Positions 1 through 64,000 of a stretch of DNA of 64,000 nt are shown here, piece by piece; position 1 is the first letter of the stretch; each line of letters begins with the position of its first letter. The notes under the pieces are model-generated. The model saw only the letters and a list, made by a program, of their open reading frames with translations. It was not told where the DNA came from and ran no database searches. Source of the stretch: Nitrospira sp. KM1 (GTDB taxonomy: Bacteria; Nitrospirota; Nitrospiria; Nitrospirales; Nitrospiraceae); NCBI RefSeq assembly GCF_011405515.1, contig NZ_AP022671.1:806001-870000 (forward strand), written 5' to 3'. A program made the position numbers and the translations under genes.

Positions 1-919
1 GAACCCGGTCGATTGCCGCACGTTCCGTTCGTCCGCATTCAATCCATTGATGAATAAGGTTCTTCACAACGAGAAGACGATCTCTGACCGCATCGATCCG
101 CCGAGCGGCCAAACGAACGCGATGCTGCGCACACACTGAGAGAAATGTCTGCAGCCCGGACAAAAAGGAGATGGCGGGGACGGCATTGATCTGCTGGGCG
201 TCTGCCTGCAGTTGCGTCACGTCTTTTAACGACTCTTCCAGCATTCCTTCTCGAGGTCGCGAGGGTTCAGCCAATAGCAGAAGCCGTTCCGCTAACGCGT
301 CGACGGTGATGTCCAGTGTCTGAGCAAATGCCTCCTCCGATTGGGACATTCTAGCAAGATAACCCTGAATCGCGTCTACTCCCGCCTGCTGAACTCCGGC
401 TTTGATCTGCGCTTCCACTTGGTCCATCATCGCTCCGACAAGATTCCGATTGTAGGACTCTCCGGGAATCGGATGGCGCGGCAGGCTGCACAGGGCTTGA
501 AGGAATGCTTCCAACGACACAGAAGGCTGGACTTGGGCCGGTCGCTCTGTCTCGCCATGATCTTCAAATGACACACCTGTGGCACGTGTCAATGCGCTTT
601 GGATTTGTCCAAGTTGTTTGCAGAGTGAGAGAAAGTCTTGAACGGAAAATGACTTCTGCGGATCGGTCAAGGCTTCAATGAATGGAATGGCACCAAAGCT
701 TGCCCGTTCAACCTCGGGAAGGTTGATTGTCGCCGCAGAACCACCGAGGTTCGTGACCCCACCGGTCAGTATTCCGATCAATGCGGCATGGCGATCAGGA
801 TCTGGCCCCTGCTGCAGTTCATCCAGCGCGACATGGATGTTCTGTAGCCATTCCTGTGCTTCCTGAACAAACAGGTCGACCAGTTCCTTCTGAAACTCAT
901 CTGAAGATTCCCCTGCCAT
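1..919 (-). CDS. Degenerate Hpt-like protein of chemosensory operon (partial, C-terminus beyond the left edge)
   Basis: The frame is open from an ATG at 919 to the window edge (306 codons visible). The first ~80 residues resemble a CheA/PilL Hpt domain: an acidic helix (ELVDLFVQEAQEWLQNIH) followed by TNLGGSAATINLPEVE where a real Hpt domain has an H-T-L-K-G-S-A type motif. The phospho-accepting histidine and the following lysine are both missing (T and G instead), so it probably cannot carry phosphate there. The rest is helical and rich in Gln, Leu and Ala and matches nothing I recognise. It is the last visible gene of the chemosensory operon, 54 bp after the coiled-coil response regulator. 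A structural adaptor role is inference. Confidence 0.75.
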   Translation of the reverse strand, partial: MAGESSDEFQKELVDLFVQEAQEWLQNIHVALDELQQGPDPDRHAALIGILTGGVTNLGGSAATINLPEVERASFGAIPFIEALTDPQKSFSVQDFLSLCKQLGQIQSALTRATGVSFEDHGETERPAQVQPSVSLEAFLQALCSLPRHPIPGESYNRNLVGAMMDQVEAQIKAGVQQAGVDAIQGYLARMSQSEEAFAQTLDITVDALAERLLLLAEPSRPREGMLEESLKDVTQLQADAQQINAVPAISFLSGLQTFLSVCAQHRVRLAARRIDAVRDRLLVVKNLIHQWIECGRTERAAIDRV

Positions 920-973
920 GAATCCGGTCCCTCACGCTGTATGCACTCGGTGCACCGCACGCATCATATACGA

Positions 974-2509
974 TCAGGACCGCCGCGCCCCGCTTCCCAA
1001 TTGGGAAGCCAGTCCGGCAATTTCTCCGAGCTTCTTGGCCATGTCCTCAAATCGTTTCGTGGCTTGCTGCGCCGATTGCTCGGTCTCCGACACATGCCTC
1101 GTCAGGACGGCGTTCCGATCACGCTCCATTTGCAGTAGCTCCTCGAGTTCTTTGACTTTGGCCGCGATTCCTTCAATCTCCGCCATTCGTTTGGCCATTT
1201 CCTCCATACGCTGCTTTTCTCGGGCGAGGTCCTGGACGAGTTCCTCGGAGCGCTTCTGTTCGAGCGCATAGTCTCGTGCGATCTCCTGCCCTCGGGCTAC
1301 TTCCTCCTCCAGGCCGTTCATCTGCTGCACAAGCTGCATCGCCGCCTGACGCTCGGCATTCAACGCGGCTTCGAACTCTCTGGCCCGATCCGCCATCTTC
1401 TGGACCTCGGCGAGATGCTCCGCCTGCTCAGCCAGCGCATGGCGTTCCTGCTGCAGCGCCGTTTCCAGCTCCGGCACGCGATCTGCCAATTCTTGCAGCT
1501 GCGAAACACGTTGCTTCACGAGTCCGCACTGTTCCTGTTCCGCCCTGAGCTGTACCTCCAATTCGCTCACGCGTCCTGCGGCGAGCATGAGGTCATTCGC
1601 GGTCTGCTTCGCCTGGATCGCAAGTTCCTGCTTGGCCACACGCTCAGCCTCCAACTCTTGAATCTGCCTTCTCAGCAGCTGCAGTTCTTCTTGGGACTTG
1701 TGCGCGACCAGCGCCTGCTCCTGAGCCGACTCCTTCAGCTCCTGCATACGCTGTTTCGCCTCATGAAGCTCTTCGGAGGCGCGGTTAGCATGAGACGCCT
1801 GCTCCTGAGCCGACTCCTCCAGCTCCTGCATACGCTGTTTCGCCTCATGAAGCTCTTCGGAGGCGCGATTGGCATGAGACGCCTGCTCCTGTCCGGCAGC
1901 GACAAGCGACTCGAGCTCCTTGATTCGTCCAAGCTGGCTCTCCAGTTGGGTCAGCTTGTGGCTCAACATCGCCGTCTGATCACGCTCTCGTTTCAGATCA
2001 TCCTCGGCCTGCTTCAATTGCGTGGACACCTGGCGGTATGTTGCAAGTTGCTCCTCGCTGATACGTATTCCCTGTGCCGCCTCCTGAGTGGGCTGAACTG
2101 GTTCTGCCGACTTGACCGGCTGCGCCGGGGAGGCGTGCGCTTGCCGTTTGGCAAGCAGCTCCAGGACGCGATCCTTGAGAGAGGTTCCTTGGAAGGGTTT
2201 TTTGAGCACACCGTCGGCACGGCAGGATTCCGCCTGTTTCGCTACCTCATCGTTCACGATTCCGGAAATCAGAAGGACTGGGGTTGCGGCCAATGCAGAT
2301 TGGGCACGGACAAAGGCGCAGACTTCGTATCCGCTCTTATCAGGCATAATCACATCGGATACGATGAGATCCGGACATTCCTTGGACAGAAATGCAAGTG
2401 CTTCTTCACCGTTCGCCGCGAGGCTGACTCCCAGACCGGCTTCCGTCAGCAGCCGTTCAGCCACTTTCCTTACGGCGATGCTATCGTCAGCGACCAGGAC
2501 TTTCGGCAT
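974..2509 (-). CDS. Response regulator with long C-terminal coiled coil
   Basis: This is a 511-residue protein starting MPKVLVADDS at an ATG with AAAGGA six bases upstream; an in-frame TTG at 2527 is less likely. Residues ~1-120 are a CheY-like receiver: the DD acidic pair, phospho-acceptor Asp in LIVSDVIMP, Ser in LLISG and Lys in LKKPF are all present. From ~150 to the end it is almost pure heptad coiled coil, rich in Gln, Glu, Ala and Arg, including a tandem 28-residue duplication (four heptads). No DNA-binding or enzymatic output domain is visible, so phosphorylation probably alters a scaffold or localisation role. It lies between the CheW-like genes and the degenerate Hpt-like gene. Confidence 0.88.
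   Translation of the reverse strand: MPKVLVADDSIAVRKVAERLLTEAGLGVSLAANGEEALAFLSKECPDLIVSDVIMPDKSGYEVCAFVRAQSALAATPVLLISGIVNDEVAKQAESCRADGVLKKPFQGTSLKDRVLELLAKRQAHASPAQPVKSAEPVQPTQEAAQGIRISEEQLATYRQVSTQLKQAEDDLKRERDQTAMLSHKLTQLESQLGRIKELESLVAAGQEQASHANRASEELHEAKQRMQELEESAQEQASHANRASEELHEAKQRMQELKESAQEQALVAHKSQEELQLLRRQIQELEAERVAKQELAIQAKQTANDLMLAAGRVSELEVQLRAEQEQCGLVKQRVSQLQELADRVPELETALQQERHALAEQAEHLAEVQKMADRAREFEAALNAERQAAMQLVQQMNGLEEEVARGQEIARDYALEQKRSEELVQDLAREKQRMEEMAKRMAEIEGIAAKVKELEELLQMERDRNAVLTRHVSETEQSAQQATKRFEDMAKKLGEIAGLASQLGSGARRS
1713..1880 (-). repeat. Tandem 84-bp repeat inside coiled-coil response regulator
   Basis: Two adjacent 84-bp units (1713-1796 and 1797-1880) differ at only a few positions, and the first bases of a third copy follow at 1881. 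Each encodes 28 residues containing ASEELHEAKQRMQEL. The length is exactly four heptads, so the reading frame and coiled-coil phase are both kept. Confidence 0.95.
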
Positions 2510-2545
2510 ATCTGTTCCTTTCGACAAATCTCATAGCGGTCGAAT

Positions 2546-2995
2546 CTACAATTGTTTTCCCAGACGATCGAGCGCCACAATGGCCACGTCAGATCCGTCG
2601 TGATCGAAACTCCCAAATGTTGCGATGTCAAGGCCAGAGGTCGGGCGGATGCGTGACGCCTCGATCGTATGCAATGTTGGTATGTCCTCATCGATACAAA
2701 TTGCCATCGGGCCATCAACGTGTCGCGCCATCAAACAGAGTCTCGTTGCCCCTTTGAGACTGCGGGTCAAACGAGATGCCAAGTCGTACACAGGCAGCAC
2801 GGCCTTCTCCTGTCTGATGAGTGAATTGACAAATGGGGTACGGCTCGGAACTGGAATTTGTTGATCCCAGGGTGATACGCCGCCGACATCTTCGGTCCGT
2901 GCAGCAAGCTTCAGCCCTCCGACAGAAAAGACAACAACCGTCCACGCCCGCTTCGCCGCTACGGTCTGTTTCTGCTGACGCGCAGCTCTCAACAC
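2546..2995 (-). CDS. Divergent CheW-like adaptor
   Basis: A 149-residue single-domain protein with the CheW beta-barrel pattern (VVVFSVGGLKLAARTEDVGG ... VLPVYDLASRL). CheW proteins link receptors to the CheA kinase at the cytoplasmic face of the membrane. The probable start is GTG at 2995. It lacks the well-conserved NLRG-type motif of the canonical CheW at 8949-9485, so it may be specialised or bind a different partner. It sits between a second divergent CheW-like gene and the coiled-coil response regulator, all on the same strand with short gaps. Confidence 0.75.
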   Translation of the reverse strand: MLRAARQQKQTVAAKRAWTVVVFSVGGLKLAARTEDVGGVSPWDQQIPVPSRTPFVNSLIRQEKAVLPVYDLASRLTRSLKGATRLCLMARHVDGPMAICIDEDIPTLHTIEASRIRPTSGLDIATFGSFDHDGSDVAIVALDRLGKQL

Positions 2996-3022
2996 GGTCG
3001 AATCGCCTCTCTCTGCATCGGG

Positions 3023-3499
3023 TTACTCATGTCGGGTAGCAGGTCCGACTAATGCCAGCTCTCCGATCTCGCCCAACACCCACTCGGAATTGAGGATCAA
3101 TGCCAGATCATGCTGATAGGTTATCGTCCCCGGTATCCAATTTCGTTCTTCGGCCTGAAACTGGGGAGGAAGCGGCTGACACTGCTCTCGGGATACCTCG
3201 ACCAATCCCACGACCTCATCCACTCGTATGGCGGCATGAGAACGATCGTTGGAATACAAAATGGTCCGAATCTCCCGGCTCTTCTTGTCCAAAAACGTCG
3301 ACAGAAGACCTGCAAGGTCGACATCCGGATACATGGAACCGAGCCATGTCACGGCCCCATTGATGCCAGCCTGTTCAACCGTCAGCACGCCTCGCACGCA
3401 ATCGGAAGGCAGAGCGCAATAGCGCGTGCCGTATCGGATGACAAGAAATCTCGCCGAGTCGACCGCGGTTACGGCTTTGAAATGTCCGCGCAAGCTCAT
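3023..3499 (-). CDS. Divergent CheW-like adaptor
   Basis: A 158-residue protein with an ATG start at 3499. The N-terminal half carries a CheW-type strand pattern (ARFLVIRYGTRYCALPSDCV) and the middle has YPDVDLAGLL, corresponding to the P-x-x-D-L segment of CheW. It follows cheA by 56 bp. Together with the next gene it gives this operon two non-canonical CheW domains besides the standard CheW and the CheW domain at the end of CheA. The exact role is inferred only from the fold and the neighbourhood. Confidence 0.75.
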   Translation of the reverse strand: MSLRGHFKAVTAVDSARFLVIRYGTRYCALPSDCVRGVLTVEQAGINGAVTWLGSMYPDVDLAGLLSTFLDKKSREIRTILYSNDRSHAAIRVDEVVGLVEVSREQCQPLPPQFQAEERNWIPGTITYQHDLALILNSEWVLGEIGELALVGPATRHE

Positions 3500-3555
3500 A
3501 CTTGGTGTGCCCTTGAGAACCCCCTGGACTGTCCTCTAGGATGCGGCCAGCAACG

Positions 3556-6500
3556 TCACGCCTCGCCTGCATGCACCTCGGGTCCGATCCAGCGCTCCAG
3601 CTCCTGGATCAAGGCCCGTTCTTCAACCGGTTTGGCAATGTAGGAACTGGCCCCAATGTTGATAGCCATTTGACGGTGCTTGTCTCCAGCCCTGGTCGTC
3701 ATGACGATAATAGGTGTCTGCTGGGTTTGCGGCCTGCTTCTCAGGGCCTGAATCACTTCATAACCGTTCAGCTTCGGCATCTCCAGGTCCGTCAGTATGA
3801 GCCTATAGCTCTGCGCGGACGCTTTCCTCAGACCTTCCTCACCGTCTACGGCAGTCTCAACCTCATATCCAGCGGTCTCCAACATGCGCCCTACGAACTT
3901 TCGGATACTTAGGGAATCGTCGATCAAAAGAATCTTCTTCTCACTCACCGGGGGAGCAATCGACGTGTCGAATGCTTTCTCACTGTTGGCGGCGATTGGC
4001 TCTTGCGAAACCGCATCAGCGATTGACGGTTTTTGAGTTCCCGTGACCAGCCTCGCAGGATCAAGCACGAGTACGACTCGTCCTTCCGGGTCGATGGTCG
4101 CGCCCCCGAACATAGAATGTGCGAGGGACTTGAGCGAAGCGATCGGCTTGATGACAATTTCCTGTCTGCCCAATAATTCGTCCACCACGAGCCCGATCGG
4201 CCCGACACCGGTCCGCACAATCACGACCGCTTTCCCAATCTCTACCGTGCCAACGGCGGCCCGATTCAGCAGCCGCTGTAGGGGTTGTACCTCTATCGCC
4301 TCGTCTCCTATCTGAATGACCGAGCGGTCACCCAGGTGCTGCAATGATCCGTTCGTCAACATGGTCACTTCTCGGACGCTTGGCAGCGGTATGCCGTATC
4401 GTTCTGACCCACTGCGGACCATCAATGCGGTTGCGATCAACAGGGTCAACGGGAGATGTAGCGTGAACTTCGTTCCGATCCCTCTGACAGATTCCACGTC
4501 GATGTGCCCGTTCATGCTTTCGATCACACGCTTGACCACGTCCATGCCAACCCCGCGACCGGCTTGTTCACCGACATGGTCCGCCGTGGAAAAGCCGGGC
4601 ATGAAGATGAATTTGATGACCTCGCCCTCAGGAAGTGTCTTGGCCAGATCGGCACGCACGAGTCCGCGCTCGACAGCTTTGGTACGGATCTTTCCGATGT
4701 CGAGGCCGGCGCCATCGTCCTCGACTTCGATCACAACGGCATTTCCTCGATGTGAGGCGTGAAGATAAATGGTTCCGGCTGCCGGTTTGCCGATGGACAC
4801 ACGCACGGCCGACGGTTCGATACCATGATAGACAGCGTTCCTGACCAAATGGACCAAGGGATCGACCAATCGTTCGACAACGCCGGTATCCACTTCGGTA
4901 TGCTCGCCCGAGGTGACCAGGGTGACCTCTTTCCCGGTCGCTCTCGCCATTTCCCGAGTCGCACGGCGGAACCGGGTAAACGGGGTGCCGATCGGAACCA
5001 TGCGGGCTCTGGCAATCTCGTCCCGCATACCGAGCGTCAACTGCTGGAGCTGGCTCATATCTTCATGCGATCGCCGGATTGAACCGCTCAATTGCGACAT
5101 CGACTCGGAAATATCGGCCGTGACCTCACTGATACGGCGCGCGAGAATGTTGAAATCATCGTACTTATCGAATTCCAGTGATCCGAAATCGCTGAGGCCG
5201 GGGAAGGAGGAGCCTGACTGGCCGGCATGCGAGCCTCTTACGCCGGCTGGGATGTTCGACACCACAGACGGAAGGGTAAAGGTGTGCTTTTCCTCGAAAG
5301 ACCGGACAGAGTCCATCAATCGGCCTTTACAGGCAAGCACCTGCTGGGACAATTGTTCGAGCACTCGAAGACGTTGCTCCAAGCGGCCGCGGCCAATCAC
5401 CAATTCGCCGACCAGATTCAACAATCGTTCCAAGCGGTCTCGGCTGACACGGATGACTTCTCGATCTTCACTCCCCGCGCTGTCTTTCGCTCTTGCATCG
5501 TTCTGTTTTGAAGAATCGAGATCCTGCGCATCTCTGGTCTCTGCGGCTGCCTGGGTTTGAATGGCCTGTGAATGATTAGACTGGGACATCGCCGCGACTA
5601 TCGCGGCGGGGTTTTCCAGTTGCTTGAGCCCGTGCGAGGCGATGGTATAGCGCTGCCGTACGGTGTCCAGCAGTGTCGGATCTCTTCGCATCAGTAACCG
5701 CACGACGTCGATGGCCCTCAGAAGCATGTCGGCGTGGCCGGGCAGGACTTTCACGCGGCCGTCCCGCACAGCTCCCATGAAATCCTCGACATAGTGGGTC
5801 AGATCGCCGATCGCCTGAAAGCCGACGGTATACGCCGATCCCTTCAACGTATGGGCGGTGCGGAACAGTTGATTGATCAACTCTGGATTCTCTGGCTCCT
5901 TTTCGAGCCGAAGCAGTTGAGCCTCGAGCGATTCGAGATACTCCTGCGCTTCCGGGGCGAAGTAGGACAAAACCTCAGGATCCAGTTGTGGAAGCAGATA
6001 GTCGTCGGACAGCTGAAGCGGCTGGCCAATGGAATGGTCTGTTGTCTGGGACTGATCGATTGGCGATGCGACGACCGACACGGACGGGTGAACATCGGGC
6101 TTGGAAGCAACGGCCGACTGATCCACTGCCATGACGGCCTGTCCCTGTGCAATCGCATGGAGTCTCTGAATGGCGGCAGGAACATCGCGCTGGAGCTGAG
6201 CAATTCGTCCATCATCCCGTCGCATCAGGATTCGAATCACACCCGTGGCGTAGCCGATCGCTCCCCACAACACCTCTGACCCCGTGATGTGCTTTTCTCG
6301 GACGGCGATCAGGCAGTCCTCCATGCCATGCGCGACATCCCCCACGACAGTAAACCCAATGGTGTGGGCTGATCCTTTTAATGTGTGAGCGGTACGAAAT
6401 AATGCATGAATCGTCTCGGCTTCACCTGGCGCTTCTTGCACGCGCCTCACGAGTCTGTCCACCGTATCCAGGTACTCTTCCGCTTCAGGTGCAAAATACG

Positions 6501-6981
6501 AGAGAACATCCGCATCGATGGATGGGATCAGATAATGGGGGGCGGGCAGGTTCTCACTTGACGGATCGGCATTCGAGGCCCCAGGTGACTGAACCAACAA
6601 CCGCGCGACCTCGCTCCTCCACCGCTCACTCACAGCCACATCTTCGGAGCCTCCCTGTCGGACGACTTCCAGTTGGGCGGAAAAGGATTCCAGCATCCCT
6701 CGCAGCGCCCCAACGGCGTGCGGCCACAATGCCGCGTCAATCGACGTGGCCTGTTCCAACGTCGATTCGAGCAATTCCCCGAGCGTGGCCAGACCTGTGA
6801 ATCCGTAAATCCCCGCAGCACCGCGAACCTTGTGAGCCCAGACGTATTGACTCTGCAGCTCCACAGCTGAAGGAAGTGCGTCTCCCGGAGGATGAAAGGA
6901 TTCCGCCAGCGCCGTCGCGGCTTCGGTGGCTTCCATGACAAAGATGTCGATCAAAGCCTGTCGATCCAGTTCGGCGCTCAT
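3556..6981 (-). CDS. cheA: Hybrid chemotaxis kinase CheA/ChpA-like with three Hpt domains and a receiver
   Basis: This 1141-residue cytoplasmic histidine kinase has its ATG at 6981 with AAAGGA upstream. Domain order: Hpt1 (~1-110, motif AHKVRGAAG), Hpt2 (~155-265) and Hpt3 (~330-440), both of the latter with LFRTAHTLKGSA; dimerisation region (~520-650); HATPase with N-box HLVRNAVYHGIE and G-boxes VEDDGAGLD and GRGVGMDVV; CheW-like domain; and a C-terminal receiver (LLIDDSLSIRK, LTDLEMPKLNG, YIAKP). Hpt2 and Hpt3 are clear duplicates. Multiple Hpts plus a fused receiver resemble PilL/ChpA, which control type IV pili in other bacteria; the output here is unknown. It lies directly downstream of the receptor gene. 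Confidence 0.95.
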   Translation of the reverse strand: MSAELDRQALIDIFVMEATEAATALAESFHPPGDALPSAVELQSQYVWAHKVRGAAGIYGFTGLATLGELLESTLEQATSIDAALWPHAVGALRGMLESFSAQLEVVRQGGSEDVAVSERWRSEVARLLVQSPGASNADPSSENLPAPHYLIPSIDADVLSYFAPEAEEYLDTVDRLVRRVQEAPGEAETIHALFRTAHTLKGSAHTIGFTVVGDVAHGMEDCLIAVREKHITGSEVLWGAIGYATGVIRILMRRDDGRIAQLQRDVPAAIQRLHAIAQGQAVMAVDQSAVASKPDVHPSVSVVASPIDQSQTTDHSIGQPLQLSDDYLLPQLDPEVLSYFAPEAQEYLESLEAQLLRLEKEPENPELINQLFRTAHTLKGSAYTVGFQAIGDLTHYVEDFMGAVRDGRVKVLPGHADMLLRAIDVVRLLMRRDPTLLDTVRQRYTIASHGLKQLENPAAIVAAMSQSNHSQAIQTQAAAETRDAQDLDSSKQNDARAKDSAGSEDREVIRVSRDRLERLLNLVGELVIGRGRLEQRLRVLEQLSQQVLACKGRLMDSVRSFEEKHTFTLPSVVSNIPAGVRGSHAGQSGSSFPGLSDFGSLEFDKYDDFNILARRISEVTADISESMSQLSGSIRRSHEDMSQLQQLTLGMRDEIARARMVPIGTPFTRFRRATREMARATGKEVTLVTSGEHTEVDTGVVERLVDPLVHLVRNAVYHGIEPSAVRVSIGKPAAGTIYLHASHRGNAVVIEVEDDGAGLDIGKIRTKAVERGLVRADLAKTLPEGEVIKFIFMPGFSTADHVGEQAGRGVGMDVVKRVIESMNGHIDVESVRGIGTKFTLHLPLTLLIATALMVRSGSERYGIPLPSVREVTMLTNGSLQHLGDRSVIQIGDEAIEVQPLQRLLNRAAVGTVEIGKAVVIVRTGVGPIGLVVDELLGRQEIVIKPIASLKSLAHSMFGGATIDPEGRVVLVLDPARLVTGTQKPSIADAVSQEPIAANSEKAFDTSIAPPVSEKKILLIDDSLSIRKFVGRMLETAGYEVETAVDGEEGLRKASAQSYRLILTDLEMPKLNGYEVIQALRSRPQTQQTPIIVMTTRAGDKHRQMAINIGASSYIAKPVEERALIQELERWIGPEVHAGEA

Positions 6982-7017
6982 TCCAGTCCTTTCCTACAGG
7001 GAGCCCAGCCAGCATTC

Positions 7018-8892
7018 CTATGCGAGTTTGAACTGCGCAACCGAAGATGTCAGCCCGTCGGCGAGCTTTGCCATGTCCTCGACGGTCATACGCGCCGCAT
7101 CCGTCGCCTTCTGCGTGGCAACGGCGCCGCCGGTAAAATCCCTGATCGACCGTCCGACCTGATCCGTCGACGCGGTCTGAGTGACAGCCGAACTCGCGAT
7201 GGTCTGTGCCAACTCCGCGGACCGCTGCGCGATGCCCGAAATCTCATTGAACACTTCACCGGTACGAAGGGCCGACGCTGATCCGGCTTCCACCGCTTGA
7301 GTTTCCTGTTCCATCGCGACGACGGCGTCCTGGGTTTCCGACTGGATGACTTTCACGAGATCGGCGATCTCACGGGTTGCCTGCGTGGAGCTCTCGGCAA
7401 GCTTTCTGACCTGATCAGCGACGACGGCGAACCGGGCTCCGGCCTCACCGGCGCCGGCCGCTTCGATCGCCGCATTCAAAGCCAGCAGGTTCGTCTGATT
7501 GGCGATGTCTCGGATGGTCGACACGATCTGAGAAATTTCCAATGACCGGTCGCCGAGGGCTTTCACCTGTTTCGACATCCGTTGCACCGCGGAGCGGATG
7601 CTCTGCATGTCCTGCACAGTTTCCTGCACCGCAACCCGCCCGCGCTCGGTCGCCTGCAGCACTTGCTTTGCGGATTCAGACGAGGCGCCTGCCGTTTCAG
7701 CCACCTGCCGCATCTGCGCGGCCAATTGCTCGACGGCGCTCAGCGTTTTGACCGATTCGTCTGCCTGATGTTTGGCGGTTCCGGCCATCTGTCCCGCGCT
7801 GTCCCGCAATGTTCCCGCCGACTTGTTGACGCGATCGGCCGCTTCTCTGACCTGTTTGAGCAACTGTCCGAACCGGGAGATCATCAAGTTGAACCCGTCC
7901 GCCAGGTTACCGAACATGTCGGCCGTCACTTCACCACGCTTGGTCAGATCCCCTTTACCGACCTCGGACACCAACACGAGGAAATTCATCAACCGCTTTT
8001 GCATCTCGTTTCGTTCGTCTTCCGACGTCACCAGTGACGTGATTCGGTCCAACATCGTATTGAACGAGGTTGCCATTTGCCCGAGCTCATCCTTGGACGC
8101 AATCTTGGCGCGAGCCTGATAGTTTCCGTTGGCCGCGAGCTGCGCGACGCTGGCCACTTGGCCAAGACCGAGCGCCAGCTTGTGGGCGACCCAATACCCG
8201 AGCGCCAGACCAAGCAAGACGGCAATGAGTCCGCCGGCCACCAAGACCAGTGTTCCGTTCCATGCCAGCGACTTGGCGTCATCGTTCAGGTCGCTCGAAA
8301 CCGCTTGGATGGTCTTAATCTGATCGGCATGTCGGCTGGTGACCAGGTCATACGCGGGAGCAATACTGACCGTCAGCGCCAACTGACCCAATTCACGCAT
8401 TTGTAAGGCCTGAGACTGCGTCAGGGCCTTGGATTCGAAGCTCTCTGCAATCGCCGCAACGCCGGCTTCGGCCTGGGAGAAAAATCCGGACAGCGCCGCT
8501 TTCAAATCCGTCAGGCCTTTGGCCTCATCCAGTCCAGAGCTCGACGTCCGAAGGGGCTTCATGCCGTAATTGTTCACCAGCTGCATCGCCCGCTGTTTGT
8601 AGGGAGCCAGCTTTCCGATGTCCGCCTTGAAGTCCGCGGCACGCGGGGCTTTGGCCAAATCCTGCAGGGTTTCATGGTATTTGTTCACATTGAACAGCAG
8701 CTGATTGAAGTCGATCAACGCGACGGTGTAGTCGGCATAGATCTGATCCGCCTGCTGGCTCAGCCGCTTGTTGGTCCAGACGCCAAGCGACGCCATGAAC
8801 ATGATGATGACGCTGATGACACCGAACGTCACCAGAAGTTTGGACTGTGTTTTCAAATTCTCAAATTGCTGCATCATGCCAACCCGTGCCAT
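7018..8892 (-). CDS. Methyl-accepting chemotaxis protein (PilJ-like receptor)
   Basis: A 624-residue inner-membrane receptor with ATG at 8892 and a strong GAAGGAGG site. TM1 is at ~20-40 and a helical periplasmic sensor at ~45-200. TM2 (~208-232, [20 protein letters not shown]) is followed by a HAMP domain and what looks like a second HAMP ([18 protein letters not shown]). The long signalling helices end in a hairpin tip with [20 protein letters not shown] and [13 protein letters not shown]. The usual tip sequence has R-A-G-E before the FAVVA segment, so this tip is mildly atypical. No C-terminal CheR/CheB docking pentapeptide is seen. It is co-transcribed with cheW upstream and cheA downstream. 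Confidence 0.93.
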
Positions 8893-8948
8893 GAGAGCCT
8901 CCTTCTCGCGTCCTCGGACCGTATAAAGCGTCGTTCAATTGTCTCCGG

Positions 8949-9485
8949 TTATGCTGCGTTTTCGAAATGCGAAAGCACGACGGATGTCTCCAACACCCCT
9001 CTGAGCCGATCCTCCAGTTTGACGACCCCGGAGATAAATGGATTGGCCGCGTCTCCCGTTCCTGACGGAGACGGCATGAATTGATCTCTCGCAATGGTGC
9101 GGATTTCCGGAACAGCATCGACCAGAACCGCGACTTGCCATGATCCATGCTTCAACACGACGGCATACCGAAGAACCGCGTCGTCTGCCAACCCGAACAT
9201 TCCCCGCAGATCGAGAAGCGGCACCACCGCCCCACGCAGATTGGTCACGCCGACCAGTCCGGCAGGCATTCCCGGCACAGGAGTAATCGATTCCACGACG
9301 AACACTTCTCGGACATGTTGCAAATCGACCGTGAACAGCTCTCCGCCCAGCGAGATGATCGCCACACGGAGCGCGGCGGCACCGGGGGAAGGGGCGACGC
9401 CATTACCATGGGGTCGCCCCACCGACGGAACAGCCTTCTCAGGCTGACTGATCGGAACCGGCATAGAAGGCTGCGCCGACGCCAT
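8949..9485 (-). CDS. cheW: Chemotaxis adaptor CheW
   Basis: A 178-residue protein; after a Pro/Ala-rich N-terminal ~40 residues it is a canonical CheW domain (VAIISLGGELFTVDLQHV, SITPVPGMPAGLVGVTNLRG, VVPLLDLRGMFGL). The NLRG-type motif that contacts the receptor and CheA is intact, unlike in the two divergent CheW-like proteins of the same operon. It starts at ATG 9485, four bases after the stop of the response regulator, and precedes the receptor gene, so it is probably the main kinase-receptor coupler. Confidence 0.92.
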   Translation of the reverse strand: MASAQPSMPVPISQPEKAVPSVGRPHGNGVAPSPGAAALRVAIISLGGELFTVDLQHVREVFVVESITPVPGMPAGLVGVTNLRGAVVPLLDLRGMFGLADDAVLRYAVVLKHGSWQVAVLVDAVPEIRTIARDQFMPSPSGTGDAANPFISGVVKLEDRLRGVLETSVVLSHFENAA

Positions 9486-9489
9486 GTCT

Positions 9490-9852
9490 CTATCCCAGCA
9501 CCCGTTTCACCGCCGCTAACAATTCTTCGCCCTTGAAGGGCTTCACGATGTGGGCGTTGGCTCCCTGTTGTTGTCCCCAAAACTTGTCGCTCTCGTTTCC
9601 CTTGGACGTGCAGAGAATGATCGGAATATTCTTGCATCGCTCATCGTTCTTGAGGTCCCGACAGGCTTGAAATCCATTGCGTCCCGGCATGACTACGTCC
9701 ATCACAATGAGGTCAGGCTTTTCAGTGGCGACTTTTTCTTCAAGTTTGTCACTGTTCGGAAATGACACAACGCTATGGCTGGCTCCCTTCAAGACTCCTT
9801 CGATCACCTGGAGTTCGGCATAGGAATCATCAACGACGACAATCTTGCTCAT
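9490..9852 (-). CDS. Single-domain response regulator (CheY/PilH-like)
   Basis: A 120-residue protein starting MSKIVVVDDS at ATG 9852, preceded by GAAGGAGAATGCAAG. Longer in-frame starts upstream have no support. All receiver residues are present: the DD pair, phospho-acceptor Asp in LIVMDVVMPGRNG, Thr in ILCTSKG and Lys in HIVKPF. No output domain is attached, so it should act by protein-protein contact, as CheY or PilG/PilH do. It lies between the heme protein and cheW and is the obvious diffusible phospho-acceptor for the CheA encoded downstream. Confidence 0.92.
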   Translation of the reverse strand: MSKIVVVDDSYAELQVIEGVLKGASHSVVSFPNSDKLEEKVATEKPDLIVMDVVMPGRNGFQACRDLKNDERCKNIPIILCTSKGNESDKFWGQQQGANAHIVKPFKGEELLAAVKRVLG

Positions 9853-9904
9853 CTTGCATTCTCCTTCAATTAATGGTGTATCGAACCCGGCACTGACGGT
9901 ACAT

Positions 9905-10642
9905 CTATTTGAGGGGCAGCACGACGCTGATCGCGCCGGCCAGTTCCCCTTCCTTCCATCCTTCCTTTTTGTGACCCGAGACATCGCGCTCACCCTTTGG
10001 TGATCCATGACAGCCTAAACAACTGGCAGCGGCATATTCCGGGTCCATCATGCGGAGAACCGGTCGGCCATCGAGCATGGTGTTGCGAACATACGACTGC
10101 CCCTTGGGATGTCGAGCATCGCTGAACATCCGCAGCACCTCGGCTTCGAAGTCATCGGGTTTGTTGCTGGGATTGCGATAGTCGATGCCCGTGAGCTTGA
10201 GCCGCACTCCGGATTTCTTGTAGAAATGTTCGCCCGTTCTCCTCGCAAACACTGCGGGGATAAAGCCCTTGAAAGAAATGCCGACCTTGTTGATCACCGG
10301 TTGCGCCTCGTCCACGACTTCCTTTTCGGCTTCGACTAAAGCCAGATACAGATTCGCCTGCGGCACGGCATTGGGAATGCGAAGATCGATTTTCGTCCGT
10401 TTTTTGAAGCGATCCATGACCTGGGCCGCCATATAGTCACCGGTAAACCCCTTGTCTCCCTTCGTCTGATCATTGATATTGGCCATCTGCTCGGACACGA
10501 CTCCGCGCCCAATCTTGACAAGCTCGATCAAATGTTCGGCTACCTCTCCTTCATTCGCAGCGAGCGCAGATCCCGTCCACCCCGCCAATATGAAAACGGC
10601 AAGCGCGCCCATCGTCATCGTCCTCATACGTATCACTTCCAT
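9905..10642 (-). CDS. Periplasmic c-type heme sensor-like protein (Tll0287/DUF3365 family)
   Basis: A 245-residue exported protein. ATG 10642 is chosen because AAGGAGG lies five bases upstream; the in-frame ATG at 10663 precedes that site. The N-terminus is a signal peptide (hydrophobic GALAVFILAGWTGSALA). The body matches the Tll0287-like fold and ends with one CLGCH heme-attachment motif (~residue 208) in a context typical of DUF3365. Known relatives are stand-alone heme proteins or sensor domains of kinases and receptors, thought to sense redox state or gases. It is the first gene after a good promoter at 10813-10840 and heads the chemosensory operon. Confidence 0.85.
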   Translation of the reverse strand: MEVIRMRTMTMGALAVFILAGWTGSALAANEGEVAEHLIELVKIGRGVVSEQMANINDQTKGDKGFTGDYMAAQVMDRFKKRTKIDLRIPNAVPQANLYLALVEAEKEVVDEAQPVINKVGISFKGFIPAVFARRTGEHFYKKSGVRLKLTGIDYRNPSNKPDDFEAEVLRMFSDARHPKGQSYVRNTMLDGRPVLRMMDPEYAAASCLGCHGSPKGERDVSGHKKEGWKEGELAGAISVVLPLK

Positions 10643-10812
10643 ACCGCCCTCCTTGTTGGTCATGGCACGAGCATCGGCTGGACCATGCTCACGCGCTTAC
10701 TCTTCATGGTGGGATTCATTCATCTCCACTTCGGTTGAGGACATCACTCCATTACACGGACACGCCTGCACAAGAGGCGACGGGGACCTGTGTGCCCGTC
10801 CATCCTCCGTTC

Positions 10813-10840
10813 AAAATATCCGAATATCGTACCCTGTCAA
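10813..10840 (-). promoter_or_regulatory. Candidate sigma70 promoter for heme protein/chemosensory operon
   Basis: On the minus strand TTGACA (10835-10840) is separated by 16 bp from TATTTT (10813-10818). It lies about 170 bp upstream of the heme-protein start and is the only good promoter seen in the 10643-11052 gap. Confidence 0.5.
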
Positions 10841-11052
10841 CTTTTTTGGATTTTTGCACTCACGCAGACAGGCCATTCATCTCTGCCTGATCACCGAGGC
10901 AGTGTGCGATTGTTTATGGTGGCGAAGCCCAACCAGAACTGGAGCAGGTGGCGTGACCGATACCACGCAATCGCGGATGACACGGTGAGTGCGATCAATT
11001 TCCAGGATGACGATGAAGCATTATCGACAACGCGCCGGCGCCGACCCGGCCG
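10841..11052. other. Intergenic region between the chemosensory and cobalamin operons
   Basis: With the promoter and leader (10643-10840) this makes a ~410 bp gap without a supportable gene. No convincing terminator for the cobalamin operon was found. Short open frames here have no coding character. Confidence 0.6.
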
Positions 11053-11814
11053 TTATCGCGCTTTGGATGGGCGGAGGTTGTGTTGCCATCGACTGGAGCG
11101 CTGGAGCCCTTCGTACACGCAGTTTGCCACCAGACGACCGATGATCGATCCGATGATGGTGTGCGTCCCACTGTAGGACACTTTGGGACCATGACCTGAA
11201 CTCGCGATGACGACGGCATCCGTCCCTGTACCGGTGGCCATATGTTTTCCGCTTGAACTGGGAACGCGGCACTCGAGTAGCGTCGCGGTCTTACTCTCCG
11301 TCGCCACCTGCACAGCACCAACCATCGCAGACCGAGACAGGCAAGCGTTCGTGACGAGAATGACGTTGATCGTTCCAGTCTGATCGCGTTGTTTGGGCGA
11401 TCCTGTGTGACTTGCCGACTCACCGGCTCTCACCGCATTGGTCACCCCGACGGTGCAAAAACACATGACGGAGAATCTGCCAACCCGCTCGCTTGCTGTC
11501 ACGAGTTGCTTGAGAGCGACCGCCGTCATCAATCCGACGCTGGGTTCAGCGGCACTGAGACGTGAAGCCACGTTTCTTAGATATCTCGCAGGACCGCTCC
11601 ATGACATGCGTTGCAATCCAGGCCGCGTGCCTGCTGCAGGCCTTGCGAGAGGGTTCGCTTCTACCTGATGATTGATAATTGACCGTGCCATCGCAAACCC
11701 ACCAGCCCGGGGTGCAGAAGACAACACACGATACGGTCGAGGGAAATCTATGACCAGCGTGTTGTCCGCGACTCGATACGATAGATCGATATGATTGGGT
11801 GTCCTTTTATGCAT
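11053..11814 (-). CDS. cbiZ: Adenosylcobinamide amidohydrolase CbiZ
   Basis: A 253-residue enzyme that hydrolyses the amide linking adenosylcobyric acid to aminopropanol, in adenosylcobinamide or in foreign cobamides, releasing adenosylcobyric acid for rebuilding. Family signatures are clear: GVTNAVRAGE, GTINVILVTNACLSRSAM, and HMATGTGTDAVVIASSGHG near residue 200. It is the last gene of the cobalamin operon and overlaps the upstream cobD by 8 bp. CbiZ is best known from archaea and some salvage-competent bacteria. Its presence beside cbiB and cobU points to corrinoid remodelling rather than simple salvage. Confidence 0.9.
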   Translation of the reverse strand: MHKRTPNHIDLSYRVADNTLVIDFPRPYRVLSSAPRAGGFAMARSIINHQVEANPLARPAAGTRPGLQRMSWSGPARYLRNVASRLSAAEPSVGLMTAVALKQLVTASERVGRFSVMCFCTVGVTNAVRAGESASHTGSPKQRDQTGTINVILVTNACLSRSAMVGAVQVATESKTATLLECRVPSSSGKHMATGTGTDAVVIASSGHGPKVSYSGTHTIIGSIIGRLVANCVYEGLQRSSRWQHNLRPSKAR

Positions 11815-12928
11815 TCGTGTGAATTCTCAGCGTCTTCCTCAACAGGCGGACCAATCTATCGTTTTCCAGCGAGGTTCGAACGGCCAGGCGAATGGTCCGG
11901 CCATTGAGCCCCGGGGTTTGAGAACAGTCCCTGATCAGAATCCCCTTCCGCCCTAACATCATGGTCACTGCATCGGCACGCCAGCCCGGAGGCAACTCAA
12001 TCATGACGAAGTTCGCATGCGAGTCGAATACGGTTAATCCCCCTATCGAAGCCAGACTCTCCATAAAACGCGGGCGTTCTTTCAGCATGAAGGCGAGCGA
12101 TCGGTCCATATATCCACGATCCTGCATCGAGACGATGGCGGCGTGCTGGGCGAGGACGTTCACCGACCAGGGAGGCTGCAACCGACGAATCCGTTCTGCC
12201 GTGCTCGGACAAGAGATGCTGTAACCAATGCGCAGTCCAGGAATGGCGTAAAACTTGGTGAAGCTGCGGAGCACGACCACCAGGGGAAAATGTTGCAACC
12301 GCGGCACAATGGAGACCGCCGAACAATATTCCGCAAACGTTTCATCCAGAATGGTCCATGCGCGGGCTCGGTGAGCTGCTCTCAAGATCGTTTCCAGCTC
12401 CTCCTGCTCCCAAATTTGACCCGTTAGACTGTTCGGCTGACAGACAAACACGGCATCCACACCCCGCCTCTGGAGCTTCCGGCTCCGAATCCACCGTACG
12501 ATCTCGCCACAGGAAGGACGATATTGCTCAATTCGCTTCGCCGACAAGAGAGTCGAACGGCCGCCGTGCTTCTCGACCGCGGCGGCATATTCTGAGAAAG
12601 CGGGCCCTGCAATGGCGGCTGAGCGGATCGACAGCGCACGAGGCACCGTATCGATCAACTCGGATGAACCGTTTCCAACTACGAACCAATCGGCCGGCAA
12701 ATTAAACCGCACGCCCAGAGCGTACCGAAGCGCAGAGCATTCGGGGTCCGGGTAATGCCTGATGACCGGAAGCATATCCGCGAGCGCCCGCATGACTCTT
12801 TTCGAAGGACCGAGGGGATTGACACTCGCACTGAAATCGACGATCGCGTTGAGCGGTTTCCGAAGAATTCTCGAAGCTTGATGGACATTCCCACCATGCG
12901 TGGGCCGTTTGGTTACAGTGCCAGACAT
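11807..12928 (-). CDS. cobD: L-threonine-O-3-phosphate decarboxylase (CobD/CobC family)
   Basis: A 373-residue fold-type I PLP enzyme of the histidinol-phosphate aminotransferase-like group. The PLP-binding lysine is in RSFTKFYAIPGLRIGY, the N-terminal substrate motif is FSASVNPLGPS, and GNGSSELID precedes the cofactor-binding region. In cobalamin synthesis it makes (R)-1-amino-2-propanol O-phosphate from threonine phosphate, the linker attached by CbiB. It overlaps cbiB by 16 bp upstream and cbiZ downstream. An aminotransferase role is possible in principle but unlikely in this operon. Confidence 0.9.
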   Translation of the reverse strand: MSGTVTKRPTHGGNVHQASRILRKPLNAIVDFSASVNPLGPSKRVMRALADMLPVIRHYPDPECSALRYALGVRFNLPADWFVVGNGSSELIDTVPRALSIRSAAIAGPAFSEYAAAVEKHGGRSTLLSAKRIEQYRPSCGEIVRWIRSRKLQRRGVDAVFVCQPNSLTGQIWEQEELETILRAAHRARAWTILDETFAEYCSAVSIVPRLQHFPLVVVLRSFTKFYAIPGLRIGYSISCPSTAERIRRLQPPWSVNVLAQHAAIVSMQDRGYMDRSLAFMLKERPRFMESLASIGGLTVFDSHANFVMIELPPGWRADAVTMMLGRKGILIRDCSQTPGLNGRTIRLAVRTSLENDRLVRLLRKTLRIHTNA

Positions 12929-13872
12929 ACGATCGATCCCGCAATACCGAGAACATAAGAGACGCTCATGATACGTTGGGCCTGTTCAATATGATTGGGG
13001 GAGAGCGCATGGACAGGTTCCCCGAGATACGGTCTTACGACCCTTTTGCCGTCATAATAGCTTTCGCCTCCTAACTGCACACCGATTGCACCCGCCATCG
13101 CAGCTTCCGGTCTACCGCTGTTTGGGCTCGCATGCTTGTGTCCATCGCGAAGCAGAACGGTGGCACCGCGTGTGGCGGCTTGCAAATCCCGCATGACAAT
13201 TGCTCCCGCCGCAACCATCAACCATCCCGTGAGCCGTGACGGAATCCAGTTGAGCAGATCGTCCAACCTCGCGGACGCCCACCCAAACTCTCGATACTGG
13301 TCGTCCTGGTGTCCGACCAGCGAATCGAGTGTGCTCACGGCTTTAAAGGCCAATGCGAGCGGCACACCACCGAGAGTCAGATAGAAGAGCGGCGCGACAA
13401 CGCCATCAGAGGCGCTTTCTGCGACGGTCTCGACGGTCGCCCTGACGATCTCCTGTTCGGAGAGTGGGTCGGTGTCACGGCCAACAATCAGGCTCACCGC
13501 CTTCCTTGCTTCGACAAGATCGGTTTGCCGCAGTGCATCGAGAACACGGTTCGAATGGTCCATGAGATCGCGCCAAGCCAACACCGTACTGGCAAGCCAC
13601 AGGTTGACCACGAATCCAATCCACTCGTGGATCCCGGTGGCGACGGCAATGACAGCCCATCCCCCTATTGCGGCGACAGCCGGCAATCCCAAGGCGAGCA
13701 CCGTACCGGCTATCCGAAGAGCCAGCGGACGCCGGCACGATGCGCGGATCACCTGTTCGAACCACACGCTGGCTGATCCCATCATCCGAACCGGATGAGG
13801 GAATCGGCGCGGGTCTCCGATTACCGCGTCCAATGCACAGGCCGAAATCACGTCGGCGGCTGTCATGGCCAT
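12913..13872 (-). CDS. cbiB: Adenosylcobinamide-phosphate synthase CbiB
   Basis: A 319-residue integral membrane protein (also called CobD in the aerobic pathway) that joins adenosylcobyric acid to aminopropanol phosphate. The N-terminus has the family motif DAVIGDPRRFPHPVRMMGS, the middle has ESASDGVVAPLFY and FGWASARLDDLLNWIPSRL, and HASPNSGRPEAAMAGAIGVQ lies at ~residue 245. Four to five hydrophobic segments are visible. It overlaps cobS by 10 bp and cobD by 16 bp. It could act both in synthesis and in re-attachment after CbiZ cleavage. Confidence 0.93.
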   Translation of the reverse strand: MAMTAADVISACALDAVIGDPRRFPHPVRMMGSASVWFEQVIRASCRRPLALRIAGTVLALGLPAVAAIGGWAVIAVATGIHEWIGFVVNLWLASTVLAWRDLMDHSNRVLDALRQTDLVEARKAVSLIVGRDTDPLSEQEIVRATVETVAESASDGVVAPLFYLTLGGVPLALAFKAVSTLDSLVGHQDDQYREFGWASARLDDLLNWIPSRLTGWLMVAAGAIVMRDLQAATRGATVLLRDGHKHASPNSGRPEAAMAGAIGVQLGGESYYDGKRVVRPYLGEPVHALSPNHIEQAQRIMSVSYVLGIAGSIVCLAL

Positions 13873-14627
13873 CGGCTGAGGACAGGAATGCTCACGAGGA
13901 AGACCAGTTCCACAATTTCATTGGTGGCGCCAAGCGTGTCGCCGGTGATGCCTCCGAAATACCTGACATACGCAAATGTCAATGCTCTGCATACGGCGCC
14001 GCTTATGAGCACGATCAGTACGGCCAGCACAATTCCAAAACTCCAGGCTAGAAGAAAGAACACGGAAATGGTGGCCACAACGAGGTGACCGGCTTTCAGA
14101 TGATCGAGGAATGGCGCAGCCAATCCGCCGCCTGGCCTTGCGTACGATGCGCCATACGCTCCGCTGGCCATGGACCAGCGGCCAACAGCCGGCATACACA
14201 ATAATATGGACGTCCGGAGACCATCCGGCAGGGTCACAAGGGTGGCATAGCGGAGCAACAACGACAGACAGAGCCCGGTGCCTCCAATCGCCCCGATTCG
14301 GGGATCGCGCATGATCGTCAAACGCTCCGTGAAGGTCCGTCCACCGGCCAGTCCATCGAACGTGTCGGCAAGTCCGTCTTGATGGAGGCCGCGTGTCATT
14401 GCAACCAGCACGATCATGAGGATAATCGCTGTCACTTCCCGGGGGAACAATCCGGCCATGAGCAGATCAACCACTGCAAGCCCTGCCCCCAGGAGAAATC
14501 CGACGAGGGGATACCACATCATCGAAGCCGCGAGATCCCCAGGCATGGGATCGTGATGATGTCGGCTCAATGGGATGGCCGTGAGGAATTGCCAGGCCAC
14601 CAACAAAGGGCGCAGCACCGCGGTCAT
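13863..14627 (-). CDS. cobS: Adenosylcobinamide-GDP ribazoletransferase CobS
   Basis: A 254-residue polytopic membrane enzyme that condenses AdoCbi-GDP with alpha-ribazole (phosphate) in the final assembly step. The start MTAVLRPLLVAWQFLTAIPL at 14627 gives an ATGA overlap with the cobT stop; a longer in-frame extension to 14717 inside cobT is rejected. Typical features are the early LTAIPL segment, RGLHQDGLADTFDGLAGG (~residues 84-101), and several transmembrane helices. It overlaps cbiB by 10 bp at its 3' end. Confidence 0.93.
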   Translation of the reverse strand: MTAVLRPLLVAWQFLTAIPLSRHHHDPMPGDLAASMMWYPLVGFLLGAGLAVVDLLMAGLFPREVTAIILMIVLVAMTRGLHQDGLADTFDGLAGGRTFTERLTIMRDPRIGAIGGTGLCLSLLLRYATLVTLPDGLRTSILLCMPAVGRWSMASGAYGASYARPGGGLAAPFLDHLKAGHLVVATISVFFLLAWSFGIVLAVLIVLISGAVCRALTFAYVRYFGGITGDTLGATNEIVELVFLVSIPVLSRWP

Positions 14628-15679
14628 TCGCTCCGCCCCGACACTCCTGCTTCTCCGAACGTCGCCATCTCCGTTAGAATCTTCACCGCAGCTTGCACCA
14701 TGCCGATTCCCAAACAAGCTCCCGTCCCCTCTCCCAGCCGCAGATCAAGATCGAAGAGTGGGTTCAGCCTGAGTCTCTCCAGAATGATCCGATGCCCTCG
14801 CTCCACCGACCGGTGGGAGGCGATCAGGAATTCCCGGCACCGCGGAGCTACACCACAGGCAATCAATGCCGCGGCGCCGGCAATGAATCCATCCAAGACA
14901 ACAGGCACCTTGACAGCTGCTCCTCCGAGAATGAGCCCGGCCATCCCGGCAATCTCCAATCCCCCGACTTTGGCCAGAACATCGAGCGGGTCTTCCGAGT
15001 CAGGCTGATGTATGGCCAACGCCCGTCCGATCACTTTAACCTTCTTTTCTCGAGCCCTCTCGTCGATACCAGTGCCGGCTCCCGTCACCGAATCGACAGC
15101 CGCGCCGGTCATGGCGGCGGTAATTGCTGAACTGGCTGTCGTGTTGCCTATCCCCATCTCACCGGTCCCGATCAACCCTGCTCCATCACGGACCGCGGCA
15201 GTAGCCAGTTCCACACCGACCATGATCGCTTGTTCGGCGACAGGTCGGCTCATGGCCGCCTCACGAAGCATGTTGCAAGTCCCTCTCATCAACTTCCGGT
15301 TGATGAGACCATCCGTCGTAGGAAATTCATGGTCGACCCCGATGTCCACCACGCGCACCGGGATGCCCACATGACGGGCCAGCACGTTGACCGCCGCGCC
15401 CGATCGAATAAAATTCAACACCATCTGGGCCGTCACTGCCCTGGGATAGGCGCTCACCCCCTCATCGACCACCCCGTGGTCCGCAGCGAATGTAAAGACG
15501 ACACCCGACGGAACGGCGGGTTTGCGATCTCCAGTCATGGCGCAATACTGCACGGCTAACTCCTCAAGGCGGCCGAGGCTTCCTTGGGGCTTGGTCAAGT
15601 TGTCCAATCGCCGCTGCGCGTCAGCAGCGGCAGTCATATCAGGGAAACCAATCATACGTGTGACATCCAATAAAGACAT
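14624..15679 (-). CDS. cobT: Nicotinate-nucleotide--dimethylbenzimidazole phosphoribosyltransferase CobT
   Basis: A 351-residue cytoplasmic enzyme that activates the lower-ligand base to its alpha-ribotide. Signatures are LTKPQGSLGRLEELAVQYC near the N-terminus, FAADHGVVDEGVSAYP, GEMGIGNTTASSA, and the C-terminal LRLGEGTGACLGI containing the catalytic glutamate. ATG at 15679 lies seven bases after the cobU stop. The base it uses (dimethylbenzimidazole or another) cannot be told from the sequence, and no bluB or bza genes are in the window. Confidence 0.95.
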   Translation of the reverse strand: MSLLDVTRMIGFPDMTAAADAQRRLDNLTKPQGSLGRLEELAVQYCAMTGDRKPAVPSGVVFTFAADHGVVDEGVSAYPRAVTAQMVLNFIRSGAAVNVLARHVGIPVRVVDIGVDHEFPTTDGLINRKLMRGTCNMLREAAMSRPVAEQAIMVGVELATAAVRDGAGLIGTGEMGIGNTTASSAITAAMTGAAVDSVTGAGTGIDERAREKKVKVIGRALAIHQPDSEDPLDVLAKVGGLEIAGMAGLILGGAAVKVPVVLDGFIAGAAALIACGVAPRCREFLIASHRSVERGHRIILERLRLNPLFDLDLRLGEGTGACLGIGMVQAAVKILTEMATFGEAGVSGRSE

Positions 15680-15686
15680 AACTCTC

Positions 15687-16235
15687 CTATTTGATCTGAA
15701 CAGGAAGCCCGCTCACCACTAAGAACACTTGGTCCGCTTCGGCGGCAATCAGCTGATTGAGAGCTCCTGCCAGTTCACGAAATCGCCTGGAGACTCTATC
15801 TGCAGGGACAAGGCCCATGCCCAACTCGTTACTGACGAGCACAGCCCGAGCGTGACTCTTCCGGATACACGAAAGAATGGCCTTTGCATCCTTCAGCACT
15901 CTTGAATCCGAGATTTCCTGTTCATACTGGTTCGACACCCACATCGTCAGGCAATCGACGAGAATCACGCGATACGACGCCGCATGCCGTTTCATCCATG
16001 CAACCAGTCCGAGAGGGACTTCCGCGGTCTTCCATGAGGATGATCGCGTGCGCCGGTGTCTGGCAATCTTCATCGCCATCTCCTCATCCAACCCTTGTCC
16101 CGTGGCCACGAATGCACGGCGCGCCGTCCGTTTCACACCGCGAACCGCTATGTTCATCGCCGCCTCACTTTTACCTGACGATGCGCCGCCCAGGACCAGG
16201 ATCAGCTCGGATGCCGGCTTGTCCCTTCTCCGCAC
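15687..16235 (-). CDS. cobU: Adenosylcobinamide kinase / guanylyltransferase CobU
   Basis: A 182-residue P-loop protein (LGGASSGKSEAAMN, Walker A) that phosphorylates adenosylcobinamide and then transfers GMP to form AdoCbi-GDP. Further motifs are VDCLTMWVSN (Walker B region) and LVSNELGMGLVP. The start is GTG at 16235, sharing one base with the cobQ stop. Bacterial CobU accepts cobinamide directly through its kinase activity, so the operon has two routes to the same intermediate: this one and the CbiZ-CbiB loop. Confidence 0.92.
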   Translation of the reverse strand: MRRRDKPASELILVLGGASSGKSEAAMNIAVRGVKRTARRAFVATGQGLDEEMAMKIARHRRTRSSSWKTAEVPLGLVAWMKRHAASYRVILVDCLTMWVSNQYEQEISDSRVLKDAKAILSCIRKSHARAVLVSNELGMGLVPADRVSRRFRELAGALNQLIAAEADQVFLVVSGLPVQIK

Positions 16236-17731
16236 TACACTCCCTCTTCGATCAACCGGTCAATAACGGGTAGCGCCAGGTGCTTCACGACCACATCGGC
16301 CAGCCGGTCGATTTTAGCGTCCAATGAGTGGCTGTGTGTCACCGGGAGAACCTCCCATCCCTTCCATCGGCGCAATCGATTCAACCACCATCGCCGAAAT
16401 TCGGCGCACTCGAACAGTCCATGCACAGAAGTCCCAAACTTCCTCCCGTGATCGAGGGAGACGCCATCATCAAGATATTCCTCCGCCGTCGGGGACTGCA
16501 TATGAATGAAGGGCTGACTTTTTCCTCGAATGGTGGTGCGTCCCATATGCACACGATAGCCTGTCACTGCCGTCCCGCTCTCCGCGTGACGTCCTGCGAC
16601 AGGTTGGACAATCTTCGGTACGGCGAACACGGTTTCGACCGGGAGGATTCCAAGCCCGCATGCTTCGGCCTGATCGGATTCCAGATGTTCCGGGTCCCGG
16701 ATGGTCCGTCCAAGGAGCTGGTACCCGCCGCAAATGCCGCCGACCATACCACCGGCCTCCAGGACCCGTTCTGCAAAAGTGTCAAATTCACGAGCGCGAA
16801 CGAAGCTCAATGCCTGGATCGTGTGTTTTGTTCCGGGGAATATCAGGGCATCCACCAAATGATCACCAGGTCGCTCCATTCGCAGAACTTCGACATCCGG
16901 CTCCGAGGCCAGCGGCTCGAAATCCGTCGCATTGGAAATTGCAGGGAGGTCCACGATGCCAACCCTGATGCGATCGGGCATCTTGTCAGTCGAAACAAAT
17001 CCGCTCAACCACCCCAACGAATCCTCCTCCGGAATATTCATATCCTTTATATAGGGAACCACGCCGGCGCAGACCATCCCGGTTTCCTTCGAAACGCGAG
17101 TCAGCCCGCCGTCGAGAAGATGCTCGTCCCCGCGAAACTTATTGACGGCGAAGGCCTTCAAATGCCGACGATCGGGTTCGTCCAGCAATGACCAGGTACC
17201 GACCAACGAGGCAAATACCCCGCCTCGGTCGATATCCCCCACCAAAACAACCGGCGCCCCTGCGAACCGAGCCATCTGCATGTTTACGACATCGCAGTCC
17301 CGAAGATTGACCTCCGCGGGGCTGCCGGCGCCTTCGAGCACAACCAGGTCGAATTCGTGAGCGAGTCGCGAAAAACTTTCTTGTACCACAGACCAATATC
17401 GGCGCCGGATCATTCCGAAATCTGCGGCAGTCAATGTATCGCACACATCACCCGCGACAATCAGTTGAGCCCGGAGATCATCGGCCGGCTTAATCAACAC
17501 GGGATTGAAATCCGCCCTCGGCGCCAGTCCGCAGGCCGCAGCTTGCACGGCCTGGGCTCGGCCGATCTCCTTCCCGTCCGGAGTGACGAAGGAATTATTC
17601 GACATGTTTTGTGCTTTGAAGGGCGCGACGCGAAGCCCTCGCCTCGTGAACACGCGGCACAGGGCCGACACGAGCGTGGACTTGCCGACATGCGACGCCG
17701 TTCCCTGGATCATGAGCGTGCGTGCCGGCAT
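16235..17731 (-). CDS. cobQ: Cobyric acid synthase CobQ/CbiP
   Basis: A 498-residue glutamine-dependent amidotransferase that amidates adenosylcobyrinic acid a,c-diamide at four side chains. The N-terminal dethiobiotin-synthetase-like domain begins with a P-loop (GTASHVGKSTLVSAL) and contains KAQNMSNNSFVTPDGKEIGR. The C-terminal triad-type glutaminase domain has the nucleophile in GGICGGYQLLG (~residue 336) and the histidine in VHGLFE. It follows the adenosyltransferase gene by 3 bp. Earlier corrin-ring genes (cbi/cob) are not in this window, so whether the ring is made de novo is undetermined. Confidence 0.95.
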   Translation of the reverse strand: MPARTLMIQGTASHVGKSTLVSALCRVFTRRGLRVAPFKAQNMSNNSFVTPDGKEIGRAQAVQAAACGLAPRADFNPVLIKPADDLRAQLIVAGDVCDTLTAADFGMIRRRYWSVVQESFSRLAHEFDLVVLEGAGSPAEVNLRDCDVVNMQMARFAGAPVVLVGDIDRGGVFASLVGTWSLLDEPDRRHLKAFAVNKFRGDEHLLDGGLTRVSKETGMVCAGVVPYIKDMNIPEEDSLGWLSGFVSTDKMPDRIRVGIVDLPAISNATDFEPLASEPDVEVLRMERPGDHLVDALIFPGTKHTIQALSFVRAREFDTFAERVLEAGGMVGGICGGYQLLGRTIRDPEHLESDQAEACGLGILPVETVFAVPKIVQPVAGRHAESGTAVTGYRVHMGRTTIRGKSQPFIHMQSPTAEEYLDDGVSLDHGRKFGTSVHGLFECAEFRRWWLNRLRRWKGWEVLPVTHSHSLDAKIDRLADVVVKHLALPVIDRLIEEGV

Positions 17732-17734
17732 GCA

Positions 17735-18331
17735 CTAGCGTTCCGCTTTGAGGTCTGCCGATTGACGCTCCCATAGAAACTCCGGCTCGCCGTGCATTTT
17801 GGCGACCCATCGCGCCAGGACGAACAGCGCGTCGCTCAACCGGTTCACGAATTTATTGATCTCGGCTTCGACCGTTTCTTCCCGCGACAGACGAATACAG
17901 ACACGTTCCGCTCGACGGCAGATGGTTCGCGATACGTGCAACGTGGCGGAGACTTTCCCTCCGCCTGGTAAGATGAATTCCTTGAGGGGGGCTAGATCTT
18001 CCTGACAGCGATCAATCATATGCTCGAGCCCCGTCACGTCCTGCGCCGTGATCGTCGGCATGTTCTTGAAGCGATCACCTGCTGCCGTGGCGAGAATACT
18101 GCCGATATCGAACAGTTTGTTTTGAACCCATCGTAAATCGGTTTCGAGGCGAGCTGCCTGGACTGAGTCTTTTTCATTGTTCAGCGTCCGGGCCAGTCCA
18201 ATCGATGCGTTCAGTTCATCGATGGTTCCATAGGCCTCCACGCGAAGACTGTCCTTCCACACCTGCTGTCCACCGGCCAAACGGGTTTGTCCCGCATCGC
18301 CGGTCCTCGTATAGACTTTTGTAATACGCAT
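17735..18331 (-). CDS. pduO: Cob(I)alamin adenosyltransferase, PduO type
   Basis: A 198-residue cytoplasmic enzyme that transfers adenosyl from ATP to Co(I) corrinoids. The N-terminus is diagnostic (MRITKVYTRTGDAGQTRLAG), followed by VEAYGTIDELNASIGLAR, and FILPGGGKVSATLHVSRTICRRAER holds the family's conserved region in two overlapping parts. It starts one base after the stop of the CWC-type gene and precedes cobQ by 3 bp. Adenosylation is required before CobQ, CbiB and CobU can act, which fits its early place in the operon. Confidence 0.93.
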   Translation of the reverse strand: MRITKVYTRTGDAGQTRLAGGQQVWKDSLRVEAYGTIDELNASIGLARTLNNEKDSVQAARLETDLRWVQNKLFDIGSILATAAGDRFKNMPTITAQDVTGLEHMIDRCQEDLAPLKEFILPGGGKVSATLHVSRTICRRAERVCIRLSREETVEAEINKFVNRLSDALFVLARWVAKMHGEPEFLWERQSADLKAER

Positions 18332-18332
18332 G

Positions 18333-18608
18333 TCAGGTCCTTTTCATGATTGCGGCAGTAGGACCGATTTCTCCGCTGACAATTTTCCTCAGACAGCTTG
18401 GGCAAAGACAATCGTCAAAGGCTTGCTCAATCCAATCCATCTGCTCTGTCGTCACAGCTAGTTGTCCGCACCAGCAGCAATACTGCCCGCACTCAAATGT
18501 CCCTCCGCACACTTCGCAGACCTTGACGATCGATCCCTTCATACAGTCCTTGACCTCCACGGAGCAAGCCGGGACGACGGCTCTTGCCGATCCGCCGTCC
18601 AGGCTCAC
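18333..18608 (-). CDS. Small cysteine-rich CWC-type protein
   Basis: A 91-residue protein with a probable GTG start at 18608, preceded by GAGGAG. The core shows paired cysteines in the pattern of the Cysteine-rich CWC family: CEVCGGTFECG, then CCWCGQLAV, then CLCPSCL about 20 residues later. This suggests one or two metal (Zn or Fe) sites. Its function is unknown. It lies between the TonB-dependent receptor (20 bp after its stop) and pduO (1 bp gap), so it is very likely co-regulated by the cobalamin riboswitch. Confidence 0.75.
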   Translation of the reverse strand: MSLDGGSARAVVPACSVEVKDCMKGSIVKVCEVCGGTFECGQYCCWCGQLAVTTEQMDWIEQAFDDCLCPSCLRKIVSGEIGPTAAIMKRT

Positions 18609-18628
18609 AAATGTTGCTTCTCCTCGGA

Positions 18629-20632
18629 CTATAACGGCACGTCGAAATTGATCCGTACCCCGCCGAATATCGATTTGATGGGCGTTCCGAAATACAAGAC
18701 TTCTTCATACCGGCGGCCAAAAATATTGTCGGCTCTTCCATAGATTTGGACGGACTTACTGACGTCATAGGTGGCCGACGCATTCCAGACATAAAAAGAC
18801 GAAATCGGTTGATCATTAAATGTATCATTGAACCGCTGCCCAATATATCGGCCCTCGAGATTGGCTCTGAACGATTCGACAGGCTGATAGCTGACTATGG
18901 TTGACCATTGATGGAGCGGCCATTTGGGCAGCCGGGTGTTCGCATTATCAGTCAGATTTTCGGTGTTCGTATACGTGTATTGGAACTGCACGTCCAGGCT
19001 CTTGATCCAAGGACGGTCACGAACCACTTGGATCTTGGCACTTGCTTCAAGTCCATCCGCCCTAGCTGCTCCGATATTCTGAGCACAAAACCCAAACCCT
19101 CCCGGTGGACATCCGGCTGGATCAAACACCGACAGGATCAGATTTTGATACCGGGTCCAAAAGTACCCGGCGCTTAACAGTACCCGGTCATTAAACAACG
19201 ATTGATCGAGTGCAATATCTAGACCTTTGCTTTTCTCCGGTTTCAAATTTGGATTGCCGAAGTCGGGAAAGAATAGCTGATTGATCGTCGGAGCACGGAA
19301 GCCAGTTCCATAGCTGCCGCGCAACTTGGTTCCGGTTTCTTTGACTAGATAACCAGCTGTGACACGGTATGTAGTCGCACTTCCAAATACATTGTATTCG
19401 TCTTGCCGAATCCCTGCTGTTCCAAACAGACGGTCCCATAAATTGAGTTTGGCTTCGGCAAATCCTGCATTACTGCTCACGCCTTTGTTAGGAATGAGGC
19501 TTGTACCGTTCAGAGTATCGACAAATTCTCCAAGCTGCTCGCGAAATTGGTACCCCGCCGTCAACATTACCGGCTTGGCAACCTGAAAATCATGCTGCCA
19601 CTCGATTCGATTACTGGTGGTGCTGATCTCGGAGTTGAAGGCAAACGGAGTATCCTCAAACCCAGTGACCAGATTACGCTGAAGCGTTCCAGAGCTCGTC
19701 ACCAGATTATCGGTTGCTCGTGCCAACGTCAGCTTTTGCGACCACCAGTCCGTGATCGGTTGCATATATGAGCCGGAAAAGACATGCTGCTTGCTTTGCG
19801 TTTTTGCGCCAAGCACGTCGGCAGGATCAGTGAATGCGAATCCATCTAAGTTCGTAATTCCATCCATCCAACGAAAATTAAAATCCAGTCGTCCGTCTTT
19901 CGGAAGATCGACTCCCAACCTGACTGAACCCTGCCAGTTATGAAACCCGTCCCGTTCACTTGCACCGCGTCTGTAATTGATGGCGGAAAAGCTGGCTGTA
20001 TCCCACCGAGTGAGGGATGCGGCTACATCGACCGGTCCCTTCTTTCCCGAAACGGTGGCCCCTTCGCGAATCGTATTAAACGATCCGTACTCTGCAAAGC
20101 CCGAGACGTTCGGCGTCTCTCGTCCACGTTTCGTTGTGATATTGATCACGCCGCCCATGGCATCCGAACCCCACATCATGCCTTGACTGCCCCGCAGGAT
20201 TTCGATGCGTTCAATGTTGTCGCTCGTCAAATTGGCAAAATCATAGGTGCCCAGTGTGGCACTGTTGACGATGGCGCCGTCGATCAGAACGAGCGTCTGC
20301 TCCGGTGTTCCTCCCCGCATCCGCACATCCACATTCGTTCCCGGTCCGCCGCTTTGAAATACGGCCATCCCTTGCGCCCATCGTAACGCCTCAGCCACGG
20401 TTCTGACCTTGCGCTGTTGCATTTGTTCGCCGGAGATCACTTCGACGGCGCTCGTAACTTCTCTTATGGGAGTTTCCGTTTTTGTGGCACTGACGACCAC
20501 TTCCTGAGTTTCTATGACTTCGGATGACTCGGCCATCGCAACTTCTTGCGCACGGACGGTCTGAACGGGAACCGCGAGGCCGATCACAAGAATCAGCACA
20601 CGAATGACAAGGCAGACGGAAACCTGACACAT
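18629..20632 (-). CDS. btuB: TonB-dependent cobalamin/corrinoid receptor (BtuB-like)
   Basis: A 667-residue outer-membrane receptor. ATG 20632 is preceded by GGGAGG and begins a signal peptide (CLVIRVLILVIGLAVPVQTVRA). A TonB-box-like ETQEVVVSATKTE follows, then the plug domain (ALRWAQGMAVFQSGG, IERIEILRGSQGMMWGSDAMG) and a ~22-strand barrel ending RINFDVPL. A riboswitch for cobalamin immediately upstream makes a corrinoid the likely substrate. It is the first gene of the downstream cobalamin operon. An in-frame extension to 20800 would run through the riboswitch and is rejected. Confidence 0.92.
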   Translation of the reverse strand: MCQVSVCLVIRVLILVIGLAVPVQTVRAQEVAMAESSEVIETQEVVVSATKTETPIREVTSAVEVISGEQMQQRKVRTVAEALRWAQGMAVFQSGGPGTNVDVRMRGGTPEQTLVLIDGAIVNSATLGTYDFANLTSDNIERIEILRGSQGMMWGSDAMGGVINITTKRGRETPNVSGFAEYGSFNTIREGATVSGKKGPVDVAASLTRWDTASFSAINYRRGASERDGFHNWQGSVRLGVDLPKDGRLDFNFRWMDGITNLDGFAFTDPADVLGAKTQSKQHVFSGSYMQPITDWWSQKLTLARATDNLVTSSGTLQRNLVTGFEDTPFAFNSEISTTSNRIEWQHDFQVAKPVMLTAGYQFREQLGEFVDTLNGTSLIPNKGVSSNAGFAEAKLNLWDRLFGTAGIRQDEYNVFGSATTYRVTAGYLVKETGTKLRGSYGTGFRAPTINQLFFPDFGNPNLKPEKSKGLDIALDQSLFNDRVLLSAGYFWTRYQNLILSVFDPAGCPPGGFGFCAQNIGAARADGLEASAKIQVVRDRPWIKSLDVQFQYTYTNTENLTDNANTRLPKWPLHQWSTIVSYQPVESFRANLEGRYIGQRFNDTFNDQPISSFYVWNASATYDVSKSVQIYGRADNIFGRRYEEVLYFGTPIKSIFGGVRINFDVPL

Positions 20633-20669
20633 GGAAACCTCCCTTTGGCTCGAAGGGTGTTGATGCGCT

Positions 20670-20891
20670 CCGTCGGTCGGGTCTCCTGACTCGCGGATCG
20701 ATGCTTCTCTGCGCCTTCCCATCCTCTTGCGAGATCGGCTGAGAGCACGCCGCACCGGCGTGACCAGCCGATGCGACGGACCACTCGGTTCCGTCGTCAC
20801 ATTTCTAGACAGTGGCGTTCGTGCAGAGTCGCTCCCCGCTTACAGTGGCGGCACCGTGATGGTTTTTCACCATCTTCCCCGTCACCGACGG
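20670..20891 (-). promoter_or_regulatory. Cobalamin riboswitch upstream of the TonB receptor
   Basis: On the minus strand the hallmark blocks occur in order: the GGTGAAAAACC-type P3 region, GGTGCCGCCACTGTAAG, GATGGGAAGGCGCAG, and GAGTCAGGAGACC. The P1 stem is closed by CCGTCGGT (20884-20891) pairing with ACCGACGG (20670-20677). Downstream, CCCTT can pair with AAGGG of the AAAGGGAGG ribosome-binding site, and no T-run is present. This suggests translational control: cobalamin binding would hide the start of the receptor gene. Confidence 0.93.
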
Positions 20892-20978
20892 CGTTGGTCT
20901 GACAATCCCTCCTCAATATCCCATGCCCTGATCGGAATGACGGGTGGCCGGGCACGAACCTTCCCGTCTTTTCTTCTA

Positions 20979-21872
20979 TCAACTCGAACTCTGAGCGGAT
21001 CGATCTCCCGGTAATGTAATCCGTGGAAGTCCAGATTCCGGATGCCGGTCGATCAGGACATCGCAACTATAAACCTGGCGCAAGACATCGGCCCGCATGA
21101 CGTGTTCCGGCGAGCCCAAAGCTTGGATAGCCCCGTCTTTCATTACCGCAACTCTATCGCAGGACTGACTGGCGATATTCAGATCGTGCGAGACCAAGAC
21201 AATCGTCATGCTGCTGTCGCGTTTCAGCCTGCGCAGGAGCGCGCACATCTCAACCTGATGCTGCAGATCCAGAAATGCGGTCGGTTCGTCCAATAACAGG
21301 ATCTTCGTATCTTGAGCGAGCGCGCGGGCGATGATGACACGTTGCCGCTCGCCGCCCGAGAGCTCCGTGACGGCTCGTCCGGCAAGCCCCCAGACATCCA
21401 TGGTCTCCATTGCCTGTTGCGCGATCGCTCGATCGTCTCGGCGGTCCCAGCCAAATCCCATGTCCCAGTAGGAATGATGGCGATGCGGAAATCGCCCCAT
21501 GAGAACTGTTTCGGCTACGGTAAACGGAAATGACAAATCGGATTCTTGGGGCACGAATGCCACGGACCGTGCAACCTTATCCGGAGTCAAATCCCACAAA
21601 GAGTGTCCAAATAATTCGATGGAACCCTTCGAGGGTCTGGCAATCCTCGCGAATAGTTTGAGCAGAGATGTCTTTCCGGACCCGTTGGGCCCGACGATTC
21701 CCAGGATTTGACCTGACTCGACATGGAAATTGACGTTTCGGATGATCCAGGGTGAAGCGGCCTGGTCTTGTTTCCCATAGCGGAAATGCAAGCCGCGAAC
21801 GTCGAACGCATGCGGGACCGATCCCTGTGACTCGTTCTCTGCCGGCAAATTCATCTCGACGGAGGCGTTCAC
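20979..21872 (-). CDS. btuD: Cobalamin ABC transporter ATP-binding protein BtuD
   Basis: A 297-residue ABC ATPase of the BtuD/FecE class. Walker A is GPNGSGKTSLL, the signature is ELSGGERQRVIIARAL, Walker B is ILLLDEPTAF, and the switch histidine is in VLVSHDLN. It energises import through BtuC. The start overlaps the btuC stop by 4 bp (ATGA). A siderophore substrate could not be excluded from the sequence alone, but the cobalamin riboswitches on both sides make corrinoid import much more likely. Confidence 0.93.
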   Translation of the reverse strand: MNASVEMNLPAENESQGSVPHAFDVRGLHFRYGKQDQAASPWIIRNVNFHVESGQILGIVGPNGSGKTSLLKLFARIARPSKGSIELFGHSLWDLTPDKVARSVAFVPQESDLSFPFTVAETVLMGRFPHRHHSYWDMGFGWDRRDDRAIAQQAMETMDVWGLAGRAVTELSGGERQRVIIARALAQDTKILLLDEPTAFLDLQHQVEMCALLRRLKRDSSMTIVLVSHDLNIASQSCDRVAVMKDGAIQALGSPEHVMRADVLRQVYSCDVLIDRHPESGLPRITLPGDRSAQSSS

Positions 21873-23014
21873 GACATGCGGTCCTTTCTCCAGACCAACA
21901 AATAGACGAAAAACGGACCACCGGCCAATGCCGTCACAATTCCCACCGGTAGTTCCGACGGCGCCGCGTACGTTCGGGCAAGTGTGTCGGCAACCGTCAG
22001 AAATGCGCCTCCGATCAAGACTGAAGCAGGCATAAGGAGACGGTGATCCGCACCAAACACCATACGCACGGCGTGGGGAATCACCATGCCAATGAAGCCA
22101 ATCATGCCGCTGAAGGACACGACGGCGCCGGTCATCAAGGCCGATAGGAGAAGAAGATTCCGTTTCACCCGCTCGGTATCAATGCCCAGAGACCGCGCCG
22201 CATCCTCGCCGAACGCCATCAGGTTCAGCACGCCGACGTGTCTCAGCAAGAGAAATAGACCCAGCAGCACATACAAAGAAAAGACCGACAATGCGGGAAG
22301 AGCTGGAGCCGTCAGCGACCCCATGAGCCAGGCCATCATCCCGAACGAACGATTCGGATCCAGGATCGAGGTGATGAACATGATGAGTGCCGAGAAGATC
22401 GCATTCAAGATGACGCCGGCCAGGAGGACGCTGTGGATGGGGAGACGGTCATAACTCACCGCCATACGATAGATCACGGCCAACGCCATGAGGCTTCCCA
22501 AAAATCCGCATAGCGGCAACGCCGATACCGACAGTATCGTCGTACCCACGCCGAAAAGGACGGCCACCGACACGCCGAGCGCCGCTCCACTCGACACCCC
22601 GAGCACGTAGGGATCTGCCAATGCATTGCGCAGCAATGCCTGCAATGTGACGCCGATCGCGGCCAGGCTCGCTCCTGCCAAAAATCCCAACAACACCCTG
22701 GGAAGGCGCACCTGCATCAGAATGGTGGCGGTCACATCGGAATCGGCCGTCCCGGGGAAGCTTGTGATCGTCCGCCAGATGATTCCGAACATTTCGCCCA
22801 ATCCGATGTATTGCGTACCGAACTGAAGGCATAACACCACTGTCGCCACCGATACCGCGGATAAGAAGATGATTATGGTCAACCAACGCTTCGTCGTGAG
22901 CGTGGACTGTTGAAAAGTATGGTGATCAATTTCTTGCGAACGAGGGACGGTATTCGATGCCTGGACCATGTGAGTCGGCTGGGACGATGGAGGATGCGAA
23001 AGAGTCGGCATCAT
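21869..23014 (-). CDS. btuC: Cobalamin ABC transporter permease BtuC
   Basis: A 381-residue FecCD/BtuC-type permease with about ten membrane segments. The start MMPTLSHPP at 23014 overlaps the btuF stop (ATGA); a longer frame extending into btuF is rejected. Family motifs are RLPRVLLGFLAGASLAAIGV, LADPYVLGVSSGAALG and the cytoplasmic coupling region FGEDAARSLGI, followed by GFIGMVIPHAVRM. It forms the transmembrane channel with BtuD as ATPase and BtuF as periplasmic binding protein. Confidence 0.93.
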   Translation of the reverse strand: MMPTLSHPPSSQPTHMVQASNTVPRSQEIDHHTFQQSTLTTKRWLTIIIFLSAVSVATVVLCLQFGTQYIGLGEMFGIIWRTITSFPGTADSDVTATILMQVRLPRVLLGFLAGASLAAIGVTLQALLRNALADPYVLGVSSGAALGVSVAVLFGVGTTILSVSALPLCGFLGSLMALAVIYRMAVSYDRLPIHSVLLAGVILNAIFSALIMFITSILDPNRSFGMMAWLMGSLTAPALPALSVFSLYVLLGLFLLLRHVGVLNLMAFGEDAARSLGIDTERVKRNLLLLSALMTGAVVSFSGMIGFIGMVIPHAVRMVFGADHRLLMPASVLIGGAFLTVADTLARTYAAPSELPVGIVTALAGGPFFVYLLVWRKDRMS

Positions 23015-24036
23015 GGTCGGGTCATGACAGGGTCGTCGGCAAATGCCTCCGGATGGATGGCGCGCGCGAGGAGTTCCAGCCCTTCGACGATTCGAGGACC
23101 CGGCCGATTGAGCGCGTCGGAGGAGACATCTCGGAACTGTCTGTGACGAACGGCCGAAAGGCCGTTCCAGCGATTCCATTCTTGTTGCTCGCTTTTGGGG
23201 ATCCCCTCGAGAGAACCGACTGGGAAGATCAGGACTTCGGGGTCTTCGCCCAAAACAGTCTCCATACTCAGTCTGGGATACGGCATTGGAGTTCCGGAAG
23301 CAATATTGAGCCCTCCCGCCAACCCGATCATTTGATGGATGTAACTTCCCGGCCCGACGGTAATCAGCGGATGACTGTTGAGGACATAGAGCACGCGGCG
23401 TTTTCCGGATGCGGCGACCCGTCCGGAAATCTCGCTGATGCGCTCACGCATGGCTTTCGTCAAGCGATCCGACACCGGCGTCCGATTGAAGATCTTCCCC
23501 AGGTTCTGAATTTGTACCAGAATATCTTCGACAGTCTTGGCCTCCAGAAGAAAGACCGGAATCTTGAGCTCATCGAGCTTAGCCAAAATTTCCGCACGGA
23601 GAAATTCCTGCGGGGCGACGACGAAATCCGGCTTGAGGGCAAGGAGCGATTCAAGATTGGGACGCGCATACCCGACTTTCGGTTTCGTGAGGGCCGCCGG
23701 AGGATAGTTACAAAACTCCGTGACCCCCGCAATGTCTTCGTCGAGTCCGAGCGCAAACAGCATCTCGGTAATGCTCGGAGCAAGTGAGACGACTCTCGCA
23801 GGCGCCTTGGCAATGTAAATGTTGCGCCCCGCGTCGTCCACGAAGGTGCGTGGCGTGATATTCGCCATGAATGGCATACCGGTGAGAATGCCTTGCTGAC
23901 GGCGTTTCATGATAATCGAGTCATCATCAGCGATTGCAACCGTCGGCCAAGCGACGAACAGCAGACACCAGGCCGCTAGCAATCGCTCAATCCACGATGT
24001 ATGTTCGGTCCGGCAATGCAAACAAAAAATCCCCAA
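23011..24036 (-). CDS. btuF: Cobalamin ABC transporter substrate-binding protein BtuF
   Basis: A class III periplasmic binding protein (up to 341 residues) with a signal peptide (LLAAWCLLFVAWPTVAIA) and the BtuF/FecB pattern ARVVSLAPSITEMLFALGL, FCNYPP, and LKPDFVVAP. The start is uncertain: the longest frame begins at a TTG at 24036, which falls inside a probable terminator hairpin. A TTG at 23982, just before the signal peptide core, is therefore more likely (323 residues). It captures corrinoid for BtuC-BtuD and is the first gene after the upstream riboswitch. Confidence 0.9.
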   Translation of the reverse strand: MGIFCLHCRTEHTSWIERLLAAWCLLFVAWPTVAIADDDSIIMKRRQQGILTGMPFMANITPRTFVDDAGRNIYIAKAPARVVSLAPSITEMLFALGLDEDIAGVTEFCNYPPAALTKPKVGYARPNLESLLALKPDFVVAPQEFLRAEILAKLDELKIPVFLLEAKTVEDILVQIQNLGKIFNRTPVSDRLTKAMRERISEISGRVAASGKRRVLYVLNSHPLITVGPGSYIHQMIGLAGGLNIASGTPMPYPRLSMETVLGEDPEVLIFPVGSLEGIPKSEQQEWNRWNGLSAVRHRQFRDVSSDALNRPGPRIVEGLELLARAIHPEAFADDPVMTRP

Positions 24037-24052
24037 GGCCTAGGAGACCCTG
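24011..24052 (-). terminator. Probable riboswitch-controlled intrinsic terminator before btuF
   Basis: On the minus strand AATCCTCAGG is followed by a short loop and CCTTGGGGATT, then a run of six T. The stem contains a one-base bulge. It lies between the cobalamin riboswitch aptamer and btuF, where a transcription-termination expression platform would be expected. Confidence 0.6.
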
Positions 24053-24112
24053 AGGATTGCACCCGCTTCTCATCCTCGCCTGTTCCCCAGCCCTCGAGGG
24101 AACGGTGGTCAA

Positions 24113-24260
24113 CTCTCAGGGCAGGTCTTCTGACTCGTGGTTCACCCTACTCCCTGCGCCTTCCCATCCTCGCCGGACAGTGGTCCTCGCAGGTTTCGTC
24201 CCCACTCACAGCGGCGGGACCGTGAGGGATTCACACCCTCGTTCCCTTACCCGGGAGACT
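24113..24260 (-). promoter_or_regulatory. Cobalamin riboswitch upstream of btuFCD
   Basis: Minus-strand blocks in order: AAGGGAACGAGGGTGTGAATC, CCGCCGCTGTGAGTGGGG, CCACTG followed by GATGGGAAGGCGCAGGGAG, and GAGTCAGAAGACCTGCC. These are the conserved B12-box segments. The flanking sequences CTCCCGGG and CCCTGAGAG can form an imperfect closing stem. The element sits between a consensus promoter (24273-24302) and a terminator-like hairpin (24011-24052). Confidence 0.95.
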
Positions 24261-24272
24261 ATGTTGGCGGCA

Positions 24273-24302
24273 ACTCTAGGAGAGAGGGATAAAACTTGTC
24301 AA
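24273..24302 (-). promoter_or_regulatory. Promoter of the btuFCD riboswitch transcript
   Basis: On the minus strand a perfect TTGACA (24297-24302) is separated by 18 bp from TAGAGT (24273-24278). Transcription would begin a few bases before the riboswitch aptamer. Confidence 0.7.
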
Positions 24303-24366
24303 GGTGAATATTCCTGGAGCTCTCAATCAATGGATATGGCCGGACCCAATGGACGGGCGGAGGCTC

Positions 24367-24396
24367 TTGTTATAGACGAATCTGCTGTGATATTTT
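24367..24396 (+). promoter_or_regulatory. Candidate promoter for rpmB
   Basis: TTGTTA (24367-24372), an 18-bp spacer and TATTTT (24391-24396) lie about 40 bp upstream of the rpmB GTG start. rpmB is a lone plus-strand gene here and needs its own promoter. Confidence 0.45.
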
Positions 24397-24435
24397 ATTC
24401 ATTCGAACATCCACCTCGACGCAAGGGAGTCTCCC

Positions 24436-24627
24436 GTGGCATTTGCATGTGATATTTGTTCGAAGAAACATCAGACTGGCAACAACGTCAGCCATGCCAA
24501 CAACAAGACGAAACGGGCGTTCAATCCAAATTTGCAGCGTGTTCGGGCAATCATCGATGGTTCGACCAAGCGCATCAAGGTCTGCACGCGCTGCCTTCGC
24601 AGCGGGCGGGTTCAAAAAGCCGTCTAG
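24436..24627 (+). CDS. rpmB: 50S ribosomal protein L28
   Basis: A 63-residue basic protein with a GTG start at 24436 preceded by AAGGGAG. The L28 pattern is clear: [18 protein letters not shown] (the conserved N-x-V-S-H-A-x-x-K-T motif) and a C-terminal [11 protein letters not shown]. Four cysteines in two pairs (CDIC and CTRC) indicate the zinc-binding form of L28. It is the only plus-strand gene among its neighbours. Confidence 0.93.
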
Positions 24628-24643
24628 CTTCCCCACTCATTTC

Positions 24644-24958
24644 CTACTGAGCCGACCATAACACGCGACCAGTCCGGTCCGTGAGTTTGATGGCGGGTTG
24701 TTCGTCGGGAGACAGGCTGAGCTTTCTGGAGCCATCCCGACTTGTCAGGACCAGCCCCACCTCTCCATTCGCATCCAAACCGAGTCCGGCCCGAGCTTTG
24801 CCGCTTTGGTCCAATAAAAGGAATTCCTCCGCATGGACGCCGTTCGTCTTCTGCGCTCCTGCAGGCACGGCCCCTACCAACCATCCGATGAACGCTCCTC
24901 CGATCATGCTTCCGTAGAAGACCGCAGCGAGTATTAGCATAAATCTGAGACGATTCAT
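24644..24958 (-). CDS. Small membrane-anchored or secreted hypothetical protein
   Basis: A 104-residue protein with an N-terminal hydrophobic segment (LRFMLILAAVFYGSMIGGAF, ~4-30) that could be a signal anchor. A soluble ~65-residue domain follows, made of short beta repeats with the recurring pattern L-x-D-x-x-G-x-x-R/V (LLLDQSGKARAGLGLDANGE, LTSRDGSRKLSL, LTDRTGRVLW). Such beta-repeat modules occur in many uncharacterised bacterial proteins. It faces rpmB convergently. No function can be assigned. Confidence 0.6.
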   Translation of the reverse strand: MNRLRFMLILAAVFYGSMIGGAFIGWLVGAVPAGAQKTNGVHAEEFLLLDQSGKARAGLGLDANGEVGLVLTSRDGSRKLSLSPDEQPAIKLTDRTGRVLWSAQ

Positions 24959-25044
24959 GACAGATCCTTTCTGTATTAAGTCACAGTGTTAACCCGGCAT
25001 GTCGGCAAGTACTGAAGTACTGAGCGGTGTCGATGCAGGTGAGG

Positions 25045-25076
25045 AGATGTGAATCTACTGCGTCGCTGGATCGGTC
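25045..25076 (-). repeat. Decayed copy of tRNA-Gly 3'-end flank
   Basis: This 32-bp stretch aligns without gaps to the sequence starting with gatttgaacccac inside the copy at 25155 and running beyond it, with roughly three quarters of positions identical, including gtcgc-ggatcgg. It looks like an older duplicate of the same junction. Confidence 0.45.
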
Positions 25077-25154
25077 CGTGTTATCCAGCTTTTCTCAATG
25101 TCTCTGCCCAAGGATCCTTCGCAATTCCCGCGTCGTTTACTATCTTCATAGATG

Positions 25155-25183
25155 TTGGAGCGGGCGATGGGATTTGAACCCAC
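25155..25183 (-). repeat. 29-bp duplicate of tRNA-Gly 3' end (att-like)
   Basis: This is identical over 29 bp to 25325-25353, the CCA-proximal 3' end and T-arm of tRNA-Gly(CCC). Direct repeats of a tRNA 3' end are the normal scar of tyrosine-recombinase integration. The 141 bp between the copies would be what remains of an element on that side. Confidence 0.85.
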
Positions 25184-25292
25184 TTCGTCGCCGGATCGGC
25201 TCTGAAGCACGCCTCCCGGCTCCTGCGGAGGGGGCCAGCCCCCTCGCAGCCTCCCCTCGAAAGGGCTTACCCCTTTCGGAATCCCCTGTCGC

Positions 25293-25309
25293 GGGATTCA
25301 AATCTCATC
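25293..25309 (+). repeat. Inverted T-arm copy
   Basis: The sequence gggattcaaatctcatc is a near-match to the tRNA-Gly T-arm read in the opposite orientation to the genuine gene. With 25155-25183 it forms an imperfect long inverted repeat that encloses two strong hairpins. Confidence 0.5.
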
Positions 25310-25325
25310 AGAATCTTCACCAAAT

Positions 25326-25400
25326 TGGAGCGGGCGATGGGATTTGAACCCACGACAACTAGCTTGGGAAGCTAGGACTCTACCACTGAGCTACGCCCGC
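25326..25400 (-). tRNA. tRNA-Gly(CCC)
   Basis: A complete cloverleaf on the minus strand: acceptor GCGGGCG/CGCCCGC, D-arm GCTCAGTGGTAGAGT, anticodon stem CTAGC/GCTAG with loop TTCCCAA (anticodon CCC, glycine codon GGG), and T-arm GTGGGTTCAAATCCCAT. The CCA end is encoded (25326-25328). It is overlapped by the tail of a broken integrase gene and partly duplicated on both sides, so it has served as an integration site. Confidence 0.96.
25364..25383 (-). repeat. 20-bp att core in the tRNA-Gly anticodon region
   Basis: The sequence ttgggaagctaggactctac, covering the tRNA anticodon loop, 3'-strand of its stem and neighbouring bases, is repeated exactly at 29437-29456. Exact repeats at an anticodon loop fit the crossover core of a phage-type integrase. 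Confidence 0.8.
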
Positions 25401-26460
25401 TCGCGATGAAATTTCGAGCACTTATAGTTTCGGCTCCGGCCGCCACACCCTCAGGTGTTATTAGAGTGTTAGTTTTGTGATTATGAAGCTTCTTGGCCGC
25501 AGCATGCAAGTCGTCCGGCGTAATCGTGTTATACCGGCGATGCATGCGGTCTGACTTATGCCCCACGATCTTCGTGGCTGTTGCTGTATCGACCCCTGCA
25601 CGTCTAAGGTTGGTGCTCGCGGTATGCCGGAAGTCATGAATTTTGAGATTCGTGATACCCGCTCGTCGGCACGCCGCGTTAAAAGCTGTTCCGATCCGCT
25701 TCACCTCTGCACCGTTATACAAGAACACCCTCTGAGTGTCCAGGCGCCGCTCCTTCCACAATTCCGTGAACACTTGATACACGGTGGGAGTCATCGGAAC
25801 CAGGCGCACCTCTCCGTTCTTTGTCTCTCTTAACGTGAACTCCTTGCGGCGCATATCCACGTCTGCCCATTCAAGCCTTAACAACTCCCTTTTCGAGGAC
25901 CCACCTCATACGCCACCGTCAGAAGCCTTCGCAGATGTGGCGCAAGTGTCGCCTTCAGCCGTTCCCATTCCTCAGGGCTCGCGATTCTGTCCCGTTCATT
26001 CTGCGGGTTCGGCTTTGGCACATGTGCAGCAGGATTGTCAGTCACTAGACGAAACTGAGGGCTCCTGGCCACGTTGAACATGTGGGTTAATGCCATGTGG
26101 TCGTGGTTAATGGTCTGAAGCTTAACAGCGTTACCGGCATCAGTCCGCTTCCATCGACACTTCTTGCAAGTCGCGGCATTGACCCACTTCTGACACTTGG
26201 GGCACCGTGTACGTGAATACTGGACACGTTGCGCCCGATAGGCGGTTACATCCTCCGGTGTGATAGCGCCTAGCGCCTTATCCGCAAAGAAATCGGGGAG
26301 ATTTTTGACTGTTTCCAGCGCCAGATACTGCTTCCCCCCTGGCGAAACGTGATGGATTGAGATCGAGCTTTGCGAGGACTCGCGATTTGTCCACTCATCA
26401 GCTTCGTACGAAGGACAGCTTCGTGACGCTTCGCCTCAGTTCTGTTCAGAGATCCCACTT
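25372..26460 (-). pseudogene. Tyrosine-recombinase (phage-type) integrase, two frameshifts
   Basis: Joined in three frames, this reads as a full-length integrase. It has an N-terminal part (VGSLNRTEAKRHEAVLRTKL) and a core-binding part with an unusual four-cysteine insert (CPKCQKWVNAATCKKC). The catalytic domain has Arg near TVAYEVGPRKG, then LKIHDFRHTASTNL, IVGHKSDRMHRRY and the final Tyr. Frameshifts lie at a G6 run near 26337 and at AAAAGGGAG near 25893, where one G seems lost. The 3' end runs into tRNA-Gly. It probably catalysed insertion of the adjoining island and is now inactive. A single sequencing error would not explain two breaks. Confidence 0.88.
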
Positions 26461-26464
26461 TCCA

Positions 26465-26917
26465 AAATTTCCGCCATTATGTCTGAGCGATTGTAGTCAG
26501 TGAAGAGGTACCTCCCTAGACCCCAAGGATTAAATTGCTTCTAAATCAACTTTGAATAAAAATCCGTTCTCATCAATTCTTTGAGTTTCTTCCAGCCCCA
26601 ATCCGAGTCGCGCTTCCAAACGTAATATGCGGCTGGCAATGTGCCTCCAGATAAAATCACGTCTACACGTTGCATAAACCCATGGATTTCAAGTTCCTGT
26701 AACACCGCCGCCGCAAAATTTGCTGACCTGCTGCCACCTCCTGAAATAGCGATTCCGATGAAGGCTTAGGCTTTTCTGTTTCGGCAGATGCCAGCGAATT
26801 ATCCGGTACTTCAATTGTAGAGGGGACAGAGGTGTCACGCAGGATAAAGTCATTAGTGCTGGCATTGGAGTTCAGAAACCGACAGCTGAGTATTCCGCAC
26901 AAGAAAACAAGGATCAT
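26465..26917 (-). pseudogene. Patatin-like phospholipase lipoprotein, frameshifted and truncated
   Basis: A putative lipoprotein signal (MILVFLCGILSC, Cys at position 12) leads into ~40 residues. After a frameshift near 26765 comes an unmistakable patatin N-terminal region: IGIAISGGGSRSANFAAAVL (the GGGxR/K oxyanion motif), then RVDVILSGGTLPAAYYVW, where the G-x-S-x-G nucleophile elbow appears shortened. An in-frame TAG follows MRTDFYSKLI. The frame then resumes with KQFNPWGLGRYLFTDYNRSD and stops at the junction with the integrase remnant near 26465. Three lesions and a missing C-terminal half mean it is not functional. Confidence 0.8.
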
Positions 26918-27246
26918 TGCCAGATTGCCAGTTCTTAATGATGGCTTAGTGATCGACAACTTGGATCGTGTGGAGTAATGCGAGCAACTCGCTTCTCCGG
27001 TGACAATTCGCCGTACCCACAGCTCCTTAACAGTCCGATTCCAAGGATGGTGTATGTACAAAAAGTGGATTTCAGATGATGCGGAGGAGGTAAGCTATGC
27101 ATGAAGAACTTCTGACATCTTCAGTTGGTAGGAGATTAGCATGTAAACAACCTAAGTCCAATCATCAACGGCTGGGGTCATTTTAATGCAATGTTCTTAA
27201 GTGAAATCAATCACTGCCGGGCGGAATGTTGCTAAATCTCAATAAA

Positions 27247-27759
27247 TTATGACGCATTTCGAACCAGATACGAACCAATGTAGTGTGCCCGATAATCCAA
27301 TGATTGGAGCGGATTGACCTCAGTATGCGAATTCGCGGGTCTGGTGATATTAAGGGAAAGATATCTTACAAACCATAAAGGGTCTCCTCCGTTGATTCCA
27401 TAAGACATAATTCTTGAATCAGTGCCACTGCTAGGGGCAGCCAAATATTGTTTGCCATTCATAAGGTCTAGTAACACCTCAATGCCGGTGTGATTCCGTG
27501 AGTCATTGGGTGACGGTAAAAATGCCGGTTCAGTCAGACCTTTGGTTATCCCTGCGTGGCCGTAGAGTACTCCAATGTCGCCACCAATTGCGTAACGGAA
27601 CCCGTGGGTTGTCGTAAACCCTCCGAACCCCGCCAGGACCTCGTTAGCCGATCGATTTGCCGTTGCGGTCAGATTCAGCCACTCCAGATTGGTATCAGTG
27701 TCCAACGTGAGTAGTTGGTCTCCAGTCCCAGGATTAAGATCCTTCTGAATAAGTGACAT
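27247..27759 (-). CDS. Hypothetical protein with LEWL-type exoprotein motif
   Basis: A 170-residue protein with ATG 27759 preceded by GGAGG at good spacing. The N-terminal half (LLTLDTDTNLEWLNLTATAN, then VLAGFGGFTTTHGFRYA) matches a pattern I know from exported PEP-CTERM-type proteins of Proteobacteria and Nitrospirota. Here there is neither a signal peptide nor a C-terminal sorting signal; the chain ends HYIGSYLVRNAS. It is the only intact-looking gene of the decayed island and may be a truncated relative. Its function is unknown. Confidence 0.55.
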   Translation of the reverse strand: MSLIQKDLNPGTGDQLLTLDTDTNLEWLNLTATANRSANEVLAGFGGFTTTHGFRYAIGGDIGVLYGHAGITKGLTEPAFLPSPNDSRNHTGIEVLLDLMNGKQYLAAPSSGTDSRIMSYGINGGDPLWFVRYLSLNITRPANSHTEVNPLQSLDYRAHYIGSYLVRNAS

Positions 27760-27817
27760 GGAATATCCTCCATAGTGAAAAGCGCTTCAGAGCGGGTCAA
27801 GTAATGCACCTGCCAGG

Positions 27818-28233
27818 TTATTCATTTGCTGGACCGCAAAAAGGCTTATTTGAGATACCCGTATATGTGTAGTCGTTCCGTCCATGGCCCGCCTGACAAC
27901 GGACACGTCCCCAAATTGGTTGTGCATATGCTCGCACCATTAAATGCTGACGAAGCATCGGTGTTGTGATTATTCTGCTTCCTCCCTCCAATGCTTTGTT
28001 CAGGCCATTTGTCAGACCATCCGAGAGCCCAGCTGCTAGGCCTCTACTAAGGGTCTGTCAAAACTCATCGCCCCTGTCACAGCACGACTTTTCCACCTCA
28101 TCTTTGTCGTAACCTTGCTTGTCTAGCTCAATGCGCCGTTCAATAGTACAGCCGCTCCAGGCATCCGAGTCGACAAGCACCAAGCCGGGACGATCAGGCT
28201 ACACAATGTGATAACAGCCATAGCATGTTTCAT
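27818..28233 (-). pseudogene. Small exported protein, frameshift plus in-frame TGA
   Basis: ATG 28233 has AAGGAGG five bases upstream and starts a signal-like segment (MKHAMAVITLCSLIVPAWCL). In the present frame it stops after 36 residues. One base shift near 28177 opens DAWSGCTIERRIELDKQGYD ... SCCDRGDEF, then a TGA (28058-28060). The same frame then stays open for 79 more codons (QTLSRGLAAGLSDGLTNGLN ... GISNKPFCGPANE) to TAA at 27818. I interpret it as a ~140-residue cysteine-containing exported protein broken by two lesions. No family was recognised. Confidence 0.45.
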
Positions 28234-29436
28234 CGTAACCTCCTTCAGAGTGGTGATTGAACTTTCACGTTCAATCCCTACGGCCAGAGATTCTTCAACA
28301 TTACGAGTGCAGATCCCGCGCCCAATCGCACTGTGAGGACGAGCACTGAATCGAAGAAGCTTCTCATGGTTTTATTCCGTTTGTGTCCTGGTAAGACTCC
28401 ATAATCTGCAACTGCTGGACCAGTGGCGTACAAAACATGTTTCAAAATTTGAAAGAAGCTATATCAACGGTTTCAATGGTGAAGGTCGAGTAGGAATGTA
28501 CGAGACACCGCCATGGTTGTTGAAGGTGGCCCGTAACCTGCTGGGATCACAATCGATACACCCGATACAAATAGATACGCCGGAGCAGGTCGCTTAAATT
28601 GCACTGATTAGGTTAATAGTCGGTACTTCTAACCAGACTTCAGAGCAAGCACTTCTGTTTTTAACTGTTTTTGTCCTCGTGACGCATTTCGATATAGGAC
28701 CGTTCGATTGGAGGCATCAGCGTCTGCCCTTGAGAGTAGGTATTGTACAGTGTTAGAAGACCAACAAGTCGGAGTGGCCGCCCGTCACTGCTTATTATGG
28801 AGATCAAAACTGGCTATAAAGAGGTTATCCAAAACGCACGCGTCTCATGAATGGATTCCAGATCGGTGTAGTTCAACCTCGTCCATGGTTAAACCATCCG
28901 ATTGAACCGGACTATGAAGCCGTCTCTTTTGTAATTCCGTCCATTGCGTTTCCCTGGTTCCCATTCGCCTTTGGGTTCCCATTTAATAGTTTGCAGATAC
29001 GACCAAGTGGAGCTGGGAATGGCTCATCCGACTACATTCTTTTCGCCAATATGTGGCTCCACTATCCGCAGACATGATCACAGCAGGTGTCCGAGCATTT
29101 CCAAATTGCATAAACGATCAACACCGTGGCTTGCCATGAGCTCTTCATAGGTGCTCCATATAGTCTCACACTGCACATTCTTTAAGGTGACCTATACCAT
29201 TTAAGACATGGGCAGCCACAAGGGTGCCCGTGGCGTGCACCCAACGTCTGGTCGTGGTCCGAGGTGCAAAACGAGGTGTCGATCAGGTGTTATTACAGTG
29301 TTAGGAAGTACACTAAAGTGTGGTGAATTGCAGTTACTGGATGCTACTAGAAACGAAGGAGTAAAACGCAGAATCCTCACTAACGACAAGGGATTGCCTA
29401 CGCCATCAAAGGCTTAAGCAATCCCCCTAGGTAAGA
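28234..29436. other. Gene-poor, AT-richer remainder of the island
   Basis: About 1.2 kb contains no frame with convincing start, ribosome-binding site and protein character. A plus-strand frame at 28337-28597 is open for 86 codons but lacks an early start. The gaps at 26918-27246 and 27760-27817 are likewise without supportable genes. Base composition looks lower in GC than the flanking core genes. Confidence 0.6.
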
Positions 29437-29471
29437 TTGGGAAGCTAGGACTCTACGAGTCCTACGCCGGC
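29437..29471 (-). repeat. Remnant of tRNA-Gly 5' half (far att site)
   Basis: The exact 20-bp core ttgggaagctaggactctac is followed by gagtcctacgccggc, a decayed version of the D-arm and acceptor 5' strand of tRNA-Gly (25384-25400). It marks the distal edge of the ~4.1 kb element, directly before tyrS. Confidence 0.8.
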
Positions 29472-29500
29472 CTTTGACTCAAGTCAAGGAAGCGAGGGCA

Positions 29501-30712
29501 CTAGGGCGCCAATTGTACAAGCGCAAACTTCCGTCGTCCGACTTTCAGCTGATACGATCGCCCGGCTGCCAATGCAATGAGCATGTTGGCATCGGTCTGT
29601 TTTTGGCCGTCGACTTCCAGTCCACCCTGAATGATCAGCCGCCGGGCTTCGCTCTTACTGGGAACCAGTCCGGTCCTCGCGACCAGATCTGCCAGTCCGA
29701 TGGATCCGTCGGGTTTGACATCCGCCGGATGTAAGATGACGGTGGCATCCGGCTCACTGGGAAATTCACGCTCCCGGAATTTCTGTTGAAATTCCTCGCG
29801 AGCGTTCTTCCCCGCTTCCGCTCCGTGATAGCGTTCGACGAGCATCTGGGCCAGGGACTGCTTTGCCTCCATGGGATGAAGGTTCTTGACCGCTGCAAGG
29901 TCTTCCGTCGTCAGCAACTCGTAATACCGAACCATGAGCTCATCGCTGATGGACATGACCTTTCCGAACATGTTGCCGGGCGCATCTTCCAATGCAATGT
30001 AGTTTCCAAGGCTCTTGCTCATTTTCCTCACGCCGTCGAGTCCTTCAAGCAATGGCATCGTAATGACGACCTGTGGTTCCTGGCCATAATCCCGCTGCAA
30101 ATCACGGCCAACGAGCAGGTTGAATTTCTGATCCGTACCTCCCAGTTCCACGTCGGCCTTTAGCGCAACTGAGTCGTATCCCTGTACCAGAGGATAGAGA
30201 AACTCGTGAACGCTGATCGGCTTTTGATCCCGGAATCGATTCTGAAAATCGTCCCGTTCCATCATACGCGCAACTCTGTAGTGCGCCGATAGCTGAATGA
30301 TCCCTTCCGCCGTCATGGGAGTCATCCATGTGCTATTGAATTCGATCACGGTCTTCGCAGGATCGAGGACTTTGAAAATCTGTCGCTCATAGGTTTTTGC
30401 GTTCTCCTGCACCTGTTCTTTTGTCAGCGCCTTTCTGGTTTCCGAGACGCCTGTGGGATCACCGATGAGCCCGGTGAAGTCTCCGATCAGGAACATCACA
30501 TGATGGCCCAGATCCTGAAAATGCTTGAGCTTATGAATGAGAACGGTGTGCCCCAGATGAAGATCCGGAGCGGTCGGATCGAAGCCGGCTTTGACACGCA
30601 GTGGTCGCTGTTCTTTGATCGCACGCGTGAGTTTCGATTCCAATTCGGCATGATGAATGATTTCAACAGTGCCGCGGCGGATCAGATCCAATTGGCGTGC
30701 CAATTCGCTCAT
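29501..30712 (-). CDS. tyrS: Tyrosyl-tRNA synthetase
   Basis: A 403-residue class I synthetase charging tRNA-Tyr. It has the HIGH-type signature HLGH in [20 protein letters not shown] in [11 protein letters not shown], and a C-terminal S4-like RNA-binding domain ([18 protein letters not shown]). It starts ATG at 30712, overlapping the comEA-like stop by 4 bp. The 3' end lies only 30 bp from the scar of the tRNA-Gly element, so the element inserted just downstream of this gene. Confidence 0.97.
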
Positions 30713-31224
30713 GTTTTCTTCCCGTCTTTCGCCAAAACGCTGTGCCCGGGGACATCGACCAATGTACGGATGCGCTCCAGCGTTTTCTTGCCGATTCCCT
30801 TGACTGTACGCAGATCCTCTACGCTGCGGAAGGACCCCAATTCTTCCCGGTGCTGAATAATGCGGCCCGCTAGGACCGGTCCAATTCCTGGAAGTCCTTC
30901 CAGGTCTTGCGCGGTCGCACGGTTCAAATCCAGTCTCCGAACAGCAACCGAAGTCCGGGGTCGATCTAAACCCTCCGCATGTTGGACAGCTGAGGGAACC
31001 GCAACCGCCTGGCGGAGTTCAGGCATCTGAGTCTGCCGAGGTGCCTGAACATCTGCTCCCCGGTCCTCCTGATCAGCCTGCGGAAGCCCCCATCCGACCC
31101 AGAAGATCATGGCCATCGTGAAGACGACCATCCCCAACCTGATGAGAAGAGAAAGGAGCACTAAACCACCGGTTTCGAATTTGATCTGTGGACTTACAAT
31201 CGGCTGGATTCTGCGGGCGACCAT
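30709..31224 (-). CDS. comEA: ComEA-like helix-hairpin-helix protein
   Basis: A 171-residue protein with one N-terminal transmembrane segment (~22-46), a ~50-residue Gln/Pro/Ala-rich linker, and a C-terminal double helix-hairpin-helix DNA-binding module ([35 protein letters not shown]). The layout matches ComEA, the membrane-anchored DNA receptor of natural transformation; some HhH proteins of this size have other roles. A comEC homologue lies 2.7 kb away on the same strand, which supports a competence role. It overlaps tyrS by 4 bp. Confidence 0.83.
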
Positions 31225-31471
31225 CTGGCCGAATCACAGCCGACTGATCCGGTATCCAACAGGCCGAACGCACCGCCTTCTGGATTATCTTCTAGTTCGA
31301 CGATTGAAAATGGGTTTTACTGGGGATGCACCCTCAATGCAATAGACTCTAATGGCTGCGTCGAATTCCATATCCGTGACGCAAGCACCGGGGTTGAGCT
31401 GACTGAATCACCCGCGACCTAGCCGCCGGTCCTGCGCCAAGAATGGCAATGCGCCTCAGCATGCAAGTCGC

Positions 31472-31858
31472 TTAGTGCTTTTGCCCGGCGAGGAACACCT
31501 CATACTGCGCGGGGGTCATCAATGCGTCGATTTCACCGTCGTTGGAAAGGTCGATCACAACCATCCAGCCATTGCCGTAAGGATCTGAATTCACGGCTTC
31601 CGGATGGTCTTTGAGGCCCGCATTGACCTGAGTGATGGTTCCACTCACCGGAGTGTAGATCGTGGATGTGGTCTTGGTGGATTCCACTTCGCCGATCTGC
31701 TGTCCGGCTTTCACGACGGTACCGGATTTCGGCATGTCGATGAACACGATGTCTCCGAGCGCATCCTGCGCAAAATGGCTAATCCCGATCGTGGCCTGCT
31801 TGCCATTGACACGAACCCATTCATGTTCCTTATGATATCGAAGATCTGCTGGAATCAT
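31472..31858 (-). CDS. gcvH: Glycine cleavage system H protein
   Basis: A 128-residue lipoyl carrier. The lipoylated lysine lies in GEVESTKTTSTIYTPVSG (~residue 62), a slightly unusual variant of the common ESVKA context, and the C-terminal NSDPYGNGWMVVIDL is typical. GcvH shuttles the aminomethyl group between GcvP, GcvT and lipoamide dehydrogenase; it can also act as a lipoyl donor protein. The other gcv genes are not adjacent, so a stand-alone lipoylation role is also possible. About 250 bp upstream of comEA-like has no gene. Confidence 0.93.
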   Translation of the reverse strand: MIPADLRYHKEHEWVRVNGKQATIGISHFAQDALGDIVFIDMPKSGTVVKAGQQIGEVESTKTTSTIYTPVSGTITQVNAGLKDHPEAVNSDPYGNGWMVVIDLSNDGEIDALMTPAQYEVFLAGQKH

Positions 31859-31887
31859 AGACTCCTCACCTGTCTGTTCAGAATCTC

Positions 31888-32307
31888 CTAGCGGACAACA
31901 TCCATTTCAGGGAAGAAATAGGCGATCTCCTGCTTTGCCGTTTCCGGCGAATCGGAGCCGTGCACCGCATTGAATTCGATGTTCGCCCCGTGTGCGGCCC
32001 GGATGGTTCCCTTATCGGCCTTCGCGGGATCCGTGGCTCCCATCAGGTCACGATTCTTCTTGATGGCATTGTCTCCGCTGAGGATCAACACCACAACCGG
32101 CCCGGACGACATGAAGGTGCAGAGGCTGTCGAAAAACGGCCTGCTCTTGTGCACGGCGTAGAACCCCTCCGCCGTCTGCTTGGCCATCACCATCATCCGC
32201 ATGGCGACAGGACGAAGCCCCGCTTGTTCGTATCGGTGAATAATGTCGCCGATGACGTGCTTCTTGACCGCGTCCGGCTTGATGATCGCTAATGTTCGCT
32301 CACTCAT
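31888..32307 (-). CDS. ndk: Nucleoside diphosphate kinase
   Basis: A 139-residue enzyme equalising NTP pools through a phospho-histidine intermediate. It begins [18 protein letters not shown], the P-loop-like region of Ndk, and the active-site histidine is in [14 protein letters not shown] (~residue 119). Length and motif spacing are standard. It lies 29 bp upstream of gcvH. Confidence 0.97.
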
Positions 32308-32402
32308 TGCTTCAAATCTTCCTCCAATTGGATTTGCAGAATATAAAAATCGCGATGTGCATTATAGGGACGGGCTGTCGGAGATTCAAGGCGCAGGAAC
32401 CG

Positions 32403-33434
32403 CTATCGGGCGAAATGTCTCGACAATTCAGACGGCTTGAAGATGCCCCGTTCGGTAATGATGCCTACGATATTGGCGGCCGGCGTGACATCGAATGCCG
32501 GGTTATAGACCTTCACCCCCTGTGGGGCCACCGGATGACTGCCATGGATTGAGGTGACTTCCAAAGGATTTCGTTGTTCGATTGTGATGTCTTCGCCTGA
32601 AGCGGTCTTCAGGTCGATCGTGGAATAGGGCGCTGCAACATAAAAAGGAATGCCATGGGCCTTCGCCAGCACGGAAACGGAATATGTTCCGATCTTGTTC
32701 GCCACGTCTCCGTTCGCCGCAATGCGGTCCGCACCAACTACGCAGAGATCAATCCTCCCCTGGCGCATCATGGCTCCGGCCATATTATCGGTGATCAACG
32801 TCACGGGAATGTTGTCCTGCATCAATTCCCAAGCCGTCAGTCTGGCGCCTTGAAGGACAGGCCGGGTCTCGTCCGCTATGACTTCAATGCGCTTTCCCTG
32901 CTCCCAGGCTGCGCGGATGACGCCGAGCGCCGTGCCATATCCCGCTGTTGCCAGCGCTCCCGCATTGCAGTGGGTCAGCACGGTCTGTCCATCCTTGATC
33001 AATTGGGCGCCATGTCGCCCCATCGCCTTACACAACTCGATATCCTCATCCAAGATGGACTGGGACTCCTGGAACAATGCGCTCTTGATATCCGGGATGT
33101 TCATGGCACGGCATTCGGAGAGCTTTCGCTTCATACGCTCGATCGCCCAGAACAAATTGACAGCGGTCGGTCTTGTGGCGGCCAAACGATCGCAGATCGA
33201 ATTCACCTCCCGCGCGAATGTCTCGTACTGTTCGGCGCCGCTCGTTCCTGCCCCTAAGGCAACTCCCATGGCCGCCGTCACCCCGATGGCCGGAGCTCCC
33301 CGAACTTTTAGTTCGCGGATCGCACTGACCACGGCATCCACAGTGGAGCATTGGAGAAACTCAACATGCTCGGGTAAGCGACTCTGATCAAGCAGGCGGA
33401 TGACACCTTGTTGCCATTCGACGGTGTGCACCAT
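32403..33434 (-). CDS. mtnA: S-methyl-5-thioribose-1-phosphate isomerase
   Basis: A 343-residue eIF2B-related isomerase of the methionine salvage pathway, converting methylthioribose-1-phosphate to methylthioribulose-1-phosphate. Signatures are [39 protein letters not shown] (catalytic Cys) and [20 protein letters not shown] (catalytic Asp). No other mtn gene is adjacent. It begins at ATG 33434. Confidence 0.95.
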
Positions 33435-33552
33435 GGGCTCTTGTAACCAGAATGCACCGGGAGTGCAAGAGGGAATTGGCTGCCGAGAGAGCTTTCAGCA
33501 AGCCAGGCTAAAGCGCTTCATCCTAAGGTAGGAGACAGGGTGCCAGGTGACG

Positions 33553-33741
33553 TCAGCGTACATTGACTTTCTTATCGACGAACTGAAGCAGCGGGGCAGG
33601 CTTGGGTTCCGACGGTCCGAGTTCTCGTTCCAGCATGGCACGGATAAAGCCACTGGTGGTGTAGCCCTGCTGTTTGAGGGCATCCAGCTTCTGTTTCAGT
33701 TCTTCCGGCAATTGAATGACGATGCGGACCAATTTCGCCAT
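33553..33741 (-). CDS. Ribbon-helix-helix (CopG/Arc-like) small protein
   Basis: A 62-residue protein with AAGGAG eight bases before ATG 33741. Residues 3-45 fit a ribbon-helix-helix fold: a strand (KLVRIVIQLPEEL), helix 1 (KQKLDALKQQGY) and helix 2 (TTSGFIRAMLERELG). Such proteins bind DNA as dimers, often as transcriptional repressors or antitoxins. No toxin gene accompanies it, so an orphan regulator is more likely. It lies between comEC and mtnA, both on the same strand. Confidence 0.7.
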   Translation of the reverse strand: MAKLVRIVIQLPEELKQKLDALKQQGYTTSGFIRAMLERELGPSEPKPAPLLQFVDKKVNVR

Positions 33742-33936
33742 GGCAGAACTCCTTCTTCAACAGGCAACGACGAAGCAAATCAGCGGCGTGAGTTGCACAC
33801 GCTGTGCCCTGTCATGGCCATATTCTGCATGAATGAAATTGCGCACTTGTGGGTCTACCTCCTTACATTCAATGGATCAGGTCCCGCCTCGTTTGCCCGT
33901 ATCCGTACAGGGACGAACAACCCGCGCAACCTCCGC

Positions 33937-36468
33937 TCAGGTTCGATCCTTCCATCGCGTCCAAACCCGATACCAGTTGTCGCATTCACAGGGCCAGCCG
34001 CATGAGGAAAGATCGATGGGTTGAAGTTTCCGATCGCGTGTTCGATGCACGGTCAGCACCTCCTCGGAGCCGTTGCCGGTTATCCAGATTCCCCCATCAC
34101 GATCTGTACGATATAGCGAAACGTGCTCGTCCACATAGGCTTGAATCACTGCGGCTGCAGGATGATTGTACGGGTTGTGTTTCCCGGCCGAGATAATCGC
34201 GACCCGCGGATGCAGAGAAGCAATCCAGTCCCGATCGAGCGAGCTCACAGCCCCGTGGTGAGGAACTTTGAGAATTTCGATGGACCGACGAATCGGTGCA
34301 GCCTTGATCCGATTGATCGCCTCCCTCTCGATATCGGCCGTAAACAAGACTTGATGCAACCCGCAGGTCATCAGAGTGACCACCGACCGATTATTGAGTC
34401 CATGTCCCTCCTGTCGTTTTGAAAGCAACGTAGATGAAATATCGAAATATTCCGGTGGATTGAGTACTTGGAGACGGCACTCTCCGGAAGATACGATGTC
34501 CATCCCTTCATACGCCACCTGCTCGCTCAAACCCTGTGATGAGACAGACTGCCGGAGTCGGTCGTAGAATGCTTCCTCACGCACCTCACCGGTTCCCCAG
34601 TATTCGCGTACGGGAAAATGTCTCATCACCCAGGCCAGTCCCCCCACGTGATCGAGCTGCGGATGGGTGGCAATGACGTGATCGATCGATCGTATGCCCC
34701 TATTCCAAAGATACGGAGCCACCACACTTCTTCCCATGTCGAATCGCTCATATGTCGCTCCTCCGTCGATGAGGACGACTTCTCCATTAGGAAATTCGAG
34801 CACAGCACTATCGCCTTGGCCGACATCCAGAAACGTCACACGGAAATTGTGACCGTCTGACAGATGTGGGGACCACACCCACCAGAACAGAATGCATACG
34901 AGGCCTATCACGGCAGCCCATCTGGTCCAAGCACTGCGCCGCCGCCAGGCCCCCATCAGTAGTGCAAAGAAAAGTGCCATCAGTGGAATCGAAGGCGACG
35001 CAACATGCCATTCCGCAATAGGAAATGCGGACATCATCCGCATGCCTGCGATAAATCCATCTATCAATACCTGTATAGCGGATGACAGCGGAAGTGACGC
35101 GCTGCCATCGGCCAACTGCCACAGTGCACTGAGAAGTCCGATCGGCACCAAGAACAATCCCATGACCGGTACGGCCACGACATTCGTGAACAGGCCCAGC
35201 CATGGAATCTGATTGAAATACAGCGCCACGAGCGGCAGGGTCACCGCTGTCACCACACCGCTCATCACCATCGCGTCTCGCGCCCAGCAGAGCGTTGTCC
35301 GTACGGCATTCGAATGCTCCGGCAATACGGAGTCGGACTCTTCGGACCTTGACAACCATCCCGCGATGGCAAGCACCGAGAGAAACGACAGCTGAAAGGA
35401 GATGTCGTACAAGGCCTGCGGGTCGTGAAGCAGAATGAGGATCGCAGCCAAGGCCAACGCATGCAGCATGCGCTGTTCGTATCCAAGCCATCTCGCAAGA
35501 AGCGCGACCAGCACCATCAGCAGGGACCTCATCGTGGCGAGTTCCGCGCCGGCGAGGCAGGCATAGAGGGTGACCGGAATCACTGTGACCAAAGCGGCCA
35601 TACGCGTCGGCGGCGCTGTTCGTGACAGCCTGAGCAGCCAACCGGCCGGCAACCGCAGTAATATCCCTCTGACCGCCGCAAATGTGAGGAGCGCCACGAG
35701 TCCTAGATGGCTCCCGGATATCGACAGGAGGTGCACCGTTCCCGTCACCATGAATTGTTCGCGCAGGTCAGAGTCGATATAGTTTCGTTCGCCAATCACG
35801 ATGCCGAGATATATGCCCAGCGCAGGCTGAGAAAGACTCTGGACCGCAGCCAAGCGGATTTGATCTCTCCACTTATCCAATTGATTCCAGACGGCCCACC
35901 AAAGGCCATTAGCACCTCCCTCCAGTCGCTCGACCGCGTGCTCTCCATTCACAGAGGCCGTTGCCGAAATTCCCTGTCGTTCCAGATAAGCCACATAATC
36001 AAACCCTCCAGGATTAAGCGACCCTGAAGGTCGTCGGATCCTTGCTCGAAACCGGATACGGTCCCCCTGGAAGAGCGACCGATCGGGAACGCGCCACGTC
36101 AGACGAAGCCGATACAGATGCTTCCCTTCGGCGCTGGCGTCCCGCAAGACTATTGCGGTCATGCGTTCAGCTGTCTGTTGAACCGGCGCAATGATCCGTC
36201 CCGTGACTTCCTCCGGACTATCAGATTCCAGTATGGCTTCGCCATCCCGGGCCGGCCGTTCGACGGTTACACTCCAATAGAGCACGCCGAAGAGCACACA
36301 CCCACACAGCAGCGTGGTTTTGGCCGTCGAATCGCGGAACCGACGTTCCCACAGGGATAGAATGATCGGCGAAACGACCAGAAGGCAGGACACAGACAAG
36401 GGAAAGTAGGGAACGAATGAACCGAGGACAAGACCGGACAGAAAGGCCACGCTCAGAGACGGCAGCAT
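33937..36468 (-). CDS. comEC: DNA internalisation competence protein ComEC/Rec2
   Basis: An 843-residue inner-membrane channel for single-stranded DNA uptake. N-terminal helices precede an oligonucleotide-binding-like region. The central competence domain has about ten membrane segments (VHLLSISGSHLGLVALL is the family hallmark). The C-terminal metallo-beta-lactamase domain has VGQGDSAVLEFPNGEVVLID and THPQLDHVGGL. That metal motif reads H-P-Q-L-D-H, so the second metal-binding position is Gln, a variation within the range seen in ComEC. With the comEA-like gene it suggests the genes for natural transformation. Confidence 0.93.
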   Translation of the reverse strand: MLPSLSVAFLSGLVLGSFVPYFPLSVSCLLVVSPIILSLWERRFRDSTAKTTLLCGCVLFGVLYWSVTVERPARDGEAILESDSPEEVTGRIIAPVQQTAERMTAIVLRDASAEGKHLYRLRLTWRVPDRSLFQGDRIRFRARIRRPSGSLNPGGFDYVAYLERQGISATASVNGEHAVERLEGGANGLWWAVWNQLDKWRDQIRLAAVQSLSQPALGIYLGIVIGERNYIDSDLREQFMVTGTVHLLSISGSHLGLVALLTFAAVRGILLRLPAGWLLRLSRTAPPTRMAALVTVIPVTLYACLAGAELATMRSLLMVLVALLARWLGYEQRMLHALALAAILILLHDPQALYDISFQLSFLSVLAIAGWLSRSEESDSVLPEHSNAVRTTLCWARDAMVMSGVVTAVTLPLVALYFNQIPWLGLFTNVVAVPVMGLFLVPIGLLSALWQLADGSASLPLSSAIQVLIDGFIAGMRMMSAFPIAEWHVASPSIPLMALFFALLMGAWRRRSAWTRWAAVIGLVCILFWWVWSPHLSDGHNFRVTFLDVGQGDSAVLEFPNGEVVLIDGGATYERFDMGRSVVAPYLWNRGIRSIDHVIATHPQLDHVGGLAWVMRHFPVREYWGTGEVREEAFYDRLRQSVSSQGLSEQVAYEGMDIVSSGECRLQVLNPPEYFDISSTLLSKRQEGHGLNNRSVVTLMTCGLHQVLFTADIEREAINRIKAAPIRRSIEILKVPHHGAVSSLDRDWIASLHPRVAIISAGKHNPYNHPAAAVIQAYVDEHVSLYRTDRDGGIWITGNGSEEVLTVHRTRDRKLQPIDLSSCGWPCECDNWYRVWTRWKDRT

Positions 36469-36573
36469 AGGCTTCCGTCAGGGGCAGGATGCTCTCATCT
36501 GAGACTCTTTCGGGTGCTGCAACCGAGTCTCATGGCGATATCGCCAGCCAAGGTTGTTTGACAAAACGCCCCG

Positions 36574-37923
36574 TCACCCCAAATGAGTTCTGACGAGTTG
36601 GGCCAGCCGATCGGCTTCTTCGCGGATGACCTGATCGCGCTCGCCTTCGATCATGATTCTCAACAAGGGTTCTGTGCCTGAATACCTGACGAGAACACGC
36701 CCGCTGCCGTTGAGACGGCGCTCGCTCTCTTCGATCGCGTGCTGGAGATCAGGCATCGTCTCCAATTTCGGTTTTTTCGAAACCTTTACGTTCAACAAGA
36801 CTTGCGGAACAGGGGTCATGACCTTGGCCAATTCCGAGAGCGGACGGTCGCTCCGCTTCATCAAGGACAATACTTGGAGCGCAGAGATCAATCCGTCGCC
36901 GGTGGTGTTGTGATCGAGGAAAATGAAATGCCCGGACTGTTCCCCGCCAAAATTGTATCCGTCCGCCAGCATACGCTCGAGCAAATATCGGTCTCCAACG
37001 GCGGTACGAACCAGGCGAATCCCCGCCTGAGTCATGGCCAACTCCAATCCAAAATTGCTCATGACCGTGCCTACAACAGTCTGTTTGGCCAATTGCCCAT
37101 TGCGATGGAGATCCAATGCCATGGCGGCCATGATGTGATCGCCATCAATGACATTCCCCTGTTCGCAGACGAAAATGGCGCGGTCGGCGTCCCCGTCGAG
37201 CGCGATTCCAATCTGTGCACCGCTCTCAATCACCGCCTTGCGCAGTGATTCGGGATGGACCGCTCCGCATCCTGCGTTGATGTTCATTCCGTCTGGCTGG
37301 TTACCAATGACCTCAACTTTCGCGCCCAATTCCCGGAGCACCGTCGGAGCCACGCTATAGGCCGCCCCATTGGCGCAATCAACCACCAATTTGATGCCTT
37401 GAAAATCCAGATTCTTGGGAAGGAGCTGTTTGACGAACTCGATGTAGCGTCCGGCGGAATCGTCAATACGATATGCCTTCCCGATGGCATCGGCTGTCGG
37501 GCGGAGATGCGCAATTTCCTTGGAAACGATGAGCTCTTCGATTCGGGCCTCCATGTCATCCGGCAACTTGAGCCCGTCGTTTGAAAAGAATTTGATCCCA
37601 TTGTCCTGATATGGATTGTGGGAAGCGGAAATCATGACGCCGGCGTCGGCACGCAAACTTCGCGTCAGGAAGGCGATCGCCGGAGTCGGCATCGGACCGA
37701 CAAGCAGTACGTCGACTCCCATGGAGCAGATACCGGACGTGAGAGCGGATTCAAGCATGTAGCCGGATACCCGCGTGTCTTTACCGATGACAATCTGATG
37801 GCGGCCCGCCCGGCGCATGAACAGATAGGCGGCCGCACGCCCGAGTTGCATGGCCGTCTCACTTGTCATTGGCTCAAGGTTGGCCACCCCTCGAACGCCG
37901 TCTGTTCCAAAAAGTTTACGCAT
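36574..37923 (-). CDS. glmM: Phosphoglucosamine mutase
   Basis: A 449-residue alpha-D-phosphohexomutase making glucosamine-1-phosphate for peptidoglycan and LPS. The N-terminus [12 protein letters not shown] is diagnostic; the phospho-serine is in [19 protein letters not shown] (~residue 100), the Mg loop is LDGDADRAI, and the sugar-binding loop is GGEQSGH. It overlaps folP by 8 bp. The order tilS-hpt-ftsH-folP-glmM is a widely conserved arrangement. Confidence 0.97.
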
Positions 37924-38779
37924 GTTGTTCCCGTCCGAATGAAATGGTTCGATTGTGGATAGCCGAGGCGACTGTCACGACATCTCGCATGGAGGCGACG
38001 TCATGAACCCGCACGATGTGTGCACCGCGCCCAACGGCCGATGAAACCGCACCTGCGGTGCCCCACAAGCGGTCGTCTACCGAGCGGCCCAGCAGTGTTC
38101 CGATGAATCCTTTTCTGGAAATACCGACCAACACAGGGCACCCGAACTTCGTGAAGGTATGCAGTTGAGCTATGAGATCGAGATTATTCTCCAGGAGCTT
38201 ACCAAATCCGATGCCGGGATCAAGGATGATGTGCGTTCTCGCGATTCCGTGATCTGACGCAAATCTCAATCGCTCATCGAAAAATTCAGCGACCTCCGCC
38301 ACCACGTTACTGTAGCTGGGAGAGAGCTGCATGGTACGAGGGGTTCCTTGCATGTGCATCAGAACCAATCCCACACCGGATTGTGCGATTGTATCGGCCA
38401 TCAGGGCATCGCCTCGCAACGCCGTCACGTCATTGACGATGGATGCTCCAGCGTCGATCGCCGCCCGCGCCACCTGCGCTTTGGACGTATCCACCGAAAT
38501 CGGTATCTTCACGACTTTGGCCACGTCCATGACGGTGGGTATCAGTCGGCGCATTTCCTCGGCCTCATCAATCGGCTCGGCTCCCGGCCTTGTTGACTCC
38601 GCTCCAATGTCGAGAATGTCCGCCCCCTCTTCCACTAATTTCAGGGCATGGTCGACAGCCGCCGACGGATCCGCGTACCGTCCTCCATCATAAAATGAAT
38701 CGGGGGTGACATTCAGAATTCCCATGAGGAGAGGTGTGCCGCCCCAAGCCATGACGTGCTGTCCTGCAATAAGCTCCAT
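37916..38779 (-). CDS. folP: Dihydropteroate synthase
   Basis: A 287-residue TIM-barrel enzyme joining p-aminobenzoate to dihydropterin pyrophosphate in folate synthesis. Motifs are [55 protein letters not shown] and the C-terminal RVHDV. It begins at ATG 38779, 198 bp after ftsH; that gap holds no visible gene or strong signal. Confidence 0.96.
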
Positions 38780-38977
38780 ACATCAAATAGCGGCCACGCG
38801 GAGCATCTGGAATGCTCGCGCAGGTGAAATCAACTCGGTAGCAATCGGAGGGGCTGAAAGCCCTTCACACGTGGTTGCCAAACACAGGGTGTGCAATCCA
38901 CCCATAAAATGATGTCTACCGGCGGCCGGCTTCTGTCCCAGTGCCCCTGGAACCAAGCCAGCCAGCCGGAAGACGAA

Positions 38978-40789
38978 TCAGGCAGGAACGGTTTGCGATG
39001 AAGATTGCATGAGAATGTGATCGATTTCAGGCGCATCCAGCACTTCTTTTTCCAGAAGTGCCTCCGCCAACGCCTTGAGACTTGTCATATGGTCGGTCAA
39101 CAACCGTTTGGCTCGTTCGTAATTCTCGGTCACAAGCCGTTTGATTTCCAAATCGATTTCCAAAGCGACCTGGTCACTGAAATCACGCTTCGTCGTCAGT
39201 TCGCGTCCGAGGAAGATTTCTTCCTCTTTACGCCCAAACGTCAGGGGGCCGAGTTTTTCGCTCATACCCCATTCGCAGACCATTTTCCTTGCAAGGTCGG
39301 TGGCTCGTTCGATATCGTTTCCCGCTCCGGTTGTGATGTGCTTGAGGATCAACTCCTCCGCAACACGACCTCCCATCAAAATTGCGAGATTGTTGTACAA
39401 GAACTCCTTCGAGTAATTGTGCCGGTCGTCCGTCGGCAATTGCATGGTCACGCCGAGCGCCCGACCTCGCGGAATGATGGTCACTTTGTGGACCGGGTCC
39501 GTTCCTGGAAGCAGCTTTGCCATCAACGCGTGTCCGGCCTCATGGTAAGCCGTTGTACGTTTCTCCTCATCGCTGAGGATCATGCTCTTGCGCTCGGCGC
39601 CCATAAGGACCTTGTCCTTGGCCATTTCGAAATCGACCGTTTCAACTTCTTTTTTGTTCTGCCGAGCAGCCCACAGCGCCGCTTCGTTGACGAGATTTTC
39701 GAGATCGGCGCCTGAAAATCCCGGCGTCCCCCTGGCAATCTTTTCGAGCTCGACATCCTGTGCAATCGGAACTTTCTTCGTATGCACTTTCAAAATCTCG
39801 GACCGTCCGCGTAGGTCCGGCCGATTCACGACGACCTGCCGATCGAAGCGACCTGGCCGCAACAAGGCCGGGTCGAGTACATCCGGTCTGTTCGTCGCGG
39901 CAATGAGGATGACACCTTCGGTCGTATCGAACCCATCCATCTCGACCAGTAACTGGTTGAGCGTCTGTTCGCGTTCATCGTGTCCGCCGCCCAAACCGGC
40001 ACCACGCAGCCGCCCGACTGCATCGATCTCGTCGATAAATATGATGCAGGGCGCATGCTTCTTCCCTTGCTCAAAGAGGTCGCGGACTCGCGACGCGCCG
40101 ACACCGACGAACATTTCTACGAAATCAGATCCGCTGATGCTGAAAAACGGCACGCCCGCTTCACCGGCAATGGCTTTCGCCAACAATGTCTTACCTGTTC
40201 CCGGCGGTCCAACGATCAAGACGCCTTTGGGAATTCGTCCACCGAGCTTCTGAAACTTTCTGGGGTCTTTCAAAAACTCAATGATCTCGAGGACTTCTTC
40301 TTTGGCCTCGTCGATGCCGGCGACGTCAGAGAAGGTCACCTTTTTCCGTTCCTCGGTGAGCATGCGAGCCCGGCTCTTGCCAAACGACAAGGCCTTATTC
40401 CCGCCGATCTGCATTTGCCGCATCAAGAAAAACCACAGACCCAAGAACAGGACAAAGGGGCCCCACGTGACGAGAAACGTGATGTACCAGGGGCTTTCGT
40501 CAGGAGGTTTGGCCTCGATCTGAACGCCCTTTTCCCGGAGGACTTTTACGAAATCGGGATACTCAGCCGTGTAGGTTCGTATTCTTGTCTTGTCCTTCAG
40601 TACGGCACTCACATGACTCGACTTGATGATGACTTTTTCGATATCGCCCTTGTCGAGCTTGGCCATGAAGTCGCTGAAAATCACTTCCTCTTCAGTCGGA
40701 TGGGTAGGTACGCTGAAAAGATTGAACAGCAGAATCATGAAGAGGCCGACGACGACCCAGAACAGCAGATTCTTTGCCCGTGAATTCAT
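38978..40789 (-). CDS. ftsH: ATP-dependent zinc metalloprotease FtsH
   Basis: A 603-residue membrane-bound AAA+ protease. Two N-terminal transmembrane segments (~8-28 and ~105-125) flank a periplasmic domain. The AAA domain has Walker [20 protein letters not shown], Walker [13 protein letters not shown] and the pore residues in [11 protein letters not shown]. The zinc site is HEAGH in [16 protein letters not shown] 40789 is preceded by AAGGAG. It degrades misfolded membrane proteins and short-lived regulators. It lies between hpt and folP, as in many bacteria. Confidence 0.98.
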
Positions 40790-40889
40790 CCGGCGCTCCT
40801 TGTGGAAGGACTGTCAACTACCGAGTAAAACCGCGAACTTGTGTGATGTTACCATACGATGAGCAAGGCTGACAACTGAGCGGATAATA

Positions 40890-41429
40890 TTATTCCGGAT
40901 TGCTCTCCATGTCCAGAACGGCGAGATACGGAAGATTGCGGTATTTTTGTTGATAATCGAGCCCGTACCCCACGACATACTGATCTGGAATTTTGAAACC
41001 CACATACTCGAGTGGGACGTCGATGGTCCTGCGATCGGGCTTGCTGAGTAACGTACAGACCTTGATCGAACGTGGCTTTTGCTTGGCCAGGGTCTTCATC
41101 AGGTATTGAACAGTCAACCCAGAATCAACGATGTCCTCGACAAGCAGTACTTCCTTTCCTCTGACGTCTTCGGTCAACTCCGTGATGACTTTCACCTTGC
41201 CGGAGGTTTTTGCTCGGGACCCATAGCTGGCCACGATCAGAAAGTCCACACGCATTGGAATTCTAATGGCACGGGCGAGGTCCGCATAAAATGCATAGGC
41301 CCCTTTCAGCACCCCCACCAGTACGAGATCTTTGCCGGCATAGTCCGCCGTGATCTGTTTGCCCAGTTCCTTGATTCGAGCCCGCATCTCCTCTTGCGTG
41401 ACGATCGGCCGTCCGAATATTCGTTCCAT
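40890..41429 (-). CDS. hpt: Hypoxanthine phosphoribosyltransferase
   Basis: A 179-residue purine-salvage enzyme. The start MERIFGRPIV at 41429 is one base after the tilS stop and has AAGGAG nine bases upstream; an in-frame ATG at 41462 inside tilS is less likely. The PRPP loop is LLVEDIVDSGLTVQYL, the flexible-loop region SYGSRAKTSGKV, and the C-terminal purine-binding segment FKIPDQYVVGYGLDY. The neighbouring tilS and ftsH form the standard tilS-hpt-ftsH set. Confidence 0.96.
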   Translation of the reverse strand: MERIFGRPIVTQEEMRARIKELGKQITADYAGKDLVLVGVLKGAYAFYADLARAIRIPMRVDFLIVASYGSRAKTSGKVKVITELTEDVRGKEVLLVEDIVDSGLTVQYLMKTLAKQKPRSIKVCTLLSKPDRRTIDVPLEYVGFKIPDQYVVGYGLDYQQKYRNLPYLAVLDMESNPE

Positions 41430-41430
41430 C

Positions 41431-42897
41431 CTATCGAACTCCTTCTTGAGCAGTTCCTGCACTCACCGTCACGACGAGGCAACGGGACGTCCCGTCATGA
41501 ACACGAAACCGTTCATCCTCACGGCGCCCCACGACCCAGAGAATCCCTTCCGGAGCTGTCAGCAATGGAATGGCGCTTCGCTCCGGTCTGGCTATTTTCA
41601 TATCGGTAAACAGATCCTGCACTTTCTTCCGCTTGCCCCCCATGCCGATGGGATGAAAACAGTCGCCGTTTCGCCATCCGCGAAGCATCAGCGGCTCAGA
41701 CATGCGATCGGCATCGAATACGGCCAAATGGCCGGGCCGGGTTTTCAGTAGCGGCAAGGCGGTCTCGCGTGGCAACACTTGTACATGAATTTCCTGGTCC
41801 GTTCCAGGCCAATAGACAGTCGATGGGATGGAAACGGCCACGGCTTCATGACTATTCACTTTGGTCGTCCGACTGCTACCGGATCCTGCCGGACCTTTTG
41901 ACAACCACAGATATTCGCGGTCGCAACTGACATGTCCATCACGCAATGCGGTGATAGCTCCTTGCTTTCTCGTCAGGCAAAATCTTCTCACCGCTTCGAC
42001 GACGCGGAAGCTCGACGCCAGGCCTTTTGCTTCCACTTTTCTGAGCATGAGCCGAATGAGCCTCCGCTGAATGGCAATCGGCAGGGCGGCACATTCTCTT
42101 CGACGCAGTCGTTGTCGCCCCGCAGCATCAATACTGACAAAGGAGCCATACAGCCGCCGGACGACCTGCTCTAGATACGCTTCGTCCTCTCTCAGGAGGG
42201 CCGCCTGACGTTGCAGCAAAGGGACGACGGCAGGCACTATCTTCTCCATAAGCGGCAGCACCTCGCTTCGAACCCGGTTCCGACGGTAGCGATCGCTCTT
42301 ATTGCTGCTATCGCGCCGATAGGTCAGACGATTTCGCGCCAAATACTCCATGACGTGCTGACGCGTGACGGCCAACATTGGCCGGATAATGAATCCGTCC
42401 CGTGAAAATGGCATCCCTGCCAATCCGGTCAACCCTGAACCGCGGAGCAACCACAAGAGGACAGTCTCGGCCTGATCGTTCGCCGTATGTGCGGTGAGAA
42501 TCCGATCAGCCCCATACTCGACCCTGAGCCTCGCCAGAGCATCATAACGAAACTCTCTGGCCAGTTCTTGCAGCGAGGAAGCCCCCGGCCGCTTTTTCAG
42601 TGTGTGATGTTGCACGATGAGAGAGATGCCCTGCGCGCGGCACAATTCGGATACGAACGCCTCGTCCCCCTCGGACTCGGCTCCCCGCAGACCATAATTG
42701 AAATGGACGGCGGTCAACTTGAGGTTCCAGGAAGTCGCCAGGGCCGCTACCAAGGAGAGTAGCGCTGTTGAATCCGGCCCGCCCGAGACGGCCACCAGCA
42801 CATGCTGCCCAGTCGTCATGAGCCGCTCCTGTCGAATCGTTCGGACGACTCTTGTGAAAAGCGGATCTTTCGGGCTTGGGCCGACTCTCGGTTTCAT
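41431..42897 (-). CDS. tilS: tRNA(Ile)-lysidine synthase
   Basis: A 488-residue N-type ATP pyrophosphatase that converts C34 of tRNA-Ile(CAU) to lysidine so that it reads AUA. The PP-loop is VAVSGGPDSTALLSL, followed by HFNYGLRGAESEGDEAFV and GADRILTAHTANDQAETVL. The C-terminal TilS substrate-binding domains follow (MRNGDCFHPIGMGGKRKKV-type segment). The start [11 protein letters not shown] at 42897 overlaps the ribF stop (ATGA); a longer frame into ribF is rejected. Confidence 0.95.
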   Translation of the reverse strand: MKPRVGPSPKDPLFTRVVRTIRQERLMTTGQHVLVAVSGGPDSTALLSLVAALATSWNLKLTAVHFNYGLRGAESEGDEAFVSELCRAQGISLIVQHHTLKKRPGASSLQELAREFRYDALARLRVEYGADRILTAHTANDQAETVLLWLLRGSGLTGLAGMPFSRDGFIIRPMLAVTRQHVMEYLARNRLTYRRDSSNKSDRYRRNRVRSEVLPLMEKIVPAVVPLLQRQAALLREDEAYLEQVVRRLYGSFVSIDAAGRQRLRRRECAALPIAIQRRLIRLMLRKVEAKGLASSFRVVEAVRRFCLTRKQGAITALRDGHVSCDREYLWLSKGPAGSGSSRTTKVNSHEAVAVSIPSTVYWPGTDQEIHVQVLPRETALPLLKTRPGHLAVFDADRMSEPLMLRGWRNGDCFHPIGMGGKRKKVQDLFTDMKIARPERSAIPLLTAPEGILWVVGRREDERFRVHDGTSRCLVVTVSAGTAQEGVR

Positions 42898-43844
42898 ACT
42901 CCCACACTGCCAGCTTGGCGTCGAAGAATTGCCGTTACCTGTTCGACATCCCGTGCAATCTGAGCAGACAACGCTTCCGGTGACCCGAACGCGCAATCGC
43001 CGCGAAGCCGTTCAACGAACTCGACCGTCAATGGCTGTCCATACAAATCCTGATTGTGATTGAGCAGATAGGCTTCGATCAGCCGTTCGCCCGTTGCAAA
43101 CGTCGGCCTGGTCCCAATATAGACGGCGGCATCATGCTTCACCCCTTCAAGACAGGCCCAACCTGCATACACTCCGTCCGGCGGGAGAACTCGGTGTACT
43201 GGGACCGAGAGATTGGCGGTAGGCCATCCCATCGCCTGCCCTTGCTGCCTTCCAGAAATGACCGGGCCGGTGATACCGTACACCCGCCCCAACAGAGCAG
43301 CCGCCCGCGCCATGTCCCCGGACTGGATACAATGACGGATCCTGGTTGAACTCACCACTTCACCGTTAACGGTGATGGGTGCAAACGGGTGGACTGCAAA
43401 TCCCAGTCTATTCCCGAACCGTACGAGATCATCGATACGTCCTGACCGGCCCTTGCCGAAGGCGAAATGCTCCCCGACGAAAATCTCTGCAATCCCCAGC
43501 GACCGATGCAACACATGGTTGGCAAACTCTTCCGCCGCCATGGCCGCCAGTTCGGAAGTGAATTCGAGATAGACGACTTCATCGACACCGGCCGCCTCGA
43601 AGCGAGACAGTTTTTCCTCTGGACTCGTCAGGAACTTGAGATCGACGTGAGGAGCCAGCACCCTGATGGGATGCGGTTCGAATGTCAGGACGATGGCCGT
43701 CCCTTGCCGTTGCTTGGCGCGTTCAACAACCGTCTGCAGCAGCGCACGATGGCCGCGATGATGCCCGTCGAAATTTCCGATCGTCGCGACCGGATACGGG
43801 CGCGGGCGAACGTCGGACAATCCCCGCGTGACGGTCATGGTCAT
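42894..43844 (-). CDS. ribF: Bifunctional riboflavin kinase / FAD synthetase
   Basis: A 316-residue enzyme making FMN and FAD. The N-terminal FAD-synthetase domain has [17 protein letters not shown] and [14 protein letters not shown]; the C-terminal riboflavin-kinase domain has [27 protein letters not shown] and DGVYAGW. The start MTMTVTRGL at 43844 overlaps the hemB stop (ATGA); upstream in-frame codons inside hemB are rejected. Confidence 0.96.
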
Positions 43845-44818
43845 GGGGTATGAAGGAGGCGCGCGGCGTCTTTTGCAAAATATGTCAGAATCAGGTCGGC
43901 ACCCGCACGCTTGATGGCCAGCAAGGACTCCAGCATGGCTCGGGATTCGTCGATCCACCCTGCTCGGCCAGCAGCTTTAATCATGCTGTACTCTCCACTG
44001 ACCTGATATGCGGCGATCGGAAGTAATATCCGACTCCTCGCCATGGCGATGATGTCCAGGTATGGCAATGCCGGCTTGACCATGACAATGTCGGCCCCTT
44101 CTTCGACATCGAGAGCGATTTCTCGCATGGCTTCACGCCCGTTCGCGGGATCCATCTGATACGATTGGCGATCGCCGAACTGGGGCGATGAGCCGGCCGC
44201 CTCGCGGAAGGGTGCATAGAAACAGGACGCGAATTTCGCCGCATAGACCATAATCGGCAACTCGGTGAATCCGGCTCGATCCAGTTCGGCTCTGATGGCA
44301 GCCACACGGCCGTCCATCATATCCGACGGCGCGACCATATCAGCGCCCGCCTCGGCATGCGATCGCGCCATGGCCGTGAGACATTCCAGCGTTTCGTCGT
44401 TCACAATCTTACCGTCCCTCACGATGCCGCAATGACCATGGTTGGTGTACTCATCGATGCAGACGTCCGTGACGACAGTCAATTCCGGGACTTGCTTCTT
44501 GAGTGTTCGGACCGCGCGCTGGACGATTCCCTTGGGATCGAATCCAGAGCTTCCCCGTTCATCCTTCCGGTCAGGGATGCCAAATAGAATGATGGCCGGA
44601 ATACCAAGATCCCGAATCTCGGCAGCCTCTTTCACGAGCAGGTCGACTGACAGCCGGTATTGTCCCGGCATCGAGCCGATCTCCTCCCGACGATCGTGTC
44701 CTTCAGTCACAAAAATAGGGTAGATAAGATCAGCCCTGGACAGGCTGGTTTCCCGCACCATTCGACGAAGGGCTTCACTCTGCCGAAGCCTACGAAGCCG
44801 TTGGACCGGAAAAGCCAT
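43841..44818 (-). CDS. hemB: Porphobilinogen synthase (delta-aminolevulinate dehydratase)
   Basis: A 325-residue TIM-barrel enzyme condensing two 5-aminolevulinate molecules. Schiff-base lysines lie in [17 protein letters not shown] and [11 protein letters not shown]. The catalytic metal region reads [14 protein letters not shown]: Cys120, Asp122 and Cys130. The zinc enzymes have three Cys here, and the Mg enzymes have Ala/Asp/Asp, so this site is intermediate. It is the downstream end of the tetrapyrrole cluster and is coupled to ribF by a 4-bp overlap. Confidence 0.97.
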
Positions 44819-44820
44819 CG

Positions 44821-45213
44821 CTACTTCCTGGGCAAGTTGGTCAAGAACACGACAAGATCGCGAACTGAAATCATGCCGACCAATTTGCCGTCCCGGCTCA
44901 CGCCGAGATGCCGCATGTGCGTTTGAGCCATTAAATCGTTGGCATCAAGCAAGGTCTTGCCTTCTTCGATGGTCATGATCGGAGCGGACATGATCTGCTC
45001 GACCGACGTCTTGTGAGTGTCCGCTCCAGCCGCGACGACTCTCCTGACCATGTCGGTGTCGGTGATGATGCCGACAATCTCCTTGCTGTTGGTCACGAAG
45101 AGACTTCCGATACCCTTGTCGCGCATGATACGGGCTGCCGTTTGGACATCGGTATCACGTTCCACCGTGACGAACTTTTCCCTGGGAATCATGAAGGACT
45201 TCACCGGCACCAT
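44821..45213 (-). CDS. Two-CBS-domain protein
   Basis: A 130-residue protein consisting of one CBS pair (Bateman module): CBS1 ~8-65 ([31 protein letters not shown]) and CBS2 ~72-128 ([26 protein letters not shown]). CBS pairs bind adenine nucleotides or SAM and often regulate enzymes or channels. Without an attached domain the target is unknown. It lies 2 bp upstream of hemB and 59 bp downstream of the cobA-hemD gene, so a regulatory link to tetrapyrrole synthesis is possible but unproven. Confidence 0.88.
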
Positions 45214-45272
45214 ATCGACACTCCTTTATTAAATGGATGGATACTGATCATAACAAGATAAGAATTACCTGC

Positions 45273-46832
45273 TCACGCACCTGACACCGCCACACGAGCT
45301 CCTTCAGCGAAATATTTCACGATCGCTTCCGCCAATGCAGGCACGGTATTTTCTGGCGGCATGATCGTCACTGTGAGACCGCACTCCTCCGCAGTCTGTG
45401 CGGTGACTGGTCCGATGCAGCCGACAATGGCGTTCACAGTCAACCGCCGTGCTTCGTCCCGTCCCCCGATCAGTTCCACGAAGTTTCGGACTGTCGACGA
45501 ACTGGTAAAGGTGACGACGTCCACCTTTCGATCTTCAAAAAGCGGAGCGAGTGGATTCGCGTCCTCGCCTGGTGCAATCGTACGGTAAACGGGAACCACA
45601 TCCACTTGAGCACCCATCTGGCTCAGCTGCTGCGGGAGAATTTCTCTCGCAATTTCCGCACGTGGAATCAAAATGCGCTTCCCTTTCATCTCCTGCTCCG
45701 ACAATGAGGCGAGAATCCCTTCAGCTTGGTACTCTGCCGGGATGAGATCCGCGGTCAGACCATATGTCGCGAGCGCATCGGCGGTGCGGGGGCCGATTGC
45801 ACAAATGCGAAGATGGCCCAGAGCCCGTACGTCCTTCCCAGCGGCTCGCAGCCGATCCATGAACGGTCTCACCCCATTGACACTGGTGACGATAAGCCAA
45901 TGGTACGCCTGCAACCGGGAAATAGCCTGGTCGACAATGGTCCAGGTTGGCGGCGGAATGATCTGAATGACCGGGACTTCGATAGTCTCAGCGCCGAATG
46001 CTGTCAGAAGCCGAGCAAACTCATGTGCTTGCTCCTTCGGTCTGGTCAAAAGCACGCGCTTACCAAACAGCGGCCGTCTTTCGAACCAATTCAACTGTTC
46101 TCTGAGTTTGACGACGTTGCCGACAATGATGACCGTCGGAGGCTCGAATCTCGCTCGTTCGGCTTTCGCGACGATATCGCGCAGTGAACCGATCACCGTC
46201 TGCTGTTCGGCTCGCGTTCCCCAGCGGATGGCGGCGACCGGCGTATCGGAGGCCCTGCCTTCCTGAAGCAGCCGAGACACGATAGCCGGCAGTGTCTTCA
46301 TTCCCATCATGAAAACCAAGGTGCCTGACGTTGCTGCAAGCTTTGGCCAGTCCATAACCGGAGAGGGTTTCGACGGATCCTCATGACCGGTGACGATGGT
46401 CACCGTCGAAGCCATCGTGCGATGGGTGACCGGAATTCCGGCGTAGGCCGGAACGGCCACCGCAGCCGTCACACCTGGAACAACTTCAAAATCGATCTGC
46501 GCTTCCGCTACGGCTTCCGCTTCCTCCCCGCCCCGTCCGAACACAAACGGATCTCCGCCCTTCAGACGGACCACGACTTGGCCGGCCCTCGCCCGTTCGA
46601 TCATGACTTTATTGATATCATCCTGATTTTGATATTGCCCCCTCCCACGGCGGCCGACATAGACGCGCTCGGCAGATTCCCGAGCATGCCGCAGCAGCGC
46701 AGGATTGGCGAGGTGATCATAGAGAACGATATCCGCCTGCTCCAAACACGCCTTGCCCTTGAGTGTCAGCAGACCGGGATCCCCGGGCCCCGCACCTACC
46801 AAAAACACTTTCCCGCGATTCGATTTCGTCAC
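45273..46832 (-). CDS. cobA-hemD: Fused uroporphyrinogen-III C-methyltransferase / uroporphyrinogen-III synthase (CobA-HemD)
   Basis: A 519-residue fusion. Residues ~1-250 are SUMT: VGAGPGDPGLLTLKGKACLE, GQVVVRLKGGDPFVFGRGGE, VVPGVTAAVAVPAYAGIPVT. Residues ~255-510 are uroporphyrinogen-III synthase (FGKRVLLTRPKEQAHEFARL, WLIVTSVNGVRPFMD, CIGPVTAQTAEECGL). It makes uroporphyrinogen III and methylates it to precorrin-2, the entry to siroheme, heme d1 and corrins. This links the heme cluster with the cobalamin genes at 11-24 kb. It overlaps hemC by 4 bp. Confidence 0.95.
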   Translation of the reverse strand: MTKSNRGKVFLVGAGPGDPGLLTLKGKACLEQADIVLYDHLANPALLRHARESAERVYVGRRGRGQYQNQDDINKVMIERARAGQVVVRLKGGDPFVFGRGGEEAEAVAEAQIDFEVVPGVTAAVAVPAYAGIPVTHRTMASTVTIVTGHEDPSKPSPVMDWPKLAATSGTLVFMMGMKTLPAIVSRLLQEGRASDTPVAAIRWGTRAEQQTVIGSLRDIVAKAERARFEPPTVIIVGNVVKLREQLNWFERRPLFGKRVLLTRPKEQAHEFARLLTAFGAETIEVPVIQIIPPPTWTIVDQAISRLQAYHWLIVTSVNGVRPFMDRLRAAGKDVRALGHLRICAIGPRTADALATYGLTADLIPAEYQAEGILASLSEQEMKGKRILIPRAEIAREILPQQLSQMGAQVDVVPVYRTIAPGEDANPLAPLFEDRKVDVVTFTSSSTVRNFVELIGGRDEARRLTVNAIVGCIGPVTAQTAEECGLTVTIMPPENTVPALAEAIVKYFAEGARVAVSGA

Positions 46833-47776
46833 GGAGCAGTTCCATAGATGGTCTGCAGAATTCGATCGCCTCCGCGTGCAAGCAGCCGTTCCGCCAGCGT
46901 CACTCCGGCAGCGATCGGGTCTTCTGTCCGACCTTCGACTCGGTCCCGAATCACTTCTTTGCCATCGACGCTGGCGACCACACCTTCCAACATCACCTTA
47001 TGATCCTCCAGCCTTGCATGCGCGGCAATGGGCACCTGACAGCCTCCTTGCAGGCGGTGAAGCAGCGCCCGCTCGGCGCGAACCGCCGTCCGTGTCCGCT
47101 CATGTTCCAGGGCGGCGAGCAGCGAGCGTACAAACTGATCATTCGCCCGCCCTTCTATTCCGAGCGCTCCCTGTCCGATTGCGGGCAGGCAGATGGACGG
47201 ATCGAGATACTCAGTAATTTCATGGCCCCAGGTCAGTCGCCTCAGACCTGCCGCGGCGAGGATAATCGCGTCGTACTGACCATCCCGCAACTTCTTGAGC
47301 CGAGTATCGAGGTTTCCTCGCAGCATCGTGATCGAAAGATCGGGTCTCGCCTGTAGAAGCTGAGCCTGACGCCGAAGACTGCTGGTTCCAACCCTCGCTC
47401 CCAGCGGCAAGTCTTTGAACTTACGACCGTCACGACTGATCAGCGCATCGCGCGGATCTTCCCGTTCAGGGACGCACAGCAGTTCCAATCCTGCCGGCAA
47501 CTCGGTCGGCACGTCTTTCATGCTATGGACCGCCAGATCAATCTCGCCCGACAGGAGCGCGTCCTCAATTTCCTTAACGAACAGCCCTTTCCCGCCAATC
47601 TTCGCCAGCGGAACGTCAAGAATCTTGTCACCGGACGTCTGAATCCGTCGAATCTCGACAGTCACGGCGGGAGCAATGTCCCTCAACCGCGATTGAACCC
47701 ATTCACTTTGGCGGACGGCCAGTTTGCTGCCGCGAGTCCCTAATACCAACGTCGATCGCTTTGACATCAATGGCAT
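46829..47776 (-). CDS. hemC: Hydroxymethylbilane synthase (porphobilinogen deaminase)
   Basis: A 315-residue enzyme polymerising four porphobilinogens. The N-terminus LVLGTRGSKLAVRQSEWV, GKGLFVKEIEDALLSGEIDL, DLAVHSMKDVPTELP and GTSSLRRQAQLL are all standard. The dipyrromethane-cofactor cysteine is in LQGGCQVPIAAHA (~residue 242). It lies between a small zinc-ribbon protein and cobA-hemD, with which it overlaps by 4 bp. Confidence 0.97.
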   Translation of the reverse strand: MPLMSKRSTLVLGTRGSKLAVRQSEWVQSRLRDIAPAVTVEIRRIQTSGDKILDVPLAKIGGKGLFVKEIEDALLSGEIDLAVHSMKDVPTELPAGLELLCVPEREDPRDALISRDGRKFKDLPLGARVGTSSLRRQAQLLQARPDLSITMLRGNLDTRLKKLRDGQYDAIILAAAGLRRLTWGHEITEYLDPSICLPAIGQGALGIEGRANDQFVRSLLAALEHERTRTAVRAERALLHRLQGGCQVPIAAHARLEDHKVMLEGVVASVDGKEVIRDRVEGRTEDPIAAGVTLAERLLARGGDRILQTIYGTAP

Positions 47777-47788
47777 GATGAAATCAAC

Positions 47789-48109
47789 TCATGGTCCCGT
47801 TTGTGGATTCGGCGGATATTCAATCGGCACTGGCGTCTTCCCGGGTAGCTTTTCTCCGTTGGACATGTGACTCGACGATTCGGGGCCGGTCTGTGTCGGA
47901 AGCACGGTCCGATAGGACGAAGAAACCAAAAAGTAACTCATGAGCCCCAAGATCGAGAGCAGATACACGATGACATCCCACCGAAATCCACCTTGCGCTC
48001 GATAATCGAACCCGCACGCGGGACAATCAGGCAAGGTCTCGTACCCGAGATAGGCCTTTCGGCATTGGGGACAGGTAAATAATTTGGGGCCTTTTGTGGC
48101 AAGTCCCAT
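47789..48109 (-). CDS. Small zinc-ribbon membrane protein
   Basis: A 106-residue protein. Residues ~12-36 hold a zinc ribbon (CPQCRKAYLGYETLPDCPAC), and a single transmembrane segment follows (~43-64, WDVIVYLLSILGLMSYFLVS). The C-terminal 40 residues are Pro/Ser-rich and probably disordered. It lies between hemA and hemC, 12 bp on either side, so it is co-transcribed with the heme genes. No function is known to me for this arrangement. Confidence 0.75.
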   Translation of the reverse strand: MGLATKGPKLFTCPQCRKAYLGYETLPDCPACGFDYRAQGGFRWDVIVYLLSILGLMSYFLVSSSYRTVLPTQTGPESSSHMSNGEKLPGKTPVPIEYPPNPQTGP

Positions 48110-48121
48110 GACTGCCTCCGA

Positions 48122-49498
48122 TCATCCTGTTGAACCGGAACGCTCGGTTCTCGTTTGAGACGCAGTCTCTTCAATGTCATCCGCCGGTTTGTAGTGCGTC
48201 GTGTTCGTTCCATTGACTGAAGTGCCATCGCCATCCGTCAAATTAAAGAATCGTCTGGCGGCTTCGACGAACGCAGCCCCGCCCGTGGATGCGACTTCCG
48301 CTTTGAGCGTGATCATCGTGTTATGGATCAGTTTATTGACGATCGAGGACGCCATGCCCTCGACCAGTTCTCGCTCCTGGACCGAAAGATGCAGGAGACG
48401 TCCCAAAGTCTTTTCAACCTCCGTCCGCTTGATATCCTCTGCACGCGTTTTCAATGCGACGATGGTAGGAGTGACTTCCAGGGATTGAAGCCATTGTTTG
48501 ACGACGACGACTTCTTCAACGACCATGTGCTCGGCCCGTTCCGCTTCCTGAAGCCGTTCACCGCGATTCTGCTCCACCCGAAATTTCAGGTCGTCGATGT
48601 CGAACAAGAACGCGTTGTCGATGTCCCGGACGGATGGATCGATATTTCGGGGGACGGAGATGTCGATCAGGAACATGGGACGGTTCATGCGTTGACGAAC
48701 CGCCCGCTGCACTTCTTCGACTCCGATCAGATAGTGTGACGCACCGGTCGAAACCAGCACGATGTCGGCAGAAGCCATGTCCTCGCGGAACTGCTCGAAT
48801 GCCACCGCGGTACCTCCGAACCGGTCGGCCAATTCCAGCGCGTGCTGGGCAGTTCTGGTGGTGACGCGCACATGACGCACGCCGTTGGCAATGAAATGCC
48901 GGGCGGCCAGTTTTGCCATTTCACCGGCGCCAACCAGCAGGACCGTCTTGTCGCTCAAGTCGGAAAAGATCTTCTTAGCTAGCTCGACGGCCGCATAGCT
49001 GACCGATACAGCCATTTCCGCGATCTTCGTGTCCGTGCGGACTCGCTTGGCGACGGATATGGCCTTTTTCACGATTTTGTTCAGAATCAATCCGGTGGAC
49101 TTGTGTGCGAGAGCCGTCTCAAATGCCTCTTTGACCTGTCCCAAAATTTGCGACTCGCCGATGATCATCGAGTCGAGGCTCGCTGCGACGCGGAAGAGAT
49201 GGGCGATCGCACGGTCGCCCGTATGACAATAGAGATGAGGGATCAACTGATCTGATGACAGCGCGAGATGGGCATCGGCAAGGAACTCCTGAATGCGACC
49301 GTATCCGGATTCCAACTCGTCAACCACCGCATAGACTTCAACGCGATTACAGGTGGACAGCAGCATGCCTTCACGGACGCCTTCATAGGCACGGAGACGC
49401 GTCAGCGCCTCTCCGATGCGGCTTTCCGAGATGGCCAGTTTTTCCCGGATTTCCACCGGAGCGGTTTTATGACTCAATCCGACGAGGACAATGTGCAT
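48122..49498 (-). CDS. hemA: Glutamyl-tRNA reductase
   Basis: A 458-residue enzyme of the C5 pathway, producing glutamate-1-semialdehyde from Glu-tRNA. The start MHIVLVGLSHKTAPVEIREK at 49498 shares a base with the upstream stop (TAATG); a frame extending to 49600 is rejected. The catalytic cysteine is in MLLSTCNRVEVYAV, with GESQILGQVKEAFE and the NADPH-binding VLLVGAGEMAKLAARHF. It commits glutamate to heme, siroheme and corrin synthesis. hemL is not in the window. Confidence 0.97.
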   Translation of the reverse strand: MHIVLVGLSHKTAPVEIREKLAISESRIGEALTRLRAYEGVREGMLLSTCNRVEVYAVVDELESGYGRIQEFLADAHLALSSDQLIPHLYCHTGDRAIAHLFRVAASLDSMIIGESQILGQVKEAFETALAHKSTGLILNKIVKKAISVAKRVRTDTKIAEMAVSVSYAAVELAKKIFSDLSDKTVLLVGAGEMAKLAARHFIANGVRHVRVTTRTAQHALELADRFGGTAVAFEQFREDMASADIVLVSTGASHYLIGVEEVQRAVRQRMNRPMFLIDISVPRNIDPSVRDIDNAFLFDIDDLKFRVEQNRGERLQEAERAEHMVVEEVVVVKQWLQSLEVTPTIVALKTRAEDIKRTEVEKTLGRLLHLSVQERELVEGMASSIVNKLIHNTMITLKAEVASTGGAAFVEAARRFFNLTDGDGTSVNGTNTTHYKPADDIEETASQTRTERSGSTG

Positions 49499-50301
49499 TA
49501 CGATACCGTCCCGGAGCTTTTGACGGCGACGCCGACGAGGGTCAGGATGACACAGGCGAACCCGATGATCGTGAGATACGCCGCCCGTTTTGCCCGCCAT
49601 CCCACCGTCAGCCTTCCGACAAGCACGATAAAGTAAAAGAGCCAGGTGACGAGCGCCCAGGTTTGTTCGGGGTTCCAGTTCAAATAGGCTCCTCTTGCAA
49701 ATTCAGCTGAAATGGCCCCCGTAATGATGCCCAAGGTCAAAAGCGGGAATCCGAGTACGATGGACTGCTGGTTCAGTTCATCCAGGAAGTCCAATGCGGG
49801 CAGCTTCGAATACAGCACATTGAAGCGTTTGGACTTGAGAAGTTTGTCTTGAATCAGATACATGACACCCGCCACAAAGGCGATGGTAAATCCCACGGTA
49901 CCCAGCATGCTCAATGTCACATGTACCCATAGGGTTCGGAAAACCGGCTGCAGCGTGGGTACGGTTTCCGGCAATGCGGCAGCGGAAACGAGCGACAAGA
50001 GCGCCATCGGAAGGATGAATGATCCAAGTACATGCAGGCGATGACGAAACTCCACTGCGAGGAACACCAGAATGAGCATCCAGGAGAAAAATGACAGTGC
50101 CTCATGAAAGCTCGGCGAAGATGTCCCGGCGATTCCGAACATCCTGGCAACGATGGCCAGCGTATGGGTTCCGAACCCGATAGCCGTTATGCTCAGCGCT
50201 ACGGTTGAGAGAGCTTCAGCCCGCCTGATAAGCAACCCAAGGAAAGCCACGGTCGCGGCAAAATACAGCGCGATCGTAACCATAAAAAACAAGGCGGCCA
50301 T
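49498..50301 (-). CDS. hemX: CcsA/HemX-family membrane protein
   Basis: A 267-residue protein with about eight transmembrane helices and the tryptophan-rich loop NWNPEQTWALVTW of the CcsA/CcmC/HemX family, plus a conserved histidine in LWVHVTLSMLG. CcsA proteins handle heme for cytochrome c maturation; HemX in hemAX operons controls the glutamyl-tRNA reductase level. Its place directly before hemA (TAATG overlap) favours the HemX-like reading, but a cytochrome-c assembly role is equally consistent with the sequence. It is the first gene of the leftward operon, head-to-head with the rsmI-like gene. Confidence 0.85.
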   Translation of the reverse strand: MAALFFMVTIALYFAATVAFLGLLIRRAEALSTVALSITAIGFGTHTLAIVARMFGIAGTSSPSFHEALSFFSWMLILVFLAVEFRHRLHVLGSFILPMALLSLVSAAALPETVPTLQPVFRTLWVHVTLSMLGTVGFTIAFVAGVMYLIQDKLLKSKRFNVLYSKLPALDFLDELNQQSIVLGFPLLTLGIITGAISAEFARGAYLNWNPEQTWALVTWLFYFIVLVGRLTVGWRAKRAAYLTIIGFACVILTLVGVAVKSSGTVS

Positions 50302-50303
50302 TA

Positions 50304-51113
50304 ATGGCTATCCCCTTAAATTTTCAGGACAATCTGACAGAATTTGAACAGGCGATTATATCGGCGATGGAACGGAGGAGTCAACATAAGGTCCCAGTAA
50401 ATCCCAAGTTGGGCACGCTGTATGTGATCGGCACCCCGATCGGAGATGTTGACGGGATTACGCTTCGCGCGATCAATACGTTGAAGAAAGTGGCAATAGT
50501 TGCGGCAGAAACTCCTCTTGTCGCAACAGCCGTCCTATCTCAATACGCCATACACACCCGTGTGACCAGTTATGGTCCTCGTCATCTGCACGAAAAGATT
50601 GCCGTCCTGATCACTGAATTGAAACGAGGTGTGGATATCGCCCTGGTGTCAGACAGCGGGATGCCCGTAATCTATGACCCTGGCTGTGCGCTCATCCACG
50701 CGGCACATGAAGCAGGTCTGTCCGTCAAGGTCATCGCGGGCCCTTCGGCCTTGACGGCTGCGGTTGCGCTTGCCGGGTACTCGGGAGATCGCATCCTGTT
50801 CGAAGGGCGTCTACCTCGTACGAAACAGGGATTACGCAAATTTCTCACCCGACTCCGTCATGAAGGACGGACGACGGTTCTTTTTGTGGAAGCACACAGG
50901 AGTGCGGATATATTAACCGCGCTTGTAAGCACCATGCCCCGTCGTGCGGTCGCTCTGACGATAAATATGGAGCGACCTCACGAGACCGTGTTGCGGGGAC
51001 GGCCACGAAGCGTTTTGGAAATGCTGACCAGACAAAAGGTCCTTGGTAAGGCCACGCTGGTCATCAAAGGGATAGCGTCAAAGAAGAGAAATCAATCGTC
51101 TGCGCGGCGTTGA
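50304..51113 (+). CDS. RsmI-like SAM-dependent (tetrapyrrole-methylase fold) methyltransferase, divergent
   Basis: Up to 269 residues. The start is uncertain: ATG 50304 is directly opposite the hemX start, and ATG 50367 would give 248 residues. The fold is that of RsmI (16S rRNA C1402 2'-O-methyltransferase): LGTLYVIGTPIGDVDGITLR, ALVSDSGMPVIYDPG, IAGPSALTAAVALAGYSGD, FEGRLPRTK. Usual RsmI sequences have AAEDTR where this has AAETPL, and E-S-P-H-R where this has EAHRS. It is either a diverged RsmI or a relative with another substrate. Confidence 0.75.
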   Translation: MAIPLNFQDNLTEFEQAIISAMERRSQHKVPVNPKLGTLYVIGTPIGDVDGITLRAINTLKKVAIVAAETPLVATAVLSQYAIHTRVTSYGPRHLHEKIAVLITELKRGVDIALVSDSGMPVIYDPGCALIHAAHEAGLSVKVIAGPSALTAAVALAGYSGDRILFEGRLPRTKQGLRKFLTRLRHEGRTTVLFVEAHRSADILTALVSTMPRRAVALTINMERPHETVLRGRPRSVLEMLTRQKVLGKATLVIKGIASKKRNQSSARR

Positions 51114-51364
51114 ATGGTCACGCGATACGATTGATTGACCGGCTCTTCGGCAAGGACGGTGTGTCCTTCGTTCCGTACACTTTGAGGGACATTCTTAATG
51201 GGATCTCCAGCATCCAGAAGGACCGAAAGAATCTGCCCCTCCTGCATGGCTTCAAGCTTGAGCTTCGTTTTCACAAAATTATAGGGACAAATCACGCCTC
51301 GAAGATCCAATTCCGCATCGATCCCCTGCGCGCTGCGGCCGTTAGTGTTCACTTGATCCTTCAC
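51092..51364 (-). CDS. TusA/SirA-family sulfur-carrier-like protein
   Basis: A 90-residue protein with the TusA fold: strand LDLRGVICPYNFVKTKLKLE containing the C-P-x-x motif with the single cysteine that carries persulfide, then GQILSVLLDAGDPIKNVPQS. TusA relays sulfur for tRNA thiolation or dissimilatory sulfur metabolism, and many homologues are uncharacterised. It overlaps the 3' end of the rsmI-like gene convergently by 22 bp. No sulfur-relay partners are adjacent. Confidence 0.85.
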   Translation of the reverse strand: MKDQVNTNGRSAQGIDAELDLRGVICPYNFVKTKLKLEAMQEGQILSVLLDAGDPIKNVPQSVRNEGHTVLAEEPVNQSYRVTIQRRADD

Positions 51365-51433
51365 CCATAAATATTTGCTTGATGGAGAAATCGTACCAGG
51401 AGAACCCCTCGGTCAGCAAGCTTCGTTGCGGCG

Positions 51434-51470
51434 TCAAAAAAATGGGGCAGCCTCGCGGCTGCCCCATTTC
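51434..51470 (-). terminator. Intrinsic terminator of the secreted-protein gene
   Basis: On the minus strand AATGGGGCAGCC and GGCTGCCCCATT form a perfect 12-bp stem with a 4-base loop, followed by a run of T. It lies 20 bp beyond the stop of the gene at 51490-52251. Confidence 0.93.
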
Positions 51471-51489
51471 AGATTCCGTCTAGCTAATT

Positions 51490-52251
51490 CTAGTTCAGAC
51501 CCTTGACCAAGTTCGGCTTACCAGCATCAGTTCCATAATCAGACTTGTTCTGAAGCTTGGTTTCCGGGGCAACGGTCTGATAGCCCCATCCCGGCTGCGG
51601 TTCACAATTCCAGCAGGGAGCGGCACCCGTATATTCACCCACCGTGGTGGTGATCCCAGAATTCACCTGACCGGGAAGCACGCCACCTGCAATGCCGCCA
51701 GTCATGCTATTGCTGCTCGTATCGATCCCGCGTTCGGTCATCGGATTCGGACGCTGTCCAAGTCCGCCGAATCCTGCCAACTTTTCATTGCCTCGAAGGA
51801 CGGTAATTTCACGAACCAATTTGCGTCCGGTTCCGTACGGCTGAGAGTTGGTCGTTTCCTCGACCGCCTGAATGGTGACATCATCCCCGGTTTCAATCAC
51901 TCGGAGTTGATCCATGTTCGTACGGTCATCGAAATACACAGTCCGATAATCCATCGCACCGCCGCCCGCACGCCCTTCATCGTGGGAACTTCCTCCGCCT
52001 TCTAGGTGCATCTTCTTCCCTGGAATATCAATGGCGAGCACACGGCCGAACACCGTCTCATTTTGTGACAGCCGATCGAGGAAATTAGATCGATCAAAGG
52101 TGGTCACGCGGGTGCTCGAACCAGAGACGTCTCCGACTCCTGTACCAACACCCATACCTGACTGGTTGGACTGTAGGCGCTCCTGCGCCCCTACCACACT
52201 CACGGAGCCGACAAGAAGTACTGCCGCTCCCAGTGCCAACACGTTACGCAT
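51490..52251 (-). CDS. Secreted glycine-rich hypothetical protein
   Basis: A 253-residue protein. ATG 52251 follows AAGGAGG and starts a clear signal peptide (MRNVLALGAAVLLVGSVSVV, cleavage near GA-QE). The mature part holds Gly/Ser-rich stretches, a central beta-like region (VFGRVLAIDIPGKKMHLEGG ... TVYFDDRTNMDQLRVIETG) resembling small OB/DUF5666-type domains of periplasmic proteins, and a C-terminal CWNC motif. It has its own consensus promoter and a strong terminator, so it is a monocistronic, probably well-expressed gene. Function unknown. Confidence 0.75.
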   Translation of the reverse strand: MRNVLALGAAVLLVGSVSVVGAQERLQSNQSGMGVGTGVGDVSGSSTRVTTFDRSNFLDRLSQNETVFGRVLAIDIPGKKMHLEGGGSSHDEGRAGGGAMDYRTVYFDDRTNMDQLRVIETGDDVTIQAVEETTNSQPYGTGRKLVREITVLRGNEKLAGFGGLGQRPNPMTERGIDTSSNSMTGGIAGGVLPGQVNSGITTTVGEYTGAAPCWNCEPQPGWGYQTVAPETKLQNKSDYGTDAGKPNLVKGLN

Positions 52252-52358
52252 GTGCTGCCTCCTTAGGTGAGTTAGAAAATGAAAAATGACGGACGACAAG
52301 AAAATAGGACCTGTGAATCATGAAGAGTTGGATGTATTTTCATCATCCTAGGAAGCGG

Positions 52359-52387
52359 ACTATAGGCCACCTGCAAATACATGTCAA
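52359..52387 (-). promoter_or_regulatory. Strong sigma70-type promoter of the secreted-protein gene
   Basis: On the minus strand TTGACA (52382-52387), a 17-bp spacer and TATAGT (52359-52364) lie about 110 bp upstream of ATG 52251. Confidence 0.8.
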
Positions 52388-52452
52388 GAGGCATCGAGTT
52401 CTGCAAACCACCGATAAGTTATTGAACTTCAAATCACATCCCTTGTATTCGC

Positions 52453-52539
52453 TGGTGCCCGGAGGGAGGGTCGAACTCCCACTCTCTTGCGAGAACCGGA
52501 TTTTGAGTCCGGCGCGTCTGCCAGTTCCGCCATCCGGGC
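52453..52539 (-). tRNA. tRNA-Leu(CAA)
   Basis: A class II tRNA on the minus strand: acceptor GCCCGGA/TCCGGGC, D-arm with TGGCAGACGC, anticodon stem CCGGA/TCCGG with loop CTCAAAA (anticodon CAA, codon UUG), a long variable arm (TTCTCGCAAGAGAGT) and T-arm GGGAGTTCGACCCTCCC. CCA is encoded at 52453-52455. Confidence 0.97.
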
Positions 52540-52572
52540 AAAAGGTTTAAACAGCTTATATCGGAATGGGCG

Positions 52573-52601
52573 TTTCTAACATGCCGGCGGGTAAGGGTCA
52601 A
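52573..52601 (-). promoter_or_regulatory. Promoter of tRNA-Leu(CAA)
   Basis: On the minus strand TTGACC (52596-52601), a 17-bp spacer and TAGAAA (52573-52578) end 34 bp before the tRNA 5' end. Confidence 0.6.
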
Positions 52602-52701
52602 TGACAGGCCTATGATTGATCTTCTCTTGAGTGCTAAGATGATGGCATCTTCATGCTGGATTCACTTTCAAGCCTTTGATTTGAAGGAGGACGAACACGC
52701 T

Positions 52702-52980
52702 ATGAGCGAAGTGCAATGTGTGACCTGTGGCCAACCTGGAGAATCAATCACCGACCAGTTGTTCATGGGAAAACTGGAAACAGAAATCAAGGCGAAAGTC
52801 TGCAAACCATGCTGGAAAAAATGGGAATCGATGCGAGTGATGGTCATCAACGAATATCAAGTCAATCTCGGCGACGAGAGCGGGCGTGAGCTCGTAAAAA
52901 ACCAAATGAAGGCGTTCCTCAAGATCGGTGCGCAGGCAGACACTTCCAAACTGGATCAGAACTATCGACCTCAGCCATAG
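52702..52980 (+). CDS. YggX-like Fe(2+)-trafficking family protein with two CxxC motifs
   Basis: A 92-residue protein starting MSEVQCVTCG at ATG 52702, with GAAGGAGG eleven bases upstream; the in-frame ATG at 52612 has no such site. The pattern C-W-x-x-W ... VINEYQVNLGDESGRELVKN ... MKAFL matches the iron-trafficking/oxidative-damage-protection (YggX) family. Unlike E. coli YggX it has two C-x-x-C pairs (CVTC and CKPC), which suggests a structural zinc or an Fe-S/iron site. In the family it protects iron-sulfur clusters. Confidence 0.72.
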   Translation: MSEVQCVTCGQPGESITDQLFMGKLETEIKAKVCKPCWKKWESMRVMVINEYQVNLGDESGRELVKNQMKAFLKIGAQADTSKLDQNYRPQP

Positions 52981-53029
52981 CTGCCGAGTTTTCGAGTGCG
53001 AGTTTTCTCCTGCGATCTCGTCGACTTCG

Positions 53030-53059
53030 TTGACAGAGCAAAACGGAAAATGCTATGGT
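53030..53059 (+). promoter_or_regulatory. Candidate promoter of the bifunctional-nuclease/rplM unit
   Basis: TTGACA (53030-53035), an 18-bp spacer and TATGGT (53054-53059) lie about 60 bp upstream of ATG 53117. Confidence 0.6.
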
Positions 53060-53116
53060 GCGCTCTTCTTCCATTTTTGAAGAAGACCATTGCTTGGCAA
53101 ACCCAAAGACCACGTC

Positions 53117-53584
53117 ATGATTACGCAAATGCATCTCAAAGGGTTGATGTTCGACCCCTATAACAACGCGTATATCGTCATCCTGCGCGACGAAGATGGA
53201 GCTGAGATGCTCCCCATCTGGGTCGGGAAGGCAGAGGCCGGATCGATCAGCATGGCGCTTGAAAATGTCGCGCCGCCGAGGCCGATGACACATGATTTCA
53301 TGAAGTCGTTTTTGGATGCTTATGACGCCAAGGTGCTCAGTGCCGTCATCACCGACCTCTCGGAACATACGTATTTCGCCAAGATCCATATCATGTACGG
53401 TGATTCCGAATACACGGTCGATGCCAGACCTAGCGATGCCATTGCACTGGCCTTGCGGTGCAACGCACCCGTATTCGCCAAGGAGACCGTATTGACCAAA
53501 CAAAGCTCCGAGGAACTTGAGCAGTGGCTGGAAAATCTCAAGCCGGAAGACTTTGGAAAACTCGATTCGAGTGACGAGAAGTGA
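53117..53584 (+). CDS. Bifunctional nuclease (BFN/DUF151) family protein, copy 1
   Basis: A 155-residue protein of the BFN family: MLPIWVGKAEAGSISMALEN, RPMTHDFMKSFLDAYDAKV, HIMYGDSEYTVDARPSDAIA, LALRCNAPVFAKETVL. ATG 53117 is preferred; a TTG at 53090 is possible. Plant BFN1-related proteins have nuclease activity and the bacterial domain is often linked to stress or UvrBC regions, but the role of the bacterial single-domain form is not settled. It is followed after one base by a second paralogue and then by rplM. Confidence 0.87.
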   Translation: MITQMHLKGLMFDPYNNAYIVILRDEDGAEMLPIWVGKAEAGSISMALENVAPPRPMTHDFMKSFLDAYDAKVLSAVITDLSEHTYFAKIHIMYGDSEYTVDARPSDAIALALRCNAPVFAKETVLTKQSSEELEQWLENLKPEDFGKLDSSDEK

Positions 53585-53585
53585 G

Positions 53586-54092
53586 ATGAGCGATCAGCAA
53601 AGCCTTCCGCACAAGTCAGCAGTCGAATTTCGCGTCGACCGCGTGCTGGATGAGTCCAATACCGATACCAAAATTGTCGTCCTCGTGAGACAGGATGGAC
53701 AACCGGACAACTTCCCGATCTGGGTGGGATCTTCTGAAGGACATGCCATCAAGCTTGCGTTCGACGCCACGGTCACACCACGACCGATGAGCCACGATCT
53801 CATCAAGAGTTTCGCCGATCATTTGGGCGTCACGATCCGAGAGGTGGTCATCACCGACGTAAAAAACAGCACCTATTTTGCGACTGTGCATCTCGAAAAT
53901 AACGGCCTGGAGCGCACAGTGGACGCAAGGCCGAGTGACGCCCTGTCGTTGGCACTGCGGATCCGCTGTCCCATTTTCATCACGCAAGACGTGCTCGAAC
54001 GAAGAAGCACGATCAACCTGGATGCCTGGTTGGCCAAATCGGCTTCGAAAACCATCGATACGAATGATGCGAAGGAAGTGCAGGAAACCTGA
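53586..54092 (+). CDS. Bifunctional nuclease (BFN/DUF151) family protein, copy 2
   Basis: A 168-residue paralogue of the preceding gene: NFPIWVGSSEGHAIKLAFDA, RPMSHDLIKSFADHLGVTIR, ERTVDARPSDALSLALRIRC. ATG 53586 lies one base after the previous stop. Identity between the two is modest, concentrated at the P-I-W-V-G, R-P-M-(T/S)-H-D and T-V-D-A-R-P-S-D-A motifs, so the duplication is old. The tandem pair could form a hetero-oligomer; that is inference. Confidence 0.86.
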   Translation: MSDQQSLPHKSAVEFRVDRVLDESNTDTKIVVLVRQDGQPDNFPIWVGSSEGHAIKLAFDATVTPRPMSHDLIKSFADHLGVTIREVVITDVKNSTYFATVHLENNGLERTVDARPSDALSLALRIRCPIFITQDVLERRSTINLDAWLAKSASKTIDTNDAKEVQET

Positions 54093-54127
54093 TCCTACCT
54101 CTCGACCCGAAGGAGCATGAGCGAACC

Positions 54128-54556
54128 ATGTCGACTTATTTGCAAAAACCGCTTGAAGTGCAGGAAAAATGGTATGTGGTCGATGCCGAAGGCAAAACGC
54201 TGGGCCGTCTGGCCGCCCGCGTCGCCGCCATGTTGCGAGGCAAGCATCGCCCGACATTCACGCCGAACGTCGACATGGGTGACCACGTCGTCGTCATCAA
54301 TGCAGAAAAGATTCATCTTACGGGCGACAAGATGGAAACGAAACTGTATCGAAGCCACTCGGGATATCCGGGCGGATTGAAGACCGCGACCGCGAAACAT
54401 GTGTTCCGGAAAGATCCGACACGCTTGCTGGTTGAAGCGATTGAAGGCATGCTGCCAAAAACCCCGCTCGGCAATCACATGGCGAAGAAGCTTCGTGTCT
54501 ATGTAGGTTCTTTACATCCTCACCGTGCGCAGAACCCGGAAACAATCACGCTCTAA
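54128..54556 (+). CDS. rplM: 50S ribosomal protein L13
   Basis: A 142-residue protein: WYVVDAEGKTLGRLAARVAA, LRGKHRPTFTPNVDMGDHVV, GYPGGLKTATAKHVF, EGMLPKTPLGNHMAKKLRVY. These match L13 across its length. It directly precedes rpsI, the universal bacterial pairing. Confidence 0.98.
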   Translation: MSTYLQKPLEVQEKWYVVDAEGKTLGRLAARVAAMLRGKHRPTFTPNVDMGDHVVVINAEKIHLTGDKMETKLYRSHSGYPGGLKTATAKHVFRKDPTRLLVEAIEGMLPKTPLGNHMAKKLRVYVGSLHPHRAQNPETITL

Positions 54557-54589
54557 GAATTCACACGACGACGAAGGAGGCACAGCAGC

Positions 54590-54982
54590 ATGGCAGCCGC
54601 GACTCAATATGCAACCGGACGACGGAAATGTGCGATTGCCCGAGCCTGGGTTACCGGCACTGCGGGCGACATCACGATCAACGATCTCCCGCTGGAAAAG
54701 GCGTTCCCCCGTTTGACGCTCAGGCAGATCATCCAGTTGCCTCTCGAGCTCGCCGGAGTGACCGGAAAATTCTCGATCAAAGCTACCGTACATGGCGGCG
54801 GTCCCACTGGACAGGCCGGCGCGATCAGACATGCGATTGCACGGGCGCTGGTGGCACTGAGCCAGCCGCTGCGGGCGCCGTTGAAAAAAGAAGGCCTGCT
54901 GACCAGAGATTCCCGTGTGAAAGAGCGCAAGAAGTACGGTCAAAAAGGGGCGCGAAAGCGTTTCCAATACTCGAAGCGTTAA
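54590..54982 (+). CDS. rpsI: 30S ribosomal protein S9
   Basis: A 130-residue protein: QYATGRRKCAIARAWVTGTA, VHGGGPTGQAGAIRHAIARA, and the C-terminal DSRVKERKKYGQKGARKRFQ ending YSKR, whose Lys-Arg tail reaches the ribosomal P site. ATG is preceded by GAAGGAGG. An intrinsic terminator follows. Confidence 0.98.
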   Translation: MAAATQYATGRRKCAIARAWVTGTAGDITINDLPLEKAFPRLTLRQIIQLPLELAGVTGKFSIKATVHGGGPTGQAGAIRHAIARALVALSQPLRAPLKKEGLLTRDSRVKERKKYGQKGARKRFQYSKR

Positions 54983-55002
54983 TTCAGGAGCCACAGGATG
55001 AC

Positions 55003-55035
55003 AAAAGGGAAGGCTCCAGAGGCCTTCCCTTTTTT
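55003..55035 (+). terminator. Intrinsic terminator after rpsI
   Basis: AAAAGGGAAGGC and GCCTTCCCTTTTT form a long stem around a short loop and end in a T-run, 20 bp after the rpsI stop. Confidence 0.93.
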
Positions 55036-55055
55036 GTGTCTTTAGCTGACCTCAC

Positions 55056-56120
55056 ATGAGTCACAAAGAGATACGAGTCGCCATTGCCGGCGCCAGCGGA
55101 TATGCCGGTGCTGAATTGGTTCGTTTAGCCGCTCTGCATCCTCACTTCGAACTCGTAGCGGTTACATCAGAAAAATCGGCCGGGACGCCGGTGGCCAAGG
55201 TCTTCCCAAGCCTCGCAGGCCTTGTCTCTTTGACGTTTCAGTCACTCACGCCTGAAGCCCTTCTGGAAAATGCGGATGCGGTTTTTCTGGCTCTACCCCA
55301 CACCAAATCTATGGAGCCGGTGGCGAATTGCATGAAAGTTGGGCGAGCCGTCGTCGACTTGAGTGCGGACTTCCGGCTGAGAGATTCCTCCGTCTATCAG
55401 CGCTGGTACCAGACTCCTCATACACATGCCGACCTTTTACCGCACGCGGTCTATGGTCTGCCTGAATTGCATCGTGACCACATTGCCAAGGCAAAACTGG
55501 TTGCATCGCCAGGCTGCTACCCGACGGCCGCGATCCTTCAGTTGGCGCCCTTGTGTGCCCGTGGCCTCATTGAACCTCACACGGTGGTCATCGATGCCAA
55601 ATCCGGAATTTCTGGAGCCGGACGCAGCCCTGCACTGCCCTACCATTTTCCTGAAGCCCATGAATCGCTGGAGCCGTATAAAATCGGCCAGCACCGCCAC
55701 ATTCCGGAGATTGAGCAGGAACTGCAAGCGCTGCTTCCATCGCAACCGAATCACGCGCCATTTTCTGTGGCCTTCACTCCGCACCTCGTACCAATGAATC
55801 GTGGAATTTTGAGTACGGCCTATTGTCGCCTGACGCGGGCGACAGCATTGCCCGAACTGCGGACACTCTATGAAACGTTTTATAAGGACGCACGATTCGT
55901 GAGGCTGACGGGAGACATCGTGCCCAATCCGCGCTATATCAAGGGTTCGAATTATTGCGACATCGGCATCTATGTGGATCAGAGGGCGGGTTGGGTGGTT
56001 ACGGTTGCCGCCTTGGATAACCTGGTCAAAGGAGCGGCAGGCCAAGCCATTCAAGCGATGAATCTGATGCTCGGGTTGCCCGAAGAAACCGGACTCACCG
56101 CCCCTGCTGCCTACCCCTAA
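55056..56120 (+). CDS. argC: N-acetyl-gamma-glutamyl-phosphate reductase
   Basis: A 354-residue NADPH-dependent enzyme, third step of arginine synthesis. The Rossmann start is VAIAGASGYAGAELVRLAAL; the catalytic cysteine is in KLVASPGCYPTAAIL (~residue 149); ISGAGRSP and the substrate loop HRHIPEIEQEL follow. ATG 55056 lies 21 bp after the rpsI terminator, so a promoter would have to lie within or across it. argJ follows 18 bp later. Confidence 0.97.
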   Translation: MSHKEIRVAIAGASGYAGAELVRLAALHPHFELVAVTSEKSAGTPVAKVFPSLAGLVSLTFQSLTPEALLENADAVFLALPHTKSMEPVANCMKVGRAVVDLSADFRLRDSSVYQRWYQTPHTHADLLPHAVYGLPELHRDHIAKAKLVASPGCYPTAAILQLAPLCARGLIEPHTVVIDAKSGISGAGRSPALPYHFPEAHESLEPYKIGQHRHIPEIEQELQALLPSQPNHAPFSVAFTPHLVPMNRGILSTAYCRLTRATALPELRTLYETFYKDARFVRLTGDIVPNPRYIKGSNYCDIGIYVDQRAGWVVTVAALDNLVKGAAGQAIQAMNLMLGLPEETGLTAPAAYP

Positions 56121-56138
56121 CTCCCGATACCGGATTTC

Positions 56139-57362
56139 ATGGCCACCGCCAAAAATTTCAACGGCCAATCACGCGGAGTCACAGCACCAAGGGGTTTTCG
56201 CGCCGGCGGGATTCATTGCGGCATCAAGAAGGCCGGTGCGCTCGATCTCGCATTGATTGTCTCCGAACGGTCTGGGCCGATTGCCGGTGTATTTACGCAA
56301 AACCGGGTCGTCGCAGCGCCGGTTCTACTCGATCGTCTGCACCTCAAACACGGAATCGGCCGCGCCATCATCGTCAATAGCGGGAACGCCAATGCCTGTA
56401 CCGGCAGGCAGGGCATGGATGCCGCACGGGCCACTGCAGCCGCCGCGGCACGCGCACTAAAGATTTCCACGCATGAAGTCTTTGTCGGATCGACGGGAGT
56501 CATCGGTCGCGCGTTGCCAGTAGACAAACTTCTGAGAGCCGTCCCCTCACTGGCAGCTGCAACCAGTTTGGGTGGAGGAATTCTGGCTGCCCGCGCGATC
56601 ATGACCACGGACGTGCATCCCAAATACACGGCGAAGCAGGCTCGTATCAACGGACGTCCCGTCACCGTAGGCGGAATGGCTAAAGGATCGGGAATGATCC
56701 ACCCACACATGGCCACCATGCTCGGATACGTCACCACCGACGCCGCCATCACCCGTTCCGCACTCAAAAAGGCACTGATGGTCGCTACGAATGAATCATT
56801 CAACTGCATCTCTGTGGACGGAGATACCAGTACCAACGACACGGTCCTTTGCTTGTCAAACGGAATGGCCGGGAATTCACAGATCCGTGAGGGAACCGTC
56901 GGCTATCGACAGTTTGTCCGACTCTTGATCGACGTGTGTCAGATACTGGCGCTATCCATCTGCCGGGATGGAGAAGGTGTGACCAAAGTCGTCAAGATTA
57001 GCGTTCATGAGGCCAAGACCGCCGCCCAAGCCCGTCTAGTCGCCCAAACCATCGGCACATCTAATCTGGTGAAGACGGCGCTGTTCGGCGAAGATGCGAA
57101 CTGGGGACGCATCATGGCTGCCATCGGCCGATCGGGTGTTCCTGTTGATCCATCACACATCAGTATTTCCTTCGGAGGGGTGCCGATGGTGCGGAAAGGC
57201 GCGGGGTTGGGCCTCGCAGCTGAACGCCGTATTGCCAAGGTATTCCGGCAAAAAGAGTTCACAATCGACGTAGGCCTCGGGCAGGGACAACACCGCAGCC
57301 ATTTGTGGACAACCGATCTATCTTTCGACTATGTCCGTATTAACGCAAGCTATCGATCATAG
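56139..57362 (+). CDS. argJ: Glutamate N-acetyltransferase / N-acetylglutamate synthase ArgJ
   Basis: A 407-residue Ntn-hydrolase-type enzyme that recycles acetyl groups between N-acetylornithine and glutamate. The self-cleavage threonine is in HPHMATMLGYVTTDA (~residue 192). NSGNANACTGRQGMDAA, GSTGVIGRALP and the C-terminal EDANWGRIMAAIGRSG are diagnostic. It is paired with argC. Whether it also makes N-acetylglutamate from acetyl-CoA cannot be told from the sequence. Confidence 0.96.
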   Translation: MATAKNFNGQSRGVTAPRGFRAGGIHCGIKKAGALDLALIVSERSGPIAGVFTQNRVVAAPVLLDRLHLKHGIGRAIIVNSGNANACTGRQGMDAARATAAAAARALKISTHEVFVGSTGVIGRALPVDKLLRAVPSLAAATSLGGGILAARAIMTTDVHPKYTAKQARINGRPVTVGGMAKGSGMIHPHMATMLGYVTTDAAITRSALKKALMVATNESFNCISVDGDTSTNDTVLCLSNGMAGNSQIREGTVGYRQFVRLLIDVCQILALSICRDGEGVTKVVKISVHEAKTAAQARLVAQTIGTSNLVKTALFGEDANWGRIMAAIGRSGVPVDPSHISISFGGVPMVRKGAGLGLAAERRIAKVFRQKEFTIDVGLGQGQHRSHLWTTDLSFDYVRINASYRS

Positions 57363-57385
57363 AGGACAATTCATCGATTTGATCC

Positions 57386-57414
57386 TTGTAAAGGCTGCGA
57401 CGATCTGCTAATGT
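57386..57414 (+). promoter_or_regulatory. Candidate promoter of rpsB-tsf-pyrH-frr
   Basis: TTGTAA (57386-57391), a 17-bp spacer and TAATGT (57409-57414) lie about 165 bp upstream of the rpsB start, giving a long leader. Confidence 0.45.
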
Positions 57415-57419
57415 TCCAA

Positions 57420-57579
57420 GGTTCCGAGGTCGCAAGACCGCCTATTTCGCACATAATCCGGTGTGCGAGACAGACACACAAATACACATCGACGCGAATG
57501 CGTCGCTTGGCTTGAGTATAAGGGGTCACCCCTCGCCTGAACATTGGGCGTTCTGCAAGCCTTGAGGGGAGGTGAAGGT
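57420..57579 (+). promoter_or_regulatory. Structured 5' leader of rpsB
   Basis: The ~160-nt leader holds several local hairpins: TCGCACA/TGTGCGA (57447-57468), CGACGC-GAAT-GCGTCG (57490-57505) and AGGGGT-C-ACCCCT (57521-57533), the last shortly before the GGGGAGG ribosome-binding site. Ribosomal S2 operons in many bacteria have autoregulatory leaders. Whether this folds into a known class has not been tested. Confidence 0.45.
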
Positions 57580-58353
57580 ATGGGAGTGATCGCGATCAAG
57601 GAATTGCTCGAAGCGGGAGTCCATTTCGGCCATCAGACCAACCGGTGGAATCCCAAAATGAAGAAATTCCTCTTCGGTGAACGCAACGGCATCTATATTA
57701 TCGATCTCCAACAGACCGTCGCGCGCATGGAGCAGGCCTATGCCTTCGTCCGCGATACGGTGGCCTCCGGCCAGTCCGTCCTGTTCGTCGGCACGAAACG
57801 GCAGGCGGCTGAAATTCTCCAAGAAGAAGCCACTCGAGCCAACATGTTCTATGTGAACCAGCGCTGGTTGGGCGGCATGCTCACCAATTTCCAGACCATC
57901 CGCCGCAGCATCGACAAGATGAAAAAGATCGAAGGTATGCTCGCAGATCCCGCGCAGCATGGCCTGACGAAGAAAGAAATCTCGCAGAAGCAGAAAGAAC
58001 TCGTGAAACTGCAGAAGTTCCTGACCGGCATCAAGAACATGCGCGGGCTACCGGGAGCGGTCTTCATTCTGGACACCAGAATTGAACGCATCGCCGTGCA
58101 GGAAGCCACTCGTCTGGAAATCCCCGTCATCGCGATTATCGACAGCAATTGCGATCCCGATCACATCACGTATCCGATTCCGGGCAATGACGATGCGATC
58201 CGCTCGATCAGGCTGATCACCTCCAAGATCGCCGAGGCCTGCATTGAAGGAGCGCATTTACGGACCCAGCGCGAAGAAGCGGAATTCCAATCGCCGGCCA
58301 CCAGCGACGTGCGAGTTGGGACTCCAAGTTTAGCGGGCGCTCCCGCGTCCTAA
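57580..58353 (+). CDS. rpsB: 30S ribosomal protein S2
   Basis: A 257-residue protein starting [20 protein letters not shown] at ATG 57580 after GGGGAGG; an in-frame codon at 57544 has no support. [39 protein letters not shown] and [20 protein letters not shown] are standard S2 motifs. It leads the conserved rpsB-tsf-pyrH-frr operon. Confidence 0.98.
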
Positions 58354-58407
58354 ATCGACATCCCGCGGATCGATCTTTCACCGTTATAAAGAAAAGGACT
58401 GTTAGGT

Positions 58408-59004
58408 ATGGCTGGATCAAGTCAGCTTGTTAAAGAACTCAGGGAAAAAACAGGCGCGGGAATTCTCGACTGTCAGAAAGCGCTCCAGGAAAACGGGGAT
58501 GACGTCGAAAAAGCGATCGACTATCTGCGTCAAAAGGGATTGGCCGCGGCCCAAAAAAAAGCCGGTCGCGAAACCAATCAAGGTTTGATCCATGCCTACA
58601 TTCACATGGGCGGCAAGATCGGCGTCCTGATCGAGGTCAACTGCGAAACCGATTTCGTGGCCCGCAACGAGGAATTCAAAGGATTCGTCAACGACCTGGC
58701 ACTCCAGGTCGCCGCGGCGAAACCGCAATACGTCAGACGGGAAGACGTTCCGGCCGCGACCGTCGAAAAGGAACGATCGATTTTCGAGGGACAGGCCAAA
58801 GAAATGGGAAAACCGCCGGCCGCATGGCCGAAAATTATCGAAGGCAAACTCGAGAAGTTCTATCAGGAGAGTTGTTTGCTGGAACAGGCCTTCATCAAGG
58901 ACCCTGCCGTCACGGTGAAAGAGCTTCTCTCTCAGAAAATTGCGAAAATCGGCGAGAACATGAACATTCGTCGGTTTACCCGCTATCAACTGGGCGAAGC
59001 ATGA
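58408..59004 (+). CDS. tsf: Elongation factor Ts
   Basis: A 198-residue short-form EF-Ts, the nucleotide-exchange factor of EF-Tu. The N-terminal UBA-like region ([20 protein letters not shown]) and the core ([20 protein letters not shown]) are typical. Compared with E. coli EF-Ts it lacks much of the C-terminal core subdomain, as in several other phyla. Its stop overlaps the pyrH start (ATGA). Confidence 0.97.
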
Positions 59005-59726
59005 GTTCTGCCACCTACCGCCGCATCCTCCTCAAAGTCAGCGGAGAGATGTTGGCTGGTGAGCAGGGATACGGCATCCAGCCTTCGGTTCTGGAAGGAC
59101 TCGCATCGGAAATCGCTTCCGTCGTTGCACTCGACATCGAAGTCGCCGTGGTCATCGGCGGAGGAAACATCTTTCGCGGAATCGCCGCCAGCGCGACTGG
59201 GATGGAACGCGCCTCGGCGGACTACATGGGCATGCTCGCCACCGTGCTCAACGCGCTCGCGCTTCAAAACGCACTGGAACGCGCCGGTGTGATGACACGC
59301 GTGCAATCGGCGATCGAAATGCGCCAACTGGCGGAGGGGTATATCCGGCGACGCGCGATCCGGCATCTCGAAAAAAAGCGTGTCGTCATTTTCGCGGGGG
59401 GCACCGGAAACCCGTATTTCTCGACCGACACCGCGGCTTCGCTTCGGGCCATGGAGATCGGTGCGCAAGTGATCATGAAAGGCACCAAGGTCGACGGCAT
59501 CTATGACGCCGACCCGGTCAAGAATCCGTCCGCAAAAAAATACCGCGAGATCTCCTTTCTCGCGATCCTTAATCAGAATCTCAAGGTGATGGACGCCACG
59601 GCCATCAGTCTCTGCATGGACAACAACCTGCCCTTGATCGTGTTCAATCTCAAGGAACAGGGCAACTTCAAACGCGTCGCCACCGGCGAATCCATTGGCA
59701 CGCTGGTCACCGCCGGACCGCGCTAA
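59001..59726 (+). CDS. pyrH: UMP kinase
   Basis: A 241-residue amino-acid-kinase-fold enzyme phosphorylating UMP. The start [20 protein letters not shown] at 59001 overlaps tsf by 4 bp; a longer frame within tsf is rejected. [40 protein letters not shown] and [20 protein letters not shown] are family signatures. Bacterial PyrH is a hexamer regulated by GTP and UTP. Confidence 0.97.
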
Positions 59727-59743
59727 CCATTCTCGGAGCCGCT

Positions 59744-60307
59744 ATGCCTAACGCCGCTGCAATTCGCCAGACCATCACAGGGAAAATGGAATCGGCGCTC
59801 GAACACCTCAAGCGCGATCTCGCTGGACTGCGAACCGGCCGAGCGTCCATCGCTCTCCTGGATAATGTGCGCGTCGACTACTATGGAACAATGACGCCGC
59901 TTCGCCAGGTTGCCAACCTCTCCACTCCTGAAGCGCGTCTGATCACGATTACGCCTTGGGAACCGCAACTGATCAAGGAAGTCGAGAAAGCCCTGGCGAC
60001 TTCAGGTCTGGGTGTCACACCCTCGAACGACGGGAAAATGATCCGTGTCCCATTGCCTCCATTGACCGAGGAGCGGCGCAAGGAACTGACCAAGATCTGC
60101 AAGAAACACGGCGAAGATACGAAAGTACACGTCAGAGGATTTCGTCGCGATGCCAACGAAGAGTTGAAGAAACTTCAAAAAGATGCCAAATTGACCGAGG
60201 ATGAACTTCGGAAGTCCGAGACCGAGATTCAGAAGCTGACCGACCAATACACACAGAAAATCGACGATGTCATCAAGAAGAAAGAGCAGGAGATTCTTGA
60301 GGTATGA
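59744..60307 (+). CDS. frr: Ribosome recycling factor
   Basis: A 187-residue factor that, with EF-G, splits post-termination ribosomes. LKRDLAGLRTGRASIALLDN, VDYYGTMTPLRQVANLSTPE, ALATSGLGVTPSNDGKMIRV and PLPPLTEERRKELTKICKKH cover the whole family. It ends the rpsB operon, 17 bp after pyrH. Confidence 0.98.
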   Translation: MPNAAAIRQTITGKMESALEHLKRDLAGLRTGRASIALLDNVRVDYYGTMTPLRQVANLSTPEARLITITPWEPQLIKEVEKALATSGLGVTPSNDGKMIRVPLPPLTEERRKELTKICKKHGEDTKVHVRGFRRDANEELKKLQKDAKLTEDELRKSETEIQKLTDQYTQKIDDVIKKKEQEILEV

Positions 60308-60337
60308 CCTCCCTGCTGATTTCAACCAGTTGGCAGA

Positions 60338-61489
60338 GTGACTACGACATCGACCGTGCCCACGACTTACGCCCACGTTGATTTTTCGGCCCTCTCCCAC
60401 AATCTTTCACTCATCTCCGGTATGATTCCCAATTCCTGCGGCATTCTCGCCGTCGTCAAGGCCAATGCCTATGGCCATGGCGCCGTAGAGACCGCACGTG
60501 CGCTCATCAATCAAGGCGTGTCCCGCCTCGCCGTGGTCTCCGTGGCGGAAGGGCTGACCCTGAGGGATAGCGGCATCACCGGGCAGATCGTGGTGCTCGG
60601 TCCAATCTTGGAAGCGCAAATTCCCGACCTGCTCGCCCGCGAACTCACCCCGGTGATCAGCGACCTGCGCACGTGTTCCGCCATAGCCCGTGCTGCCGCC
60701 GCCCTGGGCCGATCTGTCTCAGTGCATGTGAAGGTGGAAACAGGGATGGCACGTCTGGGACTCACGTCCGACGAACTTCCCCGTTTGTTCGAAGCTTTGG
60801 CTGACGTGAAATCGATCCGTATTGAAGGGCTCATGACGCATCTTGCCGATGCCGATGGGGATTCCAGCGATCTCACCGATGCGCAACTGCAGACCTTTCG
60901 TGCAACCCTTGGGACTTTCGCGCGTCGGGGTATCCATCTTCCGTTGGTGCATGTCGCAAATAGCGCCGCCATCCTCCGATTCCCCGAATCCCATTTTTCG
61001 CTCGTTCGTCCCGGCATCATGCTCTATGGCTATCACACGCTTCCGAAAACCGTCCCCTCTCCGAATCTCAAACCGGTTCTCCAGTTCCATTCCACCATCG
61101 TGCACTTGCGGACAATCGAGGCCGGAACCACCGTCAGCTATAATCGGACCTTCGCCGCAAGGCGGAAAAGTACGATCGCAGTCCTTCCCATCGGCTACGC
61201 CGACGGATATAACAGGCTGCTCTCGAATCGTGGGAAGGTACTCGTCCGAGGGAAGCGAGTTCCGGTAGCAGGGCTCGTCTGCATGGATATGACGATGATC
61301 GACGTGACCGAAGTACCCGACGTGCAAGTGGGAGATCGTGTCACGCTGATTGGACGGGACGGACAAGAGACCGTCTTCGCGGACGAAGTGGCCGACTGGA
61401 TAGGCACAATTCCTTATGAAGTGTTATGTGGAATCGGAAGTCGCGTTCCGCGCTTGTACGATTCGCCGGCTGGAACGGTGCCAGTCTAA
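60338..61489 (+). CDS. alr: Alanine racemase
   Basis: A 383-residue PLP enzyme supplying D-alanine for peptidoglycan. The start is GTG at 60338. The PLP lysine is in LAVVKANAYGHGAVE (~residue 40), the catalytic tyrosine in GTTVSYNRTF (~residue 271), and LPIGYADGYNRLLSNRG and VCMDMTMIDVT complete the C-terminal domain. It converges with the FadL-family gene, their ends overlapping by 4 bp. Confidence 0.96.
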   Translation: MTTTSTVPTTYAHVDFSALSHNLSLISGMIPNSCGILAVVKANAYGHGAVETARALINQGVSRLAVVSVAEGLTLRDSGITGQIVVLGPILEAQIPDLLARELTPVISDLRTCSAIARAAAALGRSVSVHVKVETGMARLGLTSDELPRLFEALADVKSIRIEGLMTHLADADGDSSDLTDAQLQTFRATLGTFARRGIHLPLVHVANSAAILRFPESHFSLVRPGIMLYGYHTLPKTVPSPNLKPVLQFHSTIVHLRTIEAGTTVSYNRTFAARRKSTIAVLPIGYADGYNRLLSNRGKVLVRGKRVPVAGLVCMDMTMIDVTEVPDVQVGDRVTLIGRDGQETVFADEVADWIGTIPYEVLCGIGSRVPRLYDSPAGTVPV

Positions 61490-62925
61490 AAGGATAACCG
61501 GATCGAGACCCCTCCAGAGTGTAGAGTCGTTTTGTAGGTGCCGTTTACTGTTGGATTTCTGTTTCCCACCACCGTGCGATCTTCATACAGCGATGCCTGA
61601 TAGGAAAAATCGAGACCAATGGTTGCGGTCTTGACGGCACCGATTCCCATTTCACCGCATTTCATCCATCCGAAGAGCCGCCCTTGTTTCTGACAGAGTA
61701 GGCCGATTCCTCCCCCGACAATGTGGACATCAGAGGAAGGAATTCCGGGATCGAACGTCTGATCGGGAACTTGGTTTTGCTGGTTGGTATATCCCGCACG
61801 CAGTGCAACGTCCCATCCCGGCATCGAATCAAGCGCGAGCCACTTGTATTCCGTGCCGGCCATCACCGCATATGTATCACGCCACTTGAGCGGCTGAGGA
61901 ATCGTGGCGCCGTTGGCCAGATGCACGTCCAGATTGCGGGATGTACTCCACGATACATGATCCACGTCAAGTTCAAGTTTCCATTCGCGTTCGATCGTCC
62001 GAACGGGCCACAAAGCAATGGCTCCGGTCATCACTTGTGGCAGCACAAACGTTGCTGTCGCGTCCGAGACCTTGGAACCGTTCGCGAGCAGGGCTCCGGA
62101 AAGATGCATCGTCGCCTGGCTGCGATACACAAATCCGACGTTTGCGATGGGCTTTCCTTGATTATTGCGTAGGGCGGTATAGAGGATGCTGGCATTAAAT
62201 CCAGCGGCCGTATCGCGCCCGAACAGTTCAACTCGCGCTCCGGCCGGAATGCCGAATCCGCCTGGCCAGATCGACTGCCGTTCGACATGTCCCTCTCCCA
62301 CCGTTTGCGAAAACGTATAGATATCCGCGCCCAATCCAATCGAAAGACTCTCGGTCAGTCTATAGGCCAACGTTGGCTTAACGTCGAGGAGGGGCAAAGA
62401 ACTGAATACTGTCGCCGTCCGGAACGGACCGTCGGTCGGCCACCGGGTGAGCGAACCAAACGGAACGGTGAGCCCGATGCCTACGGCGAGCGGACCAAGA
62501 AGCGTGACGCCCAAATCCGGCAGATTGGCGGTGAGATAGAAATGAGCCGGCGGGGGCCACGCCATGCTGCCGTTTCTGTCGCCGCGAGCCGTTGTGCCGT
62601 TTGCTCCCGTAAACGTCGTCGCCCCTCCCGTCAACAATCCTCCCGCCATGGATTCAATGCGCGGCAAGTGGGTAAGGCCAGCGGGGTTGTAATGCAGCGC
62701 AGATGCGTCATCAGCCTGAGCAGCAAAAGCATTGCCCATTCCTGAAGCCGCAGTCCCCTGACCCTGTATCCTGGGGACTTGGGCAATCGTCTCTGAATGA
62801 AGCAGCGCACCCGTCAACAAATAGACCAACCCCATGACGAAGCCATATACGCCTCGTGATCTACGCTTCCCCTTGGTGATTTGGTGAACCTGAAATGTGC
62901 TGTTTAAACTGGAACACTCCACCAT
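61486..62925 (-). CDS. FadL/OMPP1/TodX-family outer-membrane transport protein
   Basis: A 479-residue protein. ATG 62925 shares a base with the stop of the kinase gene upstream (TAATG). After a basic N-terminus comes a hydrophobic signal segment (YGFVMGLVYLLTGALLHSET). The family hallmark follows: GMGNAFAAQADDASALHYNP then AGLTHLP. The remainder is barrel-like with a C-terminal strand ending SGGVSIRLSF, a terminal Phe as in outer-membrane proteins. FadL-type channels take up hydrophobic compounds such as long-chain fatty acids; the substrate here is unknown. Confidence 0.9.
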   Translation of the reverse strand: MVECSSLNSTFQVHQITKGKRRSRGVYGFVMGLVYLLTGALLHSETIAQVPRIQGQGTAASGMGNAFAAQADDASALHYNPAGLTHLPRIESMAGGLLTGGATTFTGANGTTARGDRNGSMAWPPPAHFYLTANLPDLGVTLLGPLAVGIGLTVPFGSLTRWPTDGPFRTATVFSSLPLLDVKPTLAYRLTESLSIGLGADIYTFSQTVGEGHVERQSIWPGGFGIPAGARVELFGRDTAAGFNASILYTALRNNQGKPIANVGFVYRSQATMHLSGALLANGSKVSDATATFVLPQVMTGAIALWPVRTIEREWKLELDVDHVSWSTSRNLDVHLANGATIPQPLKWRDTYAVMAGTEYKWLALDSMPGWDVALRAGYTNQQNQVPDQTFDPGIPSSDVHIVGGGIGLLCQKQGRLFGWMKCGEMGIGAVKTATIGLDFSYQASLYEDRTVVGNRNPTVNGTYKTTLHSGGVSIRLSF

Positions 62926-64000
62926 TAGGCCTGTCCGCGATCTGCCGTTTCTGGGACGCCAAACCATGCGTCAACGATGTGGTCTAATTCTTCCGCCTCG
63001 AATGGTTTCAGTAGATAGGCCTGTGCGCCCATGCTGATCGCACGAACTGCCGCATCCTTCGCCCCGGACGCCGTGACCATAATGATTGGTAGCTGCTGAT
63101 CCTTCTGCCTGATCCGCTTCAATACCTCCATACCGTCAAGAGAGGGAATGCCGATGTCGAGGATCATTCCTGAGAAGGTTTCAGCCCTTACGGCCTCCAT
63201 GGCTTGCAGACCGTCACTTTCGGTCCGCACGTCGTAGCCTTTAGCCTGTAATCGATCCCCCAGCATCTGCCGGATGTCCATGTCGTCATCCACAACGAGA
63301 ATTTTTGGCATACCATCCATGCTTCCCAAAGAGGGGGCTCCTACGAAGGAACGCAACGGAAGGGATACGCAAAACTCCGCGCCGCCGGGCTGTCCGCTTG
63401 CGACAACGATGGATCCACCATGAAGCTCCACCAGTGTGCGAACGATAGAAAGCCCCAATCCCAATCCCTTTGTCCCCGTGCGCCTTCCTTTCAGTTTGAA
63501 AAAAGGATCGAAGATCTTATCGGCGAATTCAGGTGCGACTCCCGGTCCCGTATCCAAAACAATGATCTCAACAGTCCGCAGACCTTCCTGCCGTACCGTC
63601 ACGATGATGCGGCCCTCTTCCGGTGTGAATTTGATCGCGTTCTGCACCAGATTGGTCACGATTTGAAAAAGGCGATCTTGGTCCGCCCACACGGAAAGAA
63701 CCTGGGTCGGATATAGGGCTTCGAGCTGCTGTCTTTTTGCTTGAGCCAATGGCCGCATCTGCTCGACCGCATCTGCGACCACCCTCGCAAGATCGATATC
63801 GCTGGGCATGAGTTCGAGACGGCCTGTCTGGATCCTGGTCCGATCCAATAATTCTTCGATCATACGGATGAGGCGGTCGGAATTCTCGAGAACCCGCGAC
63901 AGATAACGTTGCTGTTTCTCATTCACCGGACCGGCCAAGCCGTCCAACATATTCTGAAGGAAACCCTTAATGGATGTGAGAGGGGTCTTCAGCTCGTGAG
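62925..64000 (-). CDS. Hybrid sensor histidine kinase (partial, N-terminus beyond the right edge)
   Basis: The visible 358 codons begin in the H-box (HELKTPLTSIKGFLQNML, phospho-His next to the window edge). They continue with HisKA (DRLIRMIEELLDRTRIQTGR), then HATPase with N-box LVQNAIKFTPEEG, G1 LDTGPGVAPEFADKIFDPFF and G2 GTKGLGLGLSIVRTLVELHG. A C-terminal receiver follows (ILVVDDDMDIRQMLGDRLQA, MILDIGIPSLDGMEVL, YLLKPF). The sensory part is out of view. It is translationally coupled to the FadL-family gene. Confidence 0.93.
   Translation of the reverse strand, partial: HELKTPLTSIKGFLQNMLDGLAGPVNEKQQRYLSRVLENSDRLIRMIEELLDRTRIQTGRLELMPSDIDLARVVADAVEQMRPLAQAKRQQLEALYPTQVLSVWADQDRLFQIVTNLVQNAIKFTPEEGRIIVTVRQEGLRTVEIIVLDTGPGVAPEFADKIFDPFFKLKGRRTGTKGLGLGLSIVRTLVELHGGSIVVASGQPGGAEFCVSLPLRSFVGAPSLGSMDGMPKILVVDDDMDIRQMLGDRLQAKGYDVRTESDGLQAMEAVRAETFSGMILDIGIPSLDGMEVLKRIRQKDQQLPIIMVTASGAKDAAVRAISMGAQAYLLKPFEAEELDHIVDAWFGVPETADRGQA

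What the first reader, a model, noticed from the sequence alone, without database searches (positions are those of the whole stretch)
25329..29471. A ~4.1 kb decayed element inserted at the anticodon loop of tRNA-Gly(CCC)
Exact 20-bp copies of the anticodon segment occur inside the intact tRNA (25364-25383) and at 29437-29456. The latter is followed by a mutated copy of the D-arm/acceptor 5' strand. The integrase pseudogene lies next to the tRNA side. This implies the present 5' half of the tRNA came with the element, while the original half decays next to tyrS.
Basis: partly seen in the sequence, partly recalled or inferred. Interest (0 to 1): 0.6.

Follow-up and report, generated by a model that had tools for sequence, protein, structure and literature searches.

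The report
Dead tRNA-splitting island in Nitrospira
A decayed 4.1-kb mobile element once cut a glycine tRNA gene at its anticodon loop and replaced the front half with its own copy; relatives show that it belongs to an integrase family of Nitrospira and its allies that mostly works this unusual way round, replacing the 5' half of tRNA genes.

Summary
Confirmed and generalised. The 20-bp repeat is real (25364-25383 = 29437-29456; nt 18-37 of tRNA-Gly(CCC), ending at the end of the anticodon loop). In 91 of 130 scored Nitrospiraceae tyrS genes, an intact tRNA-Gly(CCC) follows tyrS directly (empty site). Twenty genomes, this one included, have 0.8-44 kb between them; several keep a displaced 5' half beside tyrS, exact to nt 39/40 in the fresh ones. 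The integrase pseudogene (25372-26470) belongs to a Nitrospirota family: 45 of 57 tree members sit directly 5' of a tRNA (Gly, Pro, Arg, Thr) on the same strand; six sit on the 3' side in reverse. Elements carry an AACAC-N6-AACAC motif about 70 bp before the tRNA, inside the integrase coding region, and again about 133 bp inside the other end. The strict motif occurs exactly twice in the window, at these two places. So this is a dead, lambda-like (arm + core) integrative element in reversed orientation. 5'-fragment tRNA islands are known but rare (159 of 3919 in Islander). Supply of a tRNA promoter by the element is inferred, not shown.

The parts
25326..25400 (-). tRNA-Gly(CCC), regenerated; nt 1 to about 37 came with the element, the rest is original chromosome
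   Evidence: empty sites in relatives
25364..25370 (-). anticodon loop (nt 31-37) = inferred crossover/overlap region at the tRNA end
   Evidence: end of the exact repeat; displaced 5' halves of relatives end at nt 39-42 and displaced 3' halves of 3'-side relatives start at nt 32
25372..26470 (-). tyrosine integrase pseudogene (frameshifts near 25890 and 26333; about 33 N-terminal residues not found); its frame ends in TAG formed by tRNA nt 27-29 (...SGRSSVVES*)
25455..25470 (-). right arm-type site AACACTCTAATAACAC, inside the integrase codons for NTLIT
26471..29286 (.). degraded interior, 47% G+C (window mean 56%), no recognisable gene
29287..29302 (-). left arm-type site AACACTGTAATAACAC
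29390..29427 (.). inverted repeat GGGATTGC..GGCAATCCC just inside the element's left end; similar hairpins in relatives, terminator-like by appearance only
29437..29471 (-). displaced original 5' half of tRNA-Gly(CCC), decayed; the D-arm is replaced by a perfect inverted repeat (29447-29463)
29501..30712 (-). tyrS, the chromosomal gene that precedes tRNA-Gly(CCC) in relatives

Best explanation
A small integrative element with a lambda-like tyrosine integrase inserted into tRNA-Gly(CCC) by recombination in the 7-nt anticodon loop. Its attP carried a copy of the tRNA's 5' half next to the 3' end of its integrase gene, so the tRNA was rebuilt at the integrase end and the old 5' half was pushed about 4.1 kb away to the tyrS side. 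Two arm-type sites (AACAC-N6-AACAC) flank the core at fixed distances, one of them inside the integrase coding sequence. The integrase has since decayed and the element is stuck. Shown: layout, empty site, recurrence in relatives, family membership of the integrase, fixed arm-like repeats. Inferred: that the AACAC sites bind the integrase, the exact crossover bases, and that the tRNA is now transcribed from within the element.
For: Exact 20-bp repeat. tyrS to tRNA-Gly(CCC) distance of 57-300 nt, same strand, in 91 of 130 tyrS scored; 0.8-44 kb, same strand, in 20 genomes. Displaced 5' halves beside tyrS in G102, G107, G084, G019, G114, G017 and G150, and tandem insertions in G017 and G153. Same arrangement at tRNA-Arg(TCT) and Arg(CCT) with exact 41-42 nt displaced 5' halves. 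Integrase family directly 5' of tRNA-Pro, Gly, Arg and Thr (tree: window integrase in a 99/92 clade of Gly(CCC) integrases). Arm motif 67-79 bp before the tRNA in 46 of 50 5'-side loci, against about 1% of background 100-mers, and 130-135 bp inside the left end of 11 of 11 elements; exactly two strict copies in the window.
Against: The window's displaced half is mutated, so its outer end rests on alignment rather than identity. Several relatives' gaps (for example G007, G129, G145) show no recognisable displaced half, so not every gap is proven to be such an insertion. No excision, binding or transcription data. A general search for a sigma70-like promoter before the tRNA was not significant.
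Confidence: 0.94

Rival explanations
1. Tandem duplication of tRNA-Gly(CCC): the tyrS-side copy decayed and unrelated DNA drifted or inserted between the two copies.
For: A second partial tRNA copy is present; tandem tRNA genes occur, for example two tRNA-Gly(CCC) copies in G009.
Against: Displaced copies in relatives stop sharply at nt 39-42 instead of continuing as full tRNAs. An integrase of one family is at the tRNA end, and paired arm-like repeats sit at fixed offsets from both tRNA pieces.
Confidence: 0.03
2. A canonical 3'-side tRNA island (displaced 3' half) with later rearrangement.
For: The commonest kind of tRNA island; the same integrase family also has 3'-side members, one of them in this genome at tRNA-Thr(CGT). 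A 28-nt copy of the tRNA 3' end lies at 25156-25183.
Against: The displaced piece at 29437-29471 is from the 5' half, in direct orientation, upstream of the tRNA. The 3'-end copy belongs to a separate short noncoding element found after many tRNAs.
Confidence: 0.01
3. Chance match or a gene-conversion tract, with no insertion event.
For: The repeat is short and its outer part is mutated.
Against: An exact 20-mer in a 64-kb window is not expected by chance, its position coincides with the empty-site tRNA position in relatives, and the only two strict arm motifs of the window lie at the predicted places.
Confidence: 0.01

Closest known systems
tRNA-gene genomic islands with a displaced 5' tDNA fragment, anticodon-type attP (Islander database, PMC4383910: 159 of 3919 islands have a 5' fragment; 2083 are anticodon type)
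   Same: Regenerated tRNA at one end, displaced 5' fragment at the other in the same orientation, tyrosine integrase inside, crossover in the anticodon loop.
   Different: Here this orientation predominates in one integrase family of one bacterial lineage; the integrase frame can end inside the regenerated tRNA and one arm-like site lies in integrase codons. The window copy is dead, and its internal-only BLAST hit (nt 18-37) would probably be rejected by Islander's internal-fragment filter.
Archaeal pTN3-like integrases (PMC8371274)
   Same: attB is the 5' half of a tRNA gene, and the rebuilt tRNA lies behind integrase sequence.
   Different: In pTN3-like (suicidal) elements integration splits the integrase gene. 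Here the crossover lies after the integrase stop codon, so the gene stays whole. Sequence kinship was not compared.
Lambda-type tyrosine integrases with arm- and core-type sites
   Same: Core flanked on both sides by repeated short motifs at fixed distances; PF00589 catalytic domain.
   Different: Arm binding is only inferred here; the arm motif is AACAC-N6-AACAC; one arm lies in integrase coding sequence.

Membership tests
tRNA genomic island, 5'-fragment type | complete tRNA gene at one end | tested here: met
tRNA genomic island, 5'-fragment type | displaced terminal fragment of the same tRNA at the other end, same orientation, on the correct side | tested here: met
   the outer 15 nt are mutated
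tRNA genomic island, 5'-fragment type | tyrosine integrase gene within the island | tested here: met
   (pseudogene)
tRNA genomic island, 5'-fragment type | uninterrupted site in relatives | tested here: met
tRNA genomic island, 5'-fragment type | excision to a circle with attP | not testable with these tools
   needs bench work on an intact relative
pTN3-like suicidal integrases | attachment site inside the integrase gene, so that integration splits it | tested here: not met
   the stop codon is at or before tRNA nt 27-29 and the crossover in the loop at nt 31-37
lambda-type integrases with arm sites | repeated sites on both sides of the core at fixed distances | tested here: met
lambda-type integrases with arm sites | binding of those sites by the integrase N-terminal domain | not testable with these tools
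   no binding data

The most novel reading that the evidence does not exclude
A Nitrospirota integrase family has turned the usual tRNA island round: by replacing the 5' half it also cuts the tRNA from its native upstream DNA (tyrS), so the host's only tRNA-Gly(CCC) gene becomes a tail of the integrase transcript or of a promoter within the integrase 3' end. The host then depends on retained integrase DNA even after the integrase protein dies, which would explain why the integrase end is the best-kept part of this dead element.
Probability: 0.25. Interest if true: 0.7.

Novelty: new variant of a known kind. Interest (0 to 1): 0.5.

Why it matters
Most tRNA islands spare the tRNA promoter by replacing the 3' half. 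A lineage whose integrases mostly do the opposite, with 3'-side relatives in the same tree, makes two questions testable: what sets the orientation, and how a tRNA survives losing its upstream region. The arm motif and the displaced halves also give a practical way to map such islands, including dead ones, in Nitrospira and its allies.

Tried and rejected
Tandem duplication, a 3'-side island and chance were considered and rejected (see rivals). Promoter scan of the 100 bp before the tRNA in 50 5'-side loci: mean best score 6.6 against 6.1 in shuffles (Wilcoxon p 0.32), so a general element-borne promoter is not shown, although CTTGC-type Gly elements and some Arg(CCT) elements have good candidates (TTGCAC-17-TAATAT, TTGACC-17-TAAAAG). 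Codon test for the arm site: incomplete; eight clade-A integrases all read AAC ACN NTA ATA ACA CCT there, but the script missed the others, and no test against background codon use was done. Pfam, PHROGs and Rfam found no gene or RNA in the element interior. No relative of the integrase in viral contigs. Williams 2002 could not be read.

Full report
Observation. The minus-strand tRNA-Gly(CCC) at 25326-25400 is intact. Nucleotides 18-37 recur exactly at 29437-29456 and nowhere else in the window. The outer part of the copy, to 29471, is mutated; part of the D-arm has become the mirror of the following GAGTCCT, leaving the perfect inverted repeat 29447-29463. tyrS ends at 29501, 29 nt away.

Empty site. 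In relatives tyrS is followed on the same strand by tRNA-Gly(CCC). Across 147 genomes of the family, pairing the two genes gave 91 close pairs (57-300 nt, most under 100) among 130 tyrS genes scored; 20 genomes, this one included, have 0.8-44 kb between them on the same strand; one has the tRNA in the opposite orientation; the rest lie on different contigs or lack a scored tRNA. The tRNA is thus native to the tyrS side, and the spacing is what varies.

Other elements at the same site. In G102, G107, G084, G019, G114, G017 and G150 a 5' half of the tRNA is found just after tyrS; in the fresh ones it is exact to nt 39 or 40 and then stops, and the complete tRNA is at the far end or on another contig. 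G017 and G153 hold tandem insertions marked by an exact 40-nt copy. The gaps differ widely in size and content, so these are repeated insertions rather than one inherited event (inference).

Integrase. The window pseudogene (25372-26470) matches integrases of 377-417 aa of G017, G153, G107, G084 and G019 (PF00589). In G017, G153, G114 and the window the reading frame runs into the tRNA and stops at TAG, tRNA nt 27-29. Where the tRNA stem reads CTTGC instead of CTAGC (G102, G107, G084, G019) that TAG is absent and the integrase stops 11-30 nt before the tRNA. The crossover lies after either stop, so the gene stays whole whether integrated or excised.

Family. A scan of genome contigs found 55 loci; those above about 40% identity are Nitrospira or other Nitrospirota, apart from one contig filed under Nitrosospira. 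In most the integrase ends within 30 nt of a same-strand tRNA: Pro(TGG), Gly(CCC), Arg(TCT), Arg(CCT), once Thr(TGT). For Arg targets, exact displaced 5' halves of 41-42 nt were found 7-19 kb away (G019, G079, G001). Six tree members lie on the 3' side in the opposite orientation; two of those loci, including one in this genome at tRNA-Thr(CGT), show exact displaced 3' halves starting at nt 32. The 5'-side and 3'-side repeats overlap only around the anticodon loop, which places the crossover there. In the tree the side label is clustered but changes several times.

Arm-type sites. Comparing the two ends of eleven elements gave a second direct repeat in ten of them, AACAC-N6-AACAC or a close variant. 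The motif lies 67-79 bp before the tRNA in 46 of 50 5'-side loci, inside the last codons of the integrase, and 130-135 bp inside the left end in all eleven elements; most 3'-side relatives have it at a like place in the integrase. The window's two strict copies are at 25455-25470 and 29287-29302. This fits a lambda-like attP. Binding is not shown.

State of the element. G+C is 49% against 56% for the window. Apart from the integrase end and the left end, no part resembles the relatives' elements or, for the ORFs tested, any Pfam or PHROG family. Compact intact relatives carry an AAA_25 ATPase, an HTH regulator or a resolvase, and no relative of the integrase was found in viral contigs, so small non-viral integrative elements are likely, but cargo was only sampled.

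Comparison. 5'-fragment islands are a known minority: 159 of 3919 in Islander (PMC4383910). Archaeal pTN3-like integrases also use the 5' half, with the tRNA then expressed from the integrase promoter, a situation described as seldom met in bacteria (PMC8371274). I found no paper on this in Nitrospira in the library searched, which is not proof of absence. I therefore rate the window copy as an ordinary dead member, and the family-wide 5' habit with integrase-tRNA overlap as a new variant of a known kind.

Noticed in passing
window 25156-25325; also L171, L172, L173 and L177-L219: A short noncoding element (about 145 nt, core GATTTCGAAAGGGGTGxGCCCCTTTCGTGGGG) sits directly downstream of many different tRNAs (Gly CCC/TCC/GCC, Ala GGC/CGC, Asp, Thr TGT/CGT) in Nitrospiria. 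Each copy ends with a usually exact 25-nt copy of its own tRNA's T-loop-to-CCA end and begins with an inverted copy of part of that tRNA's T-arm; four copies in this genome, three in tandem after tRNA-Gly(GCC) in G029, a few copies without a tRNA. No Rfam match at E<1. How each copy matches its own tRNA is unexplained: target-duplicating insertion, cassette-like recombination at GGTTCAA, or gene conversion.
   Followed up: partly
G000:C1 about 3221 kb (L150): The window's genome has a second member of this integrase family, on the 3' side of tRNA-Thr(CGT), with an exact displaced 3' half (nt 32-76) about 10.6 kb away and the same arm motif.
   Followed up: partly
L002, L041, L055-L059 downstream of tRNA-Gly(CCC): Another repeat-like sequence (AACCAAGCTTGCTTGAGCCG...CGGCGGATA, inverted-repeat rich) follows many Nitrospira tRNA genes.
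   Followed up: no
L041 2214-4883 and L042 10062-14273: The same large helicase-like ORF occupies the tyrS-tRNA-Gly gap in two genera (G007, G017), in G017 interrupted by ORFs that look like IS transposases (by eye, no domain search).
   Followed up: no
window 29447-29463: The decayed D-arm of the displaced half has become a perfect 7-bp inverted repeat, as after a template switch.
   Followed up: no
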